Assembly (NCBI GenBank): GCA_027624555.1
Contig: JAQBWN010000004.1
Coordinates: 1-48,650 of the forward strand
Direction of reading: 5' to 3'
DNA length: 48,650 bases
From: a bacterium
Lineage (GTDB): Bacteria; Patescibacteriota; Andersenbacteria; UBA10190
Under the pieces are notes generated by a model that was not told the DNA's origin, did not search any database, and saw only the letters and a program-made list of their open reading frames with translations. Position 1 is the stretch's first letter. Every line of letters starts with the position of its first letter. The position numbers and the translations under genes were made by a program. Positions 1 through 48,650 of the stretch are shown piece by piece.

Positions 1-1
1 G

Positions 2-619
2 CTTATTTTAAGTAGCGATAGACCCCCAAGCGCAATCGCAACGCTCCAAGAAAGACTACTATCAAGACTTTCCGCAGGAATGGTCGCTGATGTTAAAAAA
101 CCAGACTACGAAACAAGACTAGCTATATTAGAGGAAAAAAGAGATTTACAAGAAGTACCAATTGACCAAAATGCCCTCTCTTTTATTGCAAAAAACATCC
201 AAAGTAATGTCCGAGAACTTGAAGGTGCCCTAAATAGAGTGGCGGCCTACTGCGAACTCCATAAAACACGAGCAACAATTGAATATACAAAACAAATACT
301 CAAAGACATTCTTGAAAAGCCTCAACGAAAAACAATAAACATAGACGAAATCATTACCGCAGTAAGTTCGTATTACAATATCCCAAACATAGAACTAAAA
401 GGAAAGTCGAGAAAAAAAGAGATTGTTCGCCCAAGACAAATAGCAATGTACCTCCTACGCAAAGAAAGTAGTATGTCTTTTCCTTCTATAGGTGACCATT
501 TTAGCGGTAGAGACCACACAACTGCGATGCACGCCTGCGAAAAAATAGAACGGCTCATAGAACAAGATGAGGAACTCTCTCAAGAAATTAGTTTTTTACG
601 TGAACGTATATATGCATGA
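2..619 (+). CDS. dnaA: Chromosomal replication initiator DnaA, C-terminal part (5' truncated by window)
   Basis: Frame is open from nt 2 (LILSSDRPPSAIATLQERLLSRLSAGMVADV, then IVRPRQIAMYLLRKESSMSFPSIGDHFSGRDHTTAMHA: DnaA domain IV signature); followed by dnaN and recF. Confidence 0.96.
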   Translation, partial: LILSSDRPPSAIATLQERLLSRLSAGMVADVKKPDYETRLAILEEKRDLQEVPIDQNALSFIAKNIQSNVRELEGALNRVAAYCELHKTRATIEYTKQILKDILEKPQRKTINIDEIITAVSSYYNIPNIELKGKSRKKEIVRPRQIAMYLLRKESSMSFPSIGDHFSGRDHTTAMHACEKIERLIEQDEELSQEISFLRERIYA

Positions 620-851
620 TGTGGGTAATATATGGATAAATGGAATATATAAGGGGATAACCCGTGTATATATATTTAAGTTATCCCAAACTATACATAT
701 ATCTAAAAAAATATTCACAACTTACCCACATAAAAACAGATATTCTCCACACCTTTTCCAAACACTATATACCTATATGAAGCATTATTTTCAGCTTATG
801 CACAGATTTTTCTCTTACTACTATAACGTATAACTATATTTATATTAGATT
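620..851. promoter_or_regulatory. Putative oriC: AT-rich dnaA-dnaN spacer with DnaA-box-like 9-mers
   Basis: TGTGGGTAA (620-628, complement of TTACCCACA), TTATCCCAA (681-689), TTACCCACA (722-730), TTATGCACA (796-804), plus TTATCCCC on the minus strand near 653-660; very AT-rich. Confidence 0.7.
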
Positions 852-1955
852 ATGAAGTTTACGTGTACTCAAGAAAACCTTATACGAGGAGTATCCCACA
901 CAGCACCCATAGCTGGGAGAAATTCTCAACTTCCTATTTTGCAAAACATTCTATTACGAGTTGAAAATAATACATTATCATTAACTACGACGGACTTAGA
1001 GATTGGTATTATATCTAGAATTGGAGGAAAGATAGATGAAGAAGGAAGTTGTGTGATACCCGCTCGGCGTTTTATGGATTATATACAACAGCTACCAAAA
1101 ACAAGCCCTGTGGTACTAGAGAAAAAAGAGGGTCGTTTATTCTTGACCGCAAAAGGCTTTAAGGCGCAGTTTTTATCAGGAGACCCTGATGAGTACCCGT
1201 TACTACCTGAGGGTGTAACTGAGGGCGTTGTGAAAGTTTCTGGAGCTATGTTCTGTAGTGCAATAAGTCAGACGGTATTTTCTGCGGCGAGGGAAGAGAC
1301 GCGTCCTGAAATTAGGAGTGTGAGTATAGTGGTGAAGGATGGAGGTATTCATGTGGCAGCAACGGATAGTTTTCGGTTGGCGGAGTATATAGCAGTTCTG
1401 CAATCCTCGATTGATTTTTCATTATTACTTCCCTTAGCTTCCGCGCAGGAGGTGGTTCGATTATTTCATAACCAAGAAGAAATAGTTATTTCTTTGCATG
1501 ATAATTATGTGTCTTTTGTGTCTGGGGATATACATGTAACCTCTCGTTTAGTTGATGGGGAATACCCAAAATATGAAGATATTATTCCAGTTGGACACAC
1601 TACTCATATTCAAATAGAAAAAGACGAATTTCTGCGGGCATTAAAAACATTGTCTGTGTTTTTACCAAAAGAATCTAGGCGTGTTTCTCTCTCTATACGA
1701 CCAAAGGATGGTGAGGTAACTGCTCGTGTCGCGGGTGGGGAAATGGGGCAGGGAGAAGTTGTTTTACCTATAGAGGGTGATGGGGATGATGTAGATGTGC
1801 TTATGAATATTCAGTATCTTATGGATGGTATAACGCATTTTTCAGGAAATATATGTGAAGGGTACTTTTTAGGACCCTATGACCCTGTTGTTTTTAAGAG
1901 ACAAGGTAAGGAGGATGCGTATGTGTACGTAGTAATGCCTATTCAGGCGCAGTAA
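852..1955 (+). CDS. dnaN: DNA polymerase III beta sliding clamp
   Basis: MKFTCTQENLIRGVSHTAPIAGRNSQLPILQNILL... and C-terminal VVMPIQ; position after dnaA. Confidence 0.96.
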   Translation: MKFTCTQENLIRGVSHTAPIAGRNSQLPILQNILLRVENNTLSLTTTDLEIGIISRIGGKIDEEGSCVIPARRFMDYIQQLPKTSPVVLEKKEGRLFLTAKGFKAQFLSGDPDEYPLLPEGVTEGVVKVSGAMFCSAISQTVFSAAREETRPEIRSVSIVVKDGGIHVAATDSFRLAEYIAVLQSSIDFSLLLPLASAQEVVRLFHNQEEIVISLHDNYVSFVSGDIHVTSRLVDGEYPKYEDIIPVGHTTHIQIEKDEFLRALKTLSVFLPKESRRVSLSIRPKDGEVTARVAGGEMGQGEVVLPIEGDGDDVDVLMNIQYLMDGITHFSGNICEGYFLGPYDPVVFKRQGKEDAYVYVVMPIQAQ

Positions 1956-1966
1956 AAACTTTTTGT

Positions 1967-3037
1967 ATGAAAATTCAATCCTTTTCTGCTCACCAATTTC
2001 GGAACTTCAAAGATATAAATCCAGTTGAGTTCCCGGAGGCGCCCTTGCTTGCTATATTAGCTCCAAATGCGAGTGGTAAAACAAACTTTTTAGAAGCGAT
2101 TGTGGTTATGCTCCGGGGAAAGTCTTTTCGAGCTCAAATGAAAGATCTTGTGATGTGGGGGGAGGATAGTTTTGTAATTCGAGGTGATGTTGAGCATGCG
2201 GGCGAGAATTCTTTATTAGCTATTGAGTATAAAGCTCAATTAAAAAATCTACGTATAGAAGAGAATTCTATTCCTGTTTCTCCTGTTACTTTTTTTGGGC
2301 GGTACCCGTTTGTACTTTTTTTACCAGAAGATACCTTTTTGTTTAATCGAGGCCCTGCGGGGAGAAGGAATTTTATGAATACGTCGCTTGCAAGTTCACA
2401 AAAATATCTTGCGAATATTGTTCAGTATCACCGAGTGCTTAGGCAAAGGAATGCCGCACTTAAAACAGCACAATCAATTGATGATATTGCAGTATGGACA
2501 CAACTTCTTGTTTTACATGCACAAGACGTGTGGGCTCATCGACAAGCGTTTATATCGTATTTAGGGGCGCGAGTTTCCGCAATTTATGAAGACCTTTTTT
2601 CTGAAAAGCTCGATATTTCCATATCGTTTATTCCTGGCGCTTCTCATGTTGAGTCTTTTCAGGAATTACTTTTTGATGCTTGGAAATATGAAAAAAGATA
2701 TCGCTATACAATGTATGGGCCGCATAGGGATGATTTTGTTGCACATGTGAATGGAAAAGTAGCTGAGGATGCAATGTCTCGTGGACAGTTACGCGGGTTA
2801 GTTATTGCAATTAAAGTTGTTGCCTATGGCTATATAAAGCAACTTACAGGATATGACCCACTTCTGCTTTTTGACGAAGTATTAAGTGAGTTAGATGCTG
2901 TTCGGCAGAAGAATCTACTTGCTCATTTACCTGCTACGCAAACAATTCTCACATGTACGACTATCCCTGATGAAGTAAAAAAACGAAGCGATGTTTTTGT
3001 TTTAGATGTTCGTCCTCTTACTCAAATAAATTCATAA
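1967..3037 (+). CDS. recF: DNA replication and repair protein RecF
   Basis: APNASGKTNFLEAI Walker A, YGPHRDDF, SRGQLRGLVIAIK, LLLFDEVLSELD. Confidence 0.93.
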   Translation: MKIQSFSAHQFRNFKDINPVEFPEAPLLAILAPNASGKTNFLEAIVVMLRGKSFRAQMKDLVMWGEDSFVIRGDVEHAGENSLLAIEYKAQLKNLRIEENSIPVSPVTFFGRYPFVLFLPEDTFLFNRGPAGRRNFMNTSLASSQKYLANIVQYHRVLRQRNAALKTAQSIDDIAVWTQLLVLHAQDVWAHRQAFISYLGARVSAIYEDLFSEKLDISISFIPGASHVESFQELLFDAWKYEKRYRYTMYGPHRDDFVAHVNGKVAEDAMSRGQLRGLVIAIKVVAYGYIKQLTGYDPLLLFDEVLSELDAVRQKNLLAHLPATQTILTCTTIPDEVKKRSDVFVLDVRPLTQINS

Positions 3038-3042
3038 TTTCT

Positions 3043-3321
3043 ATGGCCCTAGAAGCTATTTCAAAACTGTTTACAAATAGGAAGAGCGTTCACGCAGATA
3101 GTTTTGATATCCAGCATGGAATAGAGCAGTTTCTCCAGCAAGAGCTACACTCAGAAAGAATTCATTGTAAGGTAAAAGGCGCTGCGGTGAACGTTGATGT
3201 TCGTGTAGGGACAACAGCGCTCGCTGAGGCTATTTTGATACGCGAGGGCGATGTAAGAAGGTATGTCACGACGCAGTTACAGTGTTCTCTTGGATTGATT
3301 CGGGTTATGCTTGAGATATAA
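3043..3321 (+). CDS. DUF721/DciA-like small protein (tentative)
   Basis: 92 aa, immediately downstream of recF where DUF721 proteins commonly sit; weak sequence resemblance. Confidence 0.45.
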   Translation: MALEAISKLFTNRKSVHADSFDIQHGIEQFLQQELHSERIHCKVKGAAVNVDVRVGTTALAEAILIREGDVRRYVTTQLQCSLGLIRVMLEI

Positions 3322-3326
3322 CACCT

Positions 3327-4037
3327 ATGAGACGAGTTATTATCGACATCGAAACAGTTGGGAGGGACTTTGAGTTATTTGACGAAGTTTCAAAAAAAGA
3401 TATTATTTCAAAAATTACTGCTGAAGAAGGAACAAGCGAATATCAAGAACAATTAGATAAACTAACGCAAGAATTGCAATTTTCTCCCCTTCTGGGCGAG
3501 GTGATTACAATTGGCGCGTATGACTTAGAAAAAGAAACTGGAGTTATTTCATTTCAATCGAAAGACATGGATATTCAGGAAACTACAGAGGGTAATATGG
3601 TGTATAAAGTACGAAGTGAAAAAAGCATGTTAGAGGCATTTTGGGGCGGGATTGTTGAATATGACGAGTGTATTACGTTCAATGGGAGAGGGTTCGATAT
3701 TCCATATCTTATTGCGCGTTCTGGTGTGCAAAAAGTTCATGTAACAAGAGATTTAATGAGTAATAGATACAATAACCGCTCGTGGGGCGGAATGCTGCAT
3801 ATTGATTTATATGATCAGTTGAAATACTACGGGTCTGTTCAGCGAGCAGGCAGTTTACACCTATGGACGCAGGCTATGGGCATTGAGAGCCCTAAGGGTG
3901 GTGCTATAGAAGGAAAGGATGTTGCGAAGGCATTTGCGGACGGAAGAGCACGAGAAATAGCGCAGTATAATGCAAAAGACCTTATTGCAACGGCTGAGCT
4001 GTACAAGCGCTGGAAAGATTACATGCAACCGCGCTAA
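3327..4037 (+). CDS. Predicted 3'-5' exonuclease, PolB-like RNase H fold
   Basis: DIETVG motif, FNGRGFDIPYLIARS, HIDLYDQLKYYG, later YNAKDLIATAELY. Confidence 0.75.
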   Translation: MRRVIIDIETVGRDFELFDEVSKKDIISKITAEEGTSEYQEQLDKLTQELQFSPLLGEVITIGAYDLEKETGVISFQSKDMDIQETTEGNMVYKVRSEKSMLEAFWGGIVEYDECITFNGRGFDIPYLIARSGVQKVHVTRDLMSNRYNNRSWGGMLHIDLYDQLKYYGSVQRAGSLHLWTQAMGIESPKGGAIEGKDVAKAFADGRAREIAQYNAKDLIATAELYKRWKDYMQPR

Positions 4038-4045
4038 ATTTTTCG

Positions 4046-6874
4046 TTATTGAATTGTAAACGTATGCCGCTCTGAATCTTTCGTGTTGCCTGTTTTGTCG
4101 TAGGCAACAGCATATATGGTGTATGTGCCAGGGCCGGGAGATGTATTCCATATGCCGTCGTACCGATTTGGAGGACTTGTTATTGGAGTAAGAACTCTTG
4201 CAGCGCGACTTGTGCCTGAAACATCCTCTTTCGTATACAGAATATCTACAAAATCAATTCCACTAGCGTCTGTTGCAGTAGTTTTAATAGTTAGGGGAAA
4301 GGCAGATTCTTTAATCGACGAATTATTTTCGGGGGTGTGCAGCTTAATTGCAGGAGCTGTGCTGTCTGGGTTGATGATGAATGTTCTGTGAGCTGTACCA
4401 ATGAGGTTATTTTCTGTTATTGCTTGTATGACAAGCGTTTTTCTTCCAGTAAACGAGGAAGGGAAAGAAAATGATGCTTCATATGAATCTCCTCCTGCTC
4501 GTTTTGCTATTTCTTGCCCATCAAGCAGAAAACGAACAGATTTAATATCCTTACTTGATTCTACTTCGGCGCGAATAGTCACGGGACTGTCTCGCAACAC
4601 TGTTTCGTTAGGCGAACTAATACGTACTTTTGGAATTTCGTCTTCGCTCCCTATATTACAACTTGGAATTGGTAGTGATGTTGTGTATAGGGGTTCATTT
4701 GGATCATCCTTTTTCTCTAGATTGTGTTTTTCTATCCACGCCTTTACTGCGCCTTCCCAGTGAATATACTGCGGGTCTGCTTCTGCTTGAGCTACCGGCG
4801 CACCATTTGGTTCTGATTTTCTCACGTAAAAGAGAATATTGTGCAGCTCTTTAAACGTGCGCACTTCACCTGCATTAATTGGACAGTCAACAGTATACAG
4901 TGTCTGTGTTTCTGGAACCCATTTTCCTTTTACTTCTGGTAGCTTCCCATCAATCATGCCATTCGGGGAGGGTGTCACTGTTTCTGGTTTAGTGAATTGC
5001 TCTATTGGTGTTCCTTCTAGGGCTTTTCTCATAAAAGCATTCCAAATAGGAGCAGCAGAATGCGCTCCTGCAGAATTTCCGTTCATGGGGGAGTTATCGT
5101 TATTTCCCGTCCATACTCCCGTTACAAGCGATGGGGTGTAGCCAACCGTCCAACCGTCTCGGTAGTCTTGCGTGGTCCCTGTCTTAGCGGCTACGGGACG
5201 AATACCAAGTTGTAGGGCGCTCCCTGTACCAAATGCCAACGCTCGAGAGCTATTATCCGCGAGTACGCTTGTTAGAACCCGCGTAGTTTGAGGATCTAAC
5301 GCTTCGGTGCCCTGTATAGGGTCTTTTTTGTCATCAAACAGTATTTCTTCACCATGTTCTACCCTAAGGATTGCCTTTACTGGTAGACGTGTGCCTTCAT
5401 TTGCGAATACGCCATACGCACTTGTGATATCTAGGAGTCGAACCTCTCCACCTCCAAGAACGAGAGATAGTCCGTACCTGTCTGGATCTGAAAGTGTTTC
5501 AAGGCCCATCGCTTGTGCGAGGGTCGTAGTATTTTTTACGCCGGCGAGATAGAGCGTTTTTACAGCAGGGATATTATAGGAGTTTCCGAGAGCAATTCGC
5601 ATTGAGACAGGGCCATGTTCTTTTAGGTCGTAGTTTTTTGGGGTATAATCCTGTCCAAAATTTGTGAGGGCATCTACAAGTATTGTTTCAGGGCGGTACC
5701 CTTTTTGAAACGCTGCCGCATATACAAACGGTTTAATAGATGAACCAGGGGAGCGCAGGCGAACTGAAACGTTTACGTTCCCATCGATTTCTTTATCGAA
5801 GTAATCGATAGAACCTACCATCGCAAGAATTTCTCCTGTTTTTGGGTTAATAGAGACAAGAGAAGCATTTTCTGCGCCACCTGTTTTTAGGCGGGCTTTA
5901 TATGCCTTTAAGGTTTCTTCTGCAAGGAGTTGCAGGCGCATATCGAGCGATGTGATAATTTTTAGGCCACCTTGTTCTACGACTCTTTCTCCATATTCCT
6001 GATCAAGTAATTCTTTGATATAAAATACGAAGTGGGGAGCCTGGATGTTGTCTGAGGCTGGTTGAAATTGTAACTCCTCTTTTTTTGCCTTCTCTACTTC
6101 TTCTTTTGGTATCATTCCTAAAGTTCCCATTCGGTCAATAATGTATTCTTGGCGATTTTTTAAATCTTCTGTGTGGGATCCGTATGGGGAGTATCGAGTA
6201 GGTGCTTGCACGAGAGCTGCTAGAGTTGCCGCTTGGGCGATAGTGAGTTCTCTTGAGGATTTACCAAAAAATGTTTGTGCTGCTGCTTCTACTCCATACG
6301 ATCTGCTCCCATATGGAATAGAGTTTAAGTACATCTCCAAAATTTCGTCTTTTGAAAATCGTTGCTCTAGCTCAATGGCCAGTACGGCTTCTTTTACTTT
6401 TCTCTGAATAGTCCTCTCCGGTGAAAGAATGGAGTTTTTGATAAGCTGTTGTGTGATAGTGGACCCACCCTGTGCTCGTTGGCCAGAGAGTGGCTTTAAA
6501 ATAGTCCCGCGCAGGACGCCGCTTAGTGAGATACCGCTATGGTTGTAAAATTGGTCATCTTCTGCGGCAAGTGTTGCTTTTGCCATATACTGCGACATTT
6601 CTTGCAGTTTTACGTACGTGCGTTTGGCTTCTCCTATTTCATATAGAAGGTGTTTCCCTGTTGAGTCATATATTTTCGTGGATTCATTTACCGTTTCTCC
6701 TTGGATATTGCTTGGATCGGGTAAGTCTCTGCTCCACCACAATATGGTCCCTGCTCCAAACAGCAAAAAAATGCCGATTGCGGTCAAGATTTTGTAGATA
6801 GTCTTCCGTGTAGACAGTCCTCTAATAATCTTTGCACCAAAGTGATAATTCCTATGATATTGTCTGGTTGGCAT
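4046..6874 (-). CDS. Class A penicillin-binding protein (transglycosylase + transpeptidase) with C-terminal Ig-like domains
   Basis: AAEDDQFYNHSGIS, GGSTITQQLIKN, SPGSSIKPFVY (SxxK), KTGTTQDYRDGWTVGYTP; C-terminal beta-rich repeats. Confidence 0.93.
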   Translation of the reverse strand: MPTRQYHRNYHFGAKIIRGLSTRKTIYKILTAIGIFLLFGAGTILWWSRDLPDPSNIQGETVNESTKIYDSTGKHLLYEIGEAKRTYVKLQEMSQYMAKATLAAEDDQFYNHSGISLSGVLRGTILKPLSGQRAQGGSTITQQLIKNSILSPERTIQRKVKEAVLAIELEQRFSKDEILEMYLNSIPYGSRSYGVEAAAQTFFGKSSRELTIAQAATLAALVQAPTRYSPYGSHTEDLKNRQEYIIDRMGTLGMIPKEEVEKAKKEELQFQPASDNIQAPHFVFYIKELLDQEYGERVVEQGGLKIITSLDMRLQLLAEETLKAYKARLKTGGAENASLVSINPKTGEILAMVGSIDYFDKEIDGNVNVSVRLRSPGSSIKPFVYAAAFQKGYRPETILVDALTNFGQDYTPKNYDLKEHGPVSMRIALGNSYNIPAVKTLYLAGVKNTTTLAQAMGLETLSDPDRYGLSLVLGGGEVRLLDITSAYGVFANEGTRLPVKAILRVEHGEEILFDDKKDPIQGTEALDPQTTRVLTSVLADNSSRALAFGTGSALQLGIRPVAAKTGTTQDYRDGWTVGYTPSLVTGVWTGNNDNSPMNGNSAGAHSAAPIWNAFMRKALEGTPIEQFTKPETVTPSPNGMIDGKLPEVKGKWVPETQTLYTVDCPINAGEVRTFKELHNILFYVRKSEPNGAPVAQAEADPQYIHWEGAVKAWIEKHNLEKKDDPNEPLYTTSLPIPSCNIGSEDEIPKVRISSPNETVLRDSPVTIRAEVESSKDIKSVRFLLDGQEIAKRAGGDSYEASFSFPSSFTGRKTLVIQAITENNLIGTAHRTFIINPDSTAPAIKLHTPENNSSIKESAFPLTIKTTATDASGIDFVDILYTKEDVSGTSRAARVLTPITSPPNRYDGIWNTSPGPGTYTIYAVAYDKTGNTKDSERHTFTIQ

Positions 6875-6931
6875 AACGAAAGTATATCATGTATTGAGGT
6901 GTTGGTTATGTCAATATGCTTGTTGCCTGCG

Positions 6932-8218
6932 TTAACGGAGTTTATTTGGATTTACGAAAAATCCTTTTAAGTCTCTTCGTCCGAGAATCATGTCATATTT
7001 CATATGAGACCTATCAATAAGCGAAGCCTCCGTTGTAATACGCCTGGTTCGCAGAAGGAATGATAGTGCTACAATTGGCCGCGTTTGCTTTCCAAGAGCT
7101 CCCTGGATATCTTTATCTGCGAGTATTGGCTTATCAATTCCTAGTTTTCGTGCAATATTTTCATCAATTGCTGTTCTATAGGCTCCCGTATCAACTTTTG
7201 CAAGAATAGGGAATTGTTTTCCTTCGCGGTCAAAAACAATTATTTGCTCCTCTATAGCAAGTATACTGTGGCCGGAAATCTCTTCTATATCGTGTTCTAG
7301 TTCTTCATCGAATAAATTTTTTGCCAGTTGTATTTTTTTCTCTATGCTTTTTAATTTTAAACCTTCCACACGCTGTAATCGGGATTTGAGGGGCGCAAGG
7401 TTTGCAAATTGAATATCGAGTCCTGGCCTTGCGTTTACTTCCAAGATAAGGGGACCGTCTTCTCTGTCTATTGCGATATCTACCCCCACATAATTGAGCC
7501 CGCACGCAAGAGATGCTCTGCATGCCAAAAGAAGTATGTTGTCCCAATGGGGAATCTGAATTCCCGCAATAGGGAGGCGATTATGATGTAGTATGTCAAT
7601 GCTTTGACTGTGCTGTACTGCCGTTGTGGTAATTCCTGTGGCAAGGTCTATTCCTACTCCAATTCCACCCATATGCAGATTTGCGCGGCCTCCAGATTCT
7701 TCTGTGGGTAGACGAAGCATGGCCATCACGGGCACCTGATTATAAACAATTACACGAATATCTGGGATTCCTTTTACTGAGTATGGCTTTAGGCTTGCAT
7801 ATATCATTACTCGTTGTTCAAAAAATGCAGTATCAGGCACATTTCCTTTTGAAAAGTTACCATCAAGGATGTCTAAGACGTGCCCGCGCAATTCCGGAAT
7901 AAGTGCTTCGCTTTTATTCGCTTTTACCCAGTTGCCTTTCTTGTTTCTGCCAAAAATGACGATAATCCCGCCTCCGCCAGAAGACGAATTTGGCTTTAAT
8001 ACGAACGATGGCGGTAATTTTGCCCAGCGGAAGTTTTTCAATTCCGATTTTTTTCTAATTGTTGCAAAAAGCCTTGGCGTAGGGATACCATTTTTTTGGA
8101 GCACTTTTTTTGTGGCCAACTTGTTATTTGCAATTCGAATAGACTCACGAGAATTTGCCTTTGCAATATACTCGATCATACGCGCGTTCATACCTAAGAT
8201 GTCTTTCCACTTTTTCAT
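6932..8218 (-). CDS. RimK-related ATP-grasp ligase fused to RimB/DUF785-type retropepsin-like aspartyl protease domain
   Basis: Start reset from 8404 to Met at 8216-8218 (MKKWKDILGMNARMIEYI); FVLKPNSSSGGGGIIV, MGGIGVGIDLATG, LEVNARPGLDIQ; C-term AKVDTGAYRTAIDENIARKLG...MILGRRDLKGFFVNP. Confidence 0.8.
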   Translation of the reverse strand: MKKWKDILGMNARMIEYIAKANSRESIRIANNKLATKKVLQKNGIPTPRLFATIRKKSELKNFRWAKLPPSFVLKPNSSSGGGGIIVIFGRNKKGNWVKANKSEALIPELRGHVLDILDGNFSKGNVPDTAFFEQRVMIYASLKPYSVKGIPDIRVIVYNQVPVMAMLRLPTEESGGRANLHMGGIGVGIDLATGITTTAVQHSQSIDILHHNRLPIAGIQIPHWDNILLLACRASLACGLNYVGVDIAIDREDGPLILEVNARPGLDIQFANLAPLKSRLQRVEGLKLKSIEKKIQLAKNLFDEELEHDIEEISGHSILAIEEQIIVFDREGKQFPILAKVDTGAYRTAIDENIARKLGIDKPILADKDIQGALGKQTRPIVALSFLLRTRRITTEASLIDRSHMKYDMILGRRDLKGFFVNPNKLR

Positions 8219-8220
8219 GG

Positions 8221-9729
8221 CTAAATATATCTCAAGAGCCTTTTGAACCGAATATACTCTGTAAGACGTAGCCCCGTCCATCTGCCGAGGAGGACGTTGA
8301 TCGGAATAGCGAGTAAAACAATTTCTGGGTAGGATACAAAAAGTGTTCGAACGATTTGCCAGCTTACAATAAAGTAACATCCAATTGCAAGTGCGAGAGT
8401 CCAAGCAGTTACCGTGAGTGCTTTTTTTGCACCTGATTTAAATTGGAGTGCAATAAATTCTTCCGCAAGGAGAGTAAGGATTAATATCGGAAATATTGAA
8501 AAGGAAGCAAGTGCATTATTGTCTGTAGCTATTCCTAACCCAAACACAAGTAAAATTGCGAGGCTCACCCCAGTAAGAACAAGTGCCATTCTTGGGAGAT
8601 ACAGCAAGCGAAGCTTTCTCATGGCAAGGCGAGTTAGTGTGCCAGCAATGAGTATGCTCAAAAACACAACCAAACCATACGGAAGGCCCATAACTAAGAA
8701 GCTGAGCGTGGTCATCGCGGGGGTAACCAGACCAAATGCCTTCATGCCGATTACTTGGCGGGAGAATGAAAGGATAGTTGCGATGACGGGTAGCATAAGA
8801 ATAAGAGAGACACTGTTTATAGGAACTCCTTTGTTAATAAGGTAATTTATCCCAAACGACATAAAATTTGTGGGGCCGATATCTTTGATTGTTCTCGCAC
8901 TAAATTCACCTAAAATTCGATGATCTGCGGGCGAGGCAATAATTTTTTCTTTTGCTTCCTCGGCAGAAAGGGGTTCAAGAAGCGTTTCTAGTACGCTTGG
9001 TTTTGCAAGAAGGACATAGGTTGGACGTAATTGGTTAAATGCAAGCTGGGCGGAAGGCGCGAGTACTCCAAAGGGAGTGTCTGAAAGGATAATAACACCC
9101 GTGTTTTGCATGACTTGTTTCATGTGCTGTGCGATTTTCGATAAGACGTTTACTCCTACGCTGCCTGATGTCTGCATGATAATAATATTTGCACTTCGCA
9201 CGGCGTCTCGGGCGTCCAAGAGCTGGTTAGTAAGGCTTTCTTCAATTACCGCTTCAGGCCCATTTACCTTTGCCCTTATAACATGTAGTAAAAGTTGTTC
9301 TCGAGCAGCTTGTTGCACCCGTTCTTCTATTTGGTCTTCTGGAAACGTATTGTCGATAACCAATACTGCTACGTGGCTAAAAATTCGAATCTGTGTGCTA
9401 TCTTCTGTAACGTCTCCCGAATCCGTTATGAGTGAGAGGCGAACGGTGTATGTTCCCTCAGCTTTGTATGCATGTGTAACTACTTCCCCGGTAACTCTCG
9501 TTCCATCCCCAAAATTCCAAACCACATCTCGCAGCGCTGCACCTTCGGGAAGCTTTATTTCTCCTACGAAAAAATCGTTTGGTTTGTTTGTGAAGGATTG
9601 TGTCGCAATATCTCCTATGCGTATCGCCAAACTTTTTTCATTCTGTTCCTGTGCTGTTGCTGAATAGGAGGAAAGTACAAATAGTCCACTTATTGCGACA
9701 GATACGAGAATGCGATGAGGTATTTTCAT
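8221..9729 (-). CDS. Secreted/membrane protein: signal peptide, PKD domain, alpha/beta region, ~7 C-terminal TM helices (7TM_transglut-like)
   Basis: VVWNFGDGTRVTGEVVTHAYKAEGTYTVRLSL (PKD); multiple hydrophobic helices; 2-bp gap to the ATP-grasp gene. Confidence 0.75.
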   Translation of the reverse strand: MKIPHRILVSVAISGLFVLSSYSATAQEQNEKSLAIRIGDIATQSFTNKPNDFFVGEIKLPEGAALRDVVWNFGDGTRVTGEVVTHAYKAEGTYTVRLSLITDSGDVTEDSTQIRIFSHVAVLVIDNTFPEDQIEERVQQAAREQLLLHVIRAKVNGPEAVIEESLTNQLLDARDAVRSANIIIMQTSGSVGVNVLSKIAQHMKQVMQNTGVIILSDTPFGVLAPSAQLAFNQLRPTYVLLAKPSVLETLLEPLSAEEAKEKIIASPADHRILGEFSARTIKDIGPTNFMSFGINYLINKGVPINSVSLILMLPVIATILSFSRQVIGMKAFGLVTPAMTTLSFLVMGLPYGLVVFLSILIAGTLTRLAMRKLRLLYLPRMALVLTGVSLAILLVFGLGIATDNNALASFSIFPILILTLLAEEFIALQFKSGAKKALTVTAWTLALAIGCYFIVSWQIVRTLFVSYPEIVLLAIPINVLLGRWTGLRLTEYIRFKRLLRYI

Positions 9730-10196
9730 AGTGATTGTGTTTCTACTGCGGATAAAGCTGCGGCGAGCGCATCTGCTGCATCATCTGGCTTAGGAATACT
9801 AGTTAAATGGAGTTGCTGCTTAATAGCATGTTGCATTTGTTCTTTTGAGGCGGCTCCGTATCCGGTGAGTCGGGATTTTATCTGCAATGGAGTAAGTGTT
9901 TGTACGGGTATGTTGTGTATTTGTAAGAGATACATAATAACTCCTCGTACATGGGCAGTAGTAATTGCAGTTTTTGCATTTGCTCCAAAAAATATTTGTT
10001 CTACTACCGCTGTATCTGGTCTATTTTCTCGTATAATTTGGGTAAGGTCTGCCGCCACACTCGCAAGGCGAATTTCCAGCGAGTCCGTTTTTGGGGTTGT
10101 GATGCAGCCACATCGTATAAATTGATGTTTCTGCGCAGTATTTATTACCCCATACCCTGTTCGGGCAATGCCCGGGTCCAACCCTAAAATGATCAT
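9726..10196 (-). CDS. ruvC: Holliday junction resolvase RuvC
   Basis: MIILGLDPGIARTGYGVI, VVEQIFFGANAKTAITTAHVRGV, DDAADALAAAL. Confidence 0.94.
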   Translation of the reverse strand: MIILGLDPGIARTGYGVINTAQKHQFIRCGCITTPKTDSLEIRLASVAADLTQIIRENRPDTAVVEQIFFGANAKTAITTAHVRGVIMYLLQIHNIPVQTLTPLQIKSRLTGYGAASKEQMQHAIKQQLHLTSIPKPDDAADALAAALSAVETQSL

Positions 10197-10211
10197 AACT
10201 GTATTATATAC

Positions 10212-10739
10212 CTAACAAGAACCCCATAAGTCAAGATTTCCAAATAACGAGGTATTACTGCTCATAATAACGTTTCCAGAGGCAGCGCAGCTAATTGCTG
10301 GTGAGGCGTGATGAAATATTGCATGTTCAACACTTCCGGCGCCAGTATTTTCAAATAGTATTCCATTCCAATTGCGGTTACGTTCATTTAATTCGTTGGA
10401 GATAAATTGAATAGGAGCGCGTTTCGTGCCTCTCGCATCCAGGTTGCCAAATATTTGTATGCCACCATATTCCGATACTGCTATTATGGTGCCAGGTTTT
10501 ATTGTGAGAGTTGCGCCCGCATCTATAGTTACAACGGTATGAATCAAAATTATCCCATCTTCTGGTCCAACCGTTAGGGAGTTAGTAATATGTCTAGGTA
10601 ATGATGTTCCTGTTGTGTAGGCGGGAGTGTGAAATGGGACGTCTGGTACATTTTTATTCGGAGCCAATCCTTGAACATAGTGAAAAGTTGGCGCAAACAA
10701 GAAAAGAGTAGCGATGCTAATTGGGAGAATTGATTTCAT
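10212..10739 (-). CDS. Secreted right-handed beta-helix-like protein
   Basis: Start reset to MKSILPISIATLFLFAP (signal peptide); repetitive VTIDAGATLTIKPGTIIAVSEYGGIQIFGNLDARGTKRAPIQF. Confidence 0.65.
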   Translation of the reverse strand: MKSILPISIATLFLFAPTFHYVQGLAPNKNVPDVPFHTPAYTTGTSLPRHITNSLTVGPEDGIILIHTVVTIDAGATLTIKPGTIIAVSEYGGIQIFGNLDARGTKRAPIQFISNELNERNRNWNGILFENTGAGSVEHAIFHHASPAISCAASGNVIMSSNTSLFGNLDLWGSC

Positions 10740-10771
10740 CTGTATTATAGGAAAGATACCACAGTCTCGTG

Positions 10772-10893
10772 CAAGTAGCTGTAGACATGAGAAGAATAAG
10801 TGTCGAGGAGAAGCGTCGTTATCATCTTGCGATGGAACCACGGCAACCCGAACTGGGCACAAACCCCACAAAAGCAATGTCTACAGTTATTTG
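10772..10893 (+). ncRNA. Candidate structured RNA / leader element upstream of ruvB
   Basis: CAAGTAGCTGTAGACAT (10772-10788) pairs with ATGTCTACAGTTATTTG (10877-10893): 17 bp, two G.U wobbles only valid on the + strand; internal hairpin AAGAATAAGTGTCG...CGTCGTTATCATCTT. Confidence 0.55.
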
Positions 10894-10949
10894 AAAGAGA
10901 ACCCTTTAATCTAGCGTGGATAAGGAAAATATGCAAGTATGAGTGGTAT

Positions 10950-11951
10950 ATGGCTATTGAGGAAGCGAAAACAAGCGTCGTTGCACCAGTTGCATCCGGA
11001 GAGGATGAAACGCTTGATTCTACGCTCAGGCCGAAGCTTTTAATGGATTTTACTGGCCAGTCTCATATTAAGAAGAGTCTTAACGTTTTTCTTGAGGCAG
11101 CAAATCAGCGGGGCGAGAGTCTTGAGCATGTATTACTTGCGGGCCCACCAGGGTTAGGAAAAACAAGTTTGGCGCATATTATTGCGCGAGAGTTAGCATC
11201 TAATATCCGTGTCACATCAGGGCCTATTCTTACTAAAGTAGCGGATTTAGCAGCCATTTTAACAAACTTACAAGAGGGTGATGTGTTGTTTATAGACGAG
11301 ATTCATCGGTTGCATAAATCTATTGAAGAAGTGTTATATCCAGCAATGGAAAGTTATGTTCTGGATTTAGTAGTTGGGCAAGGGCCAGGAGCTAAAACAC
11401 TTCGTATCGACCTGCCTCAGTTTACGCTCATTGGGGCGACCACTCGAGTTGGAATGTTAGGCGCTCCGCTTCGTGACCGTTTTGGGATGACATATCGCCT
11501 TGAGTTTTATGATATATCTGAGATGAAGACTATTTTATCTCGTTCGGCAGCCTTATTGGGCTTAGGGATAGAAGATGATGCGCTTGAGGAAATTGCTGAG
11601 CGTTGCCGCAGAACACCTAGAATTGGAAATCGGTTGCTCAAAAGAGTTCGAGACGTAGCGCAGGTTGGGAGGCATACGCGTATTACAACAGATATAGTTC
11701 AGCAGACACTGGCATTATTGAATATTGATCCGAAGGGGTTAGATACATCAGACCGGCTGGTATTGTCGACAATAATAAATACGTTTAATGGTGGCCCCGT
11801 TGGTTTGCAAACACTTGCGATGGTATGCGCAGAGGAGGACCAAACTATTGAAGATGTAATTGAGCCCTTTCTTATTCAATGTGGGTTTTTGGCACGAACG
11901 CCGCGCGGGAGGGAAGTTACGAATGCTGGGTATGATCACATGGGCAAATAG
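10950..11951 (+). CDS. ruvB: Holliday junction branch migration ATPase RuvB
   Basis: LLAGPPGLGKTSLAHIIARE, LFIDEIHRL, LIGATTRVGMLGAPLRDRFGM; start reset to MAIEEAK. Confidence 0.95.
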   Translation: MAIEEAKTSVVAPVASGEDETLDSTLRPKLLMDFTGQSHIKKSLNVFLEAANQRGESLEHVLLAGPPGLGKTSLAHIIARELASNIRVTSGPILTKVADLAAILTNLQEGDVLFIDEIHRLHKSIEEVLYPAMESYVLDLVVGQGPGAKTLRIDLPQFTLIGATTRVGMLGAPLRDRFGMTYRLEFYDISEMKTILSRSAALLGLGIEDDALEEIAERCRRTPRIGNRLLKRVRDVAQVGRHTRITTDIVQQTLALLNIDPKGLDTSDRLVLSTIINTFNGGPVGLQTLAMVCAEEDQTIEDVIEPFLIQCGFLARTPRGREVTNAGYDHMGK

Positions 11952-12417
11952 TATCACCGCATCAAGGATTATTTTTTTCGCTCTATGTATAGTAGAGCTG
12001 TCTTATTCGCGCCCATACAGTGCAATTGCATTTTTTCTTTTAGCTTGGGGTTTGGATGCTATTGATGGTCCTATTGCAAGGTATATGGGGCAGGAAAGTG
12101 CATTTGGATCTCAGCTTGATAAGACGATTGACCGCATTGTTCTTCTGGGATCTGTGGTTTTTTTGACTCGATATAATTACATCCCTCCCTTTGCAATATT
12201 TCTTTTTACAAAGGACATAGGTCTTGCTATGGCGCTTACGGCGAAGAAAAGGGGCGTTATATTTCCTTCTGCGGCCTGGAAGGGAAAACTCGCGAGTGTA
12301 TTGCAGGGGTGTGCTATCTTATGGCTTTTTTTCGGGTTTCCGTTTCAGCAAGGCATTGTAGCTATAGTCGCAGTATTTGGAGCATTTGTAGCTGTTGATT
12401 ATCTTCGGAGATTGTAA
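11923..12417 (+). CDS. pgsA: CDP-alcohol phosphatidyltransferase family protein
   Basis: DAIDGPIARYMGQESAFGSQLDKTIDR = D(x)2DG(x)2AR(x)nG(x)3D(x)3D motif; overlaps ruvB 3' end. Confidence 0.82.
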   Translation: MLGMITWANSITASRIIFFALCIVELSYSRPYSAIAFFLLAWGLDAIDGPIARYMGQESAFGSQLDKTIDRIVLLGSVVFLTRYNYIPPFAIFLFTKDIGLAMALTAKKRGVIFPSAAWKGKLASVLQGCAILWLFFGFPFQQGIVAIVAVFGAFVAVDYLRRL

Positions 12418-12426
12418 GTATTTTCT

Positions 12427-14094
12427 ATGTTTTTCCTCTTTTTTGTCATAATAGCTCTTTGGGGAATAGCGCAGGACGGTAAAGCGCAGGATGTAATATA
12501 TTCAGAGAATATTCATATTTCTGAATTTCTTCCGCAGCCAGCAGAGGGTGGAACGGCAGGAGAATTTATCGAGCTTCATAATACGTCTGAATTGAGCCAG
12601 GATATTTCTGGATGGATCCTTGACGATATTGAATCGGGAGGCAGTGCGCCCTATAGCATTCCTTCTGGGACTGTGCTTGAGAGTGATGATTATATGGCGC
12701 TTTATACGGTTTCGCCACATGTGTCGCTAAATGATGCGGGGGACCATGTTCGCCTTATTCGCCCAGACGGTGTTGTTCAGGACGATGTTGTGTATACAGA
12801 AAGCACCCGATCGTATTCGTATAATCGAACAGATAACGGATCCTACCTGAAAAGTCCTATACTTACCCCAAATGCTGCCAATGAGTTTCCCTCAACGCCA
12901 ATGCCAGAGCCTACACAAACACCAACGCTAATTCCACAAGTATACTCACCAGATATTCATATTAACGAGTTCCTCTCTAATCCGAAGGGAGATGATGCTG
13001 TGGGGGAGTTTATAGAGCTTGTAAATGCTGGAAGCGAATCAGTCGATATTTCCGAATGGGTATTAGATGACGTTGGGGATGCCGGCAGTGCACCATTTAG
13101 TATTCCCGACGAAACTGTTATTCCTGGAAATGGGTTTGTATCTTTTTATAGGACACTTACAAAAATATCATTGAACAATGATAGTGATCACGTTCGATTG
13201 ATTCGGCCAGATGCGGTTGTGCAGGACGATGTATCGTACACAGACACCAAGGAAGCACATTCGTATAACAGAACAGATGCAGAAAAATACGAAAAAAGTT
13301 CCACCCTGACACCTGGTGCTGCAAATATAATTACAAGTATAAGTACTCCAACTCCGAAACCGCAGGCCGATGAAGATGAAGAAAAAGAGAATGAAATACT
13401 GTATGATTTTTCTGATAAAATATTTATAAACGAATTTCTTCCTAATCCAAAAGGCGAGGATAGCGAATTGGAATTTATCGAAATAAAGAGCTTTGAAAAG
13501 AGAAATATTAATTTATTAGGGTATTTGCTTGATGATGGAGATGGGGGGAGCTTAGCATATAAGTTTACCAAAGAAGATATAATAGAATCTGGAAAAATTC
13601 TTGTATTATTTCGACCAAAAACAAAAATTTCTTTAAATAATGATGCTGACCAGGTGCGTCTTATAGACTCAAGGGGAAAAGTAATTTCAGAAGTTACATA
13701 TGATGAAAAAGTAGTAGAGGGGCAGTCGTATAATAGAAACGTTGATGGTGTTTTTGAGTGGAGTGATGTTGTAACCCCGGGCAAAGAGAACACAATAAGT
13801 ATTCAAGAAAAAGTTATGCCAACACCAAAGCCAAAGGTTACTAAAAAAGCGCCAGTGCGTAAAGTGAGCAGTGTTTCGCGGGTTCTTTCCGCGATTGCAC
13901 CTACAGTGAGTATGTTGCCATGGCCGAGCATATCTCCCGATGCTGGGTTTATTTCTCGTAGTGTAGTATCTGTGGGTAATTCGGCAAATGACTTAACACT
14001 AAGGCAAGGGGTATTTGTCTTGTTTGGTATGAGTGTGGCGGGCATGCAGCTTATAAATGGCATTTCTTATAAGGAAAAAATCTGGCGAAAATAG
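12427..14094 (+). CDS. Surface protein with three tandem lamin-tail domains and C-terminal TM anchor
   Basis: Three repeats of I(H/F)I(S/N)EFLP(N)P..GEFIEL...GW(V/I)LDD...SLN(N)D.DHVRLI separated by Pro/Thr linkers. Confidence 0.8.
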   Translation: MFFLFFVIIALWGIAQDGKAQDVIYSENIHISEFLPQPAEGGTAGEFIELHNTSELSQDISGWILDDIESGGSAPYSIPSGTVLESDDYMALYTVSPHVSLNDAGDHVRLIRPDGVVQDDVVYTESTRSYSYNRTDNGSYLKSPILTPNAANEFPSTPMPEPTQTPTLIPQVYSPDIHINEFLSNPKGDDAVGEFIELVNAGSESVDISEWVLDDVGDAGSAPFSIPDETVIPGNGFVSFYRTLTKISLNNDSDHVRLIRPDAVVQDDVSYTDTKEAHSYNRTDAEKYEKSSTLTPGAANIITSISTPTPKPQADEDEEKENEILYDFSDKIFINEFLPNPKGEDSELEFIEIKSFEKRNINLLGYLLDDGDGGSLAYKFTKEDIIESGKILVLFRPKTKISLNNDADQVRLIDSRGKVISEVTYDEKVVEGQSYNRNVDGVFEWSDVVTPGKENTISIQEKVMPTPKPKVTKKAPVRKVSSVSRVLSAIAPTVSMLPWPSISPDAGFISRSVVSVGNSANDLTLRQGVFVLFGMSVAGMQLINGISYKEKIWRK

Positions 14095-14118
14095 AGGTGT
14101 CAGTGTACTGTTAACACC

Positions 14119-15150
14119 ATGAAAAATGTAGTCATCTTGGGAGGAGGAAATGGAACATCCCGTCTTTTATCTGCATTATTGCCACTACTTCAAGATAAAA
14201 CCATTAATTCTCTCTATGCGCTTGTTCATATGGCAGATGATGGTGGGTCGACTGGTCGGCTACGAGAACAATACGAAGTAGGCGCAATGGGCGATGTTAC
14301 CAGGTGCTTACTAGCATTAAGCGGATTGAAGGGCGATGTGCGAGGCGATGAATTTTTGCGAGCACTTGAATATAGATTTGGTAATGGCGACTTTGCAGGG
14401 CACACGCTTCGAAACGCACTACTTGCTGCTCTTGAATTAACATCTGATCTTGATACTGCAATTGCTACGTTTGCTCGTGTTTTGCAAATCCCAAAATTTG
14501 CGGGAGTTATCCCTACAACGTTAAAGCCTCTTACACAAGAGGTTGTGCTGATGAAAAATGGGAAACGAACACTACTGGGAACTGGGCAACACTTTATATC
14601 TTGGAATGTGGATGTCCAGCAGGATCCAACGTGGAAACCGGAAGATGTACGCGTCCAGTTTGAAGATCAAGGCATAACGCTGAATCCTCGGGCAAAAGAA
14701 ATATTAGATACTGCCACTCATATCATTATTGCCCCGGGGCACACATATGGGTCAATATTACCTACTCTTGCCTCACTTTCGCTTGGGAATGATAGTGCGC
14801 TGCAAGATTCCAAGGCGCATATTACGGCAGTTTTAACGCTGCTTACTACGCCGCTACACACCGTTGGCTGGTCTGGGGAGGATTTTGTACGAGTGTATGA
14901 GTCTTACTTGAAGCGACAAGTTAATATGGTTGTTGCAAACACTGGTCGCATAGATGTCGACTTAGTTTCTGGACAAGCGTGGGTAGATTTTTCTTCACCT
15001 GAACATTTGTACAAATTAGAACGTATAAATGTGGTTCGAAAAGTAGAAGTTTCTCAGCAGTCTCAAGATGCAGTTCCGCGCCCAGTGCTTGTGCACGACA
15101 GTAAAATTATGAGTACTTTATTTCGGACGTACCTTACAGGGAAGAAGTAA
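14119..15150 (+). CDS. YvcK/CofD-like gluconeogenesis factor family protein
   Basis: VVILGGGNGTSRLLSALL, MADDGGSTGRLREQYEVGAMGDVTRCLLAL, FAGHTLRNALLAALE. Confidence 0.9.
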   Translation: MKNVVILGGGNGTSRLLSALLPLLQDKTINSLYALVHMADDGGSTGRLREQYEVGAMGDVTRCLLALSGLKGDVRGDEFLRALEYRFGNGDFAGHTLRNALLAALELTSDLDTAIATFARVLQIPKFAGVIPTTLKPLTQEVVLMKNGKRTLLGTGQHFISWNVDVQQDPTWKPEDVRVQFEDQGITLNPRAKEILDTATHIIIAPGHTYGSILPTLASLSLGNDSALQDSKAHITAVLTLLTTPLHTVGWSGEDFVRVYESYLKRQVNMVVANTGRIDVDLVSGQAWVDFSSPEHLYKLERINVVRKVEVSQQSQDAVPRPVLVHDSKIMSTLFRTYLTGKK

Positions 15151-15167
15151 TATATACTTAGGGGTGT

Positions 15168-16850
15168 ATGGTATTTGACCCAGTACGTTCTGAAGCAGAG
15201 CAACATAAAGAGCTTGGTGCGCGGCTCTCGACTTTTTCGCAAGGTCAAGAAGAACGTCTTGCAGAGCATAAGGCACAGGAGCTCGGGCTTCCGTATATTA
15301 ATTTGGTTGTATTTCCTATAGATTCCGACGTATTAGAGAGAGTTCCGAAGCAAGATTCTCTTCGTGCACAAGCAGTATTGTTTTATAAACAAGGAGGAGA
15401 TGTTCGTGTTGGCGTTGTCGACCCTGCCTCTGCGGCAGTGCAGGAGTTTGCGAAGCAAATAGAAATTCTTGTTGGATATGCACCTCACCTGTATGTAGTA
15501 TCAAAACGCAGTATTGCTGCAGCAATTGCTCGGTATAGAAGGGAAGTTGCAGAGAGTAAAAACCTACAGGGTGAATTAAAGATTAATCAGCAAGATGCGG
15601 ACGCATTCTCTACTGAACTGAAAAATCTTGAAGAGTTAGGACTTCGTATTACCACAATGCCTCCTACGGAAATATTAAGTGCCATTGTGATAAGTGCTGT
15701 GAGACTCAGGGCATCTGATATCCATATTGAGCCGAAAGAAAAACAAGCTAGGCTTCGCTTTCGTATTGATGGCGTTCTGCAAGATTTAACCTCATTTGAC
15801 CGAGAGGGGTGGGCACTCATTTTGTCTCGCGTAAAAGTGATGGCAAAACTAAAACTTAATGTTCGAGACGTTCCTCAGGATGGGAGCTTTGTGCTTCGTA
15901 TTGGCGAGGAAACGTTTGATATGCGTCTTTCTACTTTACCAGGAGGGAACGGAGAAAATATTGTTATTCGTTTACTTGATAGAAGATCTGAGGCCGTGAC
16001 TATTTCTGCTCTTGGAATGAAAATGCGCGACATAGATATTGTTACTGAAGAGTTAAAGCGCGTAAACGGCATGATTTTAATTACGGGCCCCACGGGTTCT
16101 GGAAAAACGACCACGCTGGCATCGTTTTTAAGGGAAGTGAATAATCCAGAGTTAAAAATTATTACTTTAGAAGATCCTATCGAATACCGCATTGCCGGAG
16201 TCGAACAAACGCAAGTAGATGCAGACGCGGGGTATAGTTTTGCAATCGGGCTTCGCTCAATTTTGCGTCAAGATCCAGATATGATTATGGTTGGTGAAAT
16301 GAGAGATGTTGAAACTGCGGAAACTGCAGTGCACGCTGCGTTGACTGGTCATTTGGTATTTTCTACGCTGCACACAAATGATGCTGCCGGCGCAATTCCT
16401 CGCCTTATTGATATGGGAATTCGTCCATACGTATTGGCCCCTGCTTTAAACTTAGTAATTGCTCAGCGTCTTGTTCGTGTAGTTTGTACGTCATGCGCTC
16501 AATCCTACCAGCCAGACAAAGACACTCTTGAGCGAATAAAAATTGGTATGGTGGGCGTACGAGAAGATATCGTTACTCCGTCAGTGCTGGATGACCCTGC
16601 GCTCACGTTTATGCGAGCTGTGGGCTGCGCTACGTGCGGGAACACAGGATTTCATGGACGCTTGGGAGTATTTGAAATATTCGCTGTTCGGGATGAAATG
16701 AAAAATTTAGTGCTCGCTGGCGCTAGTAGTAAAGAAATTCAAACTCTTGCCCAGAAAGATGGTATGACAACAATCGCGCAAGATGCGTATTTAAAAGTAA
16801 TTGCGAAAAAAACAACAATTGAAGAAGTGGAGCGCGTTTCGCAGGAATAA
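15168..16850 (+). CDS. pilB: GspE/PilB-type secretion/pilus assembly ATPase
   Basis: ASDIHIEPKEKQARLRFRIDGVL, GPTGSGKTTTLASFL, LRSILRQDPDMIMVGEMRDVETAETAVHAALTGHLVFSTLHTNDA, CTSC...CATC zinc site. Confidence 0.94.
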   Translation: MVFDPVRSEAEQHKELGARLSTFSQGQEERLAEHKAQELGLPYINLVVFPIDSDVLERVPKQDSLRAQAVLFYKQGGDVRVGVVDPASAAVQEFAKQIEILVGYAPHLYVVSKRSIAAAIARYRREVAESKNLQGELKINQQDADAFSTELKNLEELGLRITTMPPTEILSAIVISAVRLRASDIHIEPKEKQARLRFRIDGVLQDLTSFDREGWALILSRVKVMAKLKLNVRDVPQDGSFVLRIGEETFDMRLSTLPGGNGENIVIRLLDRRSEAVTISALGMKMRDIDIVTEELKRVNGMILITGPTGSGKTTTLASFLREVNNPELKIITLEDPIEYRIAGVEQTQVDADAGYSFAIGLRSILRQDPDMIMVGEMRDVETAETAVHAALTGHLVFSTLHTNDAAGAIPRLIDMGIRPYVLAPALNLVIAQRLVRVVCTSCAQSYQPDKDTLERIKIGMVGVREDIVTPSVLDDPALTFMRAVGCATCGNTGFHGRLGVFEIFAVRDEMKNLVLAGASSKEIQTLAQKDGMTTIAQDAYLKVIAKKTTIEEVERVSQE

Positions 16851-16931
16851 TGTCATTCCGGCCCCCGAGCCGGAATCCACGTCCGTTCGTCGTATTTACG
16901 CGTGGATCCCGGGTCAAGCCCGGGATGACAA
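16851..16931. repeat. Interspersed palindromic repeat family A (full copy)
   Basis: TGTCATTCCGGCCCCCGAGCCGGAATCCACG...CGTGGATCCCGGGTCAAGCCCGGGATGACAA; second copy at 30450-30516. Confidence 0.9.
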
Positions 16932-18074
16932 CGCTAGCGGAATAATGCTTTGCATTTTTATAATTGCCCTTTTTTCTGCTTCTTCAAGCGACGGAGCATC
17001 TATTGGAACAACGAGTAGTTTATTTTCTTTACGAGCGCCTAGGTTTTCTTGAATCTCTTTCGTCTTTTTTCCGAGGCCTCTTCCTAGTGAGATATACAAT
17101 GTGTATTGTTTTGCATTGTCTTCATACAATATAGACGCTGCATTATACCCAGATATATTATTTGTAAGCTCTTGCATTACAAGCGGAATATGGTCGTGCC
17201 GTGCTCCGCTTTCTGTGAAATCTAATTCGCGCAGTATGCTCCAAAAAAATCGTCCGTGCTCGTCGTGGCGAAGCCGAGCGTACGTTCTTCCTGCAAGTTT
17301 TAACAAGAATAAGGGCTTTGTTTTAATAAGCTGTTGAATAACAATTTCTGTGCGTGCTTTCATACCCATTAATTCTGCCGCTACTTGGAATGCATGAGGA
17401 TTGGTTGATGGTTTTTGAAACGACTGCGTAGCTCCTATAATGCCTGCGTAGAGCGCAGTTGCGATATCCGCATCTATGTCTTCTGTATTAAGCGCAGTTA
17501 TAAGTTCATAGGTAATTTCTGCAATAGACGAAGCGGTAATATCTACTATGTTCACCGTTCCAAAATGTTCATTTGTGGGCTTGTGGTCAATATTTATTAT
17601 TGGGGTGTTGTAGAAAAAATCTGCATGATTTGTAAATAGCGGGCCAAGGTCTGCAAGGTCGGACGCTCCAAAGAGAACAATGGCATCGTACGGCATTTGG
17701 CGAATATGTGTTTCGATTAAATCTGCGGTTGCTTCTATGCCCTCATTAAGCACAAGCTGTACTCTCATACCGCCTTTTAAGTGTTCTTGTTTTATGTCCG
17801 ATATGGCCGCAATTCCGGCAATGTCGATGATGATGCTTGGTTTTGTCTGCGGATTCATGAGCACCTGCGAAGATCCGGGCAAAAATTGCAGTTCTTGAGG
17901 AACGTGTGAAGGGCTTACGCAGTGAACTTCTTTGTTTTCAATTTTTGTAAGTGCTAACGATAACGCAATCATGGAAGAAAAGGAGTCAACCGACGTTTTT
18001 TCTGGAACAAGTAATAAAATACTTGAGGCTCTTGTGAGCACTGCTACTGCTTGTTGGACTTCAGGTAAACTCAT
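16914..18074 (-). CDS. DHH/DHHA1 family phosphoesterase (NrnA-like)
   Basis: DSFSSMIALSLAL, SIIIDIAG, INIDHKPTNEHFGTVNIVD, ATALYAGIIGATQSF; start reset to MSLPEVQQ. Confidence 0.75.
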   Translation of the reverse strand: MSLPEVQQAVAVLTRASSILLLVPEKTSVDSFSSMIALSLALTKIENKEVHCVSPSHVPQELQFLPGSSQVLMNPQTKPSIIIDIAGIAAISDIKQEHLKGGMRVQLVLNEGIEATADLIETHIRQMPYDAIVLFGASDLADLGPLFTNHADFFYNTPIINIDHKPTNEHFGTVNIVDITASSIAEITYELITALNTEDIDADIATALYAGIIGATQSFQKPSTNPHAFQVAAELMGMKARTEIVIQQLIKTKPLFLLKLAGRTYARLRHDEHGRFFWSILRELDFTESGARHDHIPLVMQELTNNISGYNAASILYEDNAKQYTLYISLGRGLGKKTKEIQENLGARKENKLLVVPIDAPSLEEAEKRAIIKMQSIIPLALSSRA

Positions 18075-18197
18075 AGGAAATCTTATTATCCTATCTTGAT
18101 TACAATATAAAAGAAACAGTGAACATGTGGAGAACTGGTTGTCATGCCGGGGATGACGCAAGTGGGCACGCGATACTTTTATCTATATGATACATAT

Positions 18198-18680
18198 ATG
18201 CATAAAAATCCTCTTATAGCTGAGCACAACGTGGCTAATCTCGAAAAGCTATCAGAACTTGCGTCAAATTTTGCCTCAGAACTACAAACAGGCGACGTAG
18301 TGTTTCTTTCTGGTCAGTTAGGTGCGGGTAAGACTACGTTTACGCAAAGTTTGGGCAAGGCTCTTGGCGTGCAAGATGCTATTACATCTCCAACATTTAC
18401 ACTAGTCGGCGAATATCAAGCGAAAAATAGTTTTGATATTACGTCGCTTGTCCATATCGACCTATATCGCACTGGTGATCAATCAAATGCTCAACCGTTA
18501 TCACTGAACAACAATTATATTCATGAATTAGTAAGTAGCGCAAAAGAACAAAAAGCAGTTGTTGTTATTGAGTGGGGGGAGTTGCTTGGGCAAAAAATAA
18601 AAAATCGCACGTGGCATATTGATTTTAAGCAAGGAGCAGTTGAAAGCGAACGGATAGTGACGATTGCGCGCAACGTGTAG
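18198..18680 (+). CDS. tsaE: tRNA threonylcarbamoyladenosine biosynthesis ATPase TsaE
   Basis: LSGQLGAGKTTFTQSLGKALGVQDAITSPTFTLVGEY, HIDLYR, VVIEWGE. Confidence 0.93.
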   Translation: MHKNPLIAEHNVANLEKLSELASNFASELQTGDVVFLSGQLGAGKTTFTQSLGKALGVQDAITSPTFTLVGEYQAKNSFDITSLVHIDLYRTGDQSNAQPLSLNNNYIHELVSSAKEQKAVVVIEWGELLGQKIKNRTWHIDFKQGAVESERIVTIARNV

Positions 18681-18742
18681 TCGCGTTCCCCTCTACCCAT
18701 ATGGGGGAGAGGGCAGGTGAGGCGGCATGCTGTATGTTCCCC
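18681..18742. repeat. Interspersed repeat family B (partial copy)
   Basis: gttcccctctacccatatgggggagaggg + caggtgaggcggcatgctgtatgttc, shared with 27472.., 37494.., 41020-41060 (inverted) and 45451.. Confidence 0.85.
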
Positions 18743-18749
18743 TCTTTTT

Positions 18750-18785
18750 ATTGACAAAATCAGCAGAAAGAACAGTATTGTTTGT
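18750..18785 (+). promoter_or_regulatory. Possible sigma70-type promoter (TTGACA; -10 imperfect)
   Basis: TTGACA at 18750-18755; TATTGT-like hexamer about 19 nt downstream. Confidence 0.4.
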
Positions 18786-18852
18786 ATGGATGTTCTTTCC
18801 AATTAAGTAGTTGGGAAGCCTCACGAAAAAAATCAGATGAAGGAGAAGAGTC

Positions 18853-19338
18853 ATGGAAACTTCTGTAGGAACAGGCAGTATCACAATTGGTCGATTTGCC
18901 AGCAAGAAAGCTTTACTGGCAGTAATCAAACAAAGCAGTACTTGTCGCGCAACCCCGTTTGCACTGTCGATGATAGAAGACAATGCCTTCAAGGTCTCTT
19001 CGGAAGAGAAAACGCTTCGGATAGACCGGTGTGATGCGTTGCATCTGATTCAGCCACGCGTGTTGCTGAAAGTTAGCGTTTTGTTGCAATCTTTAAGAAA
19101 CCGTCAGGGGTTATGCCCAGCAGAACTTGGTGTATGCCTCTGCTTGGAGTTAGGCGGTCTTGAGGAAGACGAAACGTTGTATGTTGCAATGGAAACTATT
19201 CTCAACTCTAACAATGAACCATGTATTTTTAAGGTAAGTTTAATAAATGGAAAGATCACACTTAATGCGTACTGCGCTTGGAATGACTTGTTATTACCGG
19301 TCAATGCACAAATCGTATACGTGGTTCCCCAACAGTAA
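18853..19338 (+). CDS. Hypothetical protein (161 aa), stand-alone transcription unit
   Basis: AGGAGA Shine-Dalgarno upstream of ATG; upstream TTGACA; strong terminator directly downstream. Confidence 0.7.
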   Translation: METSVGTGSITIGRFASKKALLAVIKQSSTCRATPFALSMIEDNAFKVSSEEKTLRIDRCDALHLIQPRVLLKVSVLLQSLRNRQGLCPAELGVCLCLELGGLEEDETLYVAMETILNSNNEPCIFKVSLINGKITLNAYCAWNDLLLPVNAQIVYVVPQQ

Positions 19339-19344
19339 CAAAAA

Positions 19345-19386
19345 GGCCCAGTCGTTCGTTTTGAACGACTAGGGCTTCTTTTTTTT
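19345..19386 (+). terminator. Rho-independent terminator
   Basis: GCCCAGTCGTTC-gtttt-GAACGACTAGGGC followed by T-rich tract. Confidence 0.92.
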
Positions 19387-19404
19387 ATGGCGTACACTTT
19401 ATAT

Positions 19405-22104
19405 ATGGCAAAGAAGACAAAACTGGCTATTATAGACGCACATGCGCTTATACATCGGGCGTATCATGCGCTGCCGCCAATGAGTACGGATGATGGGACT
19501 CCTACGAATGCAGTTTACGGATTTACGACCATGTTGCTGAAAATGATAGCAACGGTAAAGCCGACGCATGTGGTAGCTGCGTTTGATATGAAGGGGCCAA
19601 CGTTTCGTCATGAAGAGTATGCAGACTACAAAGCACACCGAAAGACACTGGATGATGATTTGATTGTTCAGTTTGATATTGTTCGCGACGTAGTGCGAGC
19701 ATTTTCTATCCCTATATATGAAAAAAAGGGGTTTGAGGCAGATGACTTAATTGGAACACTTGTTTGTACTCTACAAAACGACATATCTATAGTTGTGGTA
19801 ACTGGTGATATGGATACTTTACAGCTTGTGACAGATACAACGTCAGTATTTACGCTCAAAAAAGGTATGTCAGACACTATTTTGTATACACCAGAGCTGG
19901 TGTACGAAAAGTATGGGTTTGAACCAAAATATGTACCCGATTATAAAGGTTTGGCGGGGGACCCTTCTGATAATATTAAGGGTGTAGCAGGTATTGGTGC
20001 GAAAACAGCGAAAGACTTGGTAAACAAATACGGTAATCTGGAATCAATTATAGAACACAAAGACGAATTATCTCCTCGCGTGCAGCGATTATTATTGGGC
20101 CATGAAGAAGATGCATTTTTTAGCAGAAAACTCGCAACCATTAACCAAGACGTAGACGTAGAAATTAAGCTTGAAGATGCACTTTTCGAGGCGTATGACG
20201 AAAAAACGGTCCGAGAACTATTCCAAAAACTTGGGTTTCGCAGCCTTGTAAGTAGACTTCCGGAAAGTGAGCTGGGGTTTCAGCCCACTCTTACAACACA
20301 AGAAGGGCAAGAAATTGTATTGCCCGAGGGTTATCATCTTGTTGTAACTGAGCAAGAACGGCTGGAGGTTCAACAAAAAATGAAAAAAGCAGAAATAGTC
20401 GCTTTTGATACGGAAACAGACGGTCTGGGGGGAAGAGTAAGCCCGATTATTGGTATGAGCTTTGCAATTCGTGCGGATAATAAGATACAGGCTTGGTATG
20501 TGCCTATTAATTCTAAGACAGTTACGCTTTGGAAAGCTTTTTTTGAGGACGAAAATGTTAAAAAAACCGGCCACAACATTAAATATGACATGGAAGTTTT
20601 GGCTCAATCGGAGATTCATCTAAAAGGCGTGGTGTTTGATAGCATGCTTGCGAGCTATTTATTAAAGCCCGGGACTCGCAGTTATGGCATGGATTATCTT
20701 GCCGAAGTTTATTTGGGATACACGCCTATCCCTATTACTGATCTTATTGGCAGTGGTAAAAACCAAAAAAGCATGAGGGACGTCCCTATAACAGAGCTCG
20801 CGCGGTATGCATGTGAAGATGCGGATGTGTCTCTTCGATTATACGATTATTTTTTACCAAAGTTAGAAGAAGAAAAACTCTTGCATGTTTTACGAGACAT
20901 CGAGCTACCGCTTCTTGATGCACTTGTGCATATGGAGATGACGGGTGTTGCGCTTGATGAAACAGTATTGCAAAAATTGGACAGTAAAGTTGTTCAACGA
21001 ATTTCTGAGCTCGAGATAGAAATTTGGGCAGCTGCGGGCGAGCAGTTTAATATTAAATCTCCAAAACAGTTGCGAGTTATTTTGTTTGAGAAGTTACTTT
21101 TACCAACTACTGCTGTTAAGAAAACGCAATCTGGGTATTCTACTGCGGCGCGTGAACTGGATATGTTAAGCGGTATGCACCCTATTATCGACTTAATATC
21201 AGAATATCGTGAGGTGACGAAGCTCAAAAGTACGTATATAGACACACTGCCAAAGTTAGTAGACCCTAAAACAAAACGAATTTATGCGTCGTTTAACCAA
21301 ACAATAGCCGCAACGGGGCGCCTTTCTTCTACAAACCCTAATCTGCAAAATATCCCTGTACGCACTTCGTTGGGTCAAGAAATTCGGCAAGCATTTGTGG
21401 CTAAGAGTGGTTTTATTCTTGTGCAGGCAGATTATTCTCAGCTGGAACTCCGAATTGCGGCTCATATGGCGCAAGACGCAAAAATGCTGGAGGCGTTTAG
21501 TTCTGGCCAAGATATCCACAGAGCAACTGCAGCTTCTGTTTTTGGGATAGAATTAGACGCGGTTACTGATGATATGCGCAGACAAGCAAAAACATTGAAT
21601 TTTGGAGTGTTATACGGAATGGGAGCACAAAGCTTTGCTCGTGCGGCAGATGTGAGTGTGGAAGAAGCACGGTCATTTATTGACAGGTACAAACTAGAAT
21701 ATCGCGGAATTGAGGAACTTACGCAACAAACGATTTTACATGCACAAGAATACGGGTTTGTGGCAACAATGTTTGGTCGTAAACGCTACGTGCCGGAGTT
21801 GAATTCTAATAATCCTGCCATTCGCGCAGCTACAGAGCGTATGGCATTTAATTTTCCTATTCAAGGCACAGAGGCAGATATTTTGAAAAAAGCCATGATA
21901 CAGCTGTATGCCACGATGCAGGAATCATACAAAACAAGCGCAATCGTATTAACTGTTCATGATGAATTAGTGTGCGAAGTTCCGACGGAAGACGCGAAAG
22001 AATTTGCTGTTATGATGAAACGCATTATGGAAAGCATTATAGTGCTTGATGCAAAACTTATTGTAGACGTTGGTATAGGCCCAAACTGGAATGATGTATA
22101 CTGA
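19405..22104 (+). CDS. polA: DNA polymerase I
   Basis: 5'-nuclease domain (GFEADDLIGTL, GDPSDNIKGVAGIGAKTA), 3'-5' exo DTETDG, polymerase motifs QADYSQLELRIAAH, RRQAKTLNFGVLYGMG, VHDELVCEVP; start reset to MAKKTKLAI. Confidence 0.96.
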   Translation: MAKKTKLAIIDAHALIHRAYHALPPMSTDDGTPTNAVYGFTTMLLKMIATVKPTHVVAAFDMKGPTFRHEEYADYKAHRKTLDDDLIVQFDIVRDVVRAFSIPIYEKKGFEADDLIGTLVCTLQNDISIVVVTGDMDTLQLVTDTTSVFTLKKGMSDTILYTPELVYEKYGFEPKYVPDYKGLAGDPSDNIKGVAGIGAKTAKDLVNKYGNLESIIEHKDELSPRVQRLLLGHEEDAFFSRKLATINQDVDVEIKLEDALFEAYDEKTVRELFQKLGFRSLVSRLPESELGFQPTLTTQEGQEIVLPEGYHLVVTEQERLEVQQKMKKAEIVAFDTETDGLGGRVSPIIGMSFAIRADNKIQAWYVPINSKTVTLWKAFFEDENVKKTGHNIKYDMEVLAQSEIHLKGVVFDSMLASYLLKPGTRSYGMDYLAEVYLGYTPIPITDLIGSGKNQKSMRDVPITELARYACEDADVSLRLYDYFLPKLEEEKLLHVLRDIELPLLDALVHMEMTGVALDETVLQKLDSKVVQRISELEIEIWAAAGEQFNIKSPKQLRVILFEKLLLPTTAVKKTQSGYSTAARELDMLSGMHPIIDLISEYREVTKLKSTYIDTLPKLVDPKTKRIYASFNQTIAATGRLSSTNPNLQNIPVRTSLGQEIRQAFVAKSGFILVQADYSQLELRIAAHMAQDAKMLEAFSSGQDIHRATAASVFGIELDAVTDDMRRQAKTLNFGVLYGMGAQSFARAADVSVEEARSFIDRYKLEYRGIEELTQQTILHAQEYGFVATMFGRKRYVPELNSNNPAIRAATERMAFNFPIQGTEADILKKAMIQLYATMQESYKTSAIVLTVHDELVCEVPTEDAKEFAVMMKRIMESIIVLDAKLIVDVGIGPNWNDVY

Positions 22105-22112
22105 TACAGATT

Positions 22113-22565
22113 ATGGAGAAACTTATTTTTCGTTCACCAGAACATGCCGCGGAATTTACGAAGCATGTTGAACATAGAATTAATCAAGAGCGAAAGCCGG
22201 ATATATCAAACCCCAAAGAAATAGTCTCTCAGGAATTAGCAAAGCAATTCGAAATAGAGGGGCACGGTGTGTCATTGCTTTCGCATCCATGGGAGCATAC
22301 CAAAGAAGAACACGCGGAAGTGCAACAATTGGTGAATGTATCGTTTATGCATGGCCTAACGTCTGCCATTGCCCAAGCAGAAAAAAGTACGTCGTTCCCT
22401 CGAAACATTGATTTGCTCCATGATTTATTAACGGGAGAAATGTATGATGCAATACTTCGTTCTCGTATAATCGTGCAGCGCATGCCAGTTTGGATATATT
22501 TTGCTATTTCTGTATTTTTTACACTCTTACTGACCGCTATTTTTTTATTTATATTTTTAGTATGA
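22113..22565 (+). CDS. Hypothetical protein with C-terminal TM helix
   Basis: 150 aa; MPVWIYFAISVFFTLLLTAIFLFIFLV tail; ATGA overlap with next gene. Confidence 0.7.
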   Translation: MEKLIFRSPEHAAEFTKHVEHRINQERKPDISNPKEIVSQELAKQFEIEGHGVSLLSHPWEHTKEEHAEVQQLVNVSFMHGLTSAIAQAEKSTSFPRNIDLLHDLLTGEMYDAILRSRIIVQRMPVWIYFAISVFFTLLLTAIFLFIFLV

Positions 22566-25045
22566 CTCCTTTGTTTTTTGTGATTAGTATTCTTCTTACA
22601 GTGGCAGCTGTTGGGGTTTTGATTATATTTTTTTTCATAGCTCTGAGGCAAAAAGCGCGCATGGCTCGATCGTTAGATGTTCAAATGCTTCAGGTGCTTT
22701 TACCAAAAGATTTAGAAACGCAGGAGCGTGAAGAGGGTATAGGGGAATCAATTAAAGAGCGTATTGCAGTGGCCGAACAATTCCTTTCAACACTTGTTGC
22801 GGTGCGTAGCACTGTGTTCGAACGGTTTATGTATGGCCCTCCTGTTTTAGTATTTGAAATTGTGGCTCGTCCAAATGGAGGAATTGTATTTTATGCGGGG
22901 ACGGAACGAAAATATATCGATCATTTAGAAAAGCAAATATATGCACACTATCCGGAAGCGGAAGTTACTGTTGCCAAGGAATATACGACATTTCATGAAC
23001 AGGACACTATCTTAGTTGCAGCGCTCGCACTGCGAAAAAAGAATTATTTGCCAATAGCTACATATAAAGAATTGGAAGTGGACCCAATGCAAGCGCTTAC
23101 TGGCGCACTTGCAAAAATTCAGGATACAGATGCAGCAATGATTCAGTATGTATTTTGCGTAGCATCTAAGAAAGAGCAACGACGCGCCCAAGTTGCTGCG
23201 TCTCGTACTATCAAAGGAAAGCAGGCGGATATTGCTTCTTCGTCATTTTCAATGAGCACGCTTCGATCTGCTCTTGTAACTTCTCAAGCAGATAGAGACA
23301 GGAAAGAGCAACGTGCTAGTCAAATTACTCCTCGAATGCAACAACGCGTAGATTTGGTTGAAGCAAAAATGGCAGAGCAGCAATTTTTGGTAAATATACG
23401 GGTTGTAGTTGCTGTGCACGACTCAACAGACGCAGAACGTGTATTTCAAGCCATTATTTCCTCGTTTGCGCAATACGATTTACCAGACTTGAATCAGCTG
23501 CGCGTGCGTGTCCCTCCCAATAAAAAAAAGTTTCTTGAACAAATGATTTTTCGGGTACCAAATACACAGAAAGCTTCCGTGCTCAGCACTACAGAACTTG
23601 CCTCGCTATATCATTTCCCGTTGCCTACCACTGCAACGCCAAACATTATATGGCGTGGCGCAAAAGCTGCACCGGCACCGGGCGGTATTCCAACGAGCGG
23701 AGTGTTGCTTGGAAATAATATATACAGAGGTATAGAGACTCCGGTGTATTTAGCAGAATCTGACAGGCGCAGGCATTTGTATTTAATAGGGCAAACGGGC
23801 ACAGGGAAAACGACGATGTTTTTGAATATGATTGTTCAGGATATTCAGGCCGGGCACGGTGTTGGAGTTATTGACCCTCACGGAGATTTAATTGAAGAAA
23901 TACTCCAGCATATTCCTCAAGAACGAGCAAAGGATGTTGTGCTGTTTGACCCGAGAGACAAAGATATGCCACTTGGGTTTAATATCCTTGAGGCAAAAGA
24001 CTCGAATCAGAAAGACTTAATCGTAAATGAGGTGGTGCAAATATTACAAAAACTGGCAGCCAGGCTTAATCCGGAATCTATTGGGCCGATGTTTGAGCAT
24101 TATTTGCGAAATGCGTTGCTGGCACTCGTTGAGGACGAGAACTCAACGCTCCTTGATGTGCCTCGAATGTTAGTGGACGAAAAGTTCCGGAATGCAATCA
24201 TTGCAAAAAATACCAACCCAACCGTGTTGCAGTTTTGGCAGCAGGAGTTTGCGCAGTCTCAACGGGGGCAAATGTCTGCAGATATGTTGAGTTATGTTAT
24301 TAGCAAGCTCGGGCGCTTTATCAGTAACGAGACGGTGCGCAATATTATTGGGCAAGCAAAGTCTTCATTTGATGTTCGGGAAGTTATGGATAACCAAAAA
24401 ATTCTCTTGTGTAATTTATCAAAGGGGCAGTTAGGAGATATTAATTCTGACCTTTTGGGGTTTGTGTTAGTTTCAAAAATTCAAATTGCGGCTCTTGGCA
24501 GAGCGAATATGCCCGAACACCAAAGAAAAGATTTTTATTTGTATCTTGATGAGTTTCAAAACTTTACTACAGACAGTATCGCGACTATTTTGTCTGAGGC
24601 ACGCAAATACAAATTGAATCTTAACCTTACGCATCAATTTATAAAGCAATTAGATGATCCTATTCGAGATGCAGTATTTGGAAACGTGGGCACTATACTC
24701 TCATATCGTATTGGAGTGGAAGACGGCGAGTTCATGGAGAAGCAGTTTGCTCCAGTGTTTACGCAGTATGATTTGGTAAATTTGCACCGGTTTACTGCAG
24801 TTATTCGTTTGCTTGCAAACGGTACTCCAGAGCGTTCGTTTAGCCTCTCTGGTGCTATGCCGCCACAGCACGGAAATCCAGAAGTGGCAGATGTAGTGAG
24901 GGCAAATTCTAGGCGCGAATATGGACGTTCAAAAAACGCCGTTGAAATGGATATATTGGGGAGGTTTCAAACTAAGCCGGTTATAAATACAGATCAAAAA
25001 CCTAATAACGATTATCATTCAGAATCTCTTTTTGATATTGGGTAA
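22562..25045 (+). CDS. VirD4/TraG-like (DUF87-type) conjugation/T4SS-related ATPase, N-terminal TM
   Basis: YLIGQTGTGKTTMFLNMIVQDIQAGHGVGVIDPHGDLIEEIL; YLYLDEFQNFTTDSIATILSEARKYKLNLNLTHQ; start reset to MTPLFFVIS. Confidence 0.85.
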   Translation: MTPLFFVISILLTVAAVGVLIIFFFIALRQKARMARSLDVQMLQVLLPKDLETQEREEGIGESIKERIAVAEQFLSTLVAVRSTVFERFMYGPPVLVFEIVARPNGGIVFYAGTERKYIDHLEKQIYAHYPEAEVTVAKEYTTFHEQDTILVAALALRKKNYLPIATYKELEVDPMQALTGALAKIQDTDAAMIQYVFCVASKKEQRRAQVAASRTIKGKQADIASSSFSMSTLRSALVTSQADRDRKEQRASQITPRMQQRVDLVEAKMAEQQFLVNIRVVVAVHDSTDAERVFQAIISSFAQYDLPDLNQLRVRVPPNKKKFLEQMIFRVPNTQKASVLSTTELASLYHFPLPTTATPNIIWRGAKAAPAPGGIPTSGVLLGNNIYRGIETPVYLAESDRRRHLYLIGQTGTGKTTMFLNMIVQDIQAGHGVGVIDPHGDLIEEILQHIPQERAKDVVLFDPRDKDMPLGFNILEAKDSNQKDLIVNEVVQILQKLAARLNPESIGPMFEHYLRNALLALVEDENSTLLDVPRMLVDEKFRNAIIAKNTNPTVLQFWQQEFAQSQRGQMSADMLSYVISKLGRFISNETVRNIIGQAKSSFDVREVMDNQKILLCNLSKGQLGDINSDLLGFVLVSKIQIAALGRANMPEHQRKDFYLYLDEFQNFTTDSIATILSEARKYKLNLNLTHQFIKQLDDPIRDAVFGNVGTILSYRIGVEDGEFMEKQFAPVFTQYDLVNLHRFTAVIRLLANGTPERSFSLSGAMPPQHGNPEVADVVRANSRREYGRSKNAVEMDILGRFQTKPVINTDQKPNNDYHSESLFDIG

Positions 25046-25085
25046 TACATTGCGGTATGATGAAGCGGTATCTAATTATTAATTC

Positions 25086-26213
25086 ATGTATCCCATGTTT
25101 TCTCGTATAAAGTCTTTCGCACTCGCACACACAAATTGGACTATAGTGGCGGTCTTTGTTTTTTTACTTGTTATTCTCACGAGCGTGTACATGTGGCTTG
25201 CTCCAAATAATTCAGTTCGAAGGTATGTTTCAGAATCGATATTCGGCCAGCTTCCAATAGGGGGAATTCGGCCAGCAGGTGAGTTTACTATTCCTACCCC
25301 TCAAGTTAATCGGGAAACGAGCGGCCTTTCTGGCATGCCGTGCGCACATCCAAACAGACGCCCGATAGGTGTAATGCTTGCTGGGGACCCTATTAACCGG
25401 CCTATGTCTGGTTTTTCGAAGGCAGATATGGTGTTTGAGCTTCCTGTGCTTGTGAGTAACGTTACGCGCCTTACAGGGGTGTATCAGTGTGGAGAGCCGA
25501 CGGACATTGGGTCTGTTCGCTCAGTGCGACATGACTATCTTTTTCTGCTAGAAGGAATTGATGGAATTATGGCTCATTGGGGAGGCAGTTATCATGCATT
25601 AAACCGTATTGCGGCAGGAGAATTCCAGTCTATCAGCGCCTTGACTAATCCGCACAATGCGTTTTTCCGTAAAAACCATCTTCCGGCACCGTATAACGGT
25701 TTTACTACTTATGAGCGTTTATGGAATGCTGTAGAAAAACTTGGGATTAGAACAACAACAACATTCAAAGGATATAATTTTAAAGATGATGTTGCTCTGA
25801 GTGAAAGAATTGCAGGGGGGACGTTAGATATTGCGTGGCCTGGGGCATTCAGAGTGAGCTACGAATACAATAAGGATACAAACAGGTATCAGCGGTATTG
25901 GGCAGGGGTGAAGCAGATTGATGCAGAAGATAAACAAGTAGTTGCACCAAGTGCAATTGCCGTTATGAGAGCAACAAATACCTACGCAGATGGCGAGGGA
26001 GGGTATAACGAAATGGCTATTGAAGGAAAAGGGGATTTAACGGTGTATCAGGATGGTAAGGCTATTGTAGGCACATGGACAAAAAATGAATTAGAAAAGA
26101 AAGACCCTATTCACTTCTTGAACGATAAGGGGGAGCCGATAGTATTTACCAAGGGGCAGGTGTGGGTTATGGCGGTAGACCCTGCAATTGCGGTCAATTG
26201 GCAAGCAAAATGA
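25086..26213 (+). CDS. DUF3048 (YerB-like) domain membrane-anchored protein
   Basis: RPIGVMLAGDPINRPMSGFSKADMVFELPV...TRLTGVYQ...IGSVRSVRHDYL. Confidence 0.8.
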   Translation: MYPMFSRIKSFALAHTNWTIVAVFVFLLVILTSVYMWLAPNNSVRRYVSESIFGQLPIGGIRPAGEFTIPTPQVNRETSGLSGMPCAHPNRRPIGVMLAGDPINRPMSGFSKADMVFELPVLVSNVTRLTGVYQCGEPTDIGSVRSVRHDYLFLLEGIDGIMAHWGGSYHALNRIAAGEFQSISALTNPHNAFFRKNHLPAPYNGFTTYERLWNAVEKLGIRTTTTFKGYNFKDDVALSERIAGGTLDIAWPGAFRVSYEYNKDTNRYQRYWAGVKQIDAEDKQVVAPSAIAVMRATNTYADGEGGYNEMAIEGKGDLTVYQDGKAIVGTWTKNELEKKDPIHFLNDKGEPIVFTKGQVWVMAVDPAIAVNWQAK

Positions 26214-27121
26214 TCGAATATATCTTTGGGGACGATACATTTACGGCGCGAAAAAAAATTCATGAGCAAGCACGAAGTAACTCCGCTGCTATTCGCTTTG
26301 TAGATAAAGAGAATATACAAAGCGATTCACTCGAAGATATATTTAACTTTGCAAAAGGGTCTCTTTTTGGCAACGTATTGCTTGTTATTGAAGATCCATC
26401 CTTATTCCCAGAAGATGTACGTGAACGTATTCTTGAGTATTGCGAGAAAACAAAAACGGGAAATATTATTTTATGGGACAAGGGCGTAGATAAACGTCTT
26501 ACGTTTTATAAAAAAATAAAACAACTCGTATCTTCTCAGGAGTTGCAGCAACCAAAGTCTGAAGACGCAATGACTGCATGGATTATGAAATACGCGCCCG
26601 AGATTTCTCGAGATGTTTCTAGGGAGGTGGTTTCTAGGATCGGCTTTGATGTTTGGGCAGGTGCCAATGAAGCTGACAAGTTACGGGCTCTGCCGCATGC
26701 CGTACAAGTGTCAGACATTATAGAGTTTGTGGCGCAGAGAGATACTGCGTTTGCCACGGCATTTCCACTACTAGATGCAATTGTTCGTAAGCAACAAGTC
26801 CTTGCCATACGTTTACTTACGGAAATGTTGGATGACGGTGCGTCTGAACGATTTATTCTCGCAATGCTCGCATATCAGTTTCGTCTTTTTTTGGCGGTGA
26901 GAATGGGGAAGGATTCCGGGCAGGCAGTAGAAAGTATCCATCAAAAAACAGGATTTCACCCCATTGCTATTCAGAAAGCGATGCAGGGGGCAAGTAGGCT
27001 TTCCGTTGCTACAATAAGCGAAATAATGAGTAGAATATCCATGGTTGAAAAATCTCTCATTACAACAACAATGGACCCTCGGTCCATTGTTACGATGCTA
27101 ATAGTTGGTCTTTGCCGTTAA
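26210..27121 (+). CDS. holA: DNA polymerase III delta subunit-like (HolA)
   Basis: IEYIFGDDTFTARKKIHE..., DPSLFPE, AFPLLDAIVRKQQVLAIRLLTEML, AMLAYQFRLFLAVR; ATGA overlap with previous gene, followed by rpsT. Confidence 0.8.
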   Translation: MIEYIFGDDTFTARKKIHEQARSNSAAIRFVDKENIQSDSLEDIFNFAKGSLFGNVLLVIEDPSLFPEDVRERILEYCEKTKTGNIILWDKGVDKRLTFYKKIKQLVSSQELQQPKSEDAMTAWIMKYAPEISRDVSREVVSRIGFDVWAGANEADKLRALPHAVQVSDIIEFVAQRDTAFATAFPLLDAIVRKQQVLAIRLLTEMLDDGASERFILAMLAYQFRLFLAVRMGKDSGQAVESIHQKTGFHPIAIQKAMQGASRLSVATISEIMSRISMVEKSLITTTMDPRSIVTMLIVGLCR

Positions 27122-27381
27122 GAGAGAGCTAATATTGCTTTTCGGAGACGGGATTTTTTGCGAGCCGCTTTGTTTGGATGAATAATGTTGCGCCTCGCTG
27201 CTTTATCTATAACACTTTCTGCTTTTGTAAGCTCCGCTAGAGCTGCTTTACTATCTTTGGCAACGAGCGCTTCTCGAATAGCTTTCATGGCAACTCGTAT
27301 TTTTTGACGCCAAACGTCATTTACGACACGTCGCCTGGCGCTGGTTCTGAGTGCTTTTTTTCCTGCATCTAGCTGTGGCAT
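27118..27381 (-). CDS. rpsT: 30S ribosomal protein S20
   Basis: KKALRTSARRRVVNDVWRQKIRVAMKAIREAL...KAARRNIIHPNKAARKKSRLRKAI; start reset to MPQLDAGKK. Confidence 0.92.
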   Translation of the reverse strand: MPQLDAGKKALRTSARRRVVNDVWRQKIRVAMKAIREALVAKDSKAALAELTKAESVIDKAARRNIIHPNKAARKKSRLRKAILALS

Positions 27382-27419
27382 AAAAAGAAGTATCGCAAAG
27401 GTAGGGGGGAATGTCAATA

Positions 27420-27650
27420 GTTTAGCTTCGTTAGCTTATAGCTGCATTAGCTTCGTTAGCTTGCGTCGCGTCGTTCCCCTCTACCCATATGGGGGAGAGG
27501 GACTAGCCCGCTGGCAGGGGTGAGGGCTGGCGTCGCATTGTAGTCTGCCCTCCAGCCGTCGCTAAAGCTATGGCCGGCAAAGCATCCGCCCAATTGCCTT
27601 GCCCACCGAAGCTCTTTGAGCGAAGGTGGGGGAGAAGGGAGCCCTAACTC
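27420..27650. repeat. Interspersed repeat family B (long composite copy)
   Basis: AGCTTCGTTAGCTT microrepeats + cccctctacccatatgggggagaggg + gtgagggctggcgtcgc + CCCACC...GGTGGG inverted repeat. Confidence 0.85.
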
Positions 27651-28534
27651 AGAAATATTTTCTTAGCTTTAATAGTCTTTTCGCTATTTTCTCTCATCCC
27701 AATCCCAAACAGCTTTTTATGCTCATCCATTAGCGCAATTGGCGTGTTTATTGGAGCATTTTCTTTACACTCCACTTCCCTGCCATTTTTTAATTTTGCG
27801 ACGTTGTCTTTAGAGAATGGTATAGATTTTATATGTTGTACGAGCTGTTCCAGCGGAATAATTGCAGAAAAAAGGTCTTTTGGAAGGTCTTTTATAAAAT
27901 ATGAATTTTCTATACTAAATAGTCCAATTGCGGTACGCGCAAGCGCAGAGCAGTATGCACCAGTGCCAAGCGTGCCCCCAATGTCGCGTGCAATAGATCT
28001 AATGTATGTTCCAGTGCTGCACTTTACCGAAATAGTCAGATTTGGATATTCGTAGCTCTCAAGCGTTATTTCGTGAATTGTTATAGGTCGAGGTTTTTTG
28101 AGCACCGTCTTCCCTGCTCGCGCTAAGTCATACATTTTCTGACCCTGTATTTTTATCGCAGCATAATCCGGCGGGATTTGGGATGTCTGGGCTTTGATTT
28201 GGTTGAGTGCGGCGAGGATTTCCGGCCTCCTCAACGCCTGGTGTTTCGCCGTTAACACCAGGCGTTTTCCCGGCCGGATTACGCCCGTGCTGTCATCCGT
28301 ATCACTCGTAGCTCCAAGCGTGAGAGTTGCCCTATATGTCTTTGGTAGTAAGTGCAGCTCATCTTGTAGTCGCGTAGCGTTCCCAAGTAATACAATGAGC
28401 ACTCCCGTTGCAAATGGATCCAAAGTCCCGCTGTGACCTAATTTTGTATTGCGCGGCAGGCCAGATTTTAGCCGTCTAATAACATCAAACGACGTCATTC
28501 CGGCTTCTTTGTTGATTAAAAGCGCTCCATTCAT
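27644..28534 (-). CDS. truB: tRNA pseudouridine(55) synthase TruB
   Basis: INKEAGMTSFDVIRRL, KLGHSGTLDPFATGVLIVLLGNATRL, GTYIRSIARDIGGTLGTGAYCSALARTAIG. Confidence 0.95.
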   Translation of the reverse strand: MNGALLINKEAGMTSFDVIRRLKSGLPRNTKLGHSGTLDPFATGVLIVLLGNATRLQDELHLLPKTYRATLTLGATSDTDDSTGVIRPGKRLVLTAKHQALRRPEILAALNQIKAQTSQIPPDYAAIKIQGQKMYDLARAGKTVLKKPRPITIHEITLESYEYPNLTISVKCSTGTYIRSIARDIGGTLGTGAYCSALARTAIGLFSIENSYFIKDLPKDLFSAIIPLEQLVQHIKSIPFSKDNVAKLKNGREVECKENAPINTPIALMDEHKKLFGIGMRENSEKTIKAKKIFLS

Positions 28535-28547
28535 TAATATACAGGAT

Positions 28548-29501
28548 ATGACAAAATCAGCACTTATAACAGGAATAACAGGTCAAGACGGTTCCTATCT
28601 TACTGAGGTTCTTTTAGAGAAGGGCTACACTGTCCATGGCCTTGTCCAGCGAAGCGCCAATTATCAATATGAGAATATTGAGCATCTATTGCCAGATATC
28701 CATGTAATTACTGGTGACTTAGCAGACTTTTCTTCATTAGTACGTGCAGTAAAACAATCAGCGCCCGATGAAATTTATAACTTAGCTGCACAGTCATTCG
28801 TTAAAGCAAGCTGGGATATTCCGGAGCTTACGGGTGATATTACTGGAGTTGGAGTATGCCGCATGCTAGAGGCAATGCATCTGGAAGCTCCTGAGGCAAG
28901 ATTTTATCAGGCAAGTAGTAGTGAGATGTTTGGGAAAGTGTTAGAAACTCCTCAAAATGAGAACACTCCGTTTTATCCAAGAAGTCCGTACGGAGTATCA
29001 AAGGCGTATGGCCACTATGCTACAGTAAATTACCGAGAAAGCTTTAATTTGTATGCTTGTTCTGGAATTCTGTTTAATCATGAATCTCCTCGCCGTGGCA
29101 GAGAGTTTGTAACACGCAAAATCGCTATTGGAGTGTCTCGTATTAAGAAAGGCCTAGATACACAACTTAAGATGGGAAATATAGATGCAAAAAGAGACTG
29201 GGGATTTGCAGGAGATTACGTTGTTGCGATGTGGAAAATGTTGCAACAAGAAACACCAGAAGATTTTGTTGTTGGAACAGGGGAAACACACAGTGTGAAA
29301 GAGTTTCTTGAATTGGCCTTTGGTCACGTTGGCTTAAATTGGCAAGATTATGTTGTTGAAGATAGCGAGTTCATGAGACCCACAGAAGTAGATTTATTAC
29401 TTTCAGACCCATCAAAGGCAAAAGAAAAGCTCGACTGGACTCCAAAGGTATCGTTCCCTGATTTGGTTGCTATGATGGTTGATTCTGAGATGAAGGCATA
29501 A
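28548..29501 (+). CDS. gmd: GDP-mannose 4,6-dehydratase
   Basis: ALITGITGQDGSYLTEVLLEKGYTVHGLVQRSA, YQASSSEMFGKVLETPQNE, YPRSPYGVSKAYGHY, VGTGETHSVKEFLELAF. Confidence 0.92.
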   Translation: MTKSALITGITGQDGSYLTEVLLEKGYTVHGLVQRSANYQYENIEHLLPDIHVITGDLADFSSLVRAVKQSAPDEIYNLAAQSFVKASWDIPELTGDITGVGVCRMLEAMHLEAPEARFYQASSSEMFGKVLETPQNENTPFYPRSPYGVSKAYGHYATVNYRESFNLYACSGILFNHESPRRGREFVTRKIAIGVSRIKKGLDTQLKMGNIDAKRDWGFAGDYVVAMWKMLQQETPEDFVVGTGETHSVKEFLELAFGHVGLNWQDYVVEDSEFMRPTEVDLLLSDPSKAKEKLDWTPKVSFPDLVAMMVDSEMKA

Positions 29502-29502
29502 C

Positions 29503-30441
29503 ATGACTGAGCGGTCAGTCATTATTACTGGAGGGCTTGGGTTCGTAGGCAGGCATCTTATTCGTGAGTTGCAGAGCCAAGCTTCATTTTCTCGCATTAT
29601 CATTTTAGATAGATCGATTGAAAATCTGCCACTAGGAGTTGAGGGGCATGCGGTAGATATTACGAATTCAGAAACATACGCAGACATTTTACGCGATACT
29701 AAACCTGATTGGATTATTCATTTGGCTGCAGTTAGCTCAGTTGGATTTTCTTTGTCACACGAAGATATTACAAGAACAGTAAATGTGTTCGCCACAGAAG
29801 AACTCATAAAACAGACGATAGTGTTAGTCCCTACTGTAAAATTTTTAGTAATTAGCAGTGCAGATATTTATGGCGTTGCTCGGTCAGCGCCCATTGTTGA
29901 GCTTCCCCTTTCGGAAGCCAACCCAACAAATCCATACGGCAAAAGTAAGCTTGAAATGGAGCAGATTATAGAGCGAGACTATAATTCGTATTGCATTCGT
30001 GCTCGCCCATTCCCCCATATTGGCCCTGGGCAAAACACGGGGTTTGTAACTGCGGATTTTGCATCGCAAATTGTTGCTATTGAAAACGGAAAGCAACCGG
30101 CAGAAATACTAGTAGGAAATTTAGATGCAAAACGTGACTTCACGGATGTTCGCGATGTGGTGCGTGCGTATAGATTACTTATAGAAAAGGGCGAGCTGGG
30201 CGAGGTGTATCATGTCGCAAGCTCCCGGGCGTATAGCATTCAATTTATTTTAGATTCACTGATAGCGTTAAGTAGCTCGGAAATTCACATAAAACACGAT
30301 GAATCTCGCATGAGGCCGTCCGACACTCCCGTATTAATTGGCGACATTCAAAAAATAATAGCTGCAACTGGTTGGAAACCAGAAATTTCATTAGAAACAT
30401 CACTCAAAGACATTCTAGAAGATTGGCGAAGTAGGGTTTAA
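29503..30441 (+). CDS. NAD(P)-dependent sugar epimerase/reductase (GDP-6-deoxy-mannose reductase-like)
   Basis: VIITGGLGFVGRHLIREL, SSADIYG, NPYGKSKLEME; follows gmd. Confidence 0.82.
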   Translation: MTERSVIITGGLGFVGRHLIRELQSQASFSRIIILDRSIENLPLGVEGHAVDITNSETYADILRDTKPDWIIHLAAVSSVGFSLSHEDITRTVNVFATEELIKQTIVLVPTVKFLVISSADIYGVARSAPIVELPLSEANPTNPYGKSKLEMEQIIERDYNSYCIRARPFPHIGPGQNTGFVTADFASQIVAIENGKQPAEILVGNLDAKRDFTDVRDVVRAYRLLIEKGELGEVYHVASSRAYSIQFILDSLIALSSSEIHIKHDESRMRPSDTPVLIGDIQKIIAATGWKPEISLETSLKDILEDWRSRV

Positions 30442-30449
30442 GTACGTCT

Positions 30450-30516
30450 GCGTCACTCCGGCCCCCGAGCCGGAATCCATGTCGACCTGGATTCCGGGTC
30501 AAGCCCGGGATGACAA
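30450..30516. repeat. Interspersed palindromic repeat family A (full copy)
   Basis: CGTCACTCCGGCCCCCGAGCCGGAATCCATG...CCTGGATTCCGGGTCAAGCCCGGGATGACAA. Confidence 0.9.
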
Positions 30517-32373
30517 TTATTCTTCTCTATACAGCGCGTAATTTCCGTATTTAGTTACTAGTTCCCACGTAGGGCGGATTATAAGCCCTGGGACCAGGGC
30601 GTGTTCTTGAGGGCCTACAAAAATATATTTTGGTTTCATGTTTGCAACCGTATTTCCTGTTCCTGCAAAATAATCTTTTATATCTTGTTCCCTGTCCCAT
30701 GGCAGGCCTCCATGGCTCCAAATATGTGCGGCATACCCTAAGAAAATAGTTCTTCCTGCTAATACTATGGGTGAATTGTGCCCAGGGGCAGTAAGTATGG
30801 GTATTGAAGCCGGAACTAAAGCTTTTATATTTTTTGCTATAACAATTCCTTCTGTATCCCACTCTTGCCATGCACGTGCTGTTGGCATTGCCAATTTATA
30901 TACATCGAGGAAACCCGCAAAAATATGAATATATAGTAGTGCAAAGACTGTTATTCGAAGTATTGCTGAATGATGTTTTTTGATAATAGTACTAAAGCAC
31001 CAGGACACTATTGGAAGAATAAAAATAAACCAAAATACAAATAATTTAAAATTGTCCCATGCCCAGGGTGCGAACAAGAACGTGTTTGCAAGTATAAATA
31101 AAAACGTACCGGCAAGCGCAATTGCTTTGGCTGGTTTTGGGGCATGTAAAAACAATCCAGTAATACTTATTGGGATAAAAGCACCGGTGTTTTGGATCCA
31201 GTAGAGAATAATGTTTTTATCACCGGCCATCCAATATGGACTAAAGCGGAAAAAGGATCCAGACGCCGCACTCCCCTTTGCGTAGAACATAAGTTCTGGT
31301 ATTCCAAGCGCTAATGCGGGAATAAAGAATTGCACCCAAAGTTTTTTTACAGGGTATGTAATTATCATTGCAATTACGGCTGTTGCAAGCGCAATGCATG
31401 CGTGCGCATGAAATAATGGAAGCATCCCTGCCAGTACCCCCGCAAGTATAGCTGCATGTTTTTTTTTCATGTTTTTTGGATGTAGCAAGATAATAACGGA
31501 TAGTACCAGCGGTATGCCAAAAAGCATGGCTCTCTGGGGAAGCAAAAGTGTTGTTACAGGGTTTAAAAAGTGAAATCCTTTTTGGCTTGTTCCTACTCCG
31601 GAATAGTCTTCTGCAGGAAGTTCTAATAAAAAATCTAAAATCGGAACTGGTGTATTTGCAATATCTTGAAAAAATTGTATCCAGCCGAATGTTGCGCCAC
31701 CAAATAAAAACAATAAGCATGCAATTACGCCAGCAATTTTTGACCCATTATACTGTTTTGCAAATATATAGACGAGGACAAGAATGATCGGAATAAGTAA
31801 AATTGCGGGTACGTTTACGCTTGCCGTAAGAGAAGATCCTAGCACTAACATGGACGCACTCACTAAATTTGCAAGAAAAGGGTAGGTAAGAGCCTCTCCT
31901 GCGAATATGGGGTTTTCTATAGGAAGAGATGCTTGCCCGGCAACCCCAGTAATAATTGCGCCATGCCATCCTATGTCTCCATACGCGTTAATAATTCCTG
32001 TATATATGCCGTCGGGGCGTTCTATGAGTAATTTGCCGCCAATTATTAAGAAAAGAATAAGTGATGCGCTAAGTATACTAAGAGCAACTGCGTCTGTTTT
32101 TTTTGCATTAATTTTTTTCCAGTCAATTTTGAGTGTATGCGCTATCGCGATGGCGACAAAAACTGCAAGAGTGAACAGAGCGCTTATACTGCTTATCGGA
32201 ATAATATGTGCAAGAGCATAGGAAAAAGTTCCGTATACGGATAGCCCCAATATACTTCCAATGCTGATGATGGTAATTTTTTCTTGAAAAATGTTTAGTT
32301 TTAGTAGCACTGCTATTCCTGCTACTGAAGGAATAAAGAGCACCGTTGCGGCAATGAAATATTCGTATATCAT
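30517..32373 (-). CDS. Polytopic integral membrane protein (GT-C/GT39-like candidate)
   Basis: Many hydrophobic helices; start reset to MIYEYFIAATVLF; next to sugar-nucleotide genes. Confidence 0.6.
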   Translation of the reverse strand: MIYEYFIAATVLFIPSVAGIAVLLKLNIFQEKITIISIGSILGLSVYGTFSYALAHIIPISSISALFTLAVFVAIAIAHTLKIDWKKINAKKTDAVALSILSASLILFLIIGGKLLIERPDGIYTGIINAYGDIGWHGAIITGVAGQASLPIENPIFAGEALTYPFLANLVSASMLVLGSSLTASVNVPAILLIPIILVLVYIFAKQYNGSKIAGVIACLLFLFGGATFGWIQFFQDIANTPVPILDFLLELPAEDYSGVGTSQKGFHFLNPVTTLLLPQRAMLFGIPLVLSVIILLHPKNMKKKHAAILAGVLAGMLPLFHAHACIALATAVIAMIITYPVKKLWVQFFIPALALGIPELMFYAKGSAASGSFFRFSPYWMAGDKNIILYWIQNTGAFIPISITGLFLHAPKPAKAIALAGTFLFILANTFLFAPWAWDNFKLFVFWFIFILPIVSWCFSTIIKKHHSAILRITVFALLYIHIFAGFLDVYKLAMPTARAWQEWDTEGIVIAKNIKALVPASIPILTAPGHNSPIVLAGRTIFLGYAAHIWSHGGLPWDREQDIKDYFAGTGNTVANMKPKYIFVGPQEHALVPGLIIRPTWELVTKYGNYALYREE

Positions 32374-32380
32374 AACGTAT

Positions 32381-33790
32381 ATGGGCAGTATAACCTTTTT
32401 TGGCGGAGCTGGGAGCGTGACCGGCAGTAAGTATCTGGTATCCATTGCTGGGAAAAAAATACTTTTAGATTGCGGTACGTTTCAGGGGCTTTCGGACGCG
32501 AGGTCTCGTAACAGGCAATTTTCTTTTTCTCCTACTGATGTTGATGCTGTGGTGTTATCTCATGCGCATCTTGATCATTGTGGAATGTTGCCACTTCTCG
32601 TAAAGAAGGGATTTAGGGGCAGTATTTTTTCTACACTCGCAACAAAAGCAGTCGCGACTTATATTTTACATGATTCTGCAGGCATAGAAGAGCAGGATGT
32701 TGCATATAAAAGAAAACACAATATCGGTACGCAAGACGAACAGGAACCTTTGTTTACCATTGAAGATGTAGCCGCAACGATGAAGCGTTTTGTTCCGATA
32801 CCGTATGCGCGCAATATTGCGCAGGGGTGGACCGAAATTCTTTCTGGTATTTCAGTGAAATTGTACGATGCTGGGCATATTCTTGGTTCTTCTATTACCG
32901 TATTGCGGTATGAAGAGGCAGGAGAGGTACGCCACGTTGCCTACACGGGAGACGTAGGCCCCATAGGCGTCCCTATGTTGCATGACCCTGAAATTCCTAG
33001 AGAAAATATTCATACGCTTCTTATGGAAAGCACGTACGGAAAAAGAAAACATCTGCCTATAGAATTAGCAGAAGAGCGGTTGGCTACGGCTATACACTCC
33101 GTCTGCAAACGTGGTGGCATTATGGTGGTGCCGGCATTCTCGCTTGGCCGAACACAAATGTTGGTCTACACTATCCATAAATTATTAGATGAGGGACGTA
33201 TTCCGCACTTCCCCATTTTTGTAGATTCGCCACTGGCTACAGATATTACAAATATTTATAAAAGTTATACGCAGGAGTATGACGAAGAAACGAGGATTGA
33301 TTTTACAAATGAAGGTAAATTGCCACTCACGTTTTCTAGTCTTAAATATATTCAATCTGCCGAAGAATCAAAAAAACTCAATGGTATGGAAGGGCCGTTT
33401 ATGATTATATCCGCATCTGGAATGATGACTGCAGGTAGGGTAGTTCATCATTTGCGCAATACGATTTCAAATAAAAATAACGCAGTATTCATTACGGGGT
33501 ACCAGGCAATAGGTACAACGGGGAGAAAAATATTGGAGGGGGCAAAGCAAGTAGAATTACATGGCAGAGTAATCCCAGTTCGAGCGGAAATATTGCTGTT
33601 TAACGAGTTTTCGGCGCACGCAGATGGCGGGCAGCTTACCGACTTTGCATCAAACATTGAAGGGCTTACTACGATTGCTCTTGTGCATGGTGAAGATAAA
33701 GAGGTTCAAGCGCTTCAGAAAAGATTGCAGGAAAAAACCTCTGAGTGGAATGTCGTTATTCCGAACGAAGGAGATTCTATTTCCATTTAG
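32381..33790 (+). CDS. MBL-fold beta-CASP ribonuclease (CPSF/YSH1-like)
   Basis: FFGGAGSVTGSKYLV, LSHAHLDHCGMLPLL, YTGDVGPIG, ISASGMMTAGRVVHHL, FSAHADGGQLTDF. Confidence 0.93.
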   Translation: MGSITFFGGAGSVTGSKYLVSIAGKKILLDCGTFQGLSDARSRNRQFSFSPTDVDAVVLSHAHLDHCGMLPLLVKKGFRGSIFSTLATKAVATYILHDSAGIEEQDVAYKRKHNIGTQDEQEPLFTIEDVAATMKRFVPIPYARNIAQGWTEILSGISVKLYDAGHILGSSITVLRYEEAGEVRHVAYTGDVGPIGVPMLHDPEIPRENIHTLLMESTYGKRKHLPIELAEERLATAIHSVCKRGGIMVVPAFSLGRTQMLVYTIHKLLDEGRIPHFPIFVDSPLATDITNIYKSYTQEYDEETRIDFTNEGKLPLTFSSLKYIQSAEESKKLNGMEGPFMIISASGMMTAGRVVHHLRNTISNKNNAVFITGYQAIGTTGRKILEGAKQVELHGRVIPVRAEILLFNEFSAHADGGQLTDFASNIEGLTTIALVHGEDKEVQALQKRLQEKTSEWNVVIPNEGDSISI

Positions 33791-33998
33791 GATGATCGGG
33801 GTGCCATTGGCTGTTATGCTCGGCAGCTTTTTTTATACTCTCGATATTTTTTTCCATCCGGAGGGGTAAGTTTTTTCCAAATATTCTGTTTGCGAGTAGT
33901 ACTCCAACAATAAAACCGGGGCCAAATCCAATAATGAAGTAAATAAGAACTGTTACCAATACATCAAGCAGTTTTGCTATTGTGTCGAGTATTTCCAT
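33777..33998 (-). CDS. Small membrane protein (73 aa)
   Basis: One to two hydrophobic helices LVTVLIYFIIGFGPGFIVGVLLANRIFG. Confidence 0.5.
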   Translation of the reverse strand: MEILDTIAKLLDVLVTVLIYFIIGFGPGFIVGVLLANRIFGKNLPLRMEKNIESIKKAAEHNSQWHPDHPKWK

Positions 33999-34003
33999 AT
34001 TTC

Positions 34004-34117
34004 TTAGTACCTTACTTTACCACCTTGCATCAGTATCAAAGTGATAACAAAACCCACGAGCGTGCCCGTCGCGAACAATGCTCCCCACAGAATAAAATGA
34101 TCAGCAAATGAAACCAT
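34004..34117 (-). CDS. Possible 37-aa membrane peptide (not in ORF track)
   Basis: MVSFADHFILWGALFATGTLVGFVITLILMQGGKVRY*, directly upstream of the 73-aa membrane protein on the same strand. Confidence 0.4.
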   Translation of the reverse strand: MVSFADHFILWGALFATGTLVGFVITLILMQGGKVRY

Positions 34118-34155
34118 ATTCCTATACTACACAAAAGGGTATACTCAATGCTAGT

Positions 34156-34779
34156 ATGTTTATCGATATATCCCGTCCTATTCATCGTGATATGGCTATT
34201 TATCCAGAGAATCCGTCTGTTCGAATTGATGTAGTTCGAGATGCCAGCGCAACAACCAGCGCACTCTCTACAATTTCTTTTGGCTCTCATACGGGCACAC
34301 ATATAGATACTTCATTGCATATAGATGTGAGTGGCACCGGCGCTGAAAGCTACTCTCTGGATCAATATATCGGTGATGCCGATGTTATTGAAATAGATAG
34401 CGCAGTTGCAAATATTTCAGCGGACGTTATTCCAGAAACTACGGCAAAGCGGGTTCTTCTAAAGACCAAAAATTCATATGGCGATATCGACGTGTTTGAT
34501 CCGGATTTTGCAGCACTCATGGAAGATGGAGCAGAGGAACTCATACGGAGAGGAGTGCGTCTTGTCGGCATAGACGGGCCATCTATAAAAAAGAAAGGCG
34601 TTTCCGATAGAGTGCATGAACTGTTTTTAAGGAATAATATCGTAGTTGTAGAGGGGTTATGGTTGCAAAAGGCAATCCCGGGCACGTATCAATTACTGTG
34701 TTTGCCGTTGCTAATAAATCATACTGACGGAGTGCCCGTGAGGGCCGTACTTGCTTCTGCGGAAGAAATAGACTATTGA
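34156..34779 (+). CDS. Cyclase family protein (kynurenine formamidase-like metal hydrolase)
   Basis: FIDISRPIHRDMAIYPENP, SFGSHTGTHIDTSLHI, LVGIDGPSI. Confidence 0.85.
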   Translation: MFIDISRPIHRDMAIYPENPSVRIDVVRDASATTSALSTISFGSHTGTHIDTSLHIDVSGTGAESYSLDQYIGDADVIEIDSAVANISADVIPETTAKRVLLKTKNSYGDIDVFDPDFAALMEDGAEELIRRGVRLVGIDGPSIKKKGVSDRVHELFLRNNIVVVEGLWLQKAIPGTYQLLCLPLLINHTDGVPVRAVLASAEEIDY

Positions 34780-34785
34780 TACTCT

Positions 34786-36657
34786 ATGCACTTAAATATA
34801 GGAGATAGAAAAGTTGGAATCGGGTACCCTACGTTTATAATTGCAGAAGTGGGGTTAAACCATAATGGCAGCGTGAAGCGAGCGTATGAGCTTATTGATG
34901 CTGCAGTATTGGCTGGCGCAGATGCGGTGAAATTTCAGAAAAGAAGTTTGGCAGATGTATACCAAAAGAAAATATTAGATAACCCAAACAGTGCAGAGCA
35001 AAAATACCAATATTTAATACCTCTCTTGAAAGAATTTGAATTAGCAGACGACGAGTATCCTAAGCTGGAAAAATATGCAGATGAAAAGGGAATTATTTTC
35101 ATGGTGAACCCATGGGACAGAGTAAGCTGCGATGTAATAGAATCGCTTTTACATGTTCTGGTATATAAAGTTGGTTCTCCTGATTTTACGAATAACGAAC
35201 TGCTCGAATATATTGCGAAAACCAAGAAGCCAATGATTGTATCTACAGGAATGGCGCAGCAGCATGAAATTGATGCCGGCGTTGCTTTTATAAAAACACT
35301 TGGCGTGCCATTTGCAATTTTGCATTGCAATAGTACGTACCCGGCACCGCTGGATGAAATCAATTTAAAATACATGGATACGTTGAACAAGTATGGTGTA
35401 CCAGTTGGATACTCTGGGCACGAACGTGGCATAGCAGTTTCAATCGGCGCAGTTGCCAGGGGTGCCGTTATCATTGAGCGACATATAACGGTAGATAGAG
35501 ACCTAGAAGGGCCAGATCATAAGGCATCGTTGTTGCCAGAAGAATTTAAAGATATGGTAACTGGAATTCGTGAAGTAGAGCGAGCTGTTGGACAGTCACA
35601 CAAAAAGCTTTCGCGAGGAGAAATTATGAATCGAGAATTACTTGCTAAAAGCATTGTCACCAAAGTATTTATTGCTGAAGGTACAGTAATAACTCGAGAC
35701 ATGCTCACAACGAGAAGCCCTGCGAAGGGGTTATCTCCACAAAAAATGGACGAAATTGTAGGAACGGTTGCTGTTAGGGATATCCTGCTCGGAGACGCAC
35801 TTACGGAAGACGATCTTACGTCATCGACAATTGCGGCCACATTTACTTCTGCTGATATTCTTTGGAATTGGGGGCCAGTTGTTCGTTGGAAAGATTTTGC
35901 ATCGTATCTCCCCTATGAGCCTGATTTATTCGAGTTTCACTTAAGTGACAAGGACTTAGATGAGGAAGTTCCGCGAGGCAAGTTTTCTCAGCAAGTTATT
36001 GTCCATGCGCCAGAATATATGAAGCGTGTGTATTTAAACCCTGCTTCGGAAGACAAAGATGAACGAAAGGCAACAATTGCTATTTTGCAAAAAAGCGTTG
36101 ATATTGCGCGTTCTCTCGGCGAGTCTTTTCAGGGAACACCAAAATTTATTATCCATCCGGGCGGTATTACTCTTACAAAGCACAATAAACCCAAGCATTT
36201 ACTAGAGTTATTTGCGGATACGCTATCTTCCCTAAAAACAGATGGAGTTGAAATGCTTCCGGAAAATCTCCCGCCCCGCCCTTGGGTATTTGGTGGTGAG
36301 TGGGTTACGAATGTCTTTATGCTCGGGGAAGAAATTCGAGATTTCTTACAAGAAACTGGCTATAACATGTGCTTCGATACCTCCCATGCCGCGCTTTCGT
36401 GTAATGCATATAATAAAGATTTGTTGGAGATGATACGGCTACTTGCGCCGTATGTACGGCACTTGCACGTGGCAGATGGAAGCGGTACGGGTGAAGAGGG
36501 GTTACAAATAGGAAGCGGAACGATTGATTTTGATAAAATCTTGCAGCCGTTTGCTGGTTACGAACATACGATGGTCCCAGAAATTTGGCAGGGGCATTTA
36601 CATGGTGGCAAAGGGTTTCTGCAAGCAATGAACCATTTGAAGCAGTACATGAAATAA
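34786..36657 (+). CDS. NeuB-like nonulosonate synthase + SAF domain fused to a C-terminal sugar-isomerase/AP-endonuclease-type TIM barrel
   Basis: FIIAEVGLNHNGSVKRAYELIDAAVLAGADAVKFQ, STGMAQQHEI, LHCNSTYPAP, GYSGHERG, ERHITVDRDLEGPDHKASL; C-term HVADGSGTGEEGLQIGSGTIDF...VPEIWQGHLHGG. Confidence 0.88.
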   Translation: MHLNIGDRKVGIGYPTFIIAEVGLNHNGSVKRAYELIDAAVLAGADAVKFQKRSLADVYQKKILDNPNSAEQKYQYLIPLLKEFELADDEYPKLEKYADEKGIIFMVNPWDRVSCDVIESLLHVLVYKVGSPDFTNNELLEYIAKTKKPMIVSTGMAQQHEIDAGVAFIKTLGVPFAILHCNSTYPAPLDEINLKYMDTLNKYGVPVGYSGHERGIAVSIGAVARGAVIIERHITVDRDLEGPDHKASLLPEEFKDMVTGIREVERAVGQSHKKLSRGEIMNRELLAKSIVTKVFIAEGTVITRDMLTTRSPAKGLSPQKMDEIVGTVAVRDILLGDALTEDDLTSSTIAATFTSADILWNWGPVVRWKDFASYLPYEPDLFEFHLSDKDLDEEVPRGKFSQQVIVHAPEYMKRVYLNPASEDKDERKATIAILQKSVDIARSLGESFQGTPKFIIHPGGITLTKHNKPKHLLELFADTLSSLKTDGVEMLPENLPPRPWVFGGEWVTNVFMLGEEIRDFLQETGYNMCFDTSHAALSCNAYNKDLLEMIRLLAPYVRHLHVADGSGTGEEGLQIGSGTIDFDKILQPFAGYEHTMVPEIWQGHLHGGKGFLQAMNHLKQYMK

Positions 36658-36672
36658 CATACGCTTAACACT

Positions 36673-37434
36673 ATGATTGCAATTTACAAATTTAATACTA
36701 CAGACCGCACTCGTGTGTACAGTGCGCAAAATGATTTTACACAGTATGAGAAGCAATCCTTTTGGCCATTACTAGAAAAAAAGCTTACAAAAGACGGTTC
36801 ATATTTGGACGCAGGGTGTGGTATTGGTGGGTGGATTTTATTTCTTTCAGAGCGTGGGTTTACTGTTCAAGGAATAGACGCTCATCCGCAAGCAGTGCGC
36901 GCAATGACAGAATACGACCCAGACTTATCCGTAAAAATAGCTCGAAGCGATGCAATTCCTTGTGCGGATAATTCACTAGACGGCGTTATTTCTATTGGTT
37001 CGCTAGAATACGGAGAAAACATTGTTGAGGAATCTCTGCAAGAATTTCATCGAGTAGTAAAAAAAGACGGGTTCGTATGTATTGAAGTGCCACTTGCAAA
37101 CACCCTGCGAAAACTTTTCTACGTTCCCATGAAAAAACTAGAAGGTATGATAAAGCGATCTGCAGGCCAACAAGGGATATTCGCATATTATTTATTTGAT
37201 AAGTCCCCATTCGAAGCATTGCTCAAAAAAAATGGCTTTGAAATTGAATCAATACAGGCTCACGACTTACCGGATGCAAGCAGCCATTTTGGGTTGTATG
37301 CCAACTGGCCATTTTTACGGGGGAGTAAACCATACGAACTAAATGCACTCGGAAAAGTGATCAAATCTATCTCCAATGCCATATCACCCTGGATAGCCTC
37401 AGCCGGAATGGTCGTTATTGCGAAAAAGAGGTAG
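36673..37434 (+). CDS. Class I SAM-dependent methyltransferase
   Basis: YLDAGCGIGGWILFLSERGFTVQGIDAHPQAV; SIGSLEYGENIVEESLQEFHRVVKKDGFVCIEVP. Confidence 0.88.
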   Translation: MIAIYKFNTTDRTRVYSAQNDFTQYEKQSFWPLLEKKLTKDGSYLDAGCGIGGWILFLSERGFTVQGIDAHPQAVRAMTEYDPDLSVKIARSDAIPCADNSLDGVISIGSLEYGENIVEESLQEFHRVVKKDGFVCIEVPLANTLRKLFYVPMKKLEGMIKRSAGQQGIFAYYLFDKSPFEALLKKNGFEIESIQAHDLPDASSHFGLYANWPFLRGSKPYELNALGKVIKSISNAISPWIASAGMVVIAKKR

Positions 37435-37566
37435 TAGCTAGCTTCGTTAGCTTATAGCTTCGTTAGCTGCATTAGCTTTTAAGCTACGTCGCGTTCCCCT
37501 CTACCCATATGGGGGAGAGGGCACCTCGCCCGCAGGCGGGTGGGTGAGGGCTTGTCGTAGGGTGCG
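37435..37566. repeat. Interspersed repeat family B (copy with AGCTTCGTTAGCTT microrepeats)
   Basis: agcttcgttagcttatagcttcgttagctgcattagctt + gcgttcccctctacccatatgggggagaggg + gggtgagggct. Confidence 0.88.
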
Positions 37567-37616
37567 AATAAACGTAATTTTATGGCTCAACATAGAAAAA
37601 TGACCTTTTATTGCAT

Positions 37617-37645
37617 TTGACAAATTATGAATATAGGAGTATGAT
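37617..37645 (+). promoter_or_regulatory. Sigma70-type promoter
   Basis: TTGACA - 17 nt - TATGAT; consensus -35 and near-consensus -10 with ideal spacing. Confidence 0.8.
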
Positions 37646-37733
37646 GTGTGTATTCAGTTACGACCGTTCTTTTCTCCGAAACCGCCTGCGTAGGTGGTAA
37701 GGGGGAGCAAAATTTAGAAAAAGGATTAAGCCA

Positions 37734-37925
37734 ATGCAAATAGGATATGGATTTCAACAAAAAGCGCGGATCCATGCAGCGACCGATGTCACGGTAAGTG
37801 TTCGGGTAAAGTGCCCTATTTGTGAGTTAGAGTGGGACCTGAAAACTGGTAACACTCGGTGCCAAAAGGGACACGACTACCCCGACTCAGAAACGGTTTT
37901 GCAAGAGGCAAACAAGAAGAAGTAG
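37734..37925 (+). CDS. Small putative zinc-binding protein (63 aa)
   Basis: VKCPICELEWDLKTGNTRCQKGHDYP (CxxC...CxxGH); own promoter and terminator. Confidence 0.65.
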   Translation: MQIGYGFQQKARIHAATDVTVSVRVKCPICELEWDLKTGNTRCQKGHDYPDSETVLQEANKKK

Positions 37926-37958
37926 TCAAAAAGAGTGCCCTTCGGTTAGTATTGTATC

Positions 37959-37990
37959 GCCACCCCAGGTTTTCCTCGGGTGGCTTTTTC
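37959..37990 (+). terminator. Rho-independent terminator
   Basis: GCCACCCCAGG-tttt-CCTCGGGTGGC-TTTTTCTTT. Confidence 0.9.
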
Positions 37991-37995
37991 TTTGC

Positions 37996-38733
37996 TCACC
38001 ACGCCGTCCAACCGCCGTCGACAATGAGGTTCGCGCCGGTCATGTAGCTGCTTGCGTCTGATGCGAGGAATACCAATGGCCCACCTACTTCTTCCGGATT
38101 TGCCATTCTCCCAAGCGGAGTGCGCGCACCGTATTTGTCGGTAAACTCTTTTCCGTGATCTTTAAATACTCCTCCTAGTGTTAGTGTATTTGCTCGAATG
38201 CCTTTACTTCCATACGTAGTAGCAAGAAACTTCGTGAGCATCACTACCCCACCTTTGGTAATAAAGTAATCAACTGGCTTTTGCGTGCCTTCTGGGTATA
38301 TGCCTTGGTCTGGGCCAACTATGCCGTAAATAGAAGATACGTTAATAATATTTCCTGATTTTTGTACAAGCATTCGCTTTACAGCCTCTTGTGCTATGAG
38401 CGTATAGCCGAGCAAGTTTACATCTAGGCTTTTTTTGAGTAATTCTTCCGGGTAATTTTCAAATAACGCTGCGTTTTTATCTGCGCTGGCATCAAACTTC
38501 GGGTCTATTGCTGCGTTGTTTACTACAACGTCGATTTTTCCATGTTTCGCTATAACGGCGTCGAATGCAGATGAAATAGACGCTTTACTTGTTACATCGA
38601 GCTGTATTTCTGCGCCTCCGCTTCTATCTGTAGCAATTACCGTCGCGCCTGCTTCTTGTAACGCTTTAGTAAAATATTCGCCTAGAAAGCCTGATCCACC
38701 TGTTATAACAACTATCTTTTTAGAGAGATTCAT
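37996..38733 (-). CDS. SDR family oxidoreductase
   Basis: VVITGGSGFLGEYFTKALQEAGATVIATDRS, VVNNAAIDP, SSIYGIVGPDQGIY, GANLIVDGGWTAW. Confidence 0.9.
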   Translation of the reverse strand: MNLSKKIVVITGGSGFLGEYFTKALQEAGATVIATDRSGGAEIQLDVTSKASISSAFDAVIAKHGKIDVVVNNAAIDPKFDASADKNAALFENYPEELLKKSLDVNLLGYTLIAQEAVKRMLVQKSGNIINVSSIYGIVGPDQGIYPEGTQKPVDYFITKGGVVMLTKFLATTYGSKGIRANTLTLGGVFKDHGKEFTDKYGARTPLGRMANPEEVGGPLVFLASDASSYMTGANLIVDGGWTAW

Positions 38734-38738
38734 ACTTG

Positions 38739-39674
38739 TTAGTCTACCTTGGGCCACTGCGCAGGGTCAATTTGAACAGGGTCTGTAAGGGATAGTTGTT
38801 GCAGTTGGTGTATTATTTCTTCCGACAATGGCCCAGCTTGTAGTGCTTCTAATGCGCTTTGTATTCTATTTGCAGTGGAAGTCCCAATTAAGGCAGTAGA
38901 TATTGCTGGGTTTGATAATACGTAGCGAATTGCGAGCGTTGGGAGGCTAATTCCTATGTTATTTGCAATTTCTTCAGCTTTGTCTGCATTTTCTTTTAAC
39001 TTAGCCAACGTTTCTGGGAGACGTGCTCGGGCGGGAGTAAGTGCACCTTTTAATAAGACGGACCGGTTTATAATGCCAATATTTTTTTCATGTGCTTTTA
39101 TGAGCACGTTTTTCGTCATTCGTTGATCAACTATACTGTTCGCTAGTTGTATAGTCTCGAAAAAGCCAATTTTGATTGCTGCAAGTGCAGCCGCTTCTCC
39201 GCGAATGGCAACGCCTACATGCAAAACTTTTTGCTCGTGTTTTAACTTTTCAGCAATTTCTATTATTTCAGAATAATTTACAAAGTCTTCTAATTCATTA
39301 TGAAATTGGGCAAGTTGTAATACTTCTTGGCCTAAATTTTTTCTGCTTACATCTATGTCTTCTCTGATTCTTTTTTCGAGATCTTGGCCTCGTAGATTTG
39401 GCCCTTGTTTTAAGAATTGCCCAAACTTTGTGCCGATGACTATGTTGCTTGTTTTCGCGATTTCAGACTTTCTAATTCTCTCTTCCGCCAGCCCATATCC
39501 ACGTGCGGTATCGAAATACGTTATGCCCATTTCCACCGCAGTTTTAAGAAGTGTTATGGCATCTTGCTCGCTCGGCAACCCTTTATTTCCTAGCCCGTAT
39601 GCCAGACCAATTTCTACGGTGCCAAGGCCAATGCGAGAAACTTCTAAGCCGGTGTTGCCGAGAGCATTTTTCAT
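38739..39674 (-). CDS. Aldo/keto reductase
   Basis: RIGLGTVEIGLAYG, GITYFDTARGYGLAEERIRKSE, ALIGTSTANRIQSALEAL. Confidence 0.88.
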   Translation of the reverse strand: MKNALGNTGLEVSRIGLGTVEIGLAYGLGNKGLPSEQDAITLLKTAVEMGITYFDTARGYGLAEERIRKSEIAKTSNIVIGTKFGQFLKQGPNLRGQDLEKRIREDIDVSRKNLGQEVLQLAQFHNELEDFVNYSEIIEIAEKLKHEQKVLHVGVAIRGEAAALAAIKIGFFETIQLANSIVDQRMTKNVLIKAHEKNIGIINRSVLLKGALTPARARLPETLAKLKENADKAEEIANNIGISLPTLAIRYVLSNPAISTALIGTSTANRIQSALEALQAGPLSEEIIHQLQQLSLTDPVQIDPAQWPKVD

Positions 39675-40141
39675 AGCCCAAGTATGCTCGCTTTTATCTT
39701 AATTACAACTTTTCGCACTTCCTGATGAATGCCGTTTTGGACCTTTGGCATATGGAGTTCTTTTGGGAAAAATATAGCAAAAGAATGTACGTTGAGCGAG
39801 CACAGGCTTTGATTTGCAGTTGGAAAAAACAGTTGATAGTCCATATCTTTGTTAAGCTCTTTTTCTACTAAGTTTCCTATTGGCGCATATGCCACTATCT
39901 CTCCACCGCTCAAACAGTAGTGAATGTCAATATATTCTTCGTGTACTTCGTAAAAGGCATGGTTAAAAGGCATGGTTTTTACGGACTGAATATTTGCATA
40001 GACGTCGCGGTTTTGTATAGCATGTTCGCCGTCTGGTAATAGGTTTGCATTCTCTTGAATCCAGCTAAATGCCGTTTCCCAAACTGGGTGTGGTAAAAAA
40101 GCCTTATATGTGTGCGGCTCATTATATTGACCATGTAACAT
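39671..40141 (-). CDS. YhcH/YjgK/YiaL family (DUF386) protein
   Basis: LLPDGEHAIQNRDVYANIQSV, YEVHEEYIDIHYCLSGGE, FAIFFPKELHMPKV; 4-bp overlap with AKR gene. Confidence 0.85.
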   Translation of the reverse strand: MLHGQYNEPHTYKAFLPHPVWETAFSWIQENANLLPDGEHAIQNRDVYANIQSVKTMPFNHAFYEVHEEYIDIHYCLSGGEIVAYAPIGNLVEKELNKDMDYQLFFPTANQSLCSLNVHSFAIFFPKELHMPKVQNGIHQEVRKVVIKIKASILGL

Positions 40142-40163
40142 GGTTGTAGTGTATCATGGGGAA

Positions 40164-40958
40164 ATGAGCAATCAACCAAACCCTAAAAGAACCCCAGTGA
40201 ACGTAGTAGCTATAATTCCGGCCCGAGCAGGGCAGCAAAGTATTCCGTACAAAAATTTGCAAAAATTGGGCGACAAAACATTACTTCAGTGGGCGATAGA
40301 AGTAGCCTTTGCAGCGGATTCTATCGATGCTGTAATTGTTTCAACTGAAGATGAAAAAATAAAAGAAGAGGCAGAAAAACTAGGGGCGCTTGTTGCGCCT
40401 CGTCCAAAAGAATATGCTTTAGCCACAAGCGGTGACGCTGGATTTTATCAACATGCGGTGAAGTGGATGGAAGAAGCACACGGATGGACGCCAGAATTTT
40501 TGATCAACTTGCGACCAACCAGCCCTCTTCGATTTGCAAAAGATATTGACCGTATGGTTGAACACATAAAGAGTTCAGGAGCGGATGGATTAAAGAGCGT
40601 GGTGCCTTCCCCGCTACATCCGTACAAAATGTGGCAAATACAAGGATCAACTGATATTGGATCTTCGGGAAAGTTGTTGCCGATTTTTGATAACGAATTT
40701 CGACAAACCCACGGGCCAGACCAGCCACGGCAAAAAATACAACAGATGTTCCCGGTGTTCTTTCAAGATGGGCAGGTTGATATTACTCGAAGAAAGTTTG
40801 TATTGCGTCCAGAGGCATTGGAGTTAGAAAACGTATGGGGTGAAAATCTCCATGGGTTTATTTTAGACCCAAGAACAAGCACTGATTTGGACGAGCCCGC
40901 AGACTTTTTGAGAGCAGAAAAAATATACCGCGATTTGGAGGAAGAACGAGGGGAGTAG
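40164..40958 (+). CDS. Acylneuraminate cytidylyltransferase family protein (NeuA-like)
   Basis: VVAIIPARAGQQSIPYKNLQKLGDKTLLQWAIEVA, LINLRPTSPLRFAKDIDRMVEHI, DLDEPADFLRAE; ORF-track start 40140 also possible. Confidence 0.9.
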   Translation: MSNQPNPKRTPVNVVAIIPARAGQQSIPYKNLQKLGDKTLLQWAIEVAFAADSIDAVIVSTEDEKIKEEAEKLGALVAPRPKEYALATSGDAGFYQHAVKWMEEAHGWTPEFLINLRPTSPLRFAKDIDRMVEHIKSSGADGLKSVVPSPLHPYKMWQIQGSTDIGSSGKLLPIFDNEFRQTHGPDQPRQKIQQMFPVFFQDGQVDITRRKFVLRPEALELENVWGENLHGFILDPRTSTDLDEPADFLRAEKIYRDLEEERGE

Positions 40959-41084
40959 TCGCGATCCCTTCTCCCCAATTGGGGAGAAGGTGACATGAGC
41001 GAAGCGAATGACGGATGAGGGCAGAACATACAGCATGCCGCCTCACCAGCCCTCTCCCCGATTGGGGAGAGGGGAAACGCTACG
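40959..41084. repeat. Interspersed repeat family B (composite, inverted relative to 45451)
   Basis: ATCCCTTCTCCCCAATTGGGGAGAAGGTGACATGAGCGAAGCGAATGACGGATGAGGGCAGA is the reverse complement of 45509-45570. Confidence 0.92.
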
Positions 41085-41088
41085 TTTT

Positions 41089-41409
41089 CTACTTCAGCTC
41101 GTCCTGTAGTTTTTTTAAGCCTTCGGGGCCTTGTTTTGCGGCATCTTCTACCTTTGTGCGCATTCCTTCAGGTAAACGTGACATAATACCTTGCATTAAG
41201 TCTTCTGCGCTTACAGATGTTTTCCCTTTTTTGCGTGCATATTCTTCTGCCGCTTGTTCTAGTTCTCGCTTTACTCGCTGTTTCATAATTCCTGGTACCG
41301 GAGCTTGCCCTACTGCTTGTGCGAGTGCCTTGGTCGCAGAATCGTCCCAGGTAAGAGAACTTGCCTCTTCGCTTTGATTACTTGATTTTTTTTGCCAGAA
41401 TGAAAACAT
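41089..41409 (-). CDS. Hypothetical protein; possible PCP_red-type (light-independent protochlorophyllide reductase C-terminal-like) helical domain
   Basis: LTWDDSATKALAQAVGQAPVPGIMKQRVKRELEQAAEEYARKKGKTSVSAEDLMQGI; start reset to MFSFWQKK. Confidence 0.5.
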   Translation of the reverse strand: MFSFWQKKSSNQSEEASSLTWDDSATKALAQAVGQAPVPGIMKQRVKRELEQAAEEYARKKGKTSVSAEDLMQGIMSRLPEGMRTKVEDAAKQGPEGLKKLQDELK

Positions 41410-42103
41410 GGAAGAAGTATATACCGTAGCAATAAGGCGTAGCAAGCGTGCAAAGAGAATGTCTATCCGTATAAGCGAAGCCGGTATTGTTGAGCTCGTA
41501 TTACCGCTAAGGGCAAGTGAACGAGCCGGGAACGCGTTTATTAAAATTCGTCATGAATGGATTAGCCGTGCGCTTGATACGCAGAAGCAGAGGAACGCAA
41601 TGCAGAAACCTGTTATATGTGAAGACAAGGCAAGTATTCCCTGCTTTGGAGATATGCTGAAACTATCTATTGTATGTGAGCCTGGCAGGAGCCGTGCATC
41701 TGTTATTCTTCGTGGTTTTACGCTGAGTGTATATGTTGCAACTTTTGCGGACGCACAAAAAGCTTTAAGCAAATGGTATAGGCGCGAAGCAATGGCATAT
41801 TGCACGGGACAAGTGCAGGAATATGCAGACGTGCTTAACGTTACTGTTTCCGCAGTTCGTGCTATTGGCATGAAAAGCCAATGGGGAAGTTGTAACTCAA
41901 TTAAAAAGTCACTGACATTTAATTGGAAGTTGGCGCTGGCTCCTGAAGAAGTGGCTCGGTACGTCATAGCTCATGAAGTGGCACACTTGGTACAGGCGAA
42001 TCATTCCAAAGCATTTTGGGATGTGGTAAAAAAACTGGACCCAGACTATATGGCTCATCGAACATGGTTGAAAGTATACGGCGGCGGGTTGTACATACAG
42101 TAA
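41408..42103 (+). CDS. YgjP/DUF45 (WSS1/SprT-like) zinc metallopeptidase
   Basis: MKSQWGSCNSIKKSLTFNWKLALAPEEVARYVIAHEVAHLVQANHSKAFWDVV (HExxH + H). Confidence 0.93.
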   Translation: MEEVYTVAIRRSKRAKRMSIRISEAGIVELVLPLRASERAGNAFIKIRHEWISRALDTQKQRNAMQKPVICEDKASIPCFGDMLKLSIVCEPGRSRASVILRGFTLSVYVATFADAQKALSKWYRREAMAYCTGQVQEYADVLNVTVSAVRAIGMKSQWGSCNSIKKSLTFNWKLALAPEEVARYVIAHEVAHLVQANHSKAFWDVVKKLDPDYMAHRTWLKVYGGGLYIQ

Positions 42104-42149
42104 AACGCAAAAACTCCCAATATATACATATGTAGGAGTTTCTGCGTTT
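42103..42149. terminator. Bidirectional terminator-like hairpin between convergent genes
   Basis: AAACGCA-a-AAACTCC ... GGAGTTT-c-TGCGTTT. Confidence 0.75.
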
Positions 42150-42161
42150 CGAAACTAAGTA

Positions 42162-42287
42162 CTATATTGTTCCTTCTGTAGTTTCTGCTGGAGTATCTGT
42201 GCTTGGTGCCGCTGCGCATGCTGCGCATAGACCAGCTTCATTTACTTCAGCGTTTTCTGCTGAACATCCTGTGCATGTTGCCATCAT
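42162..42287 (-). CDS. 41-aa double CxxC protein (not in ORF track)
   Basis: MMATCTGCSAENAEVNEAGLCAACAAAPSTDTPAETTEGTI*; AAGGAGGTGAT Shine-Dalgarno 8 nt upstream of ATG. Confidence 0.8.
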   Translation of the reverse strand: MMATCTGCSAENAEVNEAGLCAACAAAPSTDTPAETTEGTI

Positions 42288-42314
42288 AGTAATCACCTCC
42301 TTATGTATAAGTTT

Positions 42315-42331
42315 AGAGAACAAAGTTCTCT
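42315..42331. repeat. Short inverted repeat in leader of the 41-aa gene
   Basis: AGAGAAC-aaa-GTTCTCT perfect 7-bp inverted repeat. Confidence 0.6.
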
Positions 42332-42401
42332 TCATAAACCATACTCGAAAATGCTAGCTTGTGTAAAACTTGTATAAGTTGTATGGTGTTTCGTTATGGT
42401 G

Positions 42402-42605
42402 ATGCCAGCGGATTTTAAAGAACTTATATACACCGTCTCGTTAATTGCGGGATTAAGTATTGCTTGGCTTATCGTAGGGGGTTCTGAGGCACCACAAATG
42501 TCTCCAGAAGTTGCATTGGTAGTAGAAAAACCTCATGCCGTGCATCTTGTGGTAAATCCAGTTGTCCATATTACCGTTCCCACGCACAATGTATTTGCGA
42601 AGTAA
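42402..42605 (+). CDS. Small hypothetical membrane protein
   Basis: MPADFKELIYTVSLIAGLSIAWLIVGG..., just upstream of efp. Confidence 0.5.
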   Translation: MPADFKELIYTVSLIAGLSIAWLIVGGSEAPQMSPEVALVVEKPHAVHLVVNPVVHITVPTHNVFAK

Positions 42606-42616
42606 CACATTAATTT

Positions 42617-43180
42617 ATGCTTTCATTCAATGACATTCGAAAAGGTAAGGGGAAAATCATCGTACTTGACGGTGAGCCATATATTGTTGTGTCTGCAGAA
42701 TTTTTACGAAAACAGCAACGTCGTCCTGTGGTCAATACTATTTTAAAACATGTAAAAACCGATCAAACACGGGAACATACATTTCAGCAATCAGATAAAG
42801 TTATTGAAGCAGATATCGACCGTTCTCCTCACCAGTACCTCTATATGCAAGGGGCTTCATATGTATTTATGAATACGCAAACATACGAACAAATCGAACT
42901 ACCCGCAGATATTGCCCAAGACCTCGCACGGTTTTTACTTGAAGGAGAAGAAGTGCAGATTATGGTATTTGAAGGAAATCCTGTTTCGTTAGATATGCCA
43001 ATAAAAATTGATCGCAAAGTTATCGATGCTCCACCTGGAGTTCGGGGAGATACTTCAAGTAATGTTACAAAAGAAATTATTATTGAAGGGAATGTGCACA
43101 TGCGTGCTCCTCTCTTTATTAAAGAGGGCGATGTTATACGCGTAGATACCCGAACCGGAGAGTATTTGGAGCGGGCATAG
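42617..43180 (+). CDS. efp: Elongation factor P with non-canonical loop (KQQRRP in place of KPGKG)
   Basis: KIIVLDGEPYIVVSAEFLRKQQRRPVVNTILKH... and APPGVRGDTSSNVTK...IKEGDVIRVDTRTGEYLERA. Confidence 0.93.
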   Translation: MLSFNDIRKGKGKIIVLDGEPYIVVSAEFLRKQQRRPVVNTILKHVKTDQTREHTFQQSDKVIEADIDRSPHQYLYMQGASYVFMNTQTYEQIELPADIAQDLARFLLEGEEVQIMVFEGNPVSLDMPIKIDRKVIDAPPGVRGDTSSNVTKEIIIEGNVHMRAPLFIKEGDVIRVDTRTGEYLERA

Positions 43181-43385
43181 TGAAGTGTCATCTCGGAATG
43201 ACAATCTACATACATATACTCTTGCGTCACAAACAAAAAAGTTGAATACTTACAGTGATTGAACTTGCAGAGTATTAACTCTTATTTGTTCAAACCCACC
43301 GAGTGTTTCTCGGATCAAAAAGTCAACATCAATACGACCATCTATTATAACGATAGATTCGCTTATTCATCACTTCTTGATCTCT

Positions 43386-44243
43386 ATGACATCTCAATTA
43401 AAAACTCGTACAAAAACAGACACTATTACATCGCTCTCTCGGTATCTACAGGAAATTGGAAAAACTCCACTTCTTACTGCGGAAGAAGAGCAGGAATTAG
43501 CGCTTCGCATACAAAAAGGTGATGCACTCGCTCGCTCGCACATGTTGCATGCAAATCTTCGGCTTGTAGTAAGCGTTGCAAAAAAATATGTTTCAGGAGG
43601 TGACGGAGAGCTTCTTATGGATCTTATTCAAGAAGGAAATATCGGGCTCATGCGTGCGGTAGATAGATTTCGCGGTGAATTTAAAACTCGATTTTCCACA
43701 TATGGGGTGTACTGGATTCGCCAAGCGGTACTCCGTGCATTAAAAGCACGTCGGCTTGTTCGTCTTCCTGAAAACGTATTTGATAAAGTACTTCTTATGC
43801 AGCGAACTAAGGCAAAGCTTTCGCAACTCTTGGGGAGACCTCCTAGTATAGCTGAAACTGCTATTGAAATGGATGTTCCGAAAAATGAAGTTTCAAACTT
43901 AGAAGTGTTTTCTACTGATATAGTATCTCTGGAACGCATTGTAAGCGGAGCGCAAAATGAAGAAGAAACGAAACTGCAAGACTTGTTACAAGACACGGAG
44001 TCTCCTTCCCCTAGTGAAGTAGCGCAAAATTTTCTTCTGGAAAAAGAAGTTCGTGAAGCAGTGGAAACGTTGCCGTCTCGCGAGAGAACTATTATTAATG
44101 CCCGGTTCGGCCTTGCCGGAGGGTATCCAGAAACGCTGGAAGAAATAGGTGAACATGGCAATATTAGTCGGGAACGAGTTCGTCAATTACAAAATGTTGC
44201 ACTAGAACGATTACGCCATCGGAGGCAGCTGCACATGGTATAG
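43386..44243 (+). CDS. Sigma-70 family RNA polymerase sigma factor (regions 2-4)
   Basis: LRLVVSVAKKYVSGGDGELLMDLIQEGNIGLMRAVDRF...FSTYGVYWIRQAVLRAL; TLEEIGEHGNISRERVRQLQNVALERLR; start could also be 43377. Confidence 0.93.
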   Translation: MTSQLKTRTKTDTITSLSRYLQEIGKTPLLTAEEEQELALRIQKGDALARSHMLHANLRLVVSVAKKYVSGGDGELLMDLIQEGNIGLMRAVDRFRGEFKTRFSTYGVYWIRQAVLRALKARRLVRLPENVFDKVLLMQRTKAKLSQLLGRPPSIAETAIEMDVPKNEVSNLEVFSTDIVSLERIVSGAQNEEETKLQDLLQDTESPSPSEVAQNFLLEKEVREAVETLPSRERTIINARFGLAGGYPETLEEIGEHGNISRERVRQLQNVALERLRHRRQLHMV

Positions 44244-44250
44244 TGCGTAC

Positions 44251-45447
44251 ATGCAGCAAGGTAATTTTCTCTTTGGAGCTTCAACAAGCGCGCATCAAGT
44301 AGAAGGAGGAAATAGTAATAACGATTGGTGGGAATGGGAAAAAACTCGTCCGAAAGATTTTCAATCTGGCAGGGCAGCAGATAGTTGGAACAGATACCGA
44401 GAAGACATAGCCCTTGCAAAAAAGCTTGGCCACACTGCACATCGGTTATCGCTTGAGTGGAGCAGAATTGAAACGCAGGAAGGTAGGTTTAATTCCGTAG
44501 CAATTGCTCGCTACCGTGAAATATTGCAGGAATTACAACTAGCTGGAATAAAAACATTTGTAACGCTTCATCATTTTACTAATCCTATATGGCTTGCGCG
44601 TGGGCGCCTGCCTGCCGGTAGGCAGGGATGGGAATCTAAAAAAACACCGGAACTTTTTGCGCGGTATGTAAAATATGTAGCCCAAGAACTCGGCGACCTG
44701 GTTGATTTTTGGATAACGATTAACGAGCCGATGGTATATGCGTCGCAGTCTTTCGTGAGAGGTGTGTGGCCACCGCAAAAAAAGAATATATTTGCAATGG
44801 TGCGTGTTATTCGAAATATGGCGCGTGCGCATAGGTTGGCATATAAGGTATTGCATAAAGCGAATCCTCGCATACCTATTGGTTTTGCTAAGCATTTGAT
44901 TGCATATACGCCCGAATCAAAAACAAAACTGACCGATCGAATTGGCGTTGCATTGTATGATTGGTTTTTTAACCATATGTTTTTTTTACTTATAAGAAAC
45001 AAGCAGGATTTTATTGGGGTGAATTACTACTTTGCGCGCACGCTTCGAGTGCGCATGTTTCCATTTTCTATTTCAGAAGTTTTACTCGATGTGCCTAAAA
45101 CCGATCTTGGCTGGCCGATATATGCAAAAGGACTTATGCAAACACTGCTTCATATGAAGCAGTATAAAAAACCAATATATATTACGGAAAATGGATTAGC
45201 AGATGCTGCTGATTCAAAACGCGCAGATTTTATCCGTTCGCATATTCGGGCTATTGAAGCCGCTCAAAAACAGGGATGCGATGTACGCGGATATTTACAT
45301 TGGTCGCTTATCGATAATTTTGAATGGGCAGAAGGTTTTGTTCCCCGGTTTGGACTCATAGAAATAGACTACGCAACGCAAAAGCGTACTATTCGACCAA
45401 GCGCATATGTTTATAAGGCAATTATTGAGCAATCAAAAGGTGTGTAG
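44251..45447 (+). CDS. Glycoside hydrolase family 1 (beta-glucosidase-like)
   Basis: FLFGASTSAHQVEGG, TINEPMVYASQSFVRGVWPP, YITENGLAD, RGYLHWSLIDNFEWAEGFVPRFGLIEIDY. Confidence 0.93.
   Translation: MQQGNFLFGASTSAHQVEGGNSNNDWWEWEKTRPKDFQSGRAADSWNRYREDIALAKKLGHTAHRLSLEWSRIETQEGRFNSVAIARYREILQELQLAGIKTFVTLHHFTNPIWLARGRLPAGRQGWESKKTPELFARYVKYVAQELGDLVDFWITINEPMVYASQSFVRGVWPPQKKNIFAMVRVIRNMARAHRLAYKVLHKANPRIPIGFAKHLIAYTPESKTKLTDRIGVALYDWFFNHMFFLLIRNKQDFIGVNYYFARTLRVRMFPFSISEVLLDVPKTDLGWPIYAKGLMQTLLHMKQYKKPIYITENGLADAADSKRADFIRSHIRAIEAAQKQGCDVRGYLHWSLIDNFEWAEGFVPRFGLIEIDYATQKRTIRPSAYVYKAIIEQSKGV
44607..44626. repeat. Palindromic repeat inserted in frame in GH1 gene (encodes LPAGRQ)
   Basis: CCTGCCTGCCGGTAGGCAGG near-perfect palindrome. 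Confidence 0.88.
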
Positions 45448-45450
45448 TAA

Positions 45451-45570
45451 TTCCCCTCTCCCCATATGGGGGAGAGGGTTAGGGTGAGGGCTGGCGTCGC
45501 GTTGTGGTCTGCCCTCATCCGTCATTCGCTTCGCTCATGTCACCTTCTCCCCAATTGGGGAGAAGGGATT
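45451..45570. repeat. Interspersed repeat family B (composite copy)
   Basis: ttcccctctccccatatgggggagagggttagggtgagggctggcgtcgc...tctgccctcatccgtcattcgcttcgctcatgtcaccttctccccaattggggagaaggga. Confidence 0.92.
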
Positions 45571-45600
45571 CTGAAAATGTGATATAGTTTAGTTGCTTAT

Positions 45601-45843
45601 ATGCTACTCAAAACAAAACTCGCATTTGAAATTTGGTCTGGTATTGTTCTCCTTATTGTTGTTATAGGAGGAGTTGCAGGGTTTACGCTCATATCCGGCA
45701 ACGATTTAACGCCCCTTCTTACAAAATCTCAAGTAAATACGCAGACGGAGGAACAAGCACCTGCATCTTCGCTTCTTTTGCAGTCAGATATTCTAAACGT
45801 CGCTACAAGTATTTCAGACGTGGTATCTGGCGGAACGCCGTAA
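45601..45843 (+). CDS. Small membrane protein (80 aa)
   Basis: N-terminal TM helix IWSGIVLLIVVIGGVAGFTLISG, start of co-directional secreted-protein run. Confidence 0.6.
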   Translation: MLLKTKLAFEIWSGIVLLIVVIGGVAGFTLISGNDLTPLLTKSQVNTQTEEQAPASSLLLQSDILNVATSISDVVSGGTP

Positions 45844-45852
45844 CGGCACTCT

Positions 45853-46923
45853 ATGAATAAGCGAGTTCTTTTTTTGGGAGTTGGTGCGGGGGCCTTATTG
45901 GGTATTGCCGGTGTTTTGTATTGGTATTTTGTTGTAGCTCCATCTGAAACTCCCATTGTTGAACCAACTCCAACCCCAGTAATTAGTATTGGTGTGTTGC
46001 CAAGCACGTCTGTAACCCCTGTTCCCTTTCAAGGAGTGTGCCCGGATACTTGGATTTCCCAAAAAGATACAGACGGAGATTCTCTCCCAGATGCAGTAGA
46101 GGCAATATATAAATCTGACAGTAATAATAAAGACACAGATGGCGATGGTTTTAACGATGGTGAAGAAGTTCGCGCCGGATACAATCCTATGAGCACCAGC
46201 GCTCGATTAGATAGTGATAACGACGGTTTGCTCGACCACGATGAATGCAAATGGGGTACGGATCCGTTTAATCCAGATAGCGATGAAGACGGCTTTCAAG
46301 ATGGCGCAGAAGTAAAAAACGGATTTGACCCTACGAAAAAAGGTGACGGAAACGGAAGCGACAAAATTCCTGTTGTAACGCCAGTGCCGACAGCAACTCC
46401 TATTGCAACAAAAGATCCGAAGTTTTCTCCTACACCTGCGCCAACCGTTTCCGGACAAGTACGGCAGACTCCTCCTCCAAATACGGCACAGCTGTCTCTT
46501 GTTTCCATGAATCAACTACAAATTACATCCGCCACTTCGTCTGCGGACGTAAAAGCATACCTTGTACACATAGACTCGCTTCGTCCACAAGAATTTTCAG
46601 ACGGTCAAGTTATCGCAAGTGCAATTGCCGATGCTGCAAATGGAAATGTGCAACCGCTTGCGCAAGTACGAGCAAAAATTTCGCAGTTTGCCGCTGCGCT
46701 TAAGGGAACTCCAACTCCAAAACCGGCACAAGAATATCATCAATTATATGTAACACTCATTGAATTTACCGCTTCACAATTACAAATCATTGAGCAAAAC
46801 GCATCTGGTGCAAATCAACAAAAAGCTGTGCAAGCAGTACTCGATATACAAAATATTCTTCCTCCGTATTTAACACAACTTTCTCAGTTGCGCGCAATTG
46901 TGGAAGGAATTTCTAATCAGTAG
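45853..46923 (+). CDS. Membrane-anchored thrombospondin type-3-like Ca-binding repeat protein
   Basis: DTDGDSLPDAVEAIYKSD, DTDGDGFNDGEEVRAGYNPM, DSDNDGLLDHDECKWGTDPFNPDSDEDGFQDGAEVKNGFDP. Confidence 0.85.
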   Translation: MNKRVLFLGVGAGALLGIAGVLYWYFVVAPSETPIVEPTPTPVISIGVLPSTSVTPVPFQGVCPDTWISQKDTDGDSLPDAVEAIYKSDSNNKDTDGDGFNDGEEVRAGYNPMSTSARLDSDNDGLLDHDECKWGTDPFNPDSDEDGFQDGAEVKNGFDPTKKGDGNGSDKIPVVTPVPTATPIATKDPKFSPTPAPTVSGQVRQTPPPNTAQLSLVSMNQLQITSATSSADVKAYLVHIDSLRPQEFSDGQVIASAIADAANGNVQPLAQVRAKISQFAAALKGTPTPKPAQEYHQLYVTLIEFTASQLQIIEQNASGANQQKAVQAVLDIQNILPPYLTQLSQLRAIVEGISNQ

Positions 46924-46935
46924 TATACTAACTAT

Positions 46936-47718
46936 ATGCAAAAAAGTTCCTTCAAGAGTTTTGTAGCAGCGTTGTCTTTATTCTTTTTTCTTGCAACGCC
47001 GATAAGCGTATTTGCGCAAGGCAGTTGTCCTGGTGGTAATTGCAACGCGGGTGCAGGGGGCCAAAGCGCAGGCGCGGCAGGCGGATTGTTTGGCGGTGGT
47101 GCCGGAGGCGGTGAAGGATTAGGCGGAATTGGCGCAGGGTTATTGATCGGGCAAATGCTTGGTGGTCAGGGTGGCTTAGGTGGCGCTGGTGGTGGGGGCC
47201 CAGCAGGACAAGTTGGGCAAGTTCTTACATTAGTTGGAGCGCTTACAGGAAATATGGGGCTTCTTATCGCCGGTATGATTACCAGTATGATGGGCGGGCT
47301 TGCGGGTGGCGCAACGCCCCAGCAAGGGCAAGTTGATGAGGGTTATGTTGGCCAGGGGCGAGGATACGGCCGTGGCGGCGGAGGTAATCCGTATTACCCA
47401 ACACCAACTCCTACCCAAGCTCCAACTGCATCAACATGTACGTCGTCTGTATTTATCGTAAAAGACACAACAGTAACTCCGAACGTAACAAAACCATACC
47501 CAGCAACTTCTTCTATCGCACAAAACAACTGTGTGCTTGCGATTAATTCCGATACTGCATCTCATACGGTACAAATTAAAAAACAAGGAGAAACTACTAC
47601 GCAAGATCAAGCAGTTGCAGCATCTGCATCTCATGTATTTAGATTCACTTCAAAAAATACCTACACACTTTGTATCGATAGCGTAAGCACCGCATGCACA
47701 ACGGTAACGGTCCAGTAA
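46936..47718 (+). CDS. Secreted Gly-rich protein with C-terminal beta domain
   Basis: Signal peptide (...LSLFFFLATPISVFAQG), long Gly-rich region, Pro/Thr linker, C-term KNTYTLCIDSVSTACTTVTVQ. Confidence 0.7.
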   Translation: MQKSSFKSFVAALSLFFFLATPISVFAQGSCPGGNCNAGAGGQSAGAAGGLFGGGAGGGEGLGGIGAGLLIGQMLGGQGGLGGAGGGGPAGQVGQVLTLVGALTGNMGLLIAGMITSMMGGLAGGATPQQGQVDEGYVGQGRGYGRGGGGNPYYPTPTPTQAPTASTCTSSVFIVKDTTVTPNVTKPYPATSSIAQNNCVLAINSDTASHTVQIKKQGETTTQDQAVAASASHVFRFTSKNTYTLCIDSVSTACTTVTVQ

Positions 47719-47722
47719 CGGT

Positions 47723-48650
47723 ATGAACGGAAAGAAAAAATATACGAATTTTGTAGCAACAACGCTGATAGCGTTTGTTGCGTTATTTGGAGTGTATCCG
47801 CAAGATGTTTTTGCTGCTGGACCAGCAGTGAGTGGGAAATATTATGGCGCTTCCTATTGCGGACCATGTCGTCAAATTAAGTCCACGCAAAATTTTCAAA
47901 ATGCTGTAACAAGTGGTTCTTTAAAAGATTTTGATGTTGCTAACATGCCTAGCGGAGAAGTTTTTACGGGAAGTAAAATTCCTCAGCTTCAGTTGTTTGA
48001 TGCTGCCGGTAACCCAGTAGGTGATCCAATAATTGGCCAAGGCGATGCCATGGACAACGCGCTTGAAGGGCTTGCTAATCAACCTCCCAAACAACAAGAC
48101 GAAAAGATCTGCATCGTCCCTCGTCCCGGTCAATCACCAGAATTTGGACCTTTAACAGATAACCCAGGCTTGTTTCCTATTCGCGGAACAGTACAAGACA
48201 CGTCCGCTGTTCATCCTGTTATAGCTGGGCATATTGCAGATGAGTCAGATGTAAACTTTAATCTGCGTAAATTAGCGAGTGAAACTATGGAGATTCAACT
48301 GCAACAAGCCGAACAACAAAGTGTGGAAAAAGGAACAAAAAAAGTTATCCGTCCAAATCAAACGCAGGCAGAAGAATTTATTAAATCTATGAACGGCAAC
48401 GCCGATGCCCGAGGTTCATACAAAATTGGTGGTACGGATGTACCAGTAGGAAAATACCGAGCAAACCAAAAAGACCAAAGTACTGGCATTACATTTGATG
48501 AGAATTGTGAAAACCCAAAGCAAGAAGGAGCAGCACCAGACCCCGGTAAAACAAATCCAGGTGGAGCAAACCCTGGTTTTGGTGATCTTGGCAACGGTGG
48601 TGGCGGCAACGGTGGTGGCGGCAACGGTGGTGGCGGCAACGGTGGTGGCG
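47723..48650 (+). CDS. Secreted thioredoxin-like protein with (GNGGG)n C-terminal tail, 3' truncated by window (not in ORF track)
   Basis: MNGKKKYTNFVATTLIAFVALFGVYPQDVFAAGPAVSGKYYGASYCGPCRQIKSTQNF... frame open to window end. Confidence 0.82.
   Translation, partial: MNGKKKYTNFVATTLIAFVALFGVYPQDVFAAGPAVSGKYYGASYCGPCRQIKSTQNFQNAVTSGSLKDFDVANMPSGEVFTGSKIPQLQLFDAAGNPVGDPIIGQGDAMDNALEGLANQPPKQQDEKICIVPRPGQSPEFGPLTDNPGLFPIRGTVQDTSAVHPVIAGHIADESDVNFNLRKLASETMEIQLQQAEQQSVEKGTKKVIRPNQTQAEEFIKSMNGNADARGSYKIGGTDVPVGKYRANQKDQSTGITFDENCENPKQEGAAPDPGKTNPGGANPGFGDLGNGGGGNGGGGNGGGGNGGG
48590..48649. repeat. 15-bp tandem repeat GGCAACGGTGGTGGC, 4 units, reaching the window edge
   Basis: Exact repeats at 48590, 48605, 48620, 48635. 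Confidence 0.95.

Follow-up and report, generated by a model that had tools for sequence, protein, structure and literature searches.

The spacer upstream of ruvB in the window (the whole stretch of 48,650 nucleotides that was analysed) carries a long hairpin, and this raises the question of whether the hairpin belongs to the ruvB mRNA or to a transcript of its own, and of which kind of RNA it would then encode. The first-pass annotation had described a candidate structured RNA upstream of ruvB, transcribed from the plus strand and closed by a 17-bp helix. This helix was confirmed exactly: CAAGTAGCTGTAGACAT (10772-10788) pairs with ATGTCTACAGTTATTTG (10877-10893), with 88 nt between the arms and two G.U pairs when read on the plus strand. 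As detailed below, comparative evidence favours a transcript of the minus strand, and the features are listed in this orientation.

10950..11951, plus strand: ruvB (Pfam RuvB_N/RuvB_C), divergent from the proposed sRNA; candidate -10 TATGAG at 10938-10943, 6 nt before the ATG
10931..10936, minus strand: putative sRNA -35, TTGCAT, in the arrangement TTGCAT-N17-TAGATT; position conserved in relatives
10908..10913, minus strand: putative sRNA -10, TAGATT
10755..10902, minus strand: proposed sRNA, about 140-148 nt, 5'-GUUCUCUUUCAAAUAACUGUAGACAU...AUGUCUACAGCUACUUG...; start at 10902 deduced from promoter spacing, 3' end approximate
10877..10893, minus strand: 5' arm of the closing helix P1, CAAATAACTGTAGACAT, with the near-invariant CTGTAGRCA inside
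10863..10867, minus strand: 5' side of the helix GGGGU/AUUCU, which pairs on the minus strand partly through G.U (A.C on the plus strand)
10856..10860, minus strand: 5' side of P2 (GUGCC)
10809..10850, minus strand: variable apical part, of differing length among homologs (not in threes)
10800..10804, minus strand: 3' side of P2 (GACAC)
10793..10797, minus strand: 3' side of the helix GGGGU/AUUCU
10772..10788, minus strand: 3' arm of P1, ATGTCTACAGCTACTTG, with the near-invariant TGTCTACAG inside
10212..10739, minus strand: gene without a Pfam match, lying downstream of the proposed sRNA in the same orientation; own TATAAT at 10744-10749

Homologs and conserved structure

Homologs of the ruvB-adjacent hairpin were found in 15 genomes beyond the window's own, that is 16 in total, distributed over families f1, f2, f8, f62 and f131. 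The bacteria concerned are ultra-small and Patescibacteria-like, as judged from genome size and gene content. Seven same-family genomes carrying the element were detected by DNA search. A plus-strand covariance model (R1) retrieved twelve genomes including the window's own, and the identical twelve were recovered by a second plus-strand model (R2) among 381 genomes of the phylum. Searching with the inner-helix pattern CTGTAGACA...TGYCTACAG added G018, G094 and G134 with zero matches in the control, and a minus-strand model (R3), trained on most of the 16 genomes with G011 and G283 outside the training set, added the distant homolog G283. The E-values of these models, which were built in this analysis, are rough; R3 matched the window at 10763-10901 of the minus strand with 120.6 bits (E 4e-30), the window copy being itself part of the training set. 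Weak covariance matches at loci L029-L032 and L093-L096, of which L029-L032 and L093 were inspected, were not accepted as homologs.

The element is single-copy in the window's genome; no similar DNA of phage or plasmid origin was found, and none of the virus contigs carries the motif. The sole f1 member without it is G007, whose contig stops 505 bases upstream of ruvB, so that its absence there is not established. A near-perfect tandem duplication (AGATTAATGGCATCAGAAGCCGTATGGGGCC...) is located at this contig edge (locus L042). No recognisable copy was present at the ruvB loci of 12 other genomes of the phylum, and for the majority of the remaining phylum genomes inspected, the stretch preceding ruvB either runs straight into the gene or shows no such RNA. 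At one further locus (L048, in G014), the approximately 400 bases upstream of ruvB contain tandem long hairpins (GGCCGCAGCGGACGTT..., TTGGCAGATCGACG..., GCCAGTGGGACGACAG...), perhaps a repeat array or terminators.

The homologs retain the closing helix, and they do so with covariation: its outer pairs display many two-sided changes that keep the pairing, and P2 changes as well. Altogether 39 cells with two-sided changes were counted as compared to 12 in shuffled alignments (0/500 as high), all slid controls being far lower; for the minus-strand structure the count was 17 versus 6 in shuffles (0/500). The inner closing helix (CUGUAGRCA/UGUCUACAG) is almost invariant, the exception being a single position, A-U or A.C when read on plus and A-U or G.U when read on minus. 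In G283 this inner segment has a different sequence with pairing retained, within a 24-bp closing helix of changed core that is accompanied by a divergent ruvB, the promoter-like TTGACA-N17-TAGACT, a U7 tail and UCCUCGACAC. The variable apical part holds most of an inner hairpin which had been noted in the window and which varies among homologs. A coding sequence was rejected, the distance between the arms differing among homologs by non-multiples of three, in agreement with the initial view that no open reading frame explains the element. A structured RNA next to ruvB is thus borne out by these comparisons.

Strand of transcription and relation to ruvB

The window copy considered alone points to the plus strand. 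Its plus-strand fold reaches -38.6 kcal/mol versus -24.1 kcal/mol in shuffled sequences (z -4.6, 0/200 as stable), and the z-score of the minus-strand fold is -1.3. Furthermore, its plus-strand promoter outscores the minus-strand one and is the sole one passing the strict scan. The homologs point the other way. A TTGnnn-N17-TAnnnT promoter upstream of the hairpin occurs on the minus strand in 13 of the 15 homologs then known, as against 0/15 for the plus strand, shuffles giving a mean of about 1 and a maximum of 4; this count is strict, and near-consensus promoters in G005 and G006 were counted as failing. When a promoter was sought at a common position in nine relatives, the minus strand scored 8.2/12, a value attained by 0/300 shuffles, as compared to 6.6/12 for the plus strand, attained by 34/300. 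In nine f1 genomes the minus-strand promoter keeps a constant distance and is followed by a G start 6 nt past the -10; the region reads TTGACA/TTGCAT-N17-TAnAnT followed, after about five bases, by GTTC. A conserved block beyond the plus-strand 3' arm (approximately AAGAGAAC-N6-AnTnTA) corresponds to this minus-strand -10 and start region. In f2 the promoter precedes the core by some 94-113 bases, and in f8/f62 by about 48.

The 3' side agrees in part of the homologs. On the minus strand a U-tract follows the closing helix in G004, G005, G008, G094 and G283, and separate terminator hairpins are present in G010 and G012; a U-tract after the helix is not clear in the window's genome or in G001-G003. 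The initial assignment to the plus strand is therefore not upheld, homolog promoters and terminators being found on the minus strand. Its promoter, TTGGGA-N16-TATTAT, does exist in the window but is not conserved in relatives, and its -10 overlaps the minus-strand TATAAT (10744-10749) located 4 nt ahead of the ATG of the 10739 gene. Nor do the G.U pairs decide the strand as had been argued: when P1 and P2 are counted together across the homologs, 18 wobbles favour plus and 16 favour minus; many relatives have, in each of these two helices, one pair that reads G.U on plus but A.C on minus. The internal-loop duplex is stabler on the minus strand in 12/12 cases; the helix GGGGU/AUCCU was picked because it pairs on this strand and is not independent strand evidence.

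In f1 the RNA is flanked on one side by the divergent ruvB and on the other by a gene on the minus strand, after which come ruvC and, in some genomes, a YebC-like gene (by eye). Farther along the window, 12427-14094 encodes a protein in which three stretches match the lamin-tail domain (PF00932); its neighbours are a CofD-like protein and a CDP-alcohol phosphatidyltransferase. The RNA is again divergent from ruvB in G018, G094 and G283. In G012 it is located on a separate contig (C29) from ruvB (C49), which is preceded there by an unrelated gene, and in G010 an opposite-strand ORF separates the two. In f1 genomes a -10-like box lies a few bases ahead of the ruvB ATG, implying by its position that the ruvB mRNA is leaderless and that the hairpin would lie outside it. 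Such boxes just before the ATG of both ruvB (10938-10952) and the 10739 gene (10737-10749), also observed in relatives, suggest a leaderless mRNA habit of the lineage. Since the putative sRNA -35 lies right beside the candidate -10 of ruvB, interference between these promoters is conceivable.

These data bear on the proposal that the hairpin is an upstream regulatory element of ruvB, either a riboswitch or an autoregulatory leader on the plus strand. The position of ruvB on the same side in most genomes, the strong plus-strand fold of the window copy and the U.G pairs of P2 that favour plus would all accommodate such a leader. We nevertheless consider it improbable, as no plus-strand promoter is conserved, the conserved promoters, and the terminators seen in part of the homologs, sit on the minus strand, the -10 of ruvB is downstream of the element, the RNA is not beside ruvB in G012, and in G010 an ORF on the opposite strand intervenes. 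Co-transcription with ruvB is thus disfavoured by evidence at the sequence level, namely promoter orientation, the gene's own -10 and the separation in G012.

The proposed sRNA and its possible nature

The feature is most probably an independent minus-strand sRNA gene of about 140 nt, rod-shaped and with its own promoter. Its sequence has the attributes of an independent bacterial sRNA gene: a promoter of its own, a conserved structure and no reading frame. Transcription would begin near 10902 from a sigma-70-type promoter located in the spacer close to ruvB, and the ends of the RNA would pair into a long closing helix whose inner segment is nearly invariant. Beyond this helix, an asymmetric internal loop, the short conserved helices GGGGU/AUCCU and GUGCC/GACAC and a variable tip are predicted. 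Where a U-tract follows the closing helix or a hairpin just past it, as in several homologs, the structure would double as an intrinsic terminator. The invariance of helix and loop sequence suggests that a protein binds the RNA and that it acts in trans. Homology, base-pair covariation, the lack of a known family, conservation of the minus-strand promoter and a separate ruvB -10 are established from sequence; from these we infer actual transcription, exact ends, protein binding and action in trans.

One functional version of this independent sRNA would be a divergent or analogous 6S RNA, whose closing stem, bubble and terminal stem would imitate an open promoter and tie up RNA polymerase. We regard this as unlikely but deserving attention. 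In overall plan the proposed sRNA is similar to 6S RNA (RF00013), as an independent sRNA with a putative promoter of its own and a predicted rod shape, in which a long closing stem joins the paired ends and an asymmetric central bubble and a terminal stem follow. Rfam 6S was not found in any of the 13 members of the order or in G018, and it was found (E<0.005) in five others of 30 phylum genomes; among these 30 it occurs only where the present RNA is absent; this pattern rests on small numbers of related lineages and is weak and phylogenetically confounded. Against a 6S identity, the RNA gives no 6S match at E<=10, it is shorter (about 140 nt versus the 187 positions of the 6S model) and its conserved motifs are unlike those of the 6S matches at loci L033 and L034. 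These two loci are probable 6S RNAs in their own right (42.5 and 41.9 bits, just under the Rfam gathering score); an M50-like protease gene, identified by eye, lies upstream of each.

An inverted repeat acting at the DNA level between divergent promoters, as an operator or the remnant of a mobile element, would agree with the inner CTGTAGAC/GTCTACAG repeat being invariant as DNA in most members. We judge it very improbable: the outer helix varies with compensation, the core of G283 has changed with pairing kept, several copies are followed by a U-tract, and there is a single genomic copy.

It is harder still to believe in an SRP (4.5S) RNA too divergent for Rfam. The rod shape and similar length do recall the bacterial small SRP RNA (RF00169), for which none of 30 phylum genomes (G000-G029) gave a match, 13/14 controls being positive. 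However, no homolog of the proposed sRNA matches an SRP RNA model, and the SRP-RNA-binding M domain of Ffh (PF02978) was detected in 0/30 of these genomes versus 14/14 controls, which makes an SRP RNA unlikely; the protein search covered the M domain of Ffh.

A chance snoRNA is the sole Rfam match at E<=10 for the element region on both strands, no Rfam family reaches its gathering score in the window, and the homologs have no credible match in Rfam. The kinship with the SAM-riboswitch clan that the first-pass annotation had loosely suggested can practically be discarded: it rested on a loose resemblance of GATGGAACCACGGCAACCC, a short stretch on the plus strand (the proposed sRNA being on the other) that had been called a conserved-looking core and falls, on comparison, in the variable apical part rather than in a conserved ligand-binding core, while a covariance search of both strands gave no SAM-clan match at E<=10 and the adjoining genes are ruvB, here divergent, and ruvC, none of them SAM-related.

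A probable RNA gene class and its implications

The proposed independent sRNA represents a class of RNA gene that Rfam 15 lacks; it shows covariation, its promoter and synteny are conserved, and it is present in at least five families. No report on structured RNAs of this bacterial group was found in the open-access papers searched. The case also illustrates how folding one sequence by itself and arguing from its G.U pairs can mislead on strand where homologs disagree. There is some, rather small, chance that the RNA is a new housekeeping-type sRNA of ultra-small bacteria that would take the place of 6S RNA in controlling RNA polymerase globally, while being unrelated to it in sequence and folding differently. 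If this were true, 6S-type control would exist in lineages without a recognised 6S RNA.
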